From: a virus
Virus record (IMG/VR): IMGVR_UViG_3300021061_000034
Location: 1 to 39,950 of that record
DNA: 39,950 nt
Strand: one strand, 5' to 3'
Under the pieces are notes generated by a model. It saw only the letters and a program-made list of their open reading frames with translations. It was not told the origin of the DNA and did not search any database. A program made the translations under genes and the position numbers. Below, piece by piece: positions 1 through 39,950 of this stretch (within the stretch, counting starts at the first letter, position 1; each line of letters starts with the position of its first letter).

Positions 1-391
1 CTGTTTGCGCTTTCGGGTCTTGGAGAACGTCACAGAGCTGCGTCCAGCCACCCATGTCCGCTATGACTGCTTGAATCGCAGGTTCATCGAACACAACCGA
101 TTTCCAGCCGCCAATCTCACGGATCGCTTTAACGACCTTCGTCCACGCCATTGCGGACTTGCCAGAACCTCCACCGTCTACGTAACGCACGATGTCGGCA
201 GGCTTAGGCATGAACTGCCCGCCGTCAGGGTTCAGGGCGTGACGTGAGAGGGCTTGTTCCACGTCCTGGATTTCGTACTGAGCCAAGGCGTTCCAGTAAA
301 TCTGGAGCAAGGCGTCGCTCATCGCTTTTCCGTACAATTCAGCGGTGCCGACCATGAGTTCCACGAAGCGTTTTTTGTCTTGATCACGCAT
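1..391 (-). CDS. DUF6475-like phage replication-associated protein, N-terminal part (gene cut by contig end)
   Basis: An open frame starts with ATG at 391 and runs leftward off the window; it resumes in the right-hand copy and ends at 39536, giving about 224 residues across the circular join. The N-terminus begins MRDQDKKRFVELMVGTAELY and contains an NPDGGQFMPKPADIVRYVDG segment. I associate this pattern with the phage family DUF6475, usually found beside helicase-loader-like genes. Its ATG overlaps the TAA of the upstream DUF1376 gene by one base, so the two are coupled. Near base 5 one G is missing relative to the right copy, which shifts the frame for the last bases; this looks like a contig-end error. 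The exact function is unknown and a replication role is inferred from context. Confidence 0.7.
   Translation of the reverse strand, partial: MRDQDKKRFVELMVGTAELYGKAMSDALLQIYWNALAQYEIQDVEQALSRHALNPDGGQFMPKPADIVRYVDGGGSGKSAMAWTKVVKAIREIGGWKSVVFDEPAIQAVIADMGGWTQLCDVLQDPKAQT
6..131 (+). repeat. Left copy of the contig-end overlap
   Basis: Bases 6-131 are identical to 39825-39950. With the five bases before them the match extends to 131 bases if one missing G is allowed (bases 1-131 against 39819-39950). It lies within a coding gene. This is the closure overlap of a circular assembly. Confidence 0.9.
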
Positions 392-1200
392 TAGCTTTTT
401 TCTCCAGATTTCTCTAAAAATCTGCGTGCGGCTTCCATGTTCCCTTCCGTCAAACTTGATCGTTGAGGGAATGCCGTGACCTTCCGACCGGTGAACCACT
501 CGGTTCTGAGCTTCTCGGCGTTCTTCAGCAAGACCTCAGCAGAATGTCCGCTGCGAACGTAGAAACTGTCATCGTGGCGAACGTAGAACTCCGCTACTTC
601 CGGCGCTTCGTCTGCTGGAATCCGTTCAACGAATTGCTTGAAAATCGAGCGAGTTTTGGCGTTTGGCACTGGGTTTGTGCCGTAGCGTTTCGTGTAGGCC
701 GCTGCGTAGCGAGAAAACGCGATACTCCCTGCCGACGGCGTTTTTTGGCCGTCGGAAACTTCTGGCTCTGGTGTTGGTTCTGGAATGTGGTTCTGGTTAT
801 GGTGAGCTTTGCCGATGGGTATTAGTTCGGTTACTTCTAGGTTTAATTCATGAAACCCGGTGGGTTCTTCTTTCGTCTTCGGCCTTCCTCCCTTCTTGCC
901 GTTCTCTTGAGCGGCTTTAATCTTTGGCTTGGCAGACGCTATCTCTTCATCCGCTCTGCGGTTGTGTCTCAACCCGTCAGAGCCGATCTTGAAGAACTCG
1001 TCGGCCACTTTCTTGACCACTTCCCTCTCTGCCTTGCTCATGGCTCGGCAAATGCGATAGAGGGCGTCGTAGTCGGCAGGAAGAGGTTTTTCTGTGGCGT
1101 AATACGTATCGAGGAGAAGCGTATAGGCGCCATGTTCCACCATGGACAAATGCATGGTGTCACGCATGTAGTCGCCTAAGAATCGCTGGTAGAAATTCAC
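391..1200 (-). CDS. DUF1376 (YdaU-like) phage replication protein
   Basis: 269 residues. The first ~75 residues (MNFYQRFLGDYMRDTMHLSM..., then EHGAYTLLLDTYYATEKPLP) are a good match to DUF1376, a winged-helix-like domain at the N-terminus of phage replication initiators and helicase-loader proteins. A low-complexity charged linker follows (about residues 95-150). The C-terminal part is a helical domain with FSRYAAAYTKRYGTNPVPNA, as in DnaT/DnaD-like replication proteins. It is the first large gene of the leftward early operon behind cro and the CII-like gene, the position of lambda O. The stop TAA overlaps the ATG of the DUF6475-like gene by one base. No nuclease, polymerase or Walker motif is visible. 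The DnaT-like role is inferred. Confidence 0.8.
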   Translation of the reverse strand: MNFYQRFLGDYMRDTMHLSMVEHGAYTLLLDTYYATEKPLPADYDALYRICRAMSKAEREVVKKVADEFFKIGSDGLRHNRRADEEIASAKPKIKAAQENGKKGGRPKTKEEPTGFHELNLEVTELIPIGKAHHNQNHIPEPTPEPEVSDGQKTPSAGSIAFSRYAAAYTKRYGTNPVPNAKTRSIFKQFVERIPADEAPEVAEFYVRHDDSFYVRSGHSAEVLLKNAEKLRTEWFTGRKVTAFPQRSSLTEGNMEAARRFLEKSGEKS

Positions 1201-1484
1201 TCAACCTCCCACGTCAACGACGTGTGCGCGATGCGCGTTAAACTCAGTTAAAACACGCCTACGAAATAGATGAATTGCCGATTTCGTAGACAAAATTTTT
1301 TACGACTACTGCTAAGGGCGATTGGCGCTGGCGAGTCTGCTTATGACCTTGCACAAAAGGCTGTAGGCTCTCCGCCTAGCAGCGCCTCTCGCTTGATTTA
1401 GAAACCGCGCCAGACGGACCAGATACATCGAACTGGCTACCCGCAATCAAAGACGTAGTTCCTAAACTCTCTGCTACTGCTAAC
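1201..1484. other. Gene-free region rich in inverted repeats (possible origin or regulatory region)
   Basis: No convincing gene on either strand. It holds a CACGTC-aac-GACGTG inverted repeat (1210-1224), a CGCG-atg-CGCG hairpin just after it, and a perfect 9-bp inverted repeat CTACGAAAT / ATTTCGTAG (1259-1267 and 1281-1289) followed by an A/T tract. The 10-mer CTACTGCTAA occurs twice, at 1306-1315 and 1474-1483. The region lies immediately upstream (on the minus strand) of the DUF1376 replication gene. That position would suit an origin or a regulator-binding site; the role is inference. Confidence 0.4.
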
Positions 1485-1567
1485 TGGTGGAGCGGGCAGG
1501 ATTCAAACCTGCGATACCAAAGTCTTCGAAGTCCTTGGTGCGATTGTCACGTTCTTCGCGCCGCTCC
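1485..1567 (-). tRNA. tRNA-like element with encoded CCA (degenerate or atypical tRNA)
   Basis: Read on the minus strand, GGAGCGG (1561-1567) pairs perfectly with CCGCTCC (1489-1495), giving a 7-bp acceptor stem followed by discriminator A and CCA (1485-1488). A 5-bp T stem GCAGG/CCTGC encloses the 7-nt loop TTTGAAT, so position 56 is T rather than the usual C. A 4-bp D-like stem GCGA/TCGC encloses about 12 nt without the usual GG. The anticodon stem CCAAGG/CTTTGG closes a 10-nt loop, ACTTCGAAGA, instead of 7 nt. The cloverleaf outline is clear but the anticodon (perhaps TCG, Arg) cannot be assigned. It could be a decaying tRNA, a tRNA mimic, or a processed structural RNA. It lies 34 bp past the ASCH gene on the same transcript. 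Confidence 0.45.
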
Positions 1568-1601
1568 ATATCTCTTCAAAACCGGTGGCCTCACCCAATG
1601 C

Positions 1602-1883
1602 CTACTTGTCTCTGCGTAACTCAATCGCAAAAACGTTTACGAATTTGTTTCCGAAGTGAGGATGTTTAATTTTTTCCTCTGAGTACCCACGGTACGGAAA
1701 CTTCAAGATTCGACTTGTGTCTCCGCGCTTCGGATACCCTCTTTTTACGAACACCCATCTGTATTCCTGCTGGTGTAATCGTTTGCGCCAATACTCATTG
1801 GCTAAACGGAACTCAGCGATCTTTGTGCCTGCCTTGATCTGGTCGAAGTAGATTCCTTTAACGTTCAGATGCAGGTCTTTCAC
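1602..1883 (-). CDS. ASCH-domain protein (putative RNA-binding)
   Basis: 93 residues, almost entirely one ASCH (PUA-like beta-barrel) domain. Recognisable motifs are LNVKGIYFDQIKAGTKIAEF (the N-terminal strand and the GxK turn), EYWRKRL, and a KRGYPKRGDTSRIL...YRGY block, ending in HPHFGNKFVNVFAIEL. ASCH proteins are proposed to bind RNA; a few have RNase or acetylcytidine-amidohydrolase activity. In phages they occur as small stand-alone genes like this one. It sits in the leftward early operon between an unknown gene (gap 16 bp) and the tRNA-like element, so a tRNA or mRNA target is plausible but unproven. Confidence 0.8.
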   Translation of the reverse strand: MKDLHLNVKGIYFDQIKAGTKIAEFRLANEYWRKRLHQQEYRWVFVKRGYPKRGDTSRILKFPYRGYSEEKIKHPHFGNKFVNVFAIELRRDK

Positions 1884-1899
1884 TCATCCTCCTTTACCT

Positions 1900-2160
1900 T
1901 CACTCGACCTCACTTTGACGGTGGCGAGAATCAACCCGATTGGCGAGGTTCATAACCATTGCCGCTAGGTCTTCCAGGTGATCCAAAGCCATTGCTAACG
2001 TCTGTGCGTTGCACGTCTCCTGCTTGCTCCAGTCAACGTTCCTGAACGCAAATAGGAAGCTTCGGACCGTGTTCGCTTTCTGGCGCGCAAATGCAGTATC
2101 AAGTTCTGCCACTTGTACCGTCTCCATGAAGTCCCACGGGTTAGCGTGGGGAGTTACCAC
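1900..2160 (-). CDS. Small conserved-type phage protein, unknown function
   Basis: 86 residues from a GTG at 2160 that overlaps the end of the upstream CII-like gene by 7 bases; an internal ATG at 2127 (METVQVAELD) is the alternative start. The sequence is helical, with two amphipathic stretches (TAFARQKANTVRSFLFAF and LAMALDHLEDLAAMVMNLAN) suggesting a small coiled or helical bundle. No domain is recognised. Its place between the CII-like regulator and the ASCH gene puts it in the early leftward operon. Confidence 0.6.
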   Translation of the reverse strand: MVTPHANPWDFMETVQVAELDTAFARQKANTVRSFLFAFRNVDWSKQETCNAQTLAMALDHLEDLAAMVMNLANRVDSRHRQSEVE

Positions 2161-2582
2161 TCGGCTCTAACTTTTCCGGCCAATCCGTACTTGATGACCG
2201 TTTGTAATTCCGCTTCTAACTTCTGAATTCGTTCGTCACGCTCCCGAATCATTCGGTCTTTCTCGTCTTCGCGGCGTTTGAGGTCGTAGCCTCTGTGCAT
2301 TGCTAACCAACGAAGCGGGACTTCATTCCCGCAAAGGTCCATCAGCGGACCTAACTTGTTCGGCGGGAAGTGCGCGTTCTGCCCTTTGCAGATTCGCGTC
2401 CAGTGTCCAGAGTCGATTCCTAACGGGATGTAGATTTCCTTCTCTTCCAATCCAGATGCGTTGATGCAGAGCTGGATTGCCTTATTCATATCCGCCTGTT
2501 TCACAACGATGGAATCCGGGATGTCCTCCCTCACCGGTTCCCTAGAAACAAGCAGGGTTAACTGTTCGGCAGACGCGCTCAA
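2154..2582 (-). CDS. CII-position phage regulator with helix-turn-helix-like N-terminal domain
   Basis: 142 residues. The core VKQADMNKAIQLCINASGLE is followed by IYIPLGIDSGHWTRICKGQN and LMDLCGNEVPLRWLAMHRGY. This family is common in prophages of beta- and gammaproteobacteria, where it lies just behind cro. The middle segment reads as a helix-turn-helix. The C-terminus (REDEKDRMIRERDERIQKLE) is a predicted coiled coil, suggesting oligomerisation. Position after cro and a tR1-like terminator matches lambda cII, so a role in the lysis-lysogeny choice or in activating early transcription is inferred. Confidence 0.65.
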   Translation of the reverse strand: MSASAEQLTLLVSREPVREDIPDSIVVKQADMNKAIQLCINASGLEEKEIYIPLGIDSGHWTRICKGQNAHFPPNKLGPLMDLCGNEVPLRWLAMHRGYDLKRREDEKDRMIRERDERIQKLEAELQTVIKYGLAGKVRAEW

Positions 2583-2618
2583 TTTTTCGGACCCCGTTTG
2601 ACTATCCCTTCCGTGGCC

Positions 2619-2646
2619 AAAAAAAAGAGAGCCGATACACTCTCTC
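2619..2646 (-). terminator. Intrinsic terminator after the cro-like gene (tR1-like)
   Basis: On the minus strand a GAGAGAG/CTCTCT stem (arms 2640-2645 and 2626-2631, 8-nt loop) is followed at once by a run of T residues (A tract at 2619-2626 on the plus strand). It lies between cro and the CII-like gene, the exact position of lambda tR1. Early transcripts would stop here unless antiterminated. Confidence 0.8.
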
Positions 2647-2653
2647 CAAAAAG

Positions 2654-2701
2654 AACCCTCCCCGTGTTACGGGGGAGGTTTAAGGACCGCACGGGGCGGT
2701 C
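2654..2701. other. Two further GC-rich hairpins between cro and the CII-like gene
   Basis: Hairpin one has arms CCTCCCCGT / ACGGGGGAGG with a 3-nt loop (2654-2681). Hairpin two is GACCGC / GCGGTC with a 5-nt loop (2685-2701). Neither has a T tract on the minus strand. With the terminator at 2619-2646 they form three consecutive stem-loops. They could be an antitermination (nut-like) site, RNA-stability elements, or part of a small antisense RNA of the oop kind. Confidence 0.5.
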
Positions 2702-2718
2702 AGAGGAGGAGCTGCAAA

Positions 2719-2979
2719 TCATGACGATTGACCGATCTGTTTTAAGAACCGGCGATACTTCTGTTCATCACAGAGCGTGCAGCCTTCAACCGGCTGGAGC
2801 AGTTTGTGACGCTTAGAAAGCTGATGAGTCGCCTTCTCGATTTGGAAGGCTTTGTAAGGAGAGGCCCCGCCTTTGTTACTGGCGAGTTTCCTAAGGTAAC
2901 CGAGTGTTGTTTCGGTCAGCTCACAAAGGCGCTGACGTTCTGATTCTGAGGAAAGATTAATGAATGTTCCGAGTTCCAT
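2719..2979 (-). CDS. cro: Cro-like helix-turn-helix repressor (YdaS/Cro superfamily)
   Basis: 86 residues from ATG at 2979 (MELGTFINLSSESERQRLCE). ERQRLCELTETTLGYLRKLA reads as a Cro/YdaS-type helix-turn-helix, followed by PYKAFQIEKATHQ, typical of the third and fourth helices. A GTG two codons upstream (2985) is the alternative start. The gene is divergent from the CI-like gene, and its promoter (2987-3014) carries the palindromic operator. The predicted transcription start is within a base or two of the ATG, so the mRNA may be leaderless. Cro identity rests on position and the HTH. Confidence 0.7.
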   Translation of the reverse strand: MELGTFINLSSESERQRLCELTETTLGYLRKLASNKGGASPYKAFQIEKATHQLSKRHKLLQPVEGCTLCDEQKYRRFLKQIGQSS

Positions 2980-2986
2980 GAACACG

Positions 2987-3014
2987 ACTTTACCTGCTGG
3001 TAAAGTAAAGTCAA
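2987..3014 (-). promoter_or_regulatory. Leftward early promoter (PR) with embedded operator OR
   Basis: Read leftward: -35 TTGACT (3014-3009), a 16-bp spacer, -10 TAAAGT (2992-2987). The perfect inverted repeat ACTTTACC-tgct-GGTAAAGT (2987-3006) covers the -10 and most of the spacer, so a dimeric repressor bound there would occlude RNA polymerase. An extra half-site AAGTC overlaps the -35. The same arrangement is seen at the rightward promoter 3845-3872. Confidence 0.75.
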
Positions 3015-3061
3015 GCCCCGGACGTAGGAATACTAGCGTTTGGCTGTTAGAAAGCGGTCAT

Positions 3062-3466
3062 ATGCTAGACGATGAACTCCTGTACGAAATCCGCCGTAAG
3101 AACTTAACCTCCTTGGCCGAAGAATTAGGCGGTCAAAGTAAGCTCGCCACTAAGCTCGGCAAAAGCGAATCCCAGATAAGCCACCTTATCGGGAGGAACG
3201 CCCACAAGCCCATAGGCGAAGTCCTAGCAAGAGAGATAGAGGGTCTTGCAGGTAAACCCCGTGGTTGGCTCGACAGAGTCCAGGGAGTGAATGAAAAGCT
3301 CCTGCTTCAAATCACTCACGAGGTCGACGCTATAGCGAGGGAGAAAAAAGCTCGCCTAACTGACAAACGTCGGACGGAGCTAATTTCCCTGCATTACAAG
3401 ATATTTGCAGAATATGGGGTAGACCGGGAAACGATTAGAAGCCTACTCCGATCCGCTATCTCATAA
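3062..3466 (+). CDS. CI-like phage repressor without a peptidase domain
   Basis: 134 residues if started at ATG 3062 (MLDDELLYEIRRKNLTSLAE); in-frame ATGs at 2960 and 2978 would run through the operator and are unlikely. GGQSKLATKLGKSESQISHL is a clear XRE/lambda-type helix-turn-helix. The rest is helical and there is no S24/LexA-like Ser-Lys self-cleavage domain. Induction therefore probably does not follow RecA-stimulated autoproteolysis; an antirepressor or another route is inferred. Divergent from cro, with the palindromic operator in the gap. Its last 6 bases overlap, tail to tail, the membrane-protein gene 3461-3763. Confidence 0.75.
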   Translation: MLDDELLYEIRRKNLTSLAEELGGQSKLATKLGKSESQISHLIGRNAHKPIGEVLAREIEGLAGKPRGWLDRVQGVNEKLLLQITHEVDAIAREKKARLTDKRRTELISLHYKIFAEYGVDRETIRSLLRSAIS

Positions 3467-3763
3467 ATGCACCCGCCCAAACAGCGTCATTAGTAACGCC
3501 TGGGCGGTTAGGGCGAAAAACACGACCGCAATAAAGGTGGACAGTACCCACTTCGCCCTACTCTTTTCCTCTTGCCGTATGGTCGCGATCATTAACTCCG
3601 CGATTAACTCAGTATTGTCCTCATCCGCTTCTCTCCATATCTCCTTGATCCGGGCTTTGATTTTCTCCTGCTCGGACAAACGCTTCCCGCCGCCAATTAC
3701 CCTTAATTGACGCGGTATTTCGGGCATAGCTGCCCCTACTTGTCCGTCTTGCTCTTGAAACAT
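3461..3763 (-). CDS. Small C-terminally anchored membrane protein
   Basis: 100 residues from ATG 3763, with GGAG 8 bases upstream; an internal ATG at 3727 (MPEIPRQLRV) is possible. A charged cytoplasmic N-terminal region (LSEQEKIKARIKEIWREADE) is followed by one hydrophobic segment near the C-terminus (WVLSTFIAVVFFALTAQALL). It is transcribed toward, and overlaps, the repressor gene. Such immunity-region membrane proteins are often expressed from the prophage and may act in superinfection exclusion, but here that is only an inference. Confidence 0.55.
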   Translation of the reverse strand: MFQEQDGQVGAAMPEIPRQLRVIGGGKRLSEQEKIKARIKEIWREADEDNTELIAELMIATIRQEEKSRAKWVLSTFIAVVFFALTAQALLMTLFGRVHL

Positions 3764-3844
3764 TCCTTTGACTCCCGTCCTTAATGGGACCGTCTAAATA
3801 AGCACAATATCCCACCCCCGGCAAGTACCTTATTTTTACCCTTC

Positions 3845-3872
3845 TTGACTTTCCTTTACCTGTGGGTATACT
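3845..3872 (+). promoter_or_regulatory. Rightward early promoter (PL) with embedded operator OL
   Basis: -35 TTGACT (3845-3850), a 16-bp spacer, -10 TATACT (3867-3872), a near-consensus sigma-70 promoter. The spacer TTCCTTTACCTGTGGG closely matches the spacer of the leftward promoter at 2987-3014 (TTACTTTACCAGCAGG read leftward), and the repressor site TTTACCTG-type half lies in the same place. It drives the 4.0-12 kb operon. Confidence 0.75.
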
Positions 3873-4019
3873 TCTATCCATAGTCACCCACCAACCAATT
3901 CCGGGGAGTGGGGAAGAGAGGGGAAAGCCAAACCTAAGGCGCTCGGTAACTAATAACCAAATCTCCCTCCCCTCCCCCTATCCGGGACTGAGGGAGGGAA
4001 TGAGAGGGGAAGGACAGAA
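3873..4019 (+). other. Untranslated leader of the rightward operon
   Basis: About 140 nt lie between the predicted start point near 3879 and the first gene. It is strongly purine/pyrimidine biased (GGGGAGTGGGGAAGAGAGGGG, then pyrimidine tracts) and contains a 7-bp inverted repeat CTCCCTC / GAGGGAG (3963-3969 and 3990-3996). No gene is seen. A long structured leader fits an antitermination (nut/put) site. A strong Shine-Dalgarno AGGGGAAGGA precedes the ATG at 4020. Confidence 0.45.
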
Positions 4020-4415
4020 ATGAAAGAGCTAATTGGCAAAACGATTAAGTCACTGTCGGTGAACGCGGACCAAAGCATTTTGAGTTTTGAAACCGATCAC
4101 GGACAGGTGAACTTTGAAGTTTGGGGCGATTGCTGCTCTACGTCATGGTTCGCGGATATCACAGGCGTTCATAGTTTGCTCGACGGCAAAGTCGCGAACG
4201 TCGAAGAGGTCAGTATGGACGGATACAACGTCAACGACGGCAGGTGTCGGCAGGATGAAGACATCGCATACGGGTACAAGATTGTCACCGACAAAGGTCA
4301 CGCAGACGTGGTGTTCCGTAACTCGTCTAACGGTTACTACGGCGGCGAACTCTCATCAGGGCCAAAGACAGCGCCGGAAGGGATGACGATTATTACAGAC
4401 GACTGGCGCGCCTAA
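4020..4415 (+). CDS. Conserved phage protein, DUF7448-like
   Basis: 131 residues. The N-terminal half (LIGKTIKSLSVNADQSILSF, GDCCSTSWFADITGV) resembles the small family I know as DUF7448, found in phages and actinobacteria. The CCSTSW segment with paired cysteines is characteristic. The rest is beta-rich, ending in DDWRA. Function unknown. It is the first gene of the rightward early operon, with an excellent ribosome site. First genes of such operons are often host-takeover or anti-defence proteins; here that is speculation. Confidence 0.7.
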   Translation: MKELIGKTIKSLSVNADQSILSFETDHGQVNFEVWGDCCSTSWFADITGVHSLLDGKVANVEEVSMDGYNVNDGRCRQDEDIAYGYKIVTDKGHADVVFRNSSNGYYGGELSSGPKTAPEGMTIITDDWRA

Positions 4416-4427
4416 CCCCCCACACCC

Positions 4428-4607
4428 ATGAGCGAACAGCAAATACTCGACTGGATTCAGTTTCACGTAACACACGTTACGCGTACTCGCCTGAGCGATA
4501 AGTCTCGCGCCTTCCAAATCACTTGGGTAGATCGCGACGGAAACTATCGACTCACGTATGGATTAGACCTGCGCGATTGTGTGCGCGGCGCAGTGATTGG
4601 GGAATAG
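4428..4607 (+). CDS. Small phage protein, unknown
   Basis: 59 residues from ATG 4428 to TAG 4605-4607 (MSEQQILDWIQFHVTHVTRT at the start, then SRAFQITWVDRDGNYRLTYG). The composition is that of a folded alpha/beta protein with two strands. The stop is followed 2 bases later by the next start. No strong Shine-Dalgarno is visible, so it may depend on coupling. Not recognised. Confidence 0.55.
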   Translation: MSEQQILDWIQFHVTHVTRTRLSDKSRAFQITWVDRDGNYRLTYGLDLRDCVRGAVIGE

Positions 4608-4609
4608 CC

Positions 4610-5017
4610 ATGACCGAACAGAAAGACACACAGACGCCGACGCATACGCCGGAGCCGTGGCGTGCGCGGTACTCGATAGTGTACTTCAAGGGCAACGTTG
4701 GCGGATTTGATCTTAGAGACTGCCCGTCGCCGGAAGCCAACGCGCGCCGCATCGTCGCATGTGTGAATGCGTGTGCCGGCATCTCCAATGAGCATTTAGA
4801 GCTTACGACAGTGGCGCAAATGGTTGCGGCTGCCGTGACGCAGCGCGACAAGCTCGAACGCGAGCGCAATGCGCTTTATGAGGCGTTGAAGGCGACAAAA
4901 ACTGAAATTAAATCTATCGGCGCGGATACGCCAGCGCACTTGTGGTATCCGCTCTGGCTGACGGTCTGTGACGCCCTCGCCCTCATCGAATCCGGTACAT
5001 CTGGTAAGGGGGCGTGA
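4610..5017 (+). CDS. Conserved phage small protein with HTPEPW...ANARRIVACVNACAG signature
   Basis: 135 residues when started at ATG 4610 (MTEQKDTQTPTHTPEPWRAR); a longer upstream frame would overlap the 4428 gene and is rejected. The pattern TPEPW, then ANARRIVACVNACAGISNEH, is widespread in Gram-negative phage early operons. A helical C-terminal region (TQRDKLERERNALYEALKAT) follows, likely a coiled coil. Function unknown. The TGA at 5017 abuts the next ATG. Confidence 0.75.
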   Translation: MTEQKDTQTPTHTPEPWRARYSIVYFKGNVGGFDLRDCPSPEANARRIVACVNACAGISNEHLELTTVAQMVAAAVTQRDKLERERNALYEALKATKTEIKSIGADTPAHLWYPLWLTVCDALALIESGTSGKGA

Positions 5018-5317
5018 ATGGAACAGCTAACGAAAGAACAGGCAATTGAATTCTACGACTCTGGCGCATGGAAAAACATGACGTCCAAAGAACGGGCAGC
5101 GTTTCAACTTGAGCAAGACTTGCTGTGTATGCCGTTCGGTGAATTCCACAAAGCAGTTGAGGAAGCGTTGGGTAGACCGGTATGGACGCATGAGTTCGGC
5201 CTTAACCGTGACGGCCTTCGGGATGAACTCGCCGGCAAGGTCGGCGCTCCGTCATTCGCCGAAATCATTTCGATGCTCCCGGCAGAGAAAACTACGATCA
5301 TCGTTAAGGGAGAGTAA
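5018..5317 (+). CDS. Conserved phage protein, DUF7736-like
   Basis: 99 residues. LTKEQAIEFYDSGAWKNMTS, LLCMPFGEFHKAVEEALGRP, PVWTHEFGLN and a final MLPAEKTTIIV match a small phage family I recall as DUF7736. It is mostly helical with a conserved tryptophan-rich centre. No catalytic motif is visible. It lies between two unknown small genes in the rightward operon and starts directly at the preceding stop. Confidence 0.7.
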   Translation: MEQLTKEQAIEFYDSGAWKNMTSKERAAFQLEQDLLCMPFGEFHKAVEEALGRPVWTHEFGLNRDGLRDELAGKVGAPSFAEIISMLPAEKTTIIVKGE

Positions 5318-5320
5318 CCC

Positions 5321-5506
5321 ATGTACTCCATCCGAACCTACGTGAAGACAAACGGAACCGTTGGATATGAGTTGTACAACTCAATCACGGATGAGGCGAT
5401 TCAACGTGACGACGACCAAGCCTTTCTTCGTCAAATAGCTCAACAACTCACTACCGAATCAATCAGACAAGACCGCTCAAGGTCTATGGGGGTGGCTCGT
5501 GGGTAA
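5321..5506 (+). CDS. Small phage protein, unknown
   Basis: 61 residues (MYSIRTYVKTNGTVGYELYN at the start). A beta-strand-rich N-terminus is followed by a helix (DDQAFLRQIAQQLTTESIRQ). It starts 3 bases after the previous stop and its last 8 bases overlap the next gene's GTG. GGGAGAGT gives a ribosome site. Not recognised. Confidence 0.55.
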   Translation: MYSIRTYVKTNGTVGYELYNSITDEAIQRDDDQAFLRQIAQQLTTESIRQDRSRSMGVARG

Positions 5507-5759
5507 GGTGATTCAGTTTCCAATCGTGAAGATTGCTGATCTTCCGACTATTGCGGAACAGATGGACACGAGGGAAGAAATAATCCTTCAAGCCATCATG
5601 AAGAATTATTCAGAGGAATACGCGGTAGCCGTAGGACTTGCCTGTACTGCTGCGTCTGATGTGTTGGCGAATGGTGGGGATTCAGAGCAAGCGTTTAAGG
5701 CGGCTGACTTGGCGATTCAATCTTATCGGGCCGGGTTGGTGCATCGGGGTGTGTCGTGA
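5499..5759 (+). CDS. Small helical phage protein, unknown
   Basis: 86 residues from a GTG at 5499 preceded by a GGGGGTGG purine run. The C-terminal two thirds is helical (VGLACTAASDVLANGGDSEQ, AFKAADLAIQSYRAG). The segment AASDVLANGG...AADLAIQSYR occurs in small phage early proteins but I cannot assign a family. The stop overlaps the next GTG (GTGA). Confidence 0.55.
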   Translation: MGKVIQFPIVKIADLPTIAEQMDTREEIILQAIMKNYSEEYAVAVGLACTAASDVLANGGDSEQAFKAADLAIQSYRAGLVHRGVS

Positions 5760-6007
5760 GCAAAGAAAACGGCGGACCGGCGTTTCCAATCCCTGGCGCG
5801 GTATTTCACTACGACGAAGGGGACGTAAGGGACAAACATTATGCGGGCATGACACTTCGCGATTATTTCGCGGCCCACGCCCTCCACGGTCTCTTAGGTA
5901 GCTCACGCAAGGTCCGCTTTGAGTTAGCTGGTGATAACGACCCGGACGGCCTTGCGAAGTGCGCCTATGAACTCGCCGACTCATTGCTTGCATGGAGGGA
6001 CAAATGA
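5756..6007 (+). CDS. Conserved phage early protein (NGGPAFP / GMTLRDYFAAHAL family)
   Basis: 83 residues from GTG 5756, overlapping the previous TGA. ENGGPAFPIP and YAGMTLRDYFAAHALHGLL are hallmarks of a very common small phage protein of unknown function, with the final AKCAYELADSLLAWRD helix also typical. No known activity. The family is usually embedded, as here, in early or middle operons of temperate phages. Confidence 0.8.
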   Translation: MSKENGGPAFPIPGAVFHYDEGDVRDKHYAGMTLRDYFAAHALHGLLGSSRKVRFELAGDNDPDGLAKCAYELADSLLAWRDK

Positions 6008-6264
6008 ACGCCCCCGATAGACCGAACGTCGATTACAAGCAAGACGACCTGGATAGGAAAGGCGCTATTGCGGATAGAGAAGCGGATGAAGATATCACCT
6101 GGGGTGAGTTCAACATCAGCGACGTGATTGAAGCAATTGAACACGCGAACGTTATCGAAAAGGCGCATCTGTGCAAATACATAGGAAGTGACAACTGCTC
6201 TGCCGGGATTGAATTACATCGGATGTTAAGAAACGAACTTGCGAGAAGGAAGATGGGGGAATAA
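6004..6264 (+). CDS. Small acidic phage protein, unknown
   Basis: 86 residues from ATG 6004, chosen because it overlaps the preceding TGA (ATGA) and has GGAGGG 5 bases upstream; the ATG at 5992 lies inside that ribosome site. The N-terminus is polar (RPNVDYKQDDLDRKGAIADR); a helical C-terminus follows (ISDVIEAIEHANVIEKAHLC). Not recognised. Ends TAA overlapping the next ATG by one base. Confidence 0.6.
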   Translation: MNAPDRPNVDYKQDDLDRKGAIADREADEDITWGEFNISDVIEAIEHANVIEKAHLCKYIGSDNCSAGIELHRMLRNELARRKMGE

Positions 6265-6497
6265 TGAAATTCAAGATTCAAATGAAAGACCCGGATGGCG
6301 TCTATGAAAGCGTAGACGACGCGGCGAAGGAAAGCGTCAACGCGATCGAAGGAGTGTCGGAACAGGAGCGCAAGGACCTTATCGAGAGTCGCCGTGAAGA
6401 GTTTTATCAGCACATTAAACGGTGGTTCAAGTACGGAGAGTATTTGACCGTCGAAGTTGATACCGAAACGAACACTATTCGAGTGTGCGAGTCATGA
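6264..6497 (+). CDS. Small phage protein, unknown
   Basis: 77 residues (MKFKIQMKDPDGVYESVDDA). The start MKFKIQMKDPDGV and the end YLTVEVDTETNTIRV suggest a small alpha/beta fold with two helices between strands. It closely resembles small phage early proteins with a conserved F-GEYxxVExD-x-ExxTxxV ending. Function unknown. A GGGGGA purine run precedes the start, and the stop overlaps the next ATG. Confidence 0.65.
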   Translation: MKFKIQMKDPDGVYESVDDAAKESVNAIEGVSEQERKDLIESRREEFYQHIKRWFKYGEYLTVEVDTETNTIRVCES

Positions 6498-6583
6498 CCC
6501 TCCTCCACATCCTTACAAAAAGCATCTTAGTGACTCTGGGGATGTATGGGTTGGGAGTGGTTTTGACGATGGTGACAATGTGA
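6494..6583 (+). CDS. 29-residue membrane microprotein
   Basis: ATG 6494 to TGA 6581-6583. The product is one hydrophobic helix (SILVTLGMYGLGVVLTMVTM) after a short polar N-terminus. Its start overlaps the preceding TGA by the ATGA rule and its stop overlaps the next GTG, so it fits the unbroken coupled series. Function unknown. Confidence 0.45.
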   Translation: MTLLHILTKSILVTLGMYGLGVVLTMVTM

Positions 6584-6777
6584 GCAAAAAACATCTTCGC
6601 AAAGAACCGCATATCGTGTCATCAGACTGCTGGTGGTACGAGGAGAACGCCGGAATTCATATTGTGATTGAACACAGGTCACCAACTGGTGCGTACCTCA
6701 ATTCTACGCATCACAAGATTCCGTGGCGCGACTTGCGCGGAGCAATAAAACGTAAGGATAAGAAGTACACGAATTAA
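6580..6777 (+). CDS. Small phage protein, unknown
   Basis: 65 residues from GTG 6580 (MSKKHLRKEPHIVSSDCWWY). An upstream in-frame start at 6457 would overlap two genes and is not preferred. GIHIVIEHRSPTGAYLNSTH reads as beta strands; the C-terminus is basic (GAIKRKDKKYTN). Not recognised. About 90 bp of structured leader follow before the sak4-like gene. Confidence 0.5.
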   Translation: MSKKHLRKEPHIVSSDCWWYEENAGIHIVIEHRSPTGAYLNSTHHKIPWRDLRGAIKRKDKKYTN

Positions 6778-6782
6778 CGACT

Positions 6783-6847
6783 TTGCAGCATCGCACCAGC
6801 TCAATTGGGACCAATCGTGGTAAGGGTGGCTGGTGCGGTGTCTGCAA
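6783..6847 (+). promoter_or_regulatory. Large structured RNA leader upstream of the sak4-like gene
   Basis: TTGCAGCATCGCACCAGC (6783-6800) can pair with GCTGGTGCGGTGTCTGCAA (6829-6847), giving about 18 bp with one bulged T and one G-U pair. The enclosed ~28 nt contain a second inverted repeat ATTGG-ga-CCAAT. The whole ends 9 bases before the Shine-Dalgarno GAAGGAG. No T tract follows, so it is not a simple terminator. A translational regulator, processing site or small RNA is inferred. Confidence 0.6.
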
Positions 6848-6867
6848 TCTAACGAAGGAGAATAGTT

Positions 6868-7932
6868 ATGAGTCTGTTTACGAAACAAGAAAGCACACAA
6901 GCATATCTTAAAGCTGGTTTATTAGGTTTTGCCGGTGCTGGTAAGACCTACACCGCTTCGAATATCGCCATCGGCATGATCCGACACTTGAAAGGCATGG
7001 GCCTGCCAGAGGGGGATAAGCCTGTGTTCTTCTTGGATACAGAAACCGGCTCTGACTACGTCGCCACCATGATCCGTGAAGCGGGAATCGAAATCTTCAC
7101 GGCTAAGACTCGGGCCTTCAAAGACCTAATTCCGGCAGTCCGTGAAGCGGAACAGTCTGGCGGTGTGATGATTATCGACTCCATAACGCACTTCTGGCGA
7201 GAGTTCACTGAAGCCTATGCGAAGCGAAAGAACCGCACCCGGCTTGAGTTCAGTGATTGGAACTTCCTTAAGACTGAATGGGGACGCTTCACGGACGTAT
7301 ACGTAAACAGCGCCGCACATATCATCCTATGCGGTCGTGCTGGATACGAATACGACTTCTTTGAAGACCAGGATGGTAAGAAGCAGTTGGAAAAGACCGG
7401 GATCAAGATGAAGGCTGAGACGGAAATGGGGTATGAACCGTCCCTCCTCGTCCTGATGGAACGTGAGATGGACATGGAGACTAAGCAGGTTTTCCGTACC
7501 GCTCACATCCTGAAGGAACGCTTCGGCCTCATTGATGGCAAGTCATTCCGAAATCCATCTTTCGAACACTTCATGCCGCATATCACTTCCCTCAATTTAG
7601 GGGGTAAGCAGCTCGGCATAGACACGTCCCGGACAAGTGAAGACTTGATTGAGGAAGGAACAGATAGCTGGCCGCATGAGAAGCGTCAGCGTGAAATCTG
7701 GTGCGAGGAAATCGAAGGGCTTTTAGTGAAGCACTTCCCTTCACAGTCTGCCGAACACAAGCAATCTAAGGTCGGCATGATTGAAAAGGTCTTCCATACG
7801 CGTAGCTGGACCAAAGTCCAAAACACCAACTCTAAGGTAATAGAGGAAGGCTTTAAGAAGATGAAAGAGCTTCTTGAACCTACGCAACCCGAAATCGACG
7901 TAACAGAAGACGTACCAGACAAGGCAGCCTAA
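6868..7932 (+). CDS. Sak4-like single-strand annealing ATPase (AAA_24 / RecA-like)
   Basis: 354 residues. Walker A GFAGAGKT (20-27), a DTETGSDY motif (57-64) and Walker B MIIDSIT (101-107) are typical of the phage AAA_24/Sak4 family. These RecA-fold proteins act with a single-strand binding protein to anneal DNA during phage recombination. After the ATPase core (about 1-240) a helical C-terminal region follows, ending in a variable acidic tail (QPEIDVTEDVPD), a possible protein-contact tail. It is the longest gene of the operon apart from integrase and has an ideal GAAGGAG ribosome site. No SSB gene was recognised. Position corresponds to the red/erf genes of lambda and P22. Confidence 0.85.
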   Translation: MSLFTKQESTQAYLKAGLLGFAGAGKTYTASNIAIGMIRHLKGMGLPEGDKPVFFLDTETGSDYVATMIREAGIEIFTAKTRAFKDLIPAVREAEQSGGVMIIDSITHFWREFTEAYAKRKNRTRLEFSDWNFLKTEWGRFTDVYVNSAAHIILCGRAGYEYDFFEDQDGKKQLEKTGIKMKAETEMGYEPSLLVLMEREMDMETKQVFRTAHILKERFGLIDGKSFRNPSFEHFMPHITSLNLGGKQLGIDTSRTSEDLIEEGTDSWPHEKRQREIWCEEIEGLLVKHFPSQSAEHKQSKVGMIEKVFHTRSWTKVQNTNSKVIEEGFKKMKELLEPTQPEIDVTEDVPDKAA

Positions 7933-7934
7933 CC

Positions 7935-8105
7935 ATGGACGAACTCACCCAACTCAAAGAGATAGTTTCTAAAACTCTGGAAGTGTTGAGAGAGAACTTA
8001 CCGCCGGATGGGGTTAGCGATAAGGACACTATCTCGCGGCTTTGGGAGATTTATGACGATCCGGCGAATCATGGTGTGTTGGGTGTGACGGGAGACGAGC
8101 AATGA
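7935..8105 (+). CDS. Small phage protein, unknown
   Basis: 56 residues (ATG 7935, TGA 8103-8105), two bases behind the sak4 stop. The first half is a helix (MDELTQLKEIVSKTLEVLRE); the second has DTISRLWEIYDDPANHGVLG. Its stop overlaps the next ATG. The tight coupling to sak4 suggests a partner or accessory, but no domain is recognised. Confidence 0.5.
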   Translation: MDELTQLKEIVSKTLEVLRENLPPDGVSDKDTISRLWEIYDDPANHGVLGVTGDEQ

Positions 8106-8380
8106 TCGAAGACAAAGGCGATATACCTATAGATGGTTGCGACGACGCAAATATTCCTGTTAACGGGTTCGTTCGTCCGCCAGATAACGATTCAAAGAAA
8201 TGGGTCTTCTACGCGGACAACTTCATGCCACGAAAAGGACACATTTCGCAGCGTCAGTATGAGCTTGAGGCGGACACCAAAGAAGAATTGCTAGAAGCGA
8301 TCCGCAAACACGTCGTTCCTCTGTATGAGACCGCGCTGCGCAACTGGAAAGATAACGGCTGTTGCTATTACTGGAGCTAA
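8102..8380 (+). CDS. Small phage protein, unknown
   Basis: 92 residues. The N-terminus is acidic and loop-rich (IEDKGDIPIDGCDDANIPVN). A central WVFYADNFMPRKGHIS and a helix KEELLEAIRKHVVPLYETAL follow, with a terminal CCYYWS. Not recognised. It ends the first run of coupled genes after sak4; 100 bp of untranslated DNA with a palindrome follow. Confidence 0.55.
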   Translation: MIEDKGDIPIDGCDDANIPVNGFVRPPDNDSKKWVFYADNFMPRKGHISQRQYELEADTKEELLEAIRKHVVPLYETALRNWKDNGCCYYWS

Positions 8381-8482
8381 CCGAGTTCGAACCCGGTGCG
8401 CATGCGGCTACACGCGGTAGACATGTGACCCCCCTACGTCTGATTAATCAGACATGCGCGCGGTACCGGAATGGGAGATGAG
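8381..8482. promoter_or_regulatory. Intergenic region with a perfect 16-bp palindrome
   Basis: GTCTGATTAATCAGAC (8438-8453) is a perfect palindrome, typical of a dimeric HTH operator. Upstream lies a small hairpin ACCG...CGGT around GTTCGAAC (8380-8397). This is the only sizeable gap within the 6.9-12 kb gene array, so an internal promoter or operator may be placed here. No clear -35/-10 pair was seen. Confidence 0.5.
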
Positions 8483-8710
8483 ATGAATAAGCAAGAGCCG
8501 TTGAGTGAAGAAGACTTCGTTTATGCCGAGTCGTTCCCGGAAACGTCCACTATTGCTAGAGCTGCGTCTGAAATCCGCCGCCACAGAGAGACGATTAGGA
8601 AGATTAGGGAATTTTGCCAAAAGAACGACACCGGAGAACTTCGTGCGTCTGATCCGTTTGCAGATGGACACAATATTGCGCTTCGCGATGTTTTGAAGCT
8701 AACCGACTAA
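8483..8710 (+). CDS. Small phage protein, unknown
   Basis: 75 residues from ATG 8483 (MNKQEPLSEEDFVYAESFPE), preferred over ATG 8471 because GGGAGATGAG lies directly upstream as a ribosome site. STIARAASEIRRHRETIRKI is a helix; the end is DGHNIALRDVLKL. Not recognised. The final TAA overlaps the next ATG by one base. Confidence 0.55.
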   Translation: MNKQEPLSEEDFVYAESFPETSTIARAASEIRRHRETIRKIREFCQKNDTGELRASDPFADGHNIALRDVLKLTD

Positions 8711-8823
8711 TGCCCTACCCCACTCCTATTGAATGGATAGCAGGCATGACATTAGTTCTCTTATCTATGGGGATTACTGTTTTTGTTTCGCAGTGGGCTT
8801 ATGAGAGAGGGATTGGGAGATGA
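8710..8823 (+). CDS. 37-residue single-pass membrane microprotein
   Basis: ATG 8710, TGA 8821-8823. A hydrophobic helix (AGMTLVLLSMGITVFVSQWA) is flanked by a short periplasmic or cytoplasmic N-terminus and a C-terminal ERGIGR positive tail. It is coupled at both ends by stop/start overlaps. Function unknown. Confidence 0.5.
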   Translation: MPYPTPIEWIAGMTLVLLSMGITVFVSQWAYERGIGR

Positions 8824-9035
8824 GTGACCTAGACAGATTGCGCCGTGGCGTAATGTCCTATCAGGAATTGGAAGCGGTAGCAGAAGAACTCACGAAGCTT
8901 AAACAAATCGCTGAGCTTGCCGCGTGTGTCATGGAATACCCGGAGTTTGATCGTCTTCGAGGGCTTGGCGGAAATGTGGACGAGCTAACGGCTCTCCTCG
9001 CCTCACTTTCTTCTGGGAAAGGGGGAGCTGGGTGA
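8820..9035 (+). CDS. Small helical phage protein, unknown
   Basis: 71 residues, starting in ATGA with the previous stop; GGGATTGGGAGATG provides the ribosome site. SDLDRLRRGVMSYQELEAVA and LTKLKQIAELAACVMEY suggest a coiled coil or helical hairpin. Not recognised. Confidence 0.55.
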   Translation: MSDLDRLRRGVMSYQELEAVAEELTKLKQIAELAACVMEYPEFDRLRGLGGNVDELTALLASLSSGKGGAG

Positions 9036-9169
9036 TACGCGCGATAAAGAATTGGTGGCGACGGTTTTGGTGTACGCATCATGTAACGACTGATGCAGGT
9101 GATTTAACTATTTGCCTTGCTTGCGCGGACAGCTGGAAGCGTGAAAGCAGGCAAGGAGAGAGGTTATGA
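9032..9169 (+). CDS. 45-residue zinc-ribbon-like microprotein
   Basis: From GTG 9032 (overlapping the previous TGA) to TGA 9167-9169. A basic aromatic start (IRAIKNWWRRFWCTHH) is followed by CLACADSWKR. C-T-H-H and C-x-x-C could bind one zinc ion. The next gene starts inside its stop. It is a candidate nucleic-acid or protein-binding microprotein; function unknown. Confidence 0.5.
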   Translation: MIRAIKNWWRRFWCTHHVTTDAGDLTICLACADSWKRESRQGERL

Positions 9170-9330
9170 GCAAAAGAGAGTACCAAAAGCTGAAGCGCCT
9201 ATACGGATGCAACGATCCTGCTACGTGTCCGTGGCACAGCAAAAAGCCTCGTCGACGAAAGCCGTGTAATGACGATTTAAAAGCGCTGATGAAGCGCGTG
9301 AGTTTCAATGGTGACGGCGGATCGCCATGA
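9166..9330 (+). CDS. 54-residue basic microprotein
   Basis: ATG 9166 to TGA 9328-9330, with GGAGAGAGG directly upstream as a ribosome site. It contains YGCNDPATCPWHSKKPRRRK, a cysteine/histidine cluster followed by a very basic stretch, so nucleic-acid binding is likely. Not recognised. Coupled to the next gene by a four-base overlap. Confidence 0.5.
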   Translation: MSKREYQKLKRLYGCNDPATCPWHSKKPRRRKPCNDDLKALMKRVSFNGDGGSP

Positions 9331-9725
9331 CCCCCGAGATCAACACCATGAATGCGGAGCTTGCGGAAGTTTTTGGAGGCTGGAAGCGTCCCGAGCATCC
9401 AGATACCAAAGCTAAACGGGCAGAACGGAAACTCACGCATTCGGCGTATGACAGCCACTGGCTTAGTCCAACCGGTCTTGATTCGCGCGTCCCCTCTTAC
9501 TACACATCCCTACCGCTGGCGATGGAGCTGTTGCGTGCGACTTGCAAAGCACGTAGGTGGAGCTATTCGCTATCGTCTACGACAGAAGGCATCAGCTTAG
9601 AAATTTGGGAAATGGGTAACCCAAATAGCGACGTAGCTAATGCTTTTTACAAAACCTCGGAAGAAGAGGCAATCTCGGTAGCTCTCGCCTCCGCCGCCAA
9701 ATCTCTAGGACTGATAAAGCCATGA
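9327..9725 (+). CDS. Phage ABA-sandwich domain protein
   Basis: 132 residues. MNAELAEVFGGWKRPEHPDT near the start, YTSLPLAMELLRATCKARRW in the middle, and the ending EEEAISVALASAAKSLGLIK fit the Phage_ABA_S (BC1872-type) fold: helix, beta sheet, helix. The family is common in phage early operons; its function is unknown. The start could be ATG 9327 or 9348 (MNAELAEVF); the first keeps the coupled overlap. Confidence 0.75.
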   Translation: MTPEINTMNAELAEVFGGWKRPEHPDTKAKRAERKLTHSAYDSHWLSPTGLDSRVPSYYTSLPLAMELLRATCKARRWSYSLSSTTEGISLEIWEMGNPNSDVANAFYKTSEEEAISVALASAAKSLGLIKP

Positions 9726-9877
9726 GAAAAAGACGGCTGATAAGTGAAACGCCAATCGATCCGGTGTTCAACGACTGTCAAGTGTGCGGTCGTGAATTGC
9801 GATACGAGGACGAAGCTAAAGCTGGAATGTGCGAAATCTGTGCAAACGAAGAGATTGATGACGGTGATACGCCATGA
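9722..9877 (+). CDS. 51-residue zinc-ribbon microprotein
   Basis: ATG 9722 to TGA 9875-9877. Two C-x-x-C knuckles (CQVCGRE and CEICAN) 17 residues apart make a classic small zinc ribbon. The N-terminus is basic (MRKRRL) and the C-terminus acidic. It is coupled at both ends. Such proteins bind nucleic acids or RNA polymerase; the target here is unknown. Confidence 0.6.
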   Translation: MRKRRLISETPIDPVFNDCQVCGRELRYEDEAKAGMCEICANEEIDDGDTP

Positions 9878-10254
9878 ATACTGACGATGTGAAGGGTGTG
9901 GAAGGGTTGACGTTGGAAGGAGCATTAGAGTTTGCAGAAACCTATCAAGGTCCTGACAGGGAAGCGGAAGCCTTAGCTGTTCTCGCGAGAGAAATCAGAC
10001 GTATGCGCTCCCTCCCCTCCCAATCCGAGGCAGTAGCGAAAGCTAGGATGGAGTTTCCATACTCCGTTAAACGCTGGATTAACCTATTGGCCGATTGGGA
10101 GGACAACAACGGAACTATGGCCGGTATTGTCCAAAAGGAATGGGAAACCTTGATAGAGTCGATGGCTAATTTAGCGGTAGAAGTATCACCGCGAATGGCA
10201 CGTAACGACATGGAGAATTGCCATGCCCAAGCCCAAGAAACCCAAGAAGGCTAA
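9874..10254 (+). CDS. Phage early protein, unknown
   Basis: 126 residues. The first part (GLTLEGALEFAETYQGPDRE, AEALAVLAREIRRMRS) is a helical region often seen in phage early proteins. The second part (FPYSVKRWINLLADWEDNNG onward) reads as another helical domain. The last 32 bases overlap the next gene. No catalytic motif. Function unknown. Confidence 0.55.
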   Translation: MNTDDVKGVEGLTLEGALEFAETYQGPDREAEALAVLAREIRRMRSLPSQSEAVAKARMEFPYSVKRWINLLADWEDNNGTMAGIVQKEWETLIESMANLAVEVSPRMARNDMENCHAQAQETQEG

Positions 10255-10387
10255 GTTCGAAATGCCAGAAGTCATGGAAGGAAACATCCTTCGATGGACT
10301 GATGGGAAGTATTACAACTGTTCCATTATTAAGGATGATGACTTGGCACGTTTGATTAAGTTGGCGAAACGAGGAGCGAAGAAATGA
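10223..10387 (+). CDS. 54-residue lysine-rich microprotein
   Basis: ATG 10223 to TGA 10385-10387, inside the last part of the previous gene; GGAGAATTGCC precedes it. The start MPKPKKPKKAKF is strongly basic, followed by GNILRWTDGKYYNCSII and a helix DDDLARLIKLAKRGAKK. DNA or RNA binding is suggested. Coupled to the next ATG by a four-base overlap. Confidence 0.5.
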   Translation: MPKPKKPKKAKFEMPEVMEGNILRWTDGKYYNCSIIKDDDLARLIKLAKRGAKK

Positions 10388-10563
10388 GAAGAATATTCCC
10401 AGAGAAGCGTGCAAAGGGCTACGTGATTGTGGAATACACGGGGCTGAAGATAACCGGCACTGCTCGCAAGTTGTGGCCCAAGGCGATGAGTGCGCCGCGT
10501 AAACCTATTGTGTTCGCTACATATAAAGAGGCAAGCGACTACATAAAGAGCTACACGGAATGA
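10384..10563 (+). CDS. 59-residue basic phage protein, unknown
   Basis: ATG 10384 to TGA 10561-10563, with CGAGGAGCG upstream. RAKGYVIVEYTGLKITGTAR is beta-rich; PIVFATYKEASDYIKSYTE closes with a helix. The pattern is that of a small alpha/beta binding domain. Not recognised. Coupled at both ends. Confidence 0.5.
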   Translation: MRRIFPEKRAKGYVIVEYTGLKITGTARKLWPKAMSAPRKPIVFATYKEASDYIKSYTE

Positions 10564-10757
10564 CCACCCTTTCCATCGGCAACAAAGTAACCCCTATTCG
10601 TGGCGCCAACAAAGGCGACACCGGGATTATTAGGGATGAGAAACGTAACGAAACAGGTTACGGGGATAGGTTTGTGACTGATTTCTTGGTCGCTTGGGAT
10701 ACTGGTGGGGCTAGTTGGCAGAGTCCGAGTAATTTGGTGAGGGTTGAGGATAAGTGA
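10560..10757 (+). CDS. Small beta-barrel (KOW/SH3-like) protein
   Basis: 65 residues. IGNKVTPIRGANKGDTGIIR has the spacing of a KOW or SH3-like barrel (V-x-P-x-x-G-x-x-K-G-x-x-G-x-I), followed by FLVAWDTGGASWQSPSNLVR. Such barrels bind RNA, DNA or protein. It lies directly before the excisionase, with GTG overlap at its stop. Confidence 0.55.
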   Translation: MTTLSIGNKVTPIRGANKGDTGIIRDEKRNETGYGDRFVTDFLVAWDTGGASWQSPSNLVRVEDK

Positions 10758-11113
10758 GTCTGTTAACCATCAAAGCAGTGGCCGACGAGCTGTCTTGCAG
10801 CACTAAGCATGTGAGACGCATAATCGCTCGTGGTGAGTTACCCGTCATCGCTACGGGAGACTCCCCAAAGGGGGACAGGATCGATCCTGCCGCCCTCGCC
10901 TCCTATAAGCAAAGAAAGACCCGCAACAGAGGGATATCATGCCCATCACCAAACGTAACGGTGTTTGGTACGCGCGTGTACAGGTCGGTAACCAACGAAT
11001 TGAACGATCTCTTGGGGTCGGGGCGACAAAAGAACAGGCGAAAGAGCTTGAGGCGTCGCTTCGTAAAAGGCTCCTCGAAGACCGGCACGCCAAACGAGTT
11101 GGAAAAAGCCTAA
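10754..11113 (+). CDS. xis: Excisionase / MerR-type helix-turn-helix DNA-binding protein
   Basis: 119 residues from GTG 10754. The N-terminal ~55 residues (LLTIKAVADELSCSTKHVRR, then IIARGELPVIATGD) form a classic winged HTH_17/excisionase domain. RIDPAALASYKQRKTR ends the domain. The remaining ~60 residues overlap the integrase gene by 175 bases in another frame and are basic and low in order, so they may be an incidental extension. Adjacent to int and attP, it is the expected recombination directionality factor. Confidence 0.75.
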   Translation: MSLLTIKAVADELSCSTKHVRRIIARGELPVIATGDSPKGDRIDPAALASYKQRKTRNRGISCPSPNVTVFGTRVYRSVTNELNDLLGSGRQKNRRKSLRRRFVKGSSKTGTPNELEKA

Positions 11114-11976
11114 ATAGGACGTTTGGGGAGGCGCTTCTAGAATATATGAAGCAGCCCGAAACCATGCGTCTTAAGTCCTACCAGAGCTTAAAGAGCGTGG
11201 CTAACCTCATTAGGCCATATCTCGAAGACGTACCGCTGGAACAAACCCCGGAAAAAGCCGAAGAAATGAAACAGGTTTTTCTTGCCGAAGAGCTTAATTC
11301 AGCAACGATCAACCGTCGGCTTGCGCTGGTTAGACGGATATTGAGACTCGCCTATTTCTCTTGGAAATGGCTTACACAACCTCTTACTGTCACCCTGCTT
11401 CCCGAAGACAATGAACGGCATATTTACCCGGAACCAGACATCGCGGCGGAACTAGCTGCCACATGTACGAGCAAGGACGACGGGGACGCCCTTCTTTTCA
11501 TCTACTTCACCGGGGTACGAAGGGGTGAGTTCTTTAGGATCAACAGGAACCCAGAGGCATACATCAAGGACTACGTTTTAGCCCTTTATTCAGGGAATAA
11601 AACCAAACGACCAGGGAGAATCCTAATAGCAGAGGGCATAAGGCACATAGCGGACCGTATGCCGCTAAAAATTACCAAGGACTCAATCCGGTATCACTTC
11701 GAAAAAGGACGCGCCCTGGTAGGCCGTCCAGAGCTTAGATTGCACGATTTCAGGCATGGTTTCGCAAGCCTCATTATCGAATCAGGCGGAGATATTTTGG
11801 ACGTTAAGAAGCTTTTGAGGCATACCACGATAAAAACCACCGAGCGGTACACCCATTTGCTGGATAAGCGTTTACACAAGATAGTGAGGAAAGCTGACCG
11901 CGTGGCGGCGGGAAAACGGCGGGACAAGGAACAAACGGAGACAGTCTCAAATGACAAAGAACTCGCAATTGCTTGA
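10939..11976 (+). CDS. int: Tyrosine-recombinase integrase
   Basis: 345 residues. An N-terminal arm-binding domain (PITKRNGVWYARVQVGNQRI) and a core-binding SAM-like helical domain (~55-150) precede the catalytic domain. All catalytic residues are visible: R194 (FTGVRRGE), K221 (SGNKTK), H269 and R272 (LHDFRHG), H295 (LLRH) and nucleophile Y304 (TERYTHL). It catalyses site-specific exchange between attP and a bacterial tRNA gene. The stop lies 6 bases from the attP core. The start overlaps xis, so expression of the two is linked. The 3' end of the gene contains one arm-type repeat (11907-11922). Confidence 0.95.
   Translation: MPITKRNGVWYARVQVGNQRIERSLGVGATKEQAKELEASLRKRLLEDRHAKRVGKSLNRTFGEALLEYMKQPETMRLKSYQSLKSVANLIRPYLEDVPLEQTPEKAEEMKQVFLAEELNSATINRRLALVRRILRLAYFSWKWLTQPLTVTLLPEDNERHIYPEPDIAAELAATCTSKDDGDALLFIYFTGVRRGEFFRINRNPEAYIKDYVLALYSGNKTKRPGRILIAEGIRHIADRMPLKITKDSIRYHFEKGRALVGRPELRLHDFRHGFASLIIESGGDILDVKKLLRHTTIKTTERYTHLLDKRLHKIVRKADRVAAGKRRDKEQTETVSNDKELAIA
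11907..11922. repeat. attP arm-type repeat, left copy
   Basis: GGCGGGAAAACGGCGG lies inside the 3' end of int. A copy with a single base difference is at 12127-12142, in the same orientation on the other side of the attP core. Flanking directly repeated sites are where tyrosine integrases bind with their N-terminal domain. Confidence 0.6.
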
Positions 11977-11982
11977 TTTTAA

Positions 11983-12039
11983 TGGTGCCCAAGGCCGGAA
12001 TCGAACCGGCACGGGGGTTGCCCCCCAACGGATTTTAAG
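11983..12039 (-). other. attP: attP core: 3' half of a tRNA-Leu(UAA) gene
   Basis: On the minus strand these 57 nt read as tRNA from the anticodon loop (CTTAAAA, anticodon TAA) through the anticodon stem end TCCG, the long variable arm with a GGGGG/CCCCC stem that marks class II tRNAs, T arm CCGGTTCGATTCCGG and acceptor end CCTTGGGCACCA. The 5' half is absent. Integration at this core would rebuild a complete tRNA-Leu in the host. It is 6 bp past the integrase stop. Confidence 0.85.
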
Positions 12040-12100
12040 AGCGAAGTGTTATGTCCTGTTATCAAGGTTTTCAAAGAGATACATAGGACAGAGAGGCACT

Positions 12101-12142
12101 AAAACGACACAAAACGACTACGCAACGGCGGAAAAACGGCGG
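12101..12142. repeat. attP right arm: repeated AAAACGRC motifs
   Basis: AAAACGAC occurs at 12101-12108 and 12111-12118, exactly one helical turn (10 bp) apart. GGCGGAAAAACGGCGG at 12127-12142 repeats the motif as AAAACGGC and matches 11907-11922 at 15 of 16 bases. All four are in the same orientation, as expected for integrase arm sites. Confidence 0.6.
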
Positions 12143-12220
12143 AGTGACAACCTAATTTTTTGCCTATTTTCCTGCAATCTTGAAAGAGATATAAAACACA
12201 AAAAAGCCCAGGGAGGGGTC

Positions 12221-12670
12221 ATGAGAATGATAACGTGTCTCGCATGCTTCATTTCACTCAATGCCTACGCTGGCGACGTGTCCATTCAATTCAACGGAAG
12301 GTCTTACCACATCGAAGATGGATACAACCAATCCAACAACGGTGCTGGAATAGAGTACGAAACTGACCACGGATCGTATTTTAGAAAACTTACCGCTGGG
12401 TCTCTTAGAAACTCTATGAACGACACGAGCCTTTACGCTGGAGCTGTATGGGCGTGGCGGCTTAAGGGTGATTTGCTGGACTTGGACGCAGGGGTTTATA
12501 CGGGGTTAATGACTTATCCGAGCTACAAAGATGGGAACGCCTTTCCTGTGTTACTCCCTACGATTTCCATAGGAACCACGACAGGAGGCGTTAACTTCAT
12601 ATGGATTCCTGATCGCGGGAAAGAGCTACCAGGAGCGATGTTTGTTCAGGCGAGAGTAAAGCTTTTCTAA
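12221..12670 (+). CDS. Secreted beta-rich protein beside attP (lysogenic-conversion cargo candidate)
   Basis: 149 residues from ATG 12221, with GGGAGGGG 3 bases upstream; the longer frame from 11951 runs through attP and is rejected. MRMITCLACFISLNAYA is a signal peptide, probably cleaved after AYA. The rest alternates short beta strands (SIQFNGRSYHIEDGY, then LYAGAVWAWRLKGDLLDLDA) and ends with aromatic VKLF, typical of an outer-membrane barrel. I recall similar small proteins in prophages but no assigned function; a PagP-like fold is possible. It sits outside int at the prophage end and likely has its own promoter. It overlaps the o-spanin gene tail to tail by 4 bases. Confidence 0.7.
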   Translation: MRMITCLACFISLNAYAGDVSIQFNGRSYHIEDGYNQSNNGAGIEYETDHGSYFRKLTAGSLRNSMNDTSLYAGAVWAWRLKGDLLDLDAGVYTGLMTYPSYKDGNAFPVLLPTISIGTTTGGVNFIWIPDRGKELPGAMFVQARVKLF

Positions 12671-12945
12671 TCCCTTATCGCTCGGAAACGTGCATTTCCT
12701 TCGTCGATAACTTGATAGGCTTCTAGCAGGGCTTTGGAGTATTGGCGGCAGGTATCAGCGTCAGGCACTGGCTTGACCATATCTACCGTTAGATATGGAG
12801 ATGGTTTATCAGGGACAGCATGACTCGCGCACCCGCCTAACAATATCATCAGGCAAAGGAGCATCAAGACAACCAGTAAGGTCAGGCGCTGATTGGACGA
12901 TCTTGATTCGGTCACGGTAAACGATCTGTCTCTCAGATTTTGCAT
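12667..12945 (-). CDS. Rz1: Outer-membrane spanin subunit (Rz1-like lipoprotein)
   Basis: 92 residues, starting inside the Rz-like gene in another frame (137-base overlap). A hydrophobic segment (LTLLVVLMLLCLMILLGGCA) ends in the lipobox LLGGC with Cys39 as the lipidation site. After it comes a short proline-containing periplasmic stretch (SHAVPDKPSPYLTVDMVKPV). It would pair with the inner-membrane spanin to fuse the membranes in the last step of lysis. The ~20-residue N-terminus before the signal is longer than usual; a later start at M28 is possible. Confidence 0.85.
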   Translation of the reverse strand: MQNLRDRSFTVTESRSSNQRLTLLVVLMLLCLMILLGGCASHAVPDKPSPYLTVDMVKPVPDADTCRQYSKALLEAYQVIDEGNARFRAIRD

Positions 12946-13111
12946 TTTCTAATTCCTTGATGTCTTCGTTTTCCTTCTCGCGTTTTTGCTCTACGGATTT
13001 TTGGTTCTCTGCGATGATGCGGTTAGCTCCGTAGCGATTCCCGGCGTAAAAGGTTCCAATGAGCAGTAGCACGAAACCAACGGCGCATCCGATCAATAGG
13101 TAGAGTTTCAT
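12809..13111 (-). CDS. Rz: Inner-membrane spanin subunit (Rz-like)
   Basis: 100 residues. An N-terminal transmembrane helix (LYLLIGCAVGFVLLLIGTFY) is followed by a periplasmic coiled coil (AENQKSVEQKREKENEDIKE) and a short C-terminal end with LPDDIVRRVRE. This is the classic i-spanin layout and contains the Rz1 gene out of frame. It starts one base into the endolysin stop, completing holin-endolysin-Rz-Rz1. Confidence 0.85.
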   Translation of the reverse strand: MKLYLLIGCAVGFVLLLIGTFYAGNRYGANRIIAENQKSVEQKREKENEDIKELENAKSERQIVYRDRIKIVQSAPDLTGCLDAPLPDDIVRRVRESCCP

Positions 13112-13632
13112 TACGCCACCTTCTCAAAATGGGGGAACTCACGTTTACCCTTGGGCCAATCCCCGGCCCAACGAAGCCCGCACGATTTGCCGATATCGCC
13201 TACCCGTTGCCACGCTTCCAGACTGTCGGTTTTGTCGTCCGTGGGGTCGTCGTCGATCCCGTTCCCGGTCGTGTCCCATATGGGCTTGCCATACCTCAAT
13301 AAGGCGATGTCGAACGCCTTAGCGGCTGGCTTTCCGTTCAGCACGAAATTGTGCTTAGACTCCCCAGGCTTGGCCCAAGTGACGCACAACCCCCAAGGAT
13401 GCTTGGCACACGTCCCGATAGCGTTTCGTTTCCCGCCACACACGCACAACGGCCCCGGCTTCGTCCTTCCTTGGTCATATAAGGACTGTTGTTCCTCGTG
13501 GGTCCGGTGCGTGCAGGTCGTAATGACGGTGTATCCGTTGGCCGTTAGCCACGGATGGGTGTCGCACTTTCGGTTGAATTCGTCGTATTGAGGGAGCAAT
13601 TCGGGGTGCAGGTGTTCACGTACTCGGCTCAT
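13111..13632 (-). CDS. Endolysin, M15-type peptidase (VanY-like) with cysteine-rich insert
   Basis: 173 residues. Zinc ligands of the M15 fold are visible: SKHN (H94), AFDIA (D108) and EFPHFE (H168). The start SRVREHLHPELLPQYDEFNR and the TCTHRTHEEQQSLYDQGRTK block are typical of L-alanyl-D-glutamate-type peptidases. An insert at about 59-90 contains C63, C65, C75 and C83 plus H78, which could bind a second metal or form disulfides. There is no signal peptide, so export depends on the holin. The gene overlaps the holin stop by one base. Confidence 0.85.
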   Translation of the reverse strand: MSRVREHLHPELLPQYDEFNRKCDTHPWLTANGYTVITTCTHRTHEEQQSLYDQGRTKPGPLCVCGGKRNAIGTCAKHPWGLCVTWAKPGESKHNFVLNGKPAAKAFDIALLRYGKPIWDTTGNGIDDDPTDDKTDSLEAWQRVGDIGKSCGLRWAGDWPKGKREFPHFEKVA

Positions 13633-13967
13633 TAAACGAGCTTCCCGAACTTATCTTTGAAGTACTTTTCCAGAAGGAAAATCCCGCGCGACCCCATGTG
13701 GCCCGAGATTCCGACGAATGCCGCCGTGAGTAATGGGGGTAGGTTCGCCCATTCACATATAAGGAATGTCAGCATTCCAGCAAATGAGCTTACTACTAGC
13801 TCCCCTAGTAGCTCGGTTAGCGACCATTTATGAATGGTGCCTTTCTGGACCTTGCGGACGTAGCTAACTACCCCGCCCCAGATAGATAGGATTACTACCC
13901 ATAAATACGCCATCCACGAAAACGAAGACGGGTCTTTTACCGCGTCCACTACGTCTTTTTCATTCAT
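13632..13967 (-). CDS. Holin, LydA-type
   Basis: 111 residues from ATG 13967 (MNEKDVVDAVKDPSSFSWMA); a longer frame from 13994 lacks a better site. Three hydrophobic segments are visible: WMAYLWVVILSIWGGVVSYV, LVVSSFAGMLTFLICEW and LPPLLTAAFVGISGHMGSRG. The ISGHMGSR ending is a hallmark of the LydA-like holin family. It forms inner-membrane holes that release the endolysin. First gene of the lysis cassette, directly followed by the lysin. Confidence 0.85.
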   Translation of the reverse strand: MNEKDVVDAVKDPSSFSWMAYLWVVILSIWGGVVSYVRKVQKGTIHKWSLTELLGELVVSSFAGMLTFLICEWANLPPLLTAAFVGISGHMGSRGIFLLEKYFKDKFGKLV

Positions 13968-14064
13968 TCGGATACCTTTTCGTCTCAACCACATATAAGG
14001 AATGCCCTCCGAGAGGCACGGTAGTTCGATGAAATACGTCCTTGTATGTACTAGGCTGACACAT
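13960..14064 (-). CDS. Possible small gene before holin
   Basis: 34 codons from ATG 14064, with GGAG 9 bases upstream, ending in a TGA that overlaps the holin start. The sequence (CQPSTYKDVFHRTTVPLGGH) is not membrane-like. It might be a holin regulator or simply a leader peptide that couples holin translation. Weak support: short and unrecognised. Confidence 0.3.
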   Translation of the reverse strand: MCQPSTYKDVFHRTTVPLGGHSLYVVETKRYPNE

Positions 14065-14168
14065 AGCCTTTATCTCCATAGGGTTTTATGGGGGTACTGG
14101 TTAGGACGGTGGGTGCTCGTAACACCTGCCAATCCCGGTGGGGGAGAAATCCCCCGCTGCGCCTTTTA
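14065..14168. other. Short gap between tail fibre and lysis genes with a GC hairpin
   Basis: GGTGGGGG...CCCCCGCT forms a hairpin with a 6-nt loop (about 14138-14157). It lies just after the tail-fibre stop. On the minus strand no T tract follows, so it is a poor terminator; RNA stability or partial termination is possible. Confidence 0.35.
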
Positions 14169-15245
14169 CTAACCGTTATTAAGAACAACAGCCATTATTT
14201 GCGCGCCACTGGAAGACACAGACGAGTTCGATCCGTCCGAGCGTCCGTATAGCGCGAGAGTCAAGGTTCCGGTTCCGGTGACTTTGATGATTCCAGATAC
14301 CGCATGAATACTTTGTACCGCGTTAGCTACGTTGAACTGATTTCCGTTTAACACAGAATCGCTGGAATAAGTTTCAATCGTTGCTGTACCAGCGCTCTGC
14401 CCTACGTAAGCGAACGACAACCCACCGGTTCCACCCTTGGTCATTACCAATGACGCACTTACTAGAATCCTGTCACCGTTGTTTACAGTCCCACAGTCGG
14501 CAGTGGCTACAGACGTGTCCGAGCTTGTTACCGATACGACACCGCTTGATCCCGTGGCTTCGGTTCTACGCATTCTCGCCAACGGAACAACAATGGAACC
14601 ACCTAACGTCCCGGTTCCCGTTGCAGTTCCGTGAATCACTGCATTTGTGGTGGTGGGAGCCGTGAGAGTCTTGTTAGTTAGGGTTTGCGTGCCAGTCGTA
14701 GTAACAACCGATCCTGAACCTGATGTAGAGACGTTCTTAAGCTGAAATCTCGTTCCGTCGTGAGTGATGTCAACAATAGCGCCAGATGTAATATCTCCAG
14801 CTACGAGCGCGGTCGAGCCGTTCTTTGTTAAGGCCACCGCACCAAGACTCGAAACGTTTACTGTTACGTTAGTGGTGTTTGCCCCTGAAGCAACAAATCT
14901 AAACGTCTGCCCTGCAACGTATGCAGTGATCGCAGGAGATGGAGTCAGTGTGATTACATCCGCTGTGCCCCCTACCGTTCCCACATAAATGATAGAACCG
15001 TCTTGAGCTTGGGCGGCGGTGTAATACTGCGTTCTCGCAGTCGCGTTACCTACCCCGGTATGCTTGAACGTCCCCATAGGCAAGTCTGCGGTTGGGGTCG
15101 TTTGTCCATCATTAGAGATGGAGTTAGTCAACGCGGTTGCGATGTCGGAAAGCGTATTGTTTTGCGTTGTGCTGCTGATGACGGTGCCTGTTACTACGGG
15201 GTTTCCTGCTGGGAGGGAATACGTACCGCTTCCGTTTCTTGGCAC
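14169..15245 (-). CDS. Tail fibre / tail spike-like protein
   Basis: 358 residues, rich in T, S, G, A and short beta strands. The N-terminal PRNGSGTYSLPAGNPVVTGT with ISSTTQNNTLSDIATALTNS is a common particle-attachment motif of podovirus tail fibres. A middle TQTLTNKTLTAPTTT repeat is typical of fibre shafts. The C-terminal region (MTKGGTGGLSFAYVGQSAGT onward) is a likely receptor-binding or trimerisation beta domain. It would determine host attachment. It is the last virion gene before lysis. No chaperone or lyase motif is seen. Confidence 0.75.
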   Translation of the reverse strand: MPRNGSGTYSLPAGNPVVTGTVISSTTQNNTLSDIATALTNSISNDGQTTPTADLPMGTFKHTGVGNATARTQYYTAAQAQDGSIIYVGTVGGTADVITLTPSPAITAYVAGQTFRFVASGANTTNVTVNVSSLGAVALTKNGSTALVAGDITSGAIVDITHDGTRFQLKNVSTSGSGSVVTTTGTQTLTNKTLTAPTTTNAVIHGTATGTGTLGGSIVVPLARMRRTEATGSSGVVSVTSSDTSVATADCGTVNNGDRILVSASLVMTKGGTGGLSFAYVGQSAGTATIETYSSDSVLNGNQFNVANAVQSIHAVSGIIKVTGTGTLTLALYGRSDGSNSSVSSSGAQIMAVVLNNG

Positions 15246-16696
15246 TAGTTACCTCCTGCTCTAAGCATCTGGGCCATTTTCTGTTGCTTGTTACCGTTGT
15301 CTATCGCCTGTTCTCCACCAAGCAAGAGTCGAGACAACAGGAAGTCGTTCATTAACTCTTTCTGGGTTTTCTGCGATGCGACTTTAGGGACTTTGGTCAT
15401 CATGCTCCGCGCGAGCGGCTTTCCAACAATTGGAATAAGACCAGCAGCTACACCCCAAGGGTTATCTGATTGCAGTCCAGTAACCGCTCCACCAGCCGTG
15501 GAATAAACAAGCGGCTCGAAAAGACCGCCGCTCGGCGGTGCGCCTTGCGGCACGCGGGAAAGTTTCGGGAAGTTGGACGCAAATTCGGCAATCTTTCTTA
15601 ACTCATCACTGAGAGGTTTTCCTTTATCTAGCATCTTGGCTAGTTGACTCGCGTCAACGTTTCCGCCTGTACCGGATAACGCGTCTTCTACGGTGTGAGT
15701 TTTGGCAATGAGTTTTCTTGCTTCTCGATAACTATCTAATGCTTTCTTACCGAACTTAGGTTCTATGTTTCTTTCCATCAGGTCTTCAAGCGCGTCGGCA
15801 GATTCTCTGTACGCTCTGCCCATGCCTGATTCGCCTTTTCTGAACAGGTCTGAAGCAGTTGCGCGAAGATTCTTTATCTGCTCAATAGCGCCTTCTGAGG
15901 AAATCTTTGATTTACCCAATGCGCGAATGAGGTTTTGAACCTCTGGTTTCGACAACTCAGGAAAGTCCTTAGACGCTCCAGAGTATTTCTTTGAAATATC
16001 CTTGAGGGCTTCCATGTACTGCTTATCGGCTTTAAGGTCCCCTACGTTCTTCAAAACCTCGTAAGCCTTCCCTGCTTCCGACCGAATGCCCGTTAATACT
16101 TCGGGCGTGATAACCGCGTCGTCCCTGAGACCTAACGCCTTTGCCGCAAGCTTGTTCGTAATCGGTTGATTCTTTGCCTGTGCTGTCGCTTCAATAGCTT
16201 GTTTCCCGCCAAACCGTTCGCCAAGGTTTGTTAAGAACGATTGCTTAATGTTGCTTCGCGGAACCGAATAACCAGCCTCTCCGGCTTGCTGTAAAACTTT
16301 TTCCCTGGCGACTTCGGCGGCAGACTTGGCCGGTTTTAAGATTGCTTGTCTTGTTGCGCCAGTTAGTCTAGTAACTGGCATTACGTTCATGGCTAGTTCA
16401 ATCGCCTGATTGGTGTCTATCGGCTGTCCAGGCGTTCCAGGCTTCGGCCACGGTCGAGACATTTCCTCTGATACGTTTTCAGGAATGTTCTTGAACGCCT
16501 CCACCTTGTTCTTGCCGAATTCCGCTAGAGTCTTGTCGCCAAAAATCACGTCCTGAATTCCTATTGCGCCAGGACCAGTAAAAGATGCTCGTGGCTGAGC
16601 GGACTGAACGTTTGAGGCAATAGGTTGTACGCCGGATGCTTTAGCCTCAAGCTCTGCCATACGACGTAGAGCCATCAGTTCTTCGCGTTCGTTCAT
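15245..16696 (-). CDS. Large helical internal virion / DNA-ejection protein
   Basis: 483 residues, strongly alpha-helical and alanine/lysine-rich. A proline-containing N-terminus is followed by long helical stretches (EATAQAKNQPITNKLAAKAL, NLRATASDLFRKGESGMGRA). A hydrophobic patch near the C-terminus (VTGLQSDNPWGVAAGLIPIV) could touch membrane. Position between tail nozzle and fibre genes matches ejection proteins (P22 gp7/gp20/gp16, T7 gp14-16) that leave with DNA and make the periplasmic channel. The assignment rests on position and composition. It overlaps neighbouring genes by 1-4 bases. Confidence 0.6.
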   Translation of the reverse strand: MNEREELMALRRMAELEAKASGVQPIASNVQSAQPRASFTGPGAIGIQDVIFGDKTLAEFGKNKVEAFKNIPENVSEEMSRPWPKPGTPGQPIDTNQAIELAMNVMPVTRLTGATRQAILKPAKSAAEVAREKVLQQAGEAGYSVPRSNIKQSFLTNLGERFGGKQAIEATAQAKNQPITNKLAAKALGLRDDAVITPEVLTGIRSEAGKAYEVLKNVGDLKADKQYMEALKDISKKYSGASKDFPELSKPEVQNLIRALGKSKISSEGAIEQIKNLRATASDLFRKGESGMGRAYRESADALEDLMERNIEPKFGKKALDSYREARKLIAKTHTVEDALSGTGGNVDASQLAKMLDKGKPLSDELRKIAEFASNFPKLSRVPQGAPPSGGLFEPLVYSTAGGAVTGLQSDNPWGVAAGLIPIVGKPLARSMMTKVPKVASQKTQKELMNDFLLSRLLLGGEQAIDNGNKQQKMAQMLRAGGN

Positions 16697-17793
16697 TTCT
16701 TGAACCTCGCACGAAGTTGTTCAAGCTCTGCTTGTTCTTCTGGCGTAAGCGCTCCGCTAGTCGGCTGTTGCGGCTGAGACGGCACTAAGGCAGGGGTTTC
16801 TACCTGCTGGTCAGGCGTGAACCCGGCGTAACCCTGCTCTAGAACATTTATAAGGTCTTCCCAATCGCGTATCTGGTTTTCGGTGACGTTCTCGTAGTTG
16901 GTTCTTGAAGGAAGACCAAGCTGGACTAGGCGAGACTCATAATCAGACATAGAGCCTTCACCAGGGGTGCGCGTGATCTGTCTTGCGAGTGGTGCGAGCA
17001 TCGCTACCGACCGGTCGAACTCCTGACCGCCCTCTGTAGGTAAGTACCCTTGAAGCATGCCAGCGGACGCACTTCCCTTGATCTTGCTAAACGAGTCTCT
17101 GACTTTCTGAAGCTGCATCTTCAGCGCGTTAATGCTTTGCTGTTTCGATTTAACCTTTTGCAGTTTGTCTGGTGATAGCGTGTTCTTAGCGTCAACACGC
17201 GCTTGGTTATTCTTGTCCGTCAATTCTCGGCGTAACTGTGCGTCTCGTTCCTGAAGCTCACGGCGAAGCTCTGCATTTCGTCGGTCGCTTTCTTCCCGTT
17301 CTTCACGCCTATACTGACTAGACAGAAGCATTTCTTGCCGCTTCGCGTCCGCCGCTTCCTGTCTTTTCGCGGAATCCTGCATTCGAGTGATGCCGTACTG
17401 CTGGGTATCAGGGTTTTGCAGGAGGAGATTAATAGCGCCGCGTGCATCGGGCTTCCGTCCTGGCGTGGTTCGTGTCGTATAGACGTTAGTCGGGTCAGAT
17501 TGTGCAACGGTGTCTGGCGTGCCGGTTTCCATCTCATTCGCTTTGGTAAGCGTGTCGATGAGGGCTTGCCGTCTTTGGGCTTGCAGATCGGTTTCTTGTT
17601 TATCGACATCCCGTGACATTCTTTGACCGGCGTACTGATTTACGAGATTTGCAACACCCTGTAACGGACTGGCTGGTACATAGAATCGTCCAGCCATCTG
17701 CCCTTGCATCGGCTGGCGAGACTGCGCCAACAGCGCTTCCGCCAGCTTCCGTCTACGTTCAATGTCTTTTTGACGCGATTCGTAATCAGCCAT
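16693..17793 (-). CDS. Coiled-coil internal virion / ejection protein
   Basis: 366 residues. A basic helical start (DYESRQKDIERRRKLAEALL), a GRFYVPASPLQGVANLVNQY segment and a very long coiled coil (about 140-235, e.g. REEREESDRRNAELRRELQE) precede a globular end with GFTPDQQVETP. No enzyme motif. Its place in the cluster of four consecutive virion genes suggests an ejection protein. The start overlaps the end of the previous gene by 8 bases. Confidence 0.6.
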   Translation of the reverse strand: MADYESRQKDIERRRKLAEALLAQSRQPMQGQMAGRFYVPASPLQGVANLVNQYAGQRMSRDVDKQETDLQAQRRQALIDTLTKANEMETGTPDTVAQSDPTNVYTTRTTPGRKPDARGAINLLLQNPDTQQYGITRMQDSAKRQEAADAKRQEMLLSSQYRREEREESDRRNAELRRELQERDAQLRRELTDKNNQARVDAKNTLSPDKLQKVKSKQQSINALKMQLQKVRDSFSKIKGSASAGMLQGYLPTEGGQEFDRSVAMLAPLARQITRTPGEGSMSDYESRLVQLGLPSRTNYENVTENQIRDWEDLINVLEQGYAGFTPDQQVETPALVPSQPQQPTSGALTPEEQAELEQLRARFKK

Positions 17794-18394
17794 ATTTCTT
17801 GTTGGCCTCTTGGAGTTGACGTGCCAGCTCTCTTATCTTCTTTCGCTGTAAATATTCGTTGTATGCATCCTGTCCGTTGCTCTGTTGAGAGTTGGAACGA
17901 GGATTCATGCTTTGAAGTCTGTCTTGCCAGTTGAACCCACTAGACGGGGTCGTGTTCGACCCTTGGTAGGTTTGCGCGCCACCAACGGATTCATAACCGC
18001 TTCCAGGAGTAGGCCCTTGAACGTTGTAGGTCTGCGATCCGCCTACCGATTCGTAACCACTACCAGGACTCGCGCTGGTCCCGGAACTTCCGCCTAAGTT
18101 GCTCAACCACCGTCCTGTATAGAAAGCGGTTAGCGCCTTCGCTAACGAATCAACGTTGTTATGTCCTTTGGTATCGATTCCTTCATCGTTGGCTTGATAC
18201 TCGGTTTTCTCGGTTGACCCACCCAACTGAGTCACCATAGGTTCGTAATCTTTTCCGAGTATTTTTCCCCATACCTTCGACGAGAAAGGATCAGCGGCCC
18301 CAATAAACGCACGCTCTGGGTCTTTCTTTAACTGCTTACCCCATTTCTTTAGCTGGAACTTTTGAAAATCTAGAAGGCTACTTAGTTGGCTCAT
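17786..18394 (-). CDS. Virion protein with glycine-serine repeats (ejection cluster)
   Basis: 202 residues. A helical basic N-terminus (DFQKFQLKKWGKQLKKDPER) is followed by a flexible middle with two imperfect copies of PGSGYESVGGxQTY and a third partial copy (TPSSGFNW). The end is a basic helix (QRKKIRELARQLQEANKKYG). The first part resembles short virion proteins next to P22-like tail genes. Role in ejection or tail assembly inferred from position only. Confidence 0.55.
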   Translation of the reverse strand: MSQLSSLLDFQKFQLKKWGKQLKKDPERAFIGAADPFSSKVWGKILGKDYEPMVTQLGGSTEKTEYQANDEGIDTKGHNNVDSLAKALTAFYTGRWLSNLGGSSGTSASPGSGYESVGGSQTYNVQGPTPGSGYESVGGAQTYQGSNTTPSSGFNWQDRLQSMNPRSNSQQSNGQDAYNEYLQRKKIRELARQLQEANKKYG

Positions 18395-18396
18395 GG

Positions 18397-19500
18397 CTAC
18401 TTACCAAAGAAGTTAAGTAACGAACTTCCAAGGCCGAACAAGCCTTGTTGGTAATTGCTCGCGCCAGCCGCTTGAGCGTTATATAAATCTGCCCTGTAGT
18501 CGCCTTTGTTCTGGTATGCCTGTTGGTAGTCACCAGGACTAAACTGAGTTCCTTGGTATTGCTGGAACTGAGGCATATCACCTTGGGACATACCCATTAA
18601 CTGGGAGTATTCCTGCATGGGCAACTGACGAAGTTGAAGAGATTCGTTCAGCCCCTGCTGTCGTTGTTGGTTATTTAGATTGGCGTTTGCTAGCTGCTGA
18701 TTGAAGTATTGGTTTTGCGCTTCGTTACCGAATTGGCCAGAGGCTAGCCCTTGATTAAATCCTTGCTGCTGCGCTTGATTAGAGAAATTTCCATACGCTA
18801 GATTCTCGTTAAGAGACTGCTGCCGACCAGCTTGATTCATCCCAAACATACGAGACTGTTCTTCACCGCCTCTCGAAATTGCGTCGGCCCTTGCTCCAGC
18901 GTAGGCATCGGTTCTTGAGTTATCGAACTTACGCATCTCTCTGTCGTAAGCTTCGGAGCCTTGAACGATGCCTTGGTTAGCGAGCCTTGTTCTTAGCTGG
19001 TCTTCTCTTTCTTGAAACTGAGGATCGAGTCTCGATGTGGACCTGGAGTAAAGCGAATCTTCCACACGCTGACGCGTTGTGTCGTCTATGTTCGGGGAAT
19101 TTATCTGTCCTAGGTTCTGCTGAATCGGTCGATTGTAATTAATGCCTGTCTGTATATTGCCGCCTTGGACATTCGTCACGCGGTCTGGACCGTCGTAGCT
19201 AAACCCTTGGGAATAGGTGTCGTAAAGGTTGCCTCGACCGGCCATTCCGGCGTTCGATGCACCGATGCGAAGTTGATTCCCTTGGTCGTATAGTCTTTGG
19301 TTATCTTCACTCAGTGTTTGAGTAACGGTCGGGGTGTTTCCATTCCATGTTACTGTTTGAGAACCGCCAGGACCGACGACGTTTGGGTTTGATAGCTGTG
19401 CGCTTTGTTGTGCGGTTTTCCTATTTTCCCTTCCTTGCACCTGTGCTGCTTCAACATAATCAGGAGCTTTCGGAGGCTTCGGGGATTTAGCTTTGCTCAT
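18397..19500 (-). CDS. Gln/Asn-rich internal virion protein
   Basis: 367 residues. The start KAKSPKPPKAPDYVEAAQVQ and NRKTAQQSAQLSNPNVVGPG is a pattern I associate with podovirus internal or tail-associated proteins. About residues 225-300 are repeated Gln/Asn-rich units such as QQQGFNQGLASGQFGNEAQN. The end is glycine/alanine-rich with LFGLGSSLLNFFGK, amphipathic. Such ends often insert into membranes. Likely an ejected protein. Starts within the last codons of the GNAT gene (14-base overlap). Confidence 0.6.
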   Translation of the reverse strand: MSKAKSPKPPKAPDYVEAAQVQGRENRKTAQQSAQLSNPNVVGPGGSQTVTWNGNTPTVTQTLSEDNQRLYDQGNQLRIGASNAGMAGRGNLYDTYSQGFSYDGPDRVTNVQGGNIQTGINYNRPIQQNLGQINSPNIDDTTRQRVEDSLYSRSTSRLDPQFQEREDQLRTRLANQGIVQGSEAYDREMRKFDNSRTDAYAGARADAISRGGEEQSRMFGMNQAGRQQSLNENLAYGNFSNQAQQQGFNQGLASGQFGNEAQNQYFNQQLANANLNNQQRQQGLNESLQLRQLPMQEYSQLMGMSQGDMPQFQQYQGTQFSPGDYQQAYQNKGDYRADLYNAQAAGASNYQQGLFGLGSSLLNFFGK

Positions 19501-19894
19501 TTATCCACCTGCATTCACTTTTATGCATCGTGTAAATAAAAAGGCCACCGCTTGGGTGGCCTTGGGGGATGATCGTTTTGAGTTTGAACCCTAGATGTTC
19601 GTCTAGGGTCTGGGCTTTCTTGTTGTCTTCGGCAACAAGTCCGATGATTACTTTTGCTTCGAGCTGGTTAAACGGGTAATGAAATATGGCTCTTAAAAAC
19701 TCTTTACCGATGTAGCTTGTGGTTATTGCAATATGGGCGTAGATGGACGATCCGTTAAACCAGTCATACAGCACGCCTGCAACAATCTCTCCATTCCTTT
19801 CAAGCCCAATACACTTACCGCCTTCTCTCCACTCACCATCTGTTCTTTCTGCGATCCACTTACCTATTCGTTCGTGTTGATCGTAAATAATCAA
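19487..19894 (-). CDS. GNAT-family N-acetyltransferase in the tail cluster
   Basis: 135 residues. The pattern of a GNAT fold is present: strand GLERNGEIVAGVLYDWFNGS, a helix after TTSYIGKEFLRAIFHYPFNQ, and VAEDNKKAQTLDEHLGFKLK with the canonical N-x-x-A...LGF motif of motif A/B. Related genes are frequent beside podovirus tail or ejection genes. The acceptor is unknown; a virion protein, cell wall precursor or host protein is possible. The 3' part of the gene encodes a strong terminator hairpin (19535-19563). Confidence 0.8.
   Translation of the reverse strand: MIIYDQHERIGKWIAERTDGEWREGGKCIGLERNGEIVAGVLYDWFNGSSIYAHIAITTSYIGKEFLRAIFHYPFNQLEAKVIIGLVAEDNKKAQTLDEHLGFKLKTIIPQGHPSGGLFIYTMHKSECRWINEQS
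19535..19563 (-). terminator. Intrinsic terminator inside the GNAT coding sequence
   Basis: On the minus strand AAGGCCACC (19563-19555) pairs with GGTGGCCTT (19549-19541) across a 5-nt loop, followed by TTTTTATTT. It is a textbook terminator but lies within codons about 111-121 of the GNAT gene, 35 bases before the next start. Late transcripts would need antitermination to pass it efficiently. Confidence 0.75.
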
Positions 19895-21432
19895 AGCATC
19901 GCACCGACTTCAAAAACAATATCCGTGGACACCCACGAAACTTCAATTCCGTTCGATGCGGCTTGCAGTCTTGGTGCGGCGCAATACCCTATTCCTGTAA
20001 CGCTCTGCCACGGCTTTTGTACATCGAGACCGCCGCCCCACAATCCTGTATCCCATACCGATGTATCCCATACTCCGTAACTTGTCGGAGAAAACGAGAT
20101 CGTCGCGGTAGAGCCTGAATCGTTGAAATCGATATTCAGAGAGGAAAGTATTGACGGTGAGCCATTCGTTAGCAGAATGGTCCTCATCATCGTAAAGCGC
20201 TTGAGCCTTCCTCGCGTGCCTAAGTAGCTGAATGCCTGTTTCGCGGTGGCGTCTATGTTGGTTCCATTGTCTGCAAGGGTATTCCACGCCTTGCACACAA
20301 CCCCGTTTCCACCGAAATAGAGATCGCCATCGAATATTTCAAAACAATTGGCATCCCATCCGGTGAATTTGCACCAAGCTCCTGTGATGGAGTTCATCAC
20401 GTATTGTTCTTGGCTTCCTAGAGAGACGGGGACGTTCATTACAACCATCGTCCCTTCGGCAAAGAACGTCACATCCCATCCGAATGAATCACCGTAACTG
20501 ACCGCTGCGGTGTTCATCGCGCCTTGAATCTTGTCCGTCAATGCGACTCGCGGATTCGTTCTGTCTGAGATCAAGGCTTTCGACATCGGTAAAAGACCGT
20601 CTCGTGTAATTACAAGAAGGTCACCACCGAATTTGCGGAAACAGCGTCTACCGATTGGGGCGCCTAACTGCCATACACCAACTAGGAACCAATCGTCTGC
20701 GGACGAAGGATCGTTCCCCTTATAAACGATGAACTCACCTTCTGAAGTGATAAAAACGGCGTGATCGTCTACCCCTTCACCGGCATCAATCGTCCAGGTT
20801 CCCATTGCCATGAGATACCCGCCACGTTTTGCGACCGACCTAAAGTCGAAGGCAGAAGCCGCGCCGCCGATTGAATCAACCGGCAGATACCAAACCTTTA
20901 ACGTTTCCTTTTCGACGAACCAAAGACGTTTTTTGAAAACGTTTACGTGAATTAGGTTCGAGGTCGTAACGCCGGTAATGGATGGAGTCGACACGCCGGT
21001 TACCGCTGTCCAGGTAGCGCCGTCCCATAGCCTCGGGCTATCAGCACCGTTCACGCAATACAGAAAGTTTCCGCCAGCGGTGGCGAAGTTTGCCCATTGC
21101 CACCTAGCGTTTGTGAGTCCAGACTGAACCGCTGCACCCACTGCCCCGGATGATGTGACGTTGTAAAATGACGTTCCCGCCGCACAAAAGAAGGTTGACG
21201 TTGTGGGCGAGTTGTAGGGCATCAGGCTTTCCACCTGATTTCCTATTCCCGTTACATGATTGGAGTGCCCTTTCCTTAGAAGAACATCTCCAGTTCTAGG
21301 GAACCAGTTCTCCAACGTTACAGCATCTACCGGGTTCATATCCGCGATAGAGTCTCGTGCGTTCCAACCTCCTACCGGAGATGGGATAGAGACAGAGGAC
21401 GCGTTCTGCCTCTGAGCTACGCGGGTCATCAC
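19891..21432 (-). CDS. Tail nozzle / hub beta-propeller protein (P22 gp10-like)
   Basis: 513 residues. The start SIPSPVGGWNARDSIADMNP, DAVTLENWFPRTGDV, and repeated W/Y-rich beta strands (e.g. GVDDHAVFITSEGEFIVYKG) are typical of the tail hub or nozzle of short-tailed phages, a six-bladed propeller. These form the bottom of the tail tube below the adaptor. Genes upstream (adaptor) and downstream (ejection) support this. The stop overlaps the GNAT start; the start overlaps the adaptor stop. Confidence 0.75.
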   Translation of the reverse strand: MMTRVAQRQNASSVSIPSPVGGWNARDSIADMNPVDAVTLENWFPRTGDVLLRKGHSNHVTGIGNQVESLMPYNSPTTSTFFCAAGTSFYNVTSSGAVGAAVQSGLTNARWQWANFATAGGNFLYCVNGADSPRLWDGATWTAVTGVSTPSITGVTTSNLIHVNVFKKRLWFVEKETLKVWYLPVDSIGGAASAFDFRSVAKRGGYLMAMGTWTIDAGEGVDDHAVFITSEGEFIVYKGNDPSSADDWFLVGVWQLGAPIGRRCFRKFGGDLLVITRDGLLPMSKALISDRTNPRVALTDKIQGAMNTAAVSYGDSFGWDVTFFAEGTMVVMNVPVSLGSQEQYVMNSITGAWCKFTGWDANCFEIFDGDLYFGGNGVVCKAWNTLADNGTNIDATAKQAFSYLGTRGRLKRFTMMRTILLTNGSPSILSSLNIDFNDSGSTATISFSPTSYGVWDTSVWDTGLWGGGLDVQKPWQSVTGIGYCAAPRLQAASNGIEVSWVSTDIVFEVGAML

Positions 21433-22340
21433 GAACCGTACCCGCTATCAGGTATGTTGTCGTAACTGATAAGGACTGACGACAGACGCGGTGAAAACGA
21501 GAGTGTCGGGCTTCCAGCGTCGTTAGCTTTTGCAAATGACAGCTGGTCGTCGTAGTCACGTTTTAACGCGGTGGTATCAAACCCCTTAATCTCGAAATAC
21601 TTCAACTTCGTTCCCAGAACTATCAGGCGATCCGGGAAAATGCATGTATCGGTGTCTGCTGTGAATGATGCTTTATCTGGCGCAGTCGAGCCGGACGCAG
21701 TAACCCACAAATTGCTCACATACTCGAAACCAAGATAATCATTGGTCGAGATGATGGGCCATATTTGAAACTTGTTACCAAGGATTCGGTAACGGACTCT
21801 TGGACCTGTGGAGATGTACGAGCTTTTCAGGAATTGCCACTGTTGTGCGGTTTCAGGTCCCAACATCTCCCAGCGATTCGACTTGTCGTATTGGGTTCTA
21901 TCGACCTGTCTGTCATAGTCACTAGGAAGTGAGTATTTCGTCTGACCAAACGTGAAGGTGGTCCCGGTCGCCGTCACTGTTGCGGCTTGCGTTAATACCA
22001 CTGTCGTGCCGGCAGCACTCGATACATAGGTGTCTTGGTTAATGCCAGTACCAGTCACCATGAAATTTGAATCAAGACCCGAAATCGACGACATTCCGGT
22101 AAGCGATGTACTGCCAGACGTACTATCCCCGGTGTACTGGTAGTAAACCGTGGTAAACCTGTATTCCTTGGTTAACGCTTGCCACTGATGTTTTCGCTGA
22201 AGTTCATAACCTACCGCGTTCATCAACGCCAAAACCTGAACTACATCTTGATTTGTGCTGGACGCTACGGCACTCAATGACGTAGATGTCCCCAACTCGG
22301 TAACCACTTGATTAACGAGTTGGAGCATCGTGGAGGCCAT
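21429..22340 (-). CDS. Head-tail adaptor (P22 gp4-like)
   Basis: 303 residues. TMLQLVNQVVTELGTSTSLS, VVQVLALMNAVGYELQRKHQ and WQALTKEYRFTTV form the conserved N-terminal helical part of podovirus adaptors. The inserted beta-rich section (GSTSLTGMSSISGLDSNFMV) is followed by FGQTKYSLPSDYDRQVDRTQ, also conserved. The C-terminal helix FDTTALKRDYDDQLSFAK would pack on the portal. Twelve copies usually extend the portal and bind the nozzle. Coupled by 4-base overlap to the nozzle gene. Confidence 0.75.
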   Translation of the reverse strand: MASTMLQLVNQVVTELGTSTSLSAVASSTNQDVVQVLALMNAVGYELQRKHQWQALTKEYRFTTVYYQYTGDSTSGSTSLTGMSSISGLDSNFMVTGTGINQDTYVSSAAGTTVVLTQAATVTATGTTFTFGQTKYSLPSDYDRQVDRTQYDKSNRWEMLGPETAQQWQFLKSSYISTGPRVRYRILGNKFQIWPIISTNDYLGFEYVSNLWVTASGSTAPDKASFTADTDTCIFPDRLIVLGTKLKYFEIKGFDTTALKRDYDDQLSFAKANDAGSPTLSFSPRLSSVLISYDNIPDSGYGS

Positions 22341-22343
22341 TGG

Positions 22344-23018
22344 TTATTCCTTCTGTTCGCTCAAATTTACGGTGGCGTGGGTCGTAGACGATTCGGTCTG
22401 AGTGCGTTTCGTGTACTTGCGTTTCTTCGGCTCGCTTGAATTCTGCGAAGCCTTCATTTCTTCGATCATCTTCATGAGTTGCGCCTGACCGTCTTGCAGG
22501 GCTTTGATCTGCGCGTCTTTATTCGCAAGTTCTTCTGCCTGCTTCTGAGCAAGGGCGGAGTCTTTGGCTTGCGCGAGAAACGCTTGAGCCTTTTGGCGCA
22601 TGGTGTAGCCGTCCATGCCGATATGCTGCACCTGCAAATCTGAAGCGTTGGCGATCTGGTCTACGGTGTAGAACTTTTTACCTTTGAGTTCTTCCGCGCG
22701 AGACCGAGTGATCGCAGGCCATTCCGTAAGCGGTGTCCCCACTACCTGCTCATGATCGCCTTGACTGTTCTTGAACACCGCCCATTGACGGGGGAAACGA
22801 ATCTTGTGTTCTTCGCGAGCCGGGGTGTCGATAATGTTCAACGCATTTCCGGGCGTCATGATTTCCACGTACTCAACGTCCGTGTAAATGTCACGTCCCG
22901 CGATGGAGCTTTGGTAATCATTTCGTACCGAACGGATGTAAAACTTGACGTGCAAAATATCGTCAGGGTTTCGAGCGCCTACAAAATTCGTGTTATTCAC
23001 ATCAGAAGCAAGGTTCAT
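22344..23018 (-). CDS. Virion-region protein with C-terminal coiled coil, unknown
   Basis: 224 residues. An N-terminal part with HVKFYIRSVRNDYQSSIAGR and the pattern PRQWAVFKNSQGDHEQVVGT is conserved in podoviruses next to capsid genes. The middle contains ALAQKQAEELANKDAQIKAL (coiled coil), then a basic KKRKYTKRTQT. Perhaps a head-completion or scaffold-like protein; no family named. It is preceded by a strong terminator. Confidence 0.6.
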   Translation of the reverse strand: MNLASDVNNTNFVGARNPDDILHVKFYIRSVRNDYQSSIAGRDIYTDVEYVEIMTPGNALNIIDTPAREEHKIRFPRQWAVFKNSQGDHEQVVGTPLTEWPAITRSRAEELKGKKFYTVDQIANASDLQVQHIGMDGYTMRQKAQAFLAQAKDSALAQKQAEELANKDAQIKALQDGQAQLMKMIEEMKASQNSSEPKKRKYTKRTQTESSTTHATVNLSEQKE

Positions 23019-23042
23019 GCATGTCCTTTAAGTAGTTAAAGG

Positions 23043-23075
23043 GGATAAAAGAAAGGGGGCGCTGTGTGCGCCCCC
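23043..23075 (-). terminator. Intrinsic terminator after the capsid decoration gene
   Basis: On the minus strand GGGGGCGC-acaca-GCGCCCCC (23075-23055) is followed by TTTCTTTTA. It lies between the decoration gene (ends 23085) and the next late gene. As in other phages, a leaky terminator here would enrich capsid and decoration mRNA over downstream tail mRNA. Confidence 0.85.
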
Positions 23076-23084
23076 GTTAACGTC

Positions 23085-23561
23085 TTACAGCGTGCGACCG
23101 ATGATCGGCCAATCCAGAATACCGGCTGCCAAGTTACTTGCCTCCGCAGCGGTCGTGGACAGACCATTAACTACCTCTGCACCGGCTGTAGCGTCGTCGT
23201 CTACACGACCCGCCGTAGCAGTAGTGTTAACGATGGTGTGTACCGCGCAGCTCGTCCCAACACTGATCGAGCCCACAACACCGTAGCGTTGCACCCAGCC
23301 CCACTCATTGTCAGCGAGAGCGACAACCACCACACCCACGGGAAGACCCTGACCCGTGCCAGGGGCAGAGGTTGTAGTGGTTGCGGGTGTTGCGTCGCCT
23401 AATTCATCGATTTGAACGACGTTGCCCACAGAGAGAGTGCCGTTCGCGCGAACGAATTGGTATCCCTTACCATCCGCATCGAAACCAACTTGTCCGAGCT
23501 TGAACGGCGGAACACCAGTGGAGGCAACTACGAGGTTAGGATCAATACCAAGAATATACAT
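23085..23561 (-). CDS. Capsid decoration / structural protein
   Basis: 158 residues, beta-rich and alanine/threonine-rich. YILGIDPNLVVASTGVPPFK, GKGYQFVRANGTLSVGNVVQ, and GLPVGVVVVALADNEWGWVQ recall small beta-tulip or jelly-roll decoration proteins next to capsid genes, a family loosely like DUF2190. It would stabilise the HK97-fold shell. Directly downstream of the major capsid gene and upstream of a terminator. Confidence 0.65.
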   Translation of the reverse strand: MYILGIDPNLVVASTGVPPFKLGQVGFDADGKGYQFVRANGTLSVGNVVQIDELGDATPATTTTSAPGTGQGLPVGVVVVALADNEWGWVQRYGVVGSISVGTSCAVHTIVNTTATAGRVDDDATAGAEVVNGLSTTAAEASNLAAGILDWPIIGRTL

Positions 23562-23570
23562 GTGTCCCCC

Positions 23571-24605
23571 TTAAGCGATCAGCACGCCGCAGAACTGCGG
23601 CCCGCTGGAGGTCATGTTGCCCGCCCAACCGATCAGCTTAACAATCGCGTCCTGGTTGACGGCTTGACGCTCACCGCCAATAGGCACGAAGTTACGATCA
23701 CGATGAGGACGGAAGAAGAGGAAATCAGTGTTCAGCGCCCACATGTGAGCGGAAGTTGCACCGCTCGAAGACACCGACGAACTTACCGCACCACTGATAC
23801 CGCCACCCAAAACCACGTCAGCCGCCATACCGCCGCCGTAGAACTTCAATTCAGGGCCAAACCCAGCACCGGCTGAACCTGAACCGCTCTCAGACGTGAT
23901 GCGCTGGATGGACTGAAGAGAATTGACGTACAGGGAGTAATACGTGGTATCCGCTACCCATAGATTCGGCTTGTTCGAACCGCGAACCAGACGAAGACCG
24001 AGCGTGGTCATGTATTTCTGAATGTTCGTGGCGCTAACAGCACCACCGCCATCCGCCACACCGGCATATTTCTGAGAACGCCAGAACGACCACGTAGCGC
24101 GATTGATACCGCCGTAAGTTCCCGTCGTCGGGTCATCCGGCACCGCCGCCGCAAGACCCGTCAGGTTCTTGCCACTATTTCCCGTACCGTCTTGGTACAG
24201 GTCATAGTCAATGCGATTCATCAACTGCGCTTCGGTGACTTTGATGCGTCCTTCCATGAGGTCGATGATTTGCTCCTTGCTTGCGTTCTGGAGCATTTCA
24301 AGACCGGACATGGTGACGGCACCGGCATACTGCGCGATGGAAAACTGCGCCGCACTGATGGGGCTGTTGGGACTGATGTCGAGAACTTCATAACCCGAAT
24401 ACGAGTTCACATTGATGGAACTCGAATCGGAATACATGATTTCTTCGAGGATGACGTTACCGCCACCGAAGGGACGAATATTTCCCTTCGCCTTGAGACG
24501 ACGGAGCAACGCGTTATTGTTGGTAACGTTGTCCGCCAGCTCGCCGGAACGATTCTGGATGGTCGTGGCGATAATGTCCGTGATTGCACTATTTGCAAAG
24601 GCCAT
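23571..24605 (-). CDS. Major capsid protein (HK97-fold)
   Basis: 344 residues. DIIATTIQNRSGELADNVTN, ALLRRLKAKGNIRPFGGGNV, and the ISPNSPISAAQFSIAQYAGA segment are typical of a podovirus/siphovirus HK97-fold capsid family. VTEAQLMNRIDYDLYQDGTG includes the spine helix. The C-terminal part FFRPHRDRNFVPIGGERQAV resembles the P domain end. It assembles the icosahedral head. The gene has a good ribosome site and follows the scaffold gene, the usual order. Confidence 0.85.
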   Translation of the reverse strand: MAFANSAITDIIATTIQNRSGELADNVTNNNALLRRLKAKGNIRPFGGGNVILEEIMYSDSSSINVNSYSGYEVLDISPNSPISAAQFSIAQYAGAVTMSGLEMLQNASKEQIIDLMEGRIKVTEAQLMNRIDYDLYQDGTGNSGKNLTGLAAAVPDDPTTGTYGGINRATWSFWRSQKYAGVADGGGAVSATNIQKYMTTLGLRLVRGSNKPNLWVADTTYYSLYVNSLQSIQRITSESGSGSAGAGFGPELKFYGGGMAADVVLGGGISGAVSSSVSSSGATSAHMWALNTDFLFFRPHRDRNFVPIGGERQAVNQDAIVKLIGWAGNMTSSGPQFCGVLIA

Positions 24606-24623
24606 TATCTAATCTCCAAAGAA

Positions 24624-25649
24624 TTAAACCCGCGCGCTGTATTCATCGAACGCTTTCTCGATGGTTGAGCGCAACCCTTTGCCATCCGCAGACGTTACCG
24701 GCCCTGTAGGGGTACTCGATTTAACGCTTACGGCTTTGGCGCGCGCATTGGCCGCAGCTTTTGCCGCTTCATCACGTTTCCTCTGTTCGTCAGCCTCACG
24801 CTGTTTAGCTTGAGCCTGTTCATAGAGGTCGGAATGACGCGGCATACGAAGTGCGGCGTGATACGCAGATTCCAGGTCGTCCACGAGTCCTTGCTGGAGT
24901 AGTCCAGCCATCGTTTCCCGCACCTGCTCGAAATATGGAAAGTCGCCACGCTTGGAAAATTGTTGGATTTCCTGCGTGGCTTGCTGCTCGAATAACAACT
25001 CTTGAACAACCCGTCTCATGTCCTGCTGTGGAGCCTGTGGGGCTTGGTACGGCTGAACTTGAGGGTTGAAATAAACTCGACCGTCTTGACCTTGTGCGAA
25101 TAAGGACTCAAGCGGTACTTGATAGTCTTGGGCCAGCTTCAGGAACATGGACAACTTTTGTTCCGGTGAACCCATGACTAGAGCCTGATGAGCGTGTCCG
25201 AGATTGGAAATCCACTCATTCGGCTTAATGTTGTGTTGCTGAAGGATCGGCATAAATGGCGCCACGGCATCCACCAATGGTTTTGCCTGATCCCATTCTT
25301 GTTTGTACGTTGAGACCCCTTTCGCGAACTCCTGCTCCCTTTGGGAGAGGTATTCCGCTAGTTTTGGGTCCAACTTGTCCCAATGTTCCCAATAATCTTT
25401 CTTCCACGAGGAAGGACGTTGGGGACGTGCAGTAACTTGCGTCTGAGAACTTTGCTGATGCTCTGCGGCTTTCGCAAACCTACCAGCGGCGTCTCTGGCG
25501 CGCTCGGCGTCGGTTTGTGCTTGTGTCGATTGAGTCTGAGTATCGACCGTCGTTTGTGGAGTTTGGGTTTGTGTGGCTTCCGCCGTTACCGTATCGAACG
25601 CGCTTGAAATCGTGTCGCGCAGAGTAGTCTGCGTAGTCTCGTTTTCCAT
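24624..25649 (-). CDS. Scaffolding protein
   Basis: 341 residues, acidic, glutamine-rich and helical. It begins NETTQTTLRDTISSAFDTVT with a long T/Q-rich disordered section. WKKDYWEHWDKLDPKLAEYL is a helical core shared with other podovirus scaffolds. The C-terminus is basic and coiled (EADEQRKRDEAAKAAANARA), as needed to bind the coat. It lies directly upstream of the major capsid gene. It would guide procapsid assembly and then exit. No protease motif is seen. Confidence 0.75.
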   Translation of the reverse strand: MENETTQTTLRDTISSAFDTVTAEATQTQTPQTTVDTQTQSTQAQTDAERARDAAGRFAKAAEHQQSSQTQVTARPQRPSSWKKDYWEHWDKLDPKLAEYLSQREQEFAKGVSTYKQEWDQAKPLVDAVAPFMPILQQHNIKPNEWISNLGHAHQALVMGSPEQKLSMFLKLAQDYQVPLESLFAQGQDGRVYFNPQVQPYQAPQAPQQDMRRVVQELLFEQQATQEIQQFSKRGDFPYFEQVRETMAGLLQQGLVDDLESAYHAALRMPRHSDLYEQAQAKQREADEQRKRDEAAKAAANARAKAVSVKSSTPTGPVTSADGKGLRSTIEKAFDEYSARV

Positions 25650-25651
25650 AG

Positions 25652-25939
25652 TTACCTTAGTTTCTCGTTCGCCACACGAATGAGCGTTTCTTTAAGCCCC
25701 GGTGGCGGTGCAAGGGGCTTGCGCGGTTTACTTAGGCTTGAGTCGTTCCCAACTTCGATACACCCGTGTTGCTTCAAGTGGGCGCGATGCTGAGAACGTG
25801 ACTGGATAAGACTTCCGTCGATCATGGAGACATACGGTTGTATGTCGTTCATGACGTGCATGCTTGTGCTGTTGTAAGTTCTTTCGTACTCGTCCGCTGG
25901 AATCAGATTTAGTGTCTTAGGGTCTTGTATGTATCTCAT
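25652..25939 (-). CDS. Conserved small podovirus protein (LIPADEY family)
   Basis: 95 residues. MRYIQDPKTLNLIPADEYER, then IQPYVSMIDGSLIQSRSQHR and HLKQHGCIEVGND, are strongly conserved in phage genomes between the portal and scaffold genes. It might be a head-assembly accessory. Function unknown. The start overlaps the previous stop by 4 bases; the stop lies 2 bases before the scaffold start. Confidence 0.75.
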   Translation of the reverse strand: MRYIQDPKTLNLIPADEYERTYNSTSMHVMNDIQPYVSMIDGSLIQSRSQHRAHLKQHGCIEVGNDSSLSKPRKPLAPPPGLKETLIRVANEKLR

Positions 25940-26277
25940 TGCAGTAACAAGGTGACCGCGATTTCCTCTTCTTCCTGACGCTCTCGAATGACATTAAGCA
26001 ACCAGGACTTGTAGGTTTCGTTAGCCTCAAGACGCGACCAATCCACCGTCTGGATAGACGGGAGTTCGGATTTGCTAACGGTTTGAATAATCTCTTGAGC
26101 CTTCTCTTCGGTTTTGGGATCACCGAGCGCGATTTCGAAGGCTTGCTCTAACTTACTTCTGAGGCTTTCTTTGTCTTCACGGATTCGCTTACTGCGTTTG
26201 CGCTCTCCGTCGTGTGTGTCCTCTACTACAACTATCGTGCTATCGGTAAAGCTGTTTAAGAGGAACGTTAGAAACAC
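25936..26277 (-). CDS. Small protein between portal and scaffold, unknown
   Basis: 113 residues. A hydrophobic start (FLTFLLNSFTDSTIVVVEDT) is followed by a strongly charged helical part (GERKRSKRIREDKESLRSKL, then ETYKSWLLNVIRERQEEEE). It could be membrane-directed or a helical scaffold-like partner. Not recognised. The ATG overlaps the portal stop by one base. Confidence 0.6.
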   Translation of the reverse strand: MFLTFLLNSFTDSTIVVVEDTHDGERKRSKRIREDKESLRSKLEQAFEIALGDPKTEEKAQEIIQTVSKSELPSIQTVDWSRLEANETYKSWLLNVIRERQEEEEIAVTLLLQ

Positions 26278-28586
26278 TAATTAACGACCTCTGGAAGTTC
26301 TTCAGAGGTCCACACGCCATCTGGACCCTTCGTGACCTTCGCTCGCTTCTTCCTGGGCTGCATGGACTGCTGGATAGACTCGTTAAGCTGCTGTACAGCC
26401 TGAGAAATACTGCTTGCCGCTTCTTGGTAAACCTCCACGCTCGCCTCGGACATCGTTTTGATGTTCTCAGCAATCTGCGCAAGGTCTTTAGCGGCATTGG
26501 ACAAGGTGTTATCCACGTCCGCTTCTTCTTTAAGTCTTGTGGCTTCTTGGAACTTGCTCTGGATGTCCGTTACGGACTTCGTGTAGTTCTGTTCAAGACC
26601 AAATGCTTCTTCACGGAACCCAAGTGCCTGTTCCTTCGCGCCGATCTCTAATCCTTTCTTGTCCAGTTCGAGGCCCTTCTTATCAAGCTCAAGGGCGGCT
26701 TTTTCGATATCGGTCCGCGTTTGCATCAACTGACTTTCACGGTCCATCAGCTCTTTCTTACTGTTCTCGATCTCCATCATCGCCTGTTCGACCTGCTTCG
26801 CCTTCTGGTCAATCTCGGCGTTACGTTGCTCCAGCTCTTGCTGAGGCATGACAGGGTTTTGTTTAAGTTGCTCGATGGTTTCTTCGAACGCGGCCTCTAC
26901 CGTCTTACCGACTTTGAACCCTCTTACCGCGAACTTAAGTAGTTCGCTCATCAGGGGAAGCATCTGCGGAGCTTGAGCGACGATTGGCTGCGTGTTCGCC
27001 ATGAACGAACCGACCGCTGTGAGGAATTCAGTTCGTGATTCCTTCTCGGCTTGTTCATCAAGGTAAACAAGCGTGTCCGCAGCGATCTCAATGCGGAAGG
27101 ACCGCATGGGATTTGGGCCAGGAGGCGAATCAGGGTTGGCCGCTCTCTCAGGCCCAATAAGCAATTCCAGAGCCTGCGGAACAATCTTCCTATCCGCTTC
27201 CGATAACTGATCCGCGCAACTGATCTTGAGAATCGTGTCCGGCGAGAAATGCCCGCAAATGATCTGCGCTTTGATCTGCAATACTTCGGTAGCGTATCTC
27301 GCCACTTCTTCTTGGTACTGCTTTAATCGAAGGCTCGCGTACTGGCCTTTGATTTGTTGAGCTGTGGCAGTCTCTGAGGCTTGAGTCTGACCACGGATAA
27401 TGTCCGAGATACCAGTGATCTCGTAAATCTGCCCCTTGATTTGCTCCATCGCTCCATAGGCTTCTCTTAACGCCTCGGCGATGGGTTTAAGGTCTACGAG
27501 AGAGATCGCACCTTGAAGGCCGTTCTTCTCGGCGAACGCGGCCCATTCCTTAACGGGGATCAGCGTGCCGTTAGAACCTTCCGTGAAGATACGGGCCAAC
27601 GCGGGGATAGAGGCGTCATAACCACCGGTAACCTTCAGCGCCTTTATAAGACCGTCTATGCGGTCGCAGATAACGTCCAACGCGACGGCTTGGTCCTGAT
27701 AAAGATAGAAATCAGGAACCGGAACCAATTTGTCATTGGTGAGTGTTGCGAATAGTGGCTTTGGACACGGGAAGAAGTCTTCCAGCCCTAACGGGTCTGG
27801 CTTCTCGTCTAAAACCTGCTTCATGGACGGACTCATCCAGATAGCGGTTTTGGTCTGCTTGTCCCAAATCTCGTAAATCTTGGCGCGGCTGCGGTTCTCG
27901 TCGCCACCAGCCTGTTTGTTCTTCTCGTCGTCCGGCTTGGAATCTAGGGGAATCTTCTTTCCCAATTCCTCGCCGAACCGCTCGATACATTGTTCACGCG
28001 TGAGATAGACGATACGCCAGACTGCGGTTACTTCTTCCCAAGTCCTAGCAACAGTGTGGCCAAAATCTCTCCAGTGAACGTAGTCGCAGGGGGAACATTC
28101 GTAATCAAGTTCCTCACCCGGCTTATCCTGGTCTTCAGAGATTTGATCGCCTTCTACCGGAAGGCCCTGCTCAACGGATTTGAAGTGTGGTTCATATCTG
28201 ACCCACGCTGTACCTCTGCCTCCAAGGAACCTGTCATAAATCGACGCCCTCAGCATCGAGGCGTAATCGTTGTATTTCTGTACTTCGTATTCCAAAGCAC
28301 GTTCAAGGATTAACGAGGCGACACGACCTACTTGGTCGTTGTCCTTGAATCTACGGCTTACGTCGGGCTTGGGTAGCTTGGCAAACGTCGCCGCTGATAA
28401 TGTCTGGACGTTCGACCAAAGGATATTGAACTTGCTTGAATCGTCCCCGGTCTTGCGGTTCTCATCCCGATAGCGCTTGAGGATTTTGACGACACGCGAT
28501 TCCCAATCTTTGAACTCGCGTTCATACCCTGCGATGTGTCCAGCCCACTTCTCTACTTCTGGGCTGACCTGCTCTTTTTTGGCCAT
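26277..28586 (-). CDS. Portal protein (P22-like podovirus type)
   Basis: 769 residues. The N-terminal domain (YEREFKDWESRVVKILKRYR, FNILWSNVQTLSAATFAKLP) and DYASMLRASIYDRFLGGRGT are standard for the P22/podovirus portal family. DYECSPCDYVHWRDFGHTVA lies in the wing; the region YGAMEQIKGQIYEITGISDI with RGQTQASETATAQQIKGQY is the most conserved. The C-terminus from about residue 590 is a long coiled coil (ELEQRNAEIDQKAKQVEQAM) forming the barrel inside the head. Twelve subunits make the DNA channel and terminase dock. A perfect 8-bp inverted repeat (26286-26310) lies at its 3' end. Confidence 0.85.
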   Translation of the reverse strand: MAKKEQVSPEVEKWAGHIAGYEREFKDWESRVVKILKRYRDENRKTGDDSSKFNILWSNVQTLSAATFAKLPKPDVSRRFKDNDQVGRVASLILERALEYEVQKYNDYASMLRASIYDRFLGGRGTAWVRYEPHFKSVEQGLPVEGDQISEDQDKPGEELDYECSPCDYVHWRDFGHTVARTWEEVTAVWRIVYLTREQCIERFGEELGKKIPLDSKPDDEKNKQAGGDENRSRAKIYEIWDKQTKTAIWMSPSMKQVLDEKPDPLGLEDFFPCPKPLFATLTNDKLVPVPDFYLYQDQAVALDVICDRIDGLIKALKVTGGYDASIPALARIFTEGSNGTLIPVKEWAAFAEKNGLQGAISLVDLKPIAEALREAYGAMEQIKGQIYEITGISDIIRGQTQASETATAQQIKGQYASLRLKQYQEEVARYATEVLQIKAQIICGHFSPDTILKISCADQLSEADRKIVPQALELLIGPERAANPDSPPGPNPMRSFRIEIAADTLVYLDEQAEKESRTEFLTAVGSFMANTQPIVAQAPQMLPLMSELLKFAVRGFKVGKTVEAAFEETIEQLKQNPVMPQQELEQRNAEIDQKAKQVEQAMMEIENSKKELMDRESQLMQTRTDIEKAALELDKKGLELDKKGLEIGAKEQALGFREEAFGLEQNYTKSVTDIQSKFQEATRLKEEADVDNTLSNAAKDLAQIAENIKTMSEASVEVYQEAASSISQAVQQLNESIQQSMQPRKKRAKVTKGPDGVWTSEELPEVVN

Positions 28587-28852
28587 TATCCCGCGCTAAA
28601 GAAGAACGTCACGTTGATCGTTCCGCCCAACGTCGCATAGCATCCGCTGGTGCAATACGCTGGAAATTTATGAAATCCAACGGCTGGCGTAATGGTGCCG
28701 CTAATGGCCGTGCCTGATGCGCCACCATCGCGAACAACGACAGTTCCGCTGGACGTGCTGTTGACGTAAAACCCAAGCAACTGACCTGACGTGAGGCTTA
28801 CCGCTCCTGATGCGGTGAGATTTACCGGCGTCCCGCTTTCAACTGTGATCAT
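28586..28852 (-). CDS. Small beta-rich virion protein (decoration or fibre-like)
   Basis: 88 residues. All beta, with GTVVVRDGGASGTAISGTIT and a final GGTINVTFFFSAG. Similar small beta-sandwich proteins are found between terminase and portal in podoviruses and are probably head-fibre or decoration proteins. Function unknown. Its stop overlaps the portal start by one base. Confidence 0.6.
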   Translation of the reverse strand: MITVESGTPVNLTASGAVSLTSGQLLGFYVNSTSSGTVVVRDGGASGTAISGTITPAVGFHKFPAYCTSGCYATLGGTINVTFFFSAG

Positions 28853-28864
28853 TTTTGTTCCTCG

Positions 28865-29092
28865 TTAACGCCTAATCGGCTGAATTCCCATCATTGGGGG
28901 TCGCTGAATACTGGGAGATTCAGGGTTTACCGGCTGACCGCGCATGATGGGTTTTTGATTGATCGCTGGCTGGTACGGCTGCGCCTGCATCATGGGCGGA
29001 CGGCTGAACTGTGGTTGCATAGGCTGACGCTGTGGAATCACATGTCCAATCGAGCCGCCGTACTGTGGTGCGGCTGGGGATTTGCCTTTCAC
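28865..29092 (-). CDS. Proline/glutamine-rich disordered protein
   Basis: 75 residues. It is essentially disordered: the pattern PQRQPMQPQFSRPPMMQAQP is dominated by P, Q and M. Such short proline-rich products exist near terminase genes but have no known role. It follows the terminase stop by a single base and continues to near the next gene. Low information. Confidence 0.5.
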   Translation of the reverse strand: MKGKSPAAPQYGGSIGHVIPQRQPMQPQFSRPPMMQAQPYQPAINQKPIMRGQPVNPESPSIQRPPMMGIQPIRR

Positions 29093-30433
29093 TCAAATTC
29101 TCCTACTGGCTGGTTTAACTGACTGCCACATTTCATCGAGTGTTACACCGTGGCCGTTGCCTACCGTGAGTCCTCGGATTGGTTTGTCTTGTGTTGATTC
29201 CACAACAAGCTCTCGCATCATCTGGCACCCGTAGGCGTAAGCATCGGATGGATGAGACGCCCAGTTGTGTACGGGGTCGCGAGAGAAGATGTTTAGCTCT
29301 TCGTTCCACTCGAATTCCCACGCCATGAGGCCGTCTACGCCTCTCTCACATCGCGTCTTGTGGAATTCACATCTATCGATGATCGAGCGAGCTGCACTTA
29401 TCTGATCTGCTTTCTTTGATTGCGGGACAATGCTTACCTTGTCCGAACCGAAAGCTGTCACGAACTGCTCGATGGTCGAGTGTTTCGTTTGAAACGTCTT
29501 GATCTTGGCGTCATGGGGAAGCCATATCTTTCCGAGCTTGGCTCTACTCACGCCATGACTTTCAATACGACCCATGAGGCGCGGAATCCAATCCTCCGCG
29601 TCCATGTGAATATCTTGGTCGTAGTCGAAAATCGAAAACCCGCCGACTTTAGGCTGCCAGAACCACCAAGAGGCGGTATCTCGGTAGCCTAGGTCTGAAC
29701 TGATGTGGATCGGTGCGCCTTCTCGGTCGTAATCCACACCTTCGATGATTCGCCCTTCTCTCTCGGCCTTGCTTACCCACTTAGAGAGAATCGACCCGAT
29801 ACCAGCGCCGTAAGCCCCGTTCCAAATGTGTTCCGCCTTATCTGGATCGGTCGCGAAGTCGTGTTCCATCTCTTTCCTGAGAACGTCAGGAAACCACGGG
29901 TTATCGCGCCAATTGACTTGAACGGATATCGCGTCTGGCGGTGGGTACTTCCTAAAGAACACATCCACCGGGTCCGTCTTGTGTCTTGGGTTCCAGGAGA
30001 ACCAAAGCTCCGACCCTTCTTTACGGATTGTGGGTCGCAACATATCCAGTGAGTGCTGGCTCAATGTTTGCGCTTCTTCCACCCACGCTATGTCATACGC
30101 TTCCAACGACTTGATGTTGTCAGCGTTATACGACTGCATTCCCTTGAAGATGATTAGGGAGCCGTTATAAGCCCTAATCTCTGTGTCCAGGACTTGGAAA
30201 GACGCTTCAAGCCCTAGCTTCGCAATTTTGTCGCTTAGGAGCTGCTTTACAGAATCCTTGATGGTGTCTTGGACTTCGCGAATACAAACGACTCGCGTTT
30301 TCTGCCTGTAACACCGAAGGATGATCTGTTCCGCGAAGAAGTGAGACTTTGCCCCACCTCGTCCACCGTATGCTCCCTTGTATCTCTTAGGCTGTAAGAG
30401 CGGGAGTAACTTCCTCGGTACTTCTACTCTCAC
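29093..30433 (-). CDS. terL: Terminase large subunit (Terminase_3/PBSX-like)
   Basis: 446 residues. Walker A-type GGRGGAKS (23-30) and Walker B DIAWVEEAQ (114-122) define the packaging ATPase; FSWNPR (145-150) is the coupling motif. The RNase H-like nuclease has D247 (SSDLGYRDT), D308 (LPHDAK) and D397 (SHPSDAYAYG). It cuts concatemers and pumps DNA into the procapsid through the portal. It overlaps the small terminase gene by 4 bases. The subfamily is compatible with headful or with fixed-site packaging; that is not decided here. Confidence 0.95.
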   Translation of the reverse strand: MRVEVPRKLLPLLQPKRYKGAYGGRGGAKSHFFAEQIILRCYRQKTRVVCIREVQDTIKDSVKQLLSDKIAKLGLEASFQVLDTEIRAYNGSLIIFKGMQSYNADNIKSLEAYDIAWVEEAQTLSQHSLDMLRPTIRKEGSELWFSWNPRHKTDPVDVFFRKYPPPDAISVQVNWRDNPWFPDVLRKEMEHDFATDPDKAEHIWNGAYGAGIGSILSKWVSKAEREGRIIEGVDYDREGAPIHISSDLGYRDTASWWFWQPKVGGFSIFDYDQDIHMDAEDWIPRLMGRIESHGVSRAKLGKIWLPHDAKIKTFQTKHSTIEQFVTAFGSDKVSIVPQSKKADQISAARSIIDRCEFHKTRCERGVDGLMAWEFEWNEELNIFSRDPVHNWASHPSDAYAYGCQMMRELVVESTQDKPIRGLTVGNGHGVTLDEMWQSVKPASRRI

Positions 30434-30660
30434 TTGGGATCAACGATGACAAACTCAATCTTGTGATCGACCAAATGCGCACCGTTTTCGCCTGGACCTT
30501 GGATGGGAAGAAGCCGAGAGTAAATCTTGTAAAACTCTGTCTTGTTCTCATTGGCCCATTCGGCCATCGCCTTCGTACCGCCCAGCCTTACGAAAACTGC
30601 TTGGATATTCTCTTTCGCTGCTTGCGGGACTTTGTTCTTGGCTCCGAGTGTTCGTGCCAT
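30430..30660 (-). CDS. terS: Terminase small subunit
   Basis: 76 residues from ATG 30660 (MARTLGAKNKVPQAAKENIQ), with GAGGAA upstream; the longer frame starts from a TTG at 30666. The fold is a helix-turn-helix-like N-terminus followed by GGTKAMAEWANENKTEFYKI and LLPIQGPGENG. This pattern is common in small terminases of podovirus and siphovirus phages. It recognises the pac site on DNA and loads TerL. The position directly upstream of terL supports it. Confidence 0.8.
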   Translation of the reverse strand: MARTLGAKNKVPQAAKENIQAVFVRLGGTKAMAEWANENKTEFYKIYSRLLPIQGPGENGAHLVDHKIEFVIVDPK

Positions 30661-30687
30661 AAACAATTCCTCATGTGGTTGAATTTC

Positions 30688-30864
30688 CTACATCTGCCCT
30701 TGCATCTGCTGCTGAGCAAGCCATTCGTTGAATTGCTTGTCCGTTAAGCCTTCTGCAAACTGCTGCTGCCAAACCGGGTACATTTTCATCTTGTCAGCCG
30801 CTGAACCTGCGGCACCCTGACCTAACAAGGCTCTCGCTAAAATCTGTCGTTGGTTCTGTTCCAT
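30688..30864 (-). CDS. Small virion-region protein, unknown
   Basis: 58 residues from ATG 30864, which overlaps the upstream TAA by one base. It is helical with QRQILARALLGQGAAGSAAD and WQQQFAEGLTDKQFNEWLAQ. The helical hairpin with MQGQM end resembles a small helical scaffold or terminase accessory. Not recognised. Confidence 0.55.
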   Translation of the reverse strand: MEQNQRQILARALLGQGAAGSAADKMKMYPVWQQQFAEGLTDKQFNEWLAQQQMQGQM

Positions 30865-31187
30865 TAGTCCTGCCCGATTAATTTCGTTACGCCGCCGCGA
30901 GGTGAGTATGTGATTTGCGGGGGCGTCCCATCGTCGGGCCACTCCGCAATAATTGATTCAATCTGAACCCAATCCACCATCTGCCAACCGAGAATTTCGT
31001 CTCCAGGGTGATGGCCGAAACGCACAAACTTACCGTCTGGACTGAAACTCACAGGATCAACCGTAACTTGGAAGAACCGGCCAGGACCAACATCGTTAAC
31101 TGTTCTAGGACGATTGAAACTCACGATACAAACTGTCTTTTTTCTGATTTCGTCAAACTGAATCGGGTTTACCGTTACTGGTTCCAT
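30864..31187 (-). CDS. Late-region protein, unknown
   Basis: 107 residues, beta-rich. IRKKTVCIVSFNRPRTVNDV, then FVRFGHHPGDEILGWQMVDW, and ending ITYSPRGGVTKLIGQD. No known domain. Perhaps a small virion or tail-accessory domain. The stop overlaps the next start by one base. Confidence 0.6.
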   Translation of the reverse strand: MEPVTVNPIQFDEIRKKTVCIVSFNRPRTVNDVGPGRFFQVTVDPVSFSPDGKFVRFGHHPGDEILGWQMVDWVQIESIIAEWPDDGTPPQITYSPRGGVTKLIGQD

Positions 31188-31945
31188 TAGGATGCCGGGT
31201 CTATAGAGTTAATCGGGTTTCCTGCGGCGGTGGTCACTGTGGCCGTCCAACTCGCAGTAGAGTCGTCTTCTTTGTAGACGGTCATGGTTCCGCCGCTGAT
31301 TTCTACGCGGTTGCGGTTTGAACGAAGGGCTTGTCTTACAGTGCGAACGCTTGCGCTTCCTGAATCGGTGCCGGTGGCCATGTCTCTATCAAGCAATGCG
31401 TCAGCCGTAGCGGTTCTTTCACTTGCAGAGAGGCCGTATCCGGTTTTGTCGTTGTTCGTAGATACCGTAACGCCGTTGGTGACTGCGGTTGCCGTGCCTA
31501 CCGTCGTGCCGCTTAACGTCTGGGCCGTTGTTGGGCTTCCGATGTTCGACCAATCAATACCAGCCTCACCACCTGCACTTACGTCTAGGGTCCTGCCCGC
31601 CGTCGTTGGGTAAAGCGATGCTCTATTTCGGAGGCTAAAATGACCGACGACATACCCAACAATAGAATTCCCACCAACAGTGCCGGCAGTAACAACAGCG
31701 TGAAAATCACTACCGGAAGAATAAAATGTTCCATCAGCACTCGTATCAATTCGGACATGGTTTAGTCCTGTGACGGAGTCAAAATCTACTGTAAGGGTTA
31801 CACCGGACGTGCTTTGTGATGTGGAGTTATCCTTGTAGATAGACACCACCGGGGTTCCAGCCAACTGCGTTGGAACGCCGGACGTGTTTACAGTGGTGAA
31901 TTTGATATCGACAATGTCTGAAGCATCAAAATCACCTGAATACAC
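31187..31945 (-). CDS. Beta-rich virion protein (baseplate/fibre-like repeat)
   Basis: 252 residues. The start DFDASDIVDIKFTTVNTSGV is common in phage structural or fibre-anchoring proteins. It has STSGVTLTVDFDSVTGLNHV and the characteristic AGRTLDVSAGGEAGIDWSNI block. The C-terminal VEISGGTMTVYKEDDSTASW suggests a last carbohydrate- or particle-binding module. A decoration, fibre or tip function is inferred. Genes before and after are also late structural. Confidence 0.65.
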   Translation of the reverse strand: MYSGDFDASDIVDIKFTTVNTSGVPTQLAGTPVVSIYKDNSTSQSTSGVTLTVDFDSVTGLNHVRIDTSADGTFYSSGSDFHAVVTAGTVGGNSIVGYVVGHFSLRNRASLYPTTAGRTLDVSAGGEAGIDWSNIGSPTTAQTLSGTTVGTATAVTNGVTVSTNNDKTGYGLSASERTATADALLDRDMATGTDSGSASVRTVRQALRSNRNRVEISGGTMTVYKEDDSTASWTATVTTAAGNPINSIDPAS

Positions 31946-32577
31946 TAAGCGGCCCTCACGAGTCTGTTTCTAAGTTGTCCGAGTAAATATCCTTGCCCTG
32001 CGACTTGCAGATCATCGGAGTCGTAAAGCGTGATATACGCACTGTTGTTACGCTCATACCCGCCCAATTGGCCAGCTCCAGAGTGAGCACTGTCCGTAGC
32101 TGTAATAACACTGACATTGTCTAGATAAGCGGTTATAGAAGTGCCTACCGCACCGCCTTCGCATTTGTAATCAGTTGAAGCGGAGAAACCTGGAATCGTG
32201 TAATCAGTTCCTAGGGTGGTGATTGCCCCATTCACCTGCTTGAACAATTGCATCACCCCATCCCCTCGGATGTAGGTGTAATACGTATCTGTTCCCGCAG
32301 TGGCGAAATTTCCCCCGTCTCCACGAAAGGCAACCCCGAATCGATCGGTAGAGCCTGTGGCTACTGTTCTTCCTGTGACACTCGCTCGATAGTCTGCGGA
32401 CGGTGGTACAGCAGCGTTCCAGAAGAATTCCTGACCGGAATTGATTTTTACAATGTCCGTCGCGCCAATGACGGTGAATGTTGTTGCTGCGGTCCACGCC
32501 CCGCCTACTTCTGGAGTGTGGGCGGTTAAGTTTGTATCTACCGCCTCTGTGAAAGTATCTCTAACGATTGACGCCAT
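31945..32577 (-). CDS. Lectin-like (concanavalin/LamG-type) virion protein
   Basis: 210 residues. A beta-sandwich pattern is visible: IVRDTFTEAVDTNLTAHTPE, VGGAWTAATTF, ADYRASVTGRTVATGSTDRF, and YTYIRGDGVMQLFKQVNG. This follows the DxFxxxxxxLxxHxPxxG...W start of LamG/concanavalin-like domains in phage virion proteins. It may help reversible binding to host surface sugars. It overlaps the previous gene by 17 bases. Confidence 0.65.
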   Translation of the reverse strand: MASIVRDTFTEAVDTNLTAHTPEVGGAWTAATTFTVIGATDIVKINSGQEFFWNAAVPPSADYRASVTGRTVATGSTDRFGVAFRGDGGNFATAGTDTYYTYIRGDGVMQLFKQVNGAITTLGTDYTIPGFSASTDYKCEGGAVGTSITAYLDNVSVITATDSAHSGAGQLGGYERNNSAYITLYDSDDLQVAGQGYLLGQLRNRLVRAA

Positions 32578-33187
32578 TGGTTCTCATTAACTGGGCGTTG
32601 TCGTTAATCACTGGGGCAATAAATCTGTGTCTCAGACGATTACAGACGCTTCTCAACGTGTCCGAGTTGTTCAGGCTCGTGCTTTGGCCTTCTTCCGCTA
32701 AAACATTCTGCAAAGCCGTTCTTTCGGCTGTCGTCAGATTTCCTACCGTTCTGGTAGTCGATTGGAAATCGGGGGCGTTTCTGTTTACCCCTAGCTTGAT
32801 ACTGAGCTTTTCCGAGAGTTGTAGAGTCTCGGCTAGGAATTCCACAATCTCACGTAGAGTCGTGCTGTTCGTGATCCACGTCGTAGTGAATCCCAAGCCT
32901 GTCAATCGGTTTGAGATCGTGTTTCTACGAGCTGTGGTAAGGCTTCCCCAGGTGTTATCTAGGGCCGGGACGTTGATCGAGATAACCTGAGTTACGTTCG
33001 TTGTGATCTGAGTATCTTGGGCGTCTGTGGTGTCGTAGACACTGACTACCAAGGGACTGCATACGCAGATAACTTGACGGTGAAAATTAATGCCAAAGTT
33101 ATCTCTTACGTAAAAGGCTAGTTCTGAACGGTATGGGTCGGCTTCTGTCCCTGCACCTAATCTTCGGGACAGGTATACACGGTTCAT
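32561..33187 (-). CDS. Late-operon structural-type protein, unknown
   Basis: 208 residues. NRVYLSRRLGAGTEADPYRS is an N-terminal strand/loop typical of virion proteins that share it (LGxGTExDPYR). The middle has VTQVISINVPALDNTWGSLT. A helical C-terminal half follows (LREIVEFLAETLQLSEKLSI). A head or tail structural role is inferred from the operon. Starts after the tiny Lys-rich frame. Confidence 0.6.
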   Translation of the reverse strand: MNRVYLSRRLGAGTEADPYRSELAFYVRDNFGINFHRQVICVCSPLVVSVYDTTDAQDTQITTNVTQVISINVPALDNTWGSLTTARRNTISNRLTGLGFTTTWITNSTTLREIVEFLAETLQLSEKLSIKLGVNRNAPDFQSTTRTVGNLTTAERTALQNVLAEEGQSTSLNNSDTLRSVCNRLRHRFIAPVINDNAQLMRTNGVNR

Positions 33188-33191
33188 TTAA

Positions 33192-33236
33192 CTAGCACTT
33201 CTTCCCTTTACTACCGGTGCGTTTCTTGGGTTTCAC
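33192..33236 (-). CDS. Possible 14-residue lysine-rich microprotein
   Basis: From GTG 33236 (overlapping the preceding TGA) to TAG 33194-33192, encoding MKPKKRTGSKGKKC. It is extremely basic with a terminal cysteine. Coupled placement in the late operon is suggestive, but length alone makes it uncertain. Confidence 0.25.
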   Translation of the reverse strand: MKPKKRTGSKGKKC

Positions 33237-33394
33237 GCGAAATCTTCTGTCCACCACCATGAAACGTGAATAGGAACAAACGGAATTAGGCACACCCAAC
33301 AGTCAATACAATTGCCGTCTTGCCGCCAACGAGCGCCTAACCAGAATTCCCGCCAACTGAACGTTGCTTCACAATTCCAGCCTTCAAATCTCAT
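33233..33394 (-). CDS. 53-residue aromatic protein, unknown
   Basis: From ATG 33394 to TGA 33235-33233. It is tryptophan- and cysteine-rich (FEGWNCEATFSWREFWLGAR) with one hydrophobic segment (CWVCLIPFVPIHVSWWW), so probably membrane associated. It starts 5 bases past the stop of the Acb2-like gene. Not recognised. Confidence 0.5.
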   Translation of the reverse strand: MRFEGWNCEATFSWREFWLGARWRQDGNCIDCWVCLIPFVPIHVSWWWTEDFA

Positions 33395-33398
33395 CGAT

Positions 33399-33626
33399 CT
33401 ATCCAGTAATGTGCTTAACAGCCCACATTACGGCTTCTTCGATCTTGGTTTTCGCGAGTGAAACCTCACGAGAATTGCCAAGACCGCCAACGAACTCGTG
33501 GAAGTGAAGCCCGAGGTCTTTAACGGTCGTCATGTTTTGCTTTTCGGCATCCGTCAAAACCTTGTACTGATGCCGCATGGTGTTGTTGATGGTGCGCGCG
33601 TCGGACGTGCTTTCTACAGTGGCCAT
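33399..33626 (-). CDS. DUF7681 / Acb2-Tad1 hairpin-like protein (candidate anti-CBASS/Thoeris sponge)
   Basis: 75 residues. ESTSDARTINNTMRHQYKVL is followed by DAEKQNMTTVKDLGLHFHEF and SREVSLAKTKIEEAVMWAVK. This is the helical-hairpin family I recall as DUF7681, grouped with Acb2/Tad1. Acb2 proteins sequester the cyclic nucleotides of CBASS, and Tad1 the signal of Thoeris, blocking abortive infection. The signature (T-D-x-E-K-x-x-M ... SREL/VSLAxTKxEEAVMWAVKH) is very clear; the sponge activity is inferred from family. First gene after the late terminator region. Made late unless it also has an early promoter. Confidence 0.7.
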   Translation of the reverse strand: MATVESTSDARTINNTMRHQYKVLTDAEKQNMTTVKDLGLHFHEFVGGLGNSREVSLAKTKIEEAVMWAVKHITG

Positions 33627-33796
33627 TCTTGGTTCCTCTGGTTGAAGTTGAATAAACCCGCCCCACTGTCCCAGCGTGGATAAATATCCGTGTTTGCGCG
33701 GCTGGCGTTAAAGGGCGGTGATCTGGCGGCCTACTCAAATTCATTCCGAGCAGAATTTGTCCCTTTTCAGGGCGCGTCGATGACGCGATTTCGGCC

Positions 33797-33828
33797 ATAA
33801 AAAGAAAGAGCCTCACAGGGGAGGCTCT
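33797..33828 (-). terminator. Intrinsic terminator at the head of the late operon
   Basis: On the minus strand AGAGCCTC (33828-33821) pairs with GAGGCTCT (33814-33807) across 6 nt, followed by TTTCTTTTTATGG. It lies downstream of the late promoter and of gene 33911-34069 and upstream of the first late gene, so late expression would depend on antitermination. Confidence 0.85.
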
Positions 33829-33838
33829 AAATTACTCA

Positions 33839-33863
33839 CCCACCACAGGGAGGGAGTGGTGGG
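33839..33863. other. Inverted repeat in late leader
   Basis: CCCACCAC (33839-33846) and GTGGTGGG (33856-33863) form an 8-bp stem with a 9-nt loop, adjacent to the terminator at 33797-33828. It may be a second terminator stem or part of an RNA antitermination site. Confidence 0.5.
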
Positions 33864-33910
33864 GAGATGAATTCTATTCAACTTGGAACGTGGTTCCAGG
33901 CACTTTGGTA

Positions 33911-34069
33911 TTAGTGCATGTGACTGTCTAGGGTAAGTGGGTAAGCGGTGTCATGCGTTACTACCCAGAAATCACCTAGAACCACGATATACCCAAATCC
34001 GTTTTCGTCTACGTAAAAGACTTCTGTTTCGAAGACTCGTTTGCCTGACCAATCCTCATCTTGGTTCAT
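33911..34069 (-). CDS. Small late-leader protein, unknown
   Basis: 52 residues from ATG 34069 with an excellent GGAGG 4 bases upstream, ending in TAA 33913-33911. NQDEDWSGKRVFETEVFYVD and YIVVLGDFWVVTHDTAY are beta-rich. It lies between the late promoter and the terminator, so it would be made constitutively or before Q acts. Not recognised. Confidence 0.55.
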   Translation of the reverse strand: MNQDEDWSGKRVFETEVFYVDENGFGYIVVLGDFWVVTHDTAYPLTLDSHMH

Positions 34070-34087
34070 TGGCCTCCGAACGTAAAT

Positions 34088-34106
34088 CGCCCGCTTGTGG
34101 CGGGCG
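34088..34106. terminator. GC hairpin just downstream of the late promoter (tR'-like?)
   Basis: CGCCCGC / GCGGGCG arms of 7 bp with a 5-nt loop. It is about 50-60 bases downstream of the predicted late transcription start. On the minus strand it is followed by GATTTACG, only weakly T-rich. It could be the pause or terminator on which a Q protein acts. Confidence 0.45.
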
Positions 34107-34153
34107 CTCGGTATACGTTTCTTCAGGGCGTACTATCCCCTTCTTGAATGCGA

Positions 34154-34181
34154 AATATAGAATATTTCCCGAGTTTCGCAA
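34154..34181 (-). promoter_or_regulatory. Candidate late promoter (PR'-like)
   Basis: Read leftward: -35 TTGCGA (34181-34176), a 16-bp spacer, and -10 TATATT (34159-34154). It lies in the gap between the Q-like gene and the late genes, the place of lambda PR'. Hairpins and a terminator follow, consistent with Q-dependent read-through. Confidence 0.65.
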
Positions 34182-34190
34182 GGTTAAAAG

Positions 34191-34227
34191 TTCAGCTAAG
34201 ACGATTTAACTTCATCTAAGGCGAATA
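34191..34227. repeat. Tandem 17-bp direct repeats upstream of the late promoter
   Basis: TTCAGCTAAGACGATTT (34191-34207) and TTCATCTAAGGCGAATA (34211-34227) share the core TTCA-n-CTAAG-n-CGA, exactly 20 bp (two helical turns) apart. They lie between the Q-like stop and the -35. Such phasing is typical of a site for a protein acting on the promoter, perhaps Q itself or an activator. Confidence 0.55.
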
Positions 34228-34230
34228 TTT

Positions 34231-34788
34231 TTACATCGCTGCGACTAATCGCTTCTTGAGCGCGCCAGCGAGAATATCTTCCCACTTATCCACGGTCGCA
34301 ATCTGAATTTCCCGATATCGTTCAGCCCAAGTATCTGACCAGCTCGACTCAAGCATACCTAGAAGTCTCGCGCGGTCGATGCCTCGGATATGTCTCTTAC
34401 CTGTCCCTTGGCATCCATCACAGATGATTACAGGGCCATGTTCAGGTCTTACCTCTCCTCGACCGTCGCACCATGTACACGTATGCGGGTCTACGGCTTC
34501 AGTCATGATGACGTAGGCCATGTCTAACATGAAGTTCTCGCGCGGGTTTCTCCAGCGTTTGTCTCCACGGTAGATCAATGCATGTCTACGGATCGCCTTT
34601 GCACAGTCCTGTGCGTATTCGTGCTGGCCGCAATACTTCACACGTCCGTAGATAGTGACATCATGGTTTTGGATCATCCCTAAAGCATGCGACACGTCAT
34701 TACACGTAAGCCTCGGTATCCCTCCCGGTGCCATGTGGAACCGCTGGACTCTGGCTGTCAGTAATCCTAAAAGCTCTTGTGAGTTCAT
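34231..34788 (-). CDS. Q-type late antiterminator with zinc motif
   Basis: 185 residues. The N-terminal part (VQRFHMAPGGIPRLTCNDVS) and the DnaJ-like cysteine motif CTWCDGRG...CDGCQGTG (C104, C107, C123, C126) match the Q antiterminator family of phage 82/P22-like type. After this comes a helix-turn-helix-like segment (ILAGALKKRLVAAM). It would let RNA polymerase read through terminators downstream of the late promoter. Position, last gene of the middle operon right before the late promoter, agrees. Confidence 0.8.
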   Translation of the reverse strand: MNSQELLGLLTARVQRFHMAPGGIPRLTCNDVSHALGMIQNHDVTIYGRVKYCGQHEYAQDCAKAIRRHALIYRGDKRWRNPRENFMLDMAYVIMTEAVDPHTCTWCDGRGEVRPEHGPVIICDGCQGTGKRHIRGIDRARLLGMLESSWSDTWAERYREIQIATVDKWEDILAGALKKRLVAAM

Positions 34789-34812
34789 GTATTCTCCACG
34801 TGGAACAAATTT

Positions 34813-35475
34813 TTAAGCTAGTGGTTTAACTTCTACTTCTTCTCCGAACTTACTTCCGACATAACATCTCATCGCAGCAACGAGAGGCGTTTCAGCAGAA
34901 TAGAGAACGTGAATGTGTCTTCGGTGGATAGCTCCCCATCTCTGGAACTTGCCATCCTCGTCTAATATCTCAGCGACGTTTATTCCTTCGCGCTCGATGA
35001 TCGGACCGGCTTCTAACCAAGAAGATGACGGCGACCAAGGAACGTACAAACCGTCACTATCTTCGCCGACAGCCTCCCAATGGACATTTGGATTCCACCC
35101 ATCACTCGCTTTGCGGACTTGCACGCCTTCTGCCTTCGCCACCCAGTAATCCAGCTCCGCGCCTTCCAATTCATCTACTTTCTTCTTCACGACTGCCGCC
35201 TCCGTCTTAACCCACATTTCCACAGTCTCTACGCTATCGAATATCAGGATGGGTGCTTTCCAGTTCGCATGGAACTTTCTTTGGTCGTCAGTAAGCTTCC
35301 AGCCCAATCGATGTCCGTCCTTAATTTCTGCAAGCCATGTAGCTCCATCTTTTGCCAAGACAATATCCGGAGCGCCGCGCCCAATAGCTGCGATGCTAAG
35401 AACAGAAAACCCTTTGCTGCGTAGTAACTCAACAATCTGAACATGGTTCCTATCTACCTTTGCGGCGCGGCGCAT
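34813..35475 (-). CDS. Fusion of VRR-NUC nuclease and NinX-like (DUF2591) domains
   Basis: 220 residues. Residues 1-~90 are a VRR-NUC domain: ASAIGRGAPDI-type motif (GRGAPD, 32-37) and AEIK (49-52), which form the PD-(D/E)xK catalytic site. Residues ~98-220 are NinX/DUF2591: LEGAELDYWVAKAEG, YVPWSPSSSWLEAGPIIERE, and TPLVAAMRCYVGSKFGEEVE. VRR-NUC proteins are endonucleases for Holliday junctions or flaps, and NinX is of unknown function. In most phages the two are separate genes. The start overlaps the upstream gene by 26 bases. Confidence 0.8.
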   Translation of the reverse strand: MRRAAKVDRNHVQIVELLRSKGFSVLSIAAIGRGAPDIVLAKDGATWLAEIKDGHRLGWKLTDDQRKFHANWKAPILIFDSVETVEMWVKTEAAVVKKKVDELEGAELDYWVAKAEGVQVRKASDGWNPNVHWEAVGEDSDGLYVPWSPSSSWLEAGPIIEREGINVAEILDEDGKFQRWGAIHRRHIHVLYSAETPLVAAMRCYVGSKFGEEVEVKPLA

Positions 35476-35665
35476 CTACAGTCTCCAAGTACCAGCGACA
35501 CACGGCTTTAATGTCTTCCGCTGGGGCGTTATCTAACATCCTGATCCCGCGTTTCCTCAGCGCGCTTTTGAGATGCGGCCACTCGGCTAACGTCCCACTT
35601 ACACACCCGTTAGCGGCCATCTCGATTTGAAGCATCTCCTGGCTTTTGCTGTCCTCGATTGTCAT
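35450..35665 (-). CDS. Small nin-region protein, unknown
   Basis: 71 residues. AANGCVSGTLAEWPHLKSAL, LRKRGIRMLDNAPAEDIKAV and CRWYLETVDAPRRKG suggest two or three helices with basic face. It may bind DNA. The start overlaps the HNH-like gene stop; it overlaps the VRR-NUC gene by 26 bases. Confidence 0.55.
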   Translation of the reverse strand: MTIEDSKSQEMLQIEMAANGCVSGTLAEWPHLKSALRKRGIRMLDNAPAEDIKAVCRWYLETVDAPRRKGR

Positions 35666-35979
35666 TCGAGTATTCCCGCCTCAAACCACCAAGCTAACGT
35701 CTTCTCATGGGCTAGGCGGTGCATTTCCCGCTTACCTTCTTTCGTGAGGTCGCTAGGCGCTCTCCCGTCTACGATGTCGTGACATGCTGGGCACAGGATC
35801 GCGCCGTAATAGTCCGGAGACTTAAACGACGCCCCACGTCCTAAGCGAAGCTCGTTTGAGTGGGCAAGACACAGGTTCCCGCCCCTGTTCGTAGCTCCGC
35901 AGCTAAAGCAATTCGGGGCGTGCTGCGCGCTTTTACGAAGCTTTGGTATCTCTCGGACTGTTAAGCGGTATGGGATCAC
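35662..35979 (-). CDS. HNH-like zinc-binding nuclease
   Basis: 105 residues. CFSC (24-27) and CPACH (63-67) with a central CLAHSNELR (H40) make a zinc-bound HNH-type core. The H/E-rich helix MHRLAHEKTLAWWFE (86-100) completes the fold. Similar proteins lie in nin regions of lambdoid phages and are annotated as HNH or recombination nucleases. Predicted to act on DNA recombination or host DNA. The order with NinB and VRR-NUC suggests a joint recombination module. Confidence 0.65.
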   Translation of the reverse strand: MIPYRLTVREIPKLRKSAQHAPNCFSCGATNRGGNLCLAHSNELRLGRGASFKSPDYYGAILCPACHDIVDGRAPSDLTKEGKREMHRLAHEKTLAWWFEAGILE

Positions 35980-36212
35980 GCTTCTACGTACTCCATCTTC
36001 TTAATGATCCGGGTTAACGCTTTGTGTACGGCGATATCGCCTTCATACTCAACTAACGCCACTGTCAGGATGTCCAGGTCTTGCTGCTTTCTAACTTCCC
36101 ATCCACGTTTGCGTCCCGTGTCGTACATCGCTCGGAAATGAGCTTCACGTTTACCGACTAAACCTATTTCGCCGGAATCTACTAGTTCTTTGTATTTGGC
36201 GCGGAAGGTCAT
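35976..36212 (-). CDS. Small nin-region protein, unknown
   Basis: 78 residues from ATG 36212 (MTFRAKYKELVDSGEIGLVG), which overlaps the HTH gene stop; ATG at 36227 is an alternative. It is highly charged and helical (REAHFRAMYDTGRKRGWEVR, KQQDLDILTVALVEY). Not recognised. The stop overlaps the HNH gene start by 4 bases. Confidence 0.55.
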   Translation of the reverse strand: MTFRAKYKELVDSGEIGLVGKREAHFRAMYDTGRKRGWEVRKQQDLDILTVALVEYEGDIAVHKALTRIIKKMEYVEA

Positions 36213-36382
36213 TTCTTCACCAGCCATTGCATGACCTTCAGGAAGCTATCGGCTTCTAGTCCATTCCCGTTCAAAAGGCGTGTCAGTGTGTAATCAGGAA
36301 TGCCAATGTCTTCCGCAACGTCTTTCTGTTCGAATCCTTCAACTCGAATCCAAAGCTTCATCATTTCGGCTAGATTAGTCAC
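36209..36382 (-). CDS. Small XRE-type helix-turn-helix protein
   Basis: 57 residues from GTG 36382 (GTGA overlap with the NinB-like stop; GGAG 11 bases upstream). LAEMMKLWIRVEGFEQKDVA and DIGIPDYTLTRLLNGNGLEA form a clear XRE/Cro-like helix-turn-helix. A small regulator in the middle operon, target unknown. Confidence 0.65.
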   Translation of the reverse strand: MTNLAEMMKLWIRVEGFEQKDVAEDIGIPDYTLTRLLNGNGLEADSFLKVMQWLVKK

Positions 36383-36783
36383 GCCGCCGCACTCCAATCT
36401 GGTTGAATGTAAAATCCTTGCTCCGCTGCGATCCTGATGCAGTGTTCGATATGCAGAGCAAATTCCTCTGTGTTCATGTCATGGGAACGTCTGTTTGGGA
36501 CTTCCCGTTTGTGTCCTCGGAATTCGACGATCTTGGTTCCGTAAATCTCGGCTAGTAACGTCTCGTGCATTTCTTCTGGGCTTAACCCAACGAAGTTCGC
36601 GAAAGGCGTAATCACCGCCGCCCAGTAGTAGCGATTGCTTTCAACGCTCCGGTTCTTCTTATACGGCCTGAAAATAACCTCATACGCCTCTCCCCCTCTC
36701 TCTTCCCAACGGTGGATAAGCTCTTGCTTGGCCTGTTGGAAGGCGGAATCGCTACTCAAAATGAATCGGCGCTCGCCGGTCAT
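36379..36783 (-). CDS. ninB: NinB-like recombination protein
   Basis: 134 residues from ATG 36783, overlapping the upstream stop by the ATGA rule. FILSSDSAFQQAKQELIHRW, YKKNRSVESNRYYWAAVITP (the KxRSxExNRxYW hallmark) and GLSPEEMHETLLAEIYGT are diagnostic of NinB (Orf). NinB is a lambda mediator that helps load or displace SSB in recombination. The C-terminus CIRIAAEQGFYIQPDWSA is also conserved. Confidence 0.85.
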   Translation of the reverse strand: MTGERRFILSSDSAFQQAKQELIHRWEERGGEAYEVIFRPYKKNRSVESNRYYWAAVITPFANFVGLSPEEMHETLLAEIYGTKIVEFRGHKREVPNRRSHDMNTEEFALHIEHCIRIAAEQGFYIQPDWSAAA

Positions 36784-36974
36784 TCGAACTCCACTGGAAC
36801 ATCGCGCCATGACTCAGCTACAACACCGCTCACTCTGTATCCGTCGCCTATTGGTTCATTGTGCGCAATGTTCACCCACTTCTGCTGCAAAACCGGTTCA
36901 ACCCATCCACCTGTCAAACCATCCCCTTTACGTACTCGATACCACCTAAATTCATTCGTCGGCTTCCAGCTCAC
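36780..36974 (-). CDS. Small conserved-type phage protein, unknown
   Basis: 64 residues. WKPTNEFRWYRVRKGDGLTG, then VLQQKWVNIAHNEPIG and VVAESWRDVPVEFE: the alternating W and charged residues suggest a small beta fold. It precedes ninB with a four-base overlap. No domain known. Confidence 0.6.
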   Translation of the reverse strand: MSWKPTNEFRWYRVRKGDGLTGGWVEPVLQQKWVNIAHNEPIGDGYRVSGVVAESWRDVPVEFE

Positions 36975-37153
36975 ACTCCCCTCCCATACAAGAACTTGTC
37001 TATTGCAGGATGTGCTTTAGGTTGCTCGTAAACTTTCCTTTTTGCGTTATTAGCGCATTCGCCGCTTGCGAACCTTCTTGCTAAGAAGGTCAAAGCGGAT
37101 TCTTTCTTTCGTCGGATTAGTTCTTGGCCGCAGCCACAGGCGCAGGTACGCAT
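36971..37153 (-). CDS. Cysteine-rich microprotein
   Basis: 60 residues. It starts MRTCACGCGQELIRRKKESA with three clustered cysteines and a further C at residue ~33 (SGECANNAKR), a likely zinc-ribbon. The remainder is basic (KRKVYEQPKAHPAIDKFLYG). Overlaps the next gene by 4 bases. Similar small CxCG proteins are seen in phage middle operons; function unknown. Confidence 0.6.
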   Translation of the reverse strand: MRTCACGCGQELIRRKKESALTFLARRFASGECANNAKRKVYEQPKAHPAIDKFLYGRGV

Positions 37154-37350
37154 TAGTCCCCTCTCTCTGGTCCGCCTTTCTTAACGATCTCGCGCTTGTT
37201 TACTTGTCGTATCTCAACCCCGTGGTACTCACAAAACCGGGCGAAGTCTCCAGCAATCAAGTTCAAGTCACTTCTAAGGCGCTCCATCTGTCTTTCTTGA
37301 TGCTTAACAGTTTCTTCGAGATACCAAATCTTTTTACCTAGTCCAAACAT
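37153..37350 (-). CDS. Small coiled-coil protein
   Basis: 65 residues. FGLGKKIWYLEETVKHQERQ is followed by MERLRSDLNLIAGDFARFCE, a heptad-like helix. A YHGVEIRQVNKREIVKKGG tail is basic. A possible dimeric accessory. Directly follows the gene at 37351 with no gap. Confidence 0.55.
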   Translation of the reverse strand: MFGLGKKIWYLEETVKHQERQMERLRSDLNLIAGDFARFCEYHGVEIRQVNKREIVKKGGPERGD

Positions 37351-37656
37351 TTACGCCCCCTGCCGACGTGACCACTTACCGATCCAGTTTCCATGGCCGC
37401 TAACCTGCTTAGAACGAACACGGCCACGGCACACAAACTCACGAGTATTGAAGATTGCGCCCCAACAGTTTTTGTTAGGCGCTTTAACCTTGTTCTCAGA
37501 CGCCCACTGGCGAAGGTCATCAGCGGTAATGACGTGACGCCGGCGAAGCATCCCTAGTGCCGCCCGACGCATCTTGGCTATGAAATCTTTGTGTTTGGCT
37601 TCTACACGGCAGATGCCGATAGCTCTTTCTTTCATTGCTAAACATTGGCGAGTCAT
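37351..37656 (-). CDS. Conserved phage winged-helix-like protein
   Basis: 101 residues. CRVEAKHKDFIAKMRRAALG, RRRHVITADDLRQWASENKV and the ending NCWGAIFNTREFVCRGRVRS belong to a small phage protein family with a conserved VITxDDLRxW...WGAIF pattern. A winged-helix-like fold is plausible. Position in the nin region, upstream of ninB. Function not known. Confidence 0.7.
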   Translation of the reverse strand: MTRQCLAMKERAIGICRVEAKHKDFIAKMRRAALGMLRRRHVITADDLRQWASENKVKAPNKNCWGAIFNTREFVCRGRVRSKQVSGHGNWIGKWSRRQGA

Positions 37657-37705
37657 GATGTCTCCTGAGTTAGTTTATTGGCTTGGAGGGCTAGGTTGAG
37701 TTGGC

Positions 37706-37975
37706 TCATATAACGATCAGCTCCACATACTCATTACCGTCCTTTTCCTTGACGAACAGCTTCGCGCCGCGATCCTCGTAGATATGAAGCGTCATGAAGA
37801 GGTCTAACGCCTTGCGGCATATCTCTGTTTTGTTGGTGGATTTCTTCTTTGCCAGAAATTCCAACATGTCCATTTCTTCGGGCGGCAGGTTTAGCGTCAT
37901 CGTCGCTTTCTTCCGGCGCTCTTCGAGGCTTTCATCCCAAACCGGACGACCTTTATTAAAAGTGTTAGCCTTCAC
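37706..37975 (-). CDS. Ribbon-helix-helix (Arc/MetJ-like) regulator
   Basis: 89 residues starting at GTG 37975, chosen for a perfect AAGGAGG 6 bases upstream; the longer frame from 38008 has no such site. RRKKATMTLNLPPEEMDMLE then FLAKKKSTNKTEICRKALDL is a classic RHH motif: one strand followed by two helices. A short C-terminal beta domain follows (GAKLFVKEKDGNEYVELIVI). A dimeric DNA-binding regulator of the middle operon is inferred. Confidence 0.7.
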   Translation of the reverse strand: MKANTFNKGRPVWDESLEERRKKATMTLNLPPEEMDMLEFLAKKKSTNKTEICRKALDLFMTLHIYEDRGAKLFVKEKDGNEYVELIVI

Positions 37976-37985
37976 GCCAACCTCC

Positions 37986-38174
37986 TTAATCTTCAATCTG
38001 GTCAGCAAGTCGCTTCAAATCTTCGATAAGCTCGTACATTTGCGACTTCGTAAGATCAATCATGTAATAGCTGTCACAAGCTTCCGTTAAGCGGACATGC
38101 TTCTTGTCTTCGGTGATCTCTGCGTCAAACACATTGGCGCAATTTATACCGGTGCCTAATTTGTCTAGAATCAC
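37986..38174 (-). CDS. Small phage protein, unknown
   Basis: 62 residues from GTG 38174 (GTGA with the previous stop). NCANVFDAEITEDKKHVRLT is beta-rich; YMIDLTKSQMYELIEDLKRL is a helix. The fold is compact. Not recognised. A good ribosome site GGAGGAGG lies just upstream. Confidence 0.55.
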   Translation of the reverse strand: MILDKLGTGINCANVFDAEITEDKKHVRLTEACDSYYMIDLTKSQMYELIEDLKRLADQIED

Positions 38175-38347
38175 GCCTCCTCCTTCTCCAACTCCAACAA
38201 GAACTCATCAAACAGCTTTAACGCCTTACTCGCTTCCTGACTGATCTGGTTTCCGTTCAACCTATGTGTTCTGCCGGTTTCATCTACGATTTCCATAGTG
38301 GCGGCTTGGAATAGGTGTTTTCGGATTTGGTCTGGGTGGGAGGTCAT
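38171..38347 (-). CDS. Small phage protein, unknown
   Basis: 58 residues, ATG 38347 overlapping the previous TGA. TSHPDQIRKHLFQAATMEIV and EASKALKLFDEFLLELEKEE are helices. The end is acidic. No match known. Coupled on both sides. Confidence 0.5.
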   Translation of the reverse strand: MTSHPDQIRKHLFQAATMEIVDETGRTHRLNGNQISQEASKALKLFDEFLLELEKEEA

Positions 38348-38574
38348 CAACCACCAAATCCTGCTGCTAACGTTGCGCTAGCCGCCAGTGCTTCGGCGTC
38401 ATGTTTTTTCCGATAATAGGATTGCTCCGTAAATCTTTCGCTTAACCACTTAGACAGCCCTTCGAATGTTTCGAACGAATACGTTTCCTTCCAAACCACA
38501 ACGTTCGAATTCCCATCCCACTCATGAACTACAAAACCGTTCTTGGTCCGATTAATTACGATTTGTTCGCTCAT
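38347..38574 (-). CDS. Small conserved-type phage protein
   Basis: 75 residues. SEQIVINRTKNGFVVHEWDG, then YSFETFEGLSKWLSERFT and an alanine-rich end DAEALAASATLAAGFGG. The N-terminal pattern of strands IVIxRTxxGFxVxE is common in small phage proteins; no function. A GTGTGAG sequence just before the ATG at 38574 is a modest ribosome site. Confidence 0.6.
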   Translation of the reverse strand: MSEQIVINRTKNGFVVHEWDGNSNVVVWKETYSFETFEGLSKWLSERFTEQSYYRKKHDAEALAASATLAAGFGG

Positions 38575-38611
38575 CTCACACTCCTATAAAAATACGTATC
38601 CGCCTGAACAT

Positions 38612-38989
38612 TCATTTGCGTTTCCTCGTGTAGTGCTTTTCAACTAACGCCACTCGCGAGGTTCCTGGCTTATCGAAGCAATATCCTTCCTTCACGATTT
38701 TTTCCTCTAACTTTCCCTGCGACACGCCGCGTCTATACGCAAAGTAATCCTGATAAAGCACTTCTTCGTAACCTTCGGCGCGTAACTGATTCTCCAGCTC
38801 GATTCGTGAATGACTCTGCCGGAAGGTTTGGCAGGTCAATTTCTCTGGCATGGTTTCGATGTGAATTTCTTGAATAGGGGCTTCGGCTGATCTGAAACCT
38901 AGAGCGAACAAGGCGATGCCTGAGAGGATTAGGCTGATAAAAGCCCATCCCCAGATTCCTTGGTTGGCGCGTTTGGTTTCTTCGTCCAT
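38612..38989 (-). CDS. Single-pass membrane protein
   Basis: 125 residues from ATG 38989, overlapping the upstream TAA by one base; the frame to 39064 overlaps another gene. After a short charged start there is one transmembrane helix (WGWAFISLILSGIALFALGF). The rest, likely periplasmic, has C54-type residues (LTCQTFRQSHSRIELENQLR, EEKIVKEGYCFDKPGT). Perhaps a superinfection-exclusion or inner-membrane factor; not recognised. Confidence 0.6.
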   Translation of the reverse strand: MDEETKRANQGIWGWAFISLILSGIALFALGFRSAEAPIQEIHIETMPEKLTCQTFRQSHSRIELENQLRAEGYEEVLYQDYFAYRRGVSQGKLEEKIVKEGYCFDKPGTSRVALVEKHYTRKRK

Positions 38990-39438
38990 TACGGAAGTCT
39001 CTCCAATATGTGCAGTCCGCTTTTCGTCATTCCGCATCTCTTCCATCCGGCTTTGATGAAACAAAATCCAGGGTTCTTTGACCTAATTGCTTCCGCACGG
39101 ACGTAGGTGTAATGCCTGCTATGAGGCCAGAGGCAGTCAGCAATTGCGTCCGCTTGGCGTATAAGTTCCGAGCTCGTATGTGTTCCTTCATTTCGGAAGA
39201 CGGCACAATTGATTCCTGTTTGTCTCTCACCGTTTGTTTGGTTGATACAGTCGTCAATAAACTTTCGCCAGACGAACATTGCGTCTCCTGCTTCGGTTCT
39301 AAGCACAACCTTTTCTCCTGGCCCGACAAACTGTGTTCGCTTTCTTCCATCGGCGTAGTGGTAGCAACTGTAGTGACGCTCGTAGAGCGCGAGACAGTCA
39401 CGGTCTCCGTCCTTCGTTAGCCACCACACCGGTTTCAT
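38989..39438 (-). CDS. Conserved phage protein, possible GNAT/Mom-like enzyme
   Basis: 149 residues. LALYERHYSCYHYADGRKRT, QFVGPGEKVVLRTEAGDAMF, VWRKFID and GINCAVFRNEGTHTSSELIR, then IRSKNPGFCFIKAGWKRCGM. This is a well-conserved phage/prophage family. Its C-terminal N-P-G-x-C-F-x-x-A-G-W pattern and preceding strands recall acetyltransferase-like (Mom-type) folds; that is my inference. No catalytic function is established in what I can recall. Good GGAGTGGAA ribosome site. Confidence 0.65.
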   Translation of the reverse strand: MKPVWWLTKDGDRDCLALYERHYSCYHYADGRKRTQFVGPGEKVVLRTEAGDAMFVWRKFIDDCINQTNGERQTGINCAVFRNEGTHTSSELIRQADAIADCLWPHSRHYTYVRAEAIRSKNPGFCFIKAGWKRCGMTKSGLHILERLP

Positions 39439-39606
39439 TCATTTCCACTCCAATCTCGTTATCCTTCCCCCACCGAACCTCTGTTTGATTTCCATGAGGA
39501 AGTCATGAAGTTCTGGGGATTTGGATTTGATGTCTTCAAGCTGCTTCTTCCTTTTTTCCTTCGATTCCTGTTCCAACTGCGCCAATTTGTTTAATGCTTG
39601 AGTCAT
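39439..39606 (-). CDS. Small coiled-coil protein
   Basis: 55 residues from ATG 39606. TQALNKLAQLEQESKEKRKK and a basic QLEDIKSKSPELHDFLMEIK helix, with an R/G end GGGRITRLEW. It overlaps the 3' end of the DUF6475-like gene by 71 bases in another frame. The helical N-terminus suggests dimerisation. Not recognised. Confidence 0.55.
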   Translation of the reverse strand: MTQALNKLAQLEQESKEKRKKQLEDIKSKSPELHDFLMEIKQRFGGGRITRLEWK

Positions 39607-39950
39607 GTTTGATTGCCTTCGGATCGGCGCCCATCTCAAGCACGGCCATTGCTTTCTTGATGTCACCGATTAGTCTTGGTTTCTCTAACTTGAAACCTTG
39701 AACTTGGTTTTCAGCGTCAGAGCGTCCGAGTAACACATTGGGGTAGTTATCAACCCGTCCACGTTCGGAGTAGTCTTTGTAGCGACGCTCGAAGTCACGT
39801 TGGATAAACGGGTGATTGCTGTTGTGCGCTTTCGGGTCTTGGAGAACGTCACAGAGCTGCGTCCAGCCACCCATGTCCGCTATGACTGCTTGAATCGCAG
39901 GTTCATCGAACACAACCGATTTCCAGCCGCCAATCTCACGGATCGCTTTA
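39536..39950 (-). CDS. DUF6475-like replication-associated protein, C-terminal part (continues at window start)
   Basis: The open frame continues from the left end of the window (ATG at 391 in circular coordinates). It contains VFDEPAIQAVIADMGGWTQL, then HPFIQRDFERRYKDYSERGR, and a C-terminal tail ending GKKEEAA. The IxAVxxDMGGWxxL-C pattern is the core of the DUF6475-type family. The right-hand copy gives DPKAHNSNHPF at the join where the left copy lacks one base. The gene lies downstream of the DUF1376 gene in the early operon. Confidence 0.7.
   Translation of the reverse strand, partial: KAIREIGGWKSVVFDEPAIQAVIADMGGWTQLCDVLQDPKAHNSNHPFIQRDFERRYKDYSERGRVDNYPNVLLGRSDAENQVQGFKLEKPRLIGDIKKAMAVLEMGADPKAIKHDSSIKQIGAVGTGIEGKKEEAA
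39819..39950 (+). repeat. Right copy of the contig-end overlap
   Basis: Identical to 1-131 apart from one extra G at 39824. The right copy keeps the reading frame of the DUF6475-like gene intact, so it is probably the correct version. Confidence 0.9.

Follow-up and report, generated by a model that had tools for sequence, protein, structure and literature searches.

An Acb2-family hairpin protein at the head of the late operon of an apparently temperate phage

Results

The window, a 39,950-base IMG/VR virus record that reads as a temperate phage, carries at the head of its late operon a gene for a 75-amino-acid protein that is a member of the known Acb2 family and that, judging by homology, is likely to act as a sponge sequestering cyclic oligonucleotides late in infection. 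The protein is a clean and expected example, good but ordinary, whose Pfam domain name would already come from automatic annotation; its branch of the family is large, well conserved and mostly encountered in alphaproteobacterial phages and prophages.

Gene and family assignment

The putative sponge gene lies on the minus strand, with its ATG at 33626 and a stop codon ending at 33399 (Table 1). Residues 25–29 of the product are T-D-A-E-K and residues 52–72 are SREVSLAKTKIEEAVMWAVKH, which is the motif pattern quoted in the preliminary description of this DNA, where no strand had been given. The plus-strand frame of the same interval, 33399–33626, is interrupted by a stop codon and was not considered further.

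The HMM search against Acb2/Tad1 that had been proposed as a check gave 63.6 bits (E = 1.9e-17) to Pfam PF24729 (Acb2_Tad1_hairpin), whose curated cut-off is 27 bits, and this was the sole Pfam family above cut-off for the 75-amino-acid protein; as positive controls, the Acb2 proteins of a T4-type phage and of PaMx33 scored 70.9 and 66.1 bits. All 25 members of the close-relative alignment (25 of 25) likewise matched PF24729 and no other Pfam family. When the PDB was searched by profile with the relatives, the nine best matches were Acb2 homolog 43, T4 Vs.4, Pseudomonas p26 (Acb2) and Tad1, at modest E-values (0.0018 to 0.092), and pairwise identity is 26% both to T4 Acb2 and to PaMx33 Acb2. 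PADLOC and NCBIfam returned no match for the protein, a result that neither supports nor denies the assignment. The open reading frame is not a chance one, since the Pfam E-value is joined by relatives on 228 IMG/VR stretches and by a median dN/dS of 0.17 over 1,736 homologue pairs; the gene is under purifying selection.

Fold and predicted ligand residues

The AlphaFold model is all-helical, with helices at residues 7–17 (low confidence), 26–47 and 53–74, the last two of which form a hairpin; pLDDT is 97–98 in the hairpin and poor, about 50, over residues 1–20. The preliminary description had staked its proposal partly on a structural match, and Foldseek against the PDB found one to Acb2, the best by probability being T4 Vs.4 with cGAMP (7UQ2, probability 0.99), along with Acb2 bound to 3',3'-cGAMP (8H2J, probability 0.97, rmsd 1.6). 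The Foldseek E-values are weak (best 0.34), as expected for a helical protein of 75 amino acids. Of the top Foldseek matches in BFVD, those viral models that carry a name are Acb2/Tad1 hairpin proteins.

Aligned with genuine Acb2 proteins, Tyr21 falls on T4 Tyr8 and PaMx33 Tyr11, Lys36 on PaMx33 Lys26 and T4 K23, and Thr60 on T4 Thr68 and PaMx33 T74. K26 of PaMx33 Acb2 is a ligand-binding residue of the cyclic-dinucleotide pocket. The Y8A variant of T4 Acb2 is binding-deficient, and T68M reduces binding affinity (PMC12657230). Across 116 distinct homologues, Y21 is conserved in 97%, K36 in 99% and T60 in 93%, percentages that are somewhat inflated because the homologues were gathered by conserved peptide patterns, and there is almost no variation in the AxTKxEEAVMWA core. 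The HMM, structural and key-residue tests together bear out the earlier claim of membership in the Acb2/Tad1 family.

N-terminal segment and comparison with known Acb2 proteins

In the same 116 homologues the N-terminal SDxRTVNNxMRHxY segment is near-invariant (R11 100%, N14 99%, R18 99%, H19 97%, with the same inflation), and the alignment shows no counterpart to it in T4 or PaMx33 Acb2. This segment and the short hairpin are the mildly unusual features of the protein. Relatives such as L114 have the same segment together with a longer hairpin loop and still match PF24729, which links this branch to longer Acb2 forms.

The Acb2 of Pseudomonas phages PaMx33 and PaP2 (p26; PDB 8H2J, 8H2X, 8IXZ) shares with the 75-amino-acid protein its Pfam family, its layout of a short N-terminal part followed by an anti-parallel helical hairpin, and the aligned Tyr and Lys of the cyclic-dinucleotide pocket (Y21 with Y11, K36 with K26), but the hairpin loop is about 25 amino acids shorter in our protein, the conserved N-terminal segment is extra, and the gene stands at the head of a late operon, whereas that of PaMx33/PaP2 stands at the end of a replication module. 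T4 Vs.4, the best Foldseek match, has in common the aligned pairs Y21/Y8 and T60/T68 and the motif IAKTKxxEAxMWA; it differs in having a longer hairpin loop, in lacking the N-terminal extension and in a gene that adjoins regB and vs.3. The 76-amino-acid 'Acb2 homolog 43' (PDB 9PTQ), which gave the strongest sequence-profile match among PDB entries (E 0.0018), also has a short hairpin, but its N-terminus differs; no descriptive paper for it was found in the literature searched. A second short type of Acb2/Tad1 hairpin protein (L126, L127, L129), with an N-terminus like FTYHAP and the core SRExSLAxTKIEEAVMWANASIxRN, was observed in Bacillota and in a deltaproteobacterial MAG.

Position in the late operon

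The plus strand of the window carries an integrase gene, a PagP-like gene and early genes, and the minus strand carries replication initiation, CII-like, NinB, YbcO-like HNH, NinX-like and Q-like genes, after which come terminase, portal, major head protein, an amidase-annotated gene, holin, endolysin and an Rz-like gene. Two further genes are recorded here in their own right: the PagP-like gene adjoining the integrase (11951..12670, plus strand; phrog_3600, lipid A acylation protein) is a possible lysogenic-conversion gene, and a 220-amino-acid product (34813..35475, minus strand) whose C-terminal part is a NinX domain and whose N-terminal part weakly matches a Holliday-junction resolvase (Hjc, E 0.018) is a possible fusion.

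Table 1. Features around the putative sponge gene and in the late operon
Feature	Position	Strand	Details
Q-like antitermination protein gene	34231..34788	minus	185 aa; phrog_127 'anti-termination protein Q-like', E 1.9e-8
Sigma-70-like promoter match, candidate late (pR'-like)	34154..34181	minus	TTGCGA-16-TATATT; 9/12 consensus positions; weak, at chance level
Small leader ORF between promoter match and terminator	33911..34069	minus	52 aa; codon scoring
Intrinsic-terminator-like hairpin	33828..33807	minus	AGAGCCTC-CCCTGT-GAGGCTCT then TTCTTTTT; about 180 bp before the putative sponge gene
Shine-Dalgarno-like AGAGGA	33634..33639	minus	7 nt 5' of the putative sponge-gene ATG; direct sequence reading
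Putative Acb2-type sponge gene (P0001)	33399..33626	minus	75 aa; Pfam PF24729, AlphaFold model, Foldseek, key residues
Small Trp-rich ORF	33233..33394	minus	53 aa; starts just past the putative sponge-gene stop; ORF list
Terminase large subunit	29093..30433	minus, downstream	Pfam Terminase_3, E 5.7e-38; phrog_3717
Portal protein	26277..28586	minus	phrog_12082, E 5.2e-172
Major head protein	23571..24605	minus	phrog_9953, E 2.3e-92

Read along the minus strand, the order of Q-like gene, terminator, putative sponge gene and then terminase, portal and head genes resembles the lambda pR'/tR'/Q arrangement, with the putative sponge gene the first past the terminator; the promoter part of the likeness is at chance level (1 match found, 1.4 expected by chance). 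The hairpin is a candidate tR'-like terminator that Q would need to override: it has a strong fold (z-score −2.4) with a T-run, and the terminator pattern scan found 2 matches where 1.4 were expected. The product of the Q-like gene matched Pfam Antiterm below cut-off only, NCBIfam gave no match for the 52-amino-acid leader ORF, and Rfam found nothing in the window. The placement at the head of the late operon, as first proposed, is supported by the upstream Q-like gene, the intervening terminator-like hairpin and the terminase, portal and major head protein genes that follow. A terminator just upstream of the putative sponge gene is not general, being present in 5 of 127 records (the window counted twice). 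The 53-amino-acid ORF immediately downstream, for which one IMG/VR relative was found (46% identity), may be co-translated with the putative sponge gene.

Placement in relatives

Genes were called by codon scoring, since another caller had overlooked this gene in many GC-rich loci. Homologues repeatedly adjoin genes for portal, head maturation protease, head-tail adaptor, major head protein, terminase or endolysin, as in Sinorhizobium phage Aussie, where the homologue sits between head-tail adaptor and stopper; others neighbour RNA ligase, Sak4, single-strand binding or DNA polymerase genes. Head, packaging and lysis modules are all among the locations of relatives, so that late placement is frequent in the branch. 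The activity of Acb2 has been reported to fall in induction and not in the maintenance of lysogeny (PMC12043709), and acb2-deleted phages have been reported to escape CBASS with the help of major-capsid mutations (PMC10419184); both reports fit a late need. The tension seen initially between the late position and early protection is largely removed by these reports and by the late-module relatives.

Hosts and CBASS co-occurrence

Relatives in genome collections come mainly from Alphaproteobacteria. SMODS (the CD-NTase family) was found above cut-off in 10 of 39 carrier genomes and in 45 of 485 non-carriers (Fisher p 0.004), a comparison in which the carriers span several orders, the non-carriers represent two orders, and non-carrier status in the second order takes account of the one known carrier only. 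Within one order the counts were 3/10 carriers and 25/288 non-carriers (p 0.06), and prophage-control genomes (Terminase_3 without the sponge gene) had SMODS in 3 of 20, not different from the 3 of 10 carriers (p 0.37); a class-wide control was dropped because many of its genomes were very small. Co-occurrence with host CBASS is suggestive and, because it does not rise above genomes with a prophage marker, we do not use it as evidence for a CBASS target.

Discussion

If the protein works as its homologues do, protomers consisting of a short N-terminal segment and a two-helix hairpin would be expected to assemble into a hexamer, in which Tyr21 and Lys36 would serve the pockets that bind cyclic dinucleotides, and the trimer interface would take up cyclic trinucleotides. 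CBASS-type alarm molecules bound in this way would be kept from their effectors, and the cell would stay alive until the phage matures. Expression would begin when Q carries transcription through the terminator-like hairpin, and the sponge would then build up alongside packaging and capsid proteins.

The preliminary description had spoken of an Acb2/Tad1-type protein, and the Acb2 half of that label agrees with the Foldseek probabilities of 0.97–0.99, whereas the Tad1 half does not stand. Tad1 (PDB 7UAV, 8SMD, 8KBE–8KBH) has in common with the 75-amino-acid protein the C-terminal hairpin domain and the SRExxxAxTxxEEAxMW motif, and Foldseek matched 41 residues to it with a probability of at most 0.69, but Tad1 structures carry an N-terminal beta-sheet domain (PMC12043709) that is absent here, where only about 20–25 residues precede the hairpin. 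Solved Tad1 chains, moreover, run to 123–138 amino acids, and Acb2 structures fit better, across the whole length. We file the protein as Acb2-type and not Tad1 because it lacks the beta-sheet domain and is predicted to be all-helical, and we consider it very unlikely that it is an anti-Thoeris sponge with gcADPR capture as its main job. A different role could likewise account for the strong conservation and for the frequent position among head genes. Were the protein a late accessory of virion structure or packaging, with the hairpin fold reused and no part as a nucleotide sponge, this would suit the many relatives whose immediate neighbours are portal, head maturation protease, head-tail adaptor or major head genes. 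We regard this as improbable, given that the residues linked to nucleotide binding are conserved and that the gene in other relatives belongs to early or replication modules or adjoins endolysin genes, so that placement follows no single structural partner.

A further alternative retains the Acb2 homology and moves the main ligand outside classical CBASS, to a type III CRISPR or Panoptes-type nucleotide or to a ligand read by the SDxRTVNNxMRHxY segment. The near-invariance of that segment here and its absence from T4 and PaMx33 Acb2 point this way, as does the fact that cA3 is common to type III CRISPR and CBASS (PMC12043709), but N-terminal conservation may serve hexamer assembly instead, and we see such a ligand as a minor possibility. 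It is likewise conceivable, though doubtful, that this segment and a short hairpin mark out the branch as a separate Acb2 subtype, found for the most part in alphaproteobacterial phages and prophages, in which the segment would complete a new ligand pocket and the protein would be made late against defence signals triggered by capsid assembly.

As a probable Acb2 sponge, the protein extends the known signal sponges by a branch that is well conserved, mostly alphaproteobacterial and, in many members, consistently placed in late modules. A measured ligand would show whether Acb2 made late acts against defences set off by capsid or other late products, and would also show the role of the conserved N-terminal segment.
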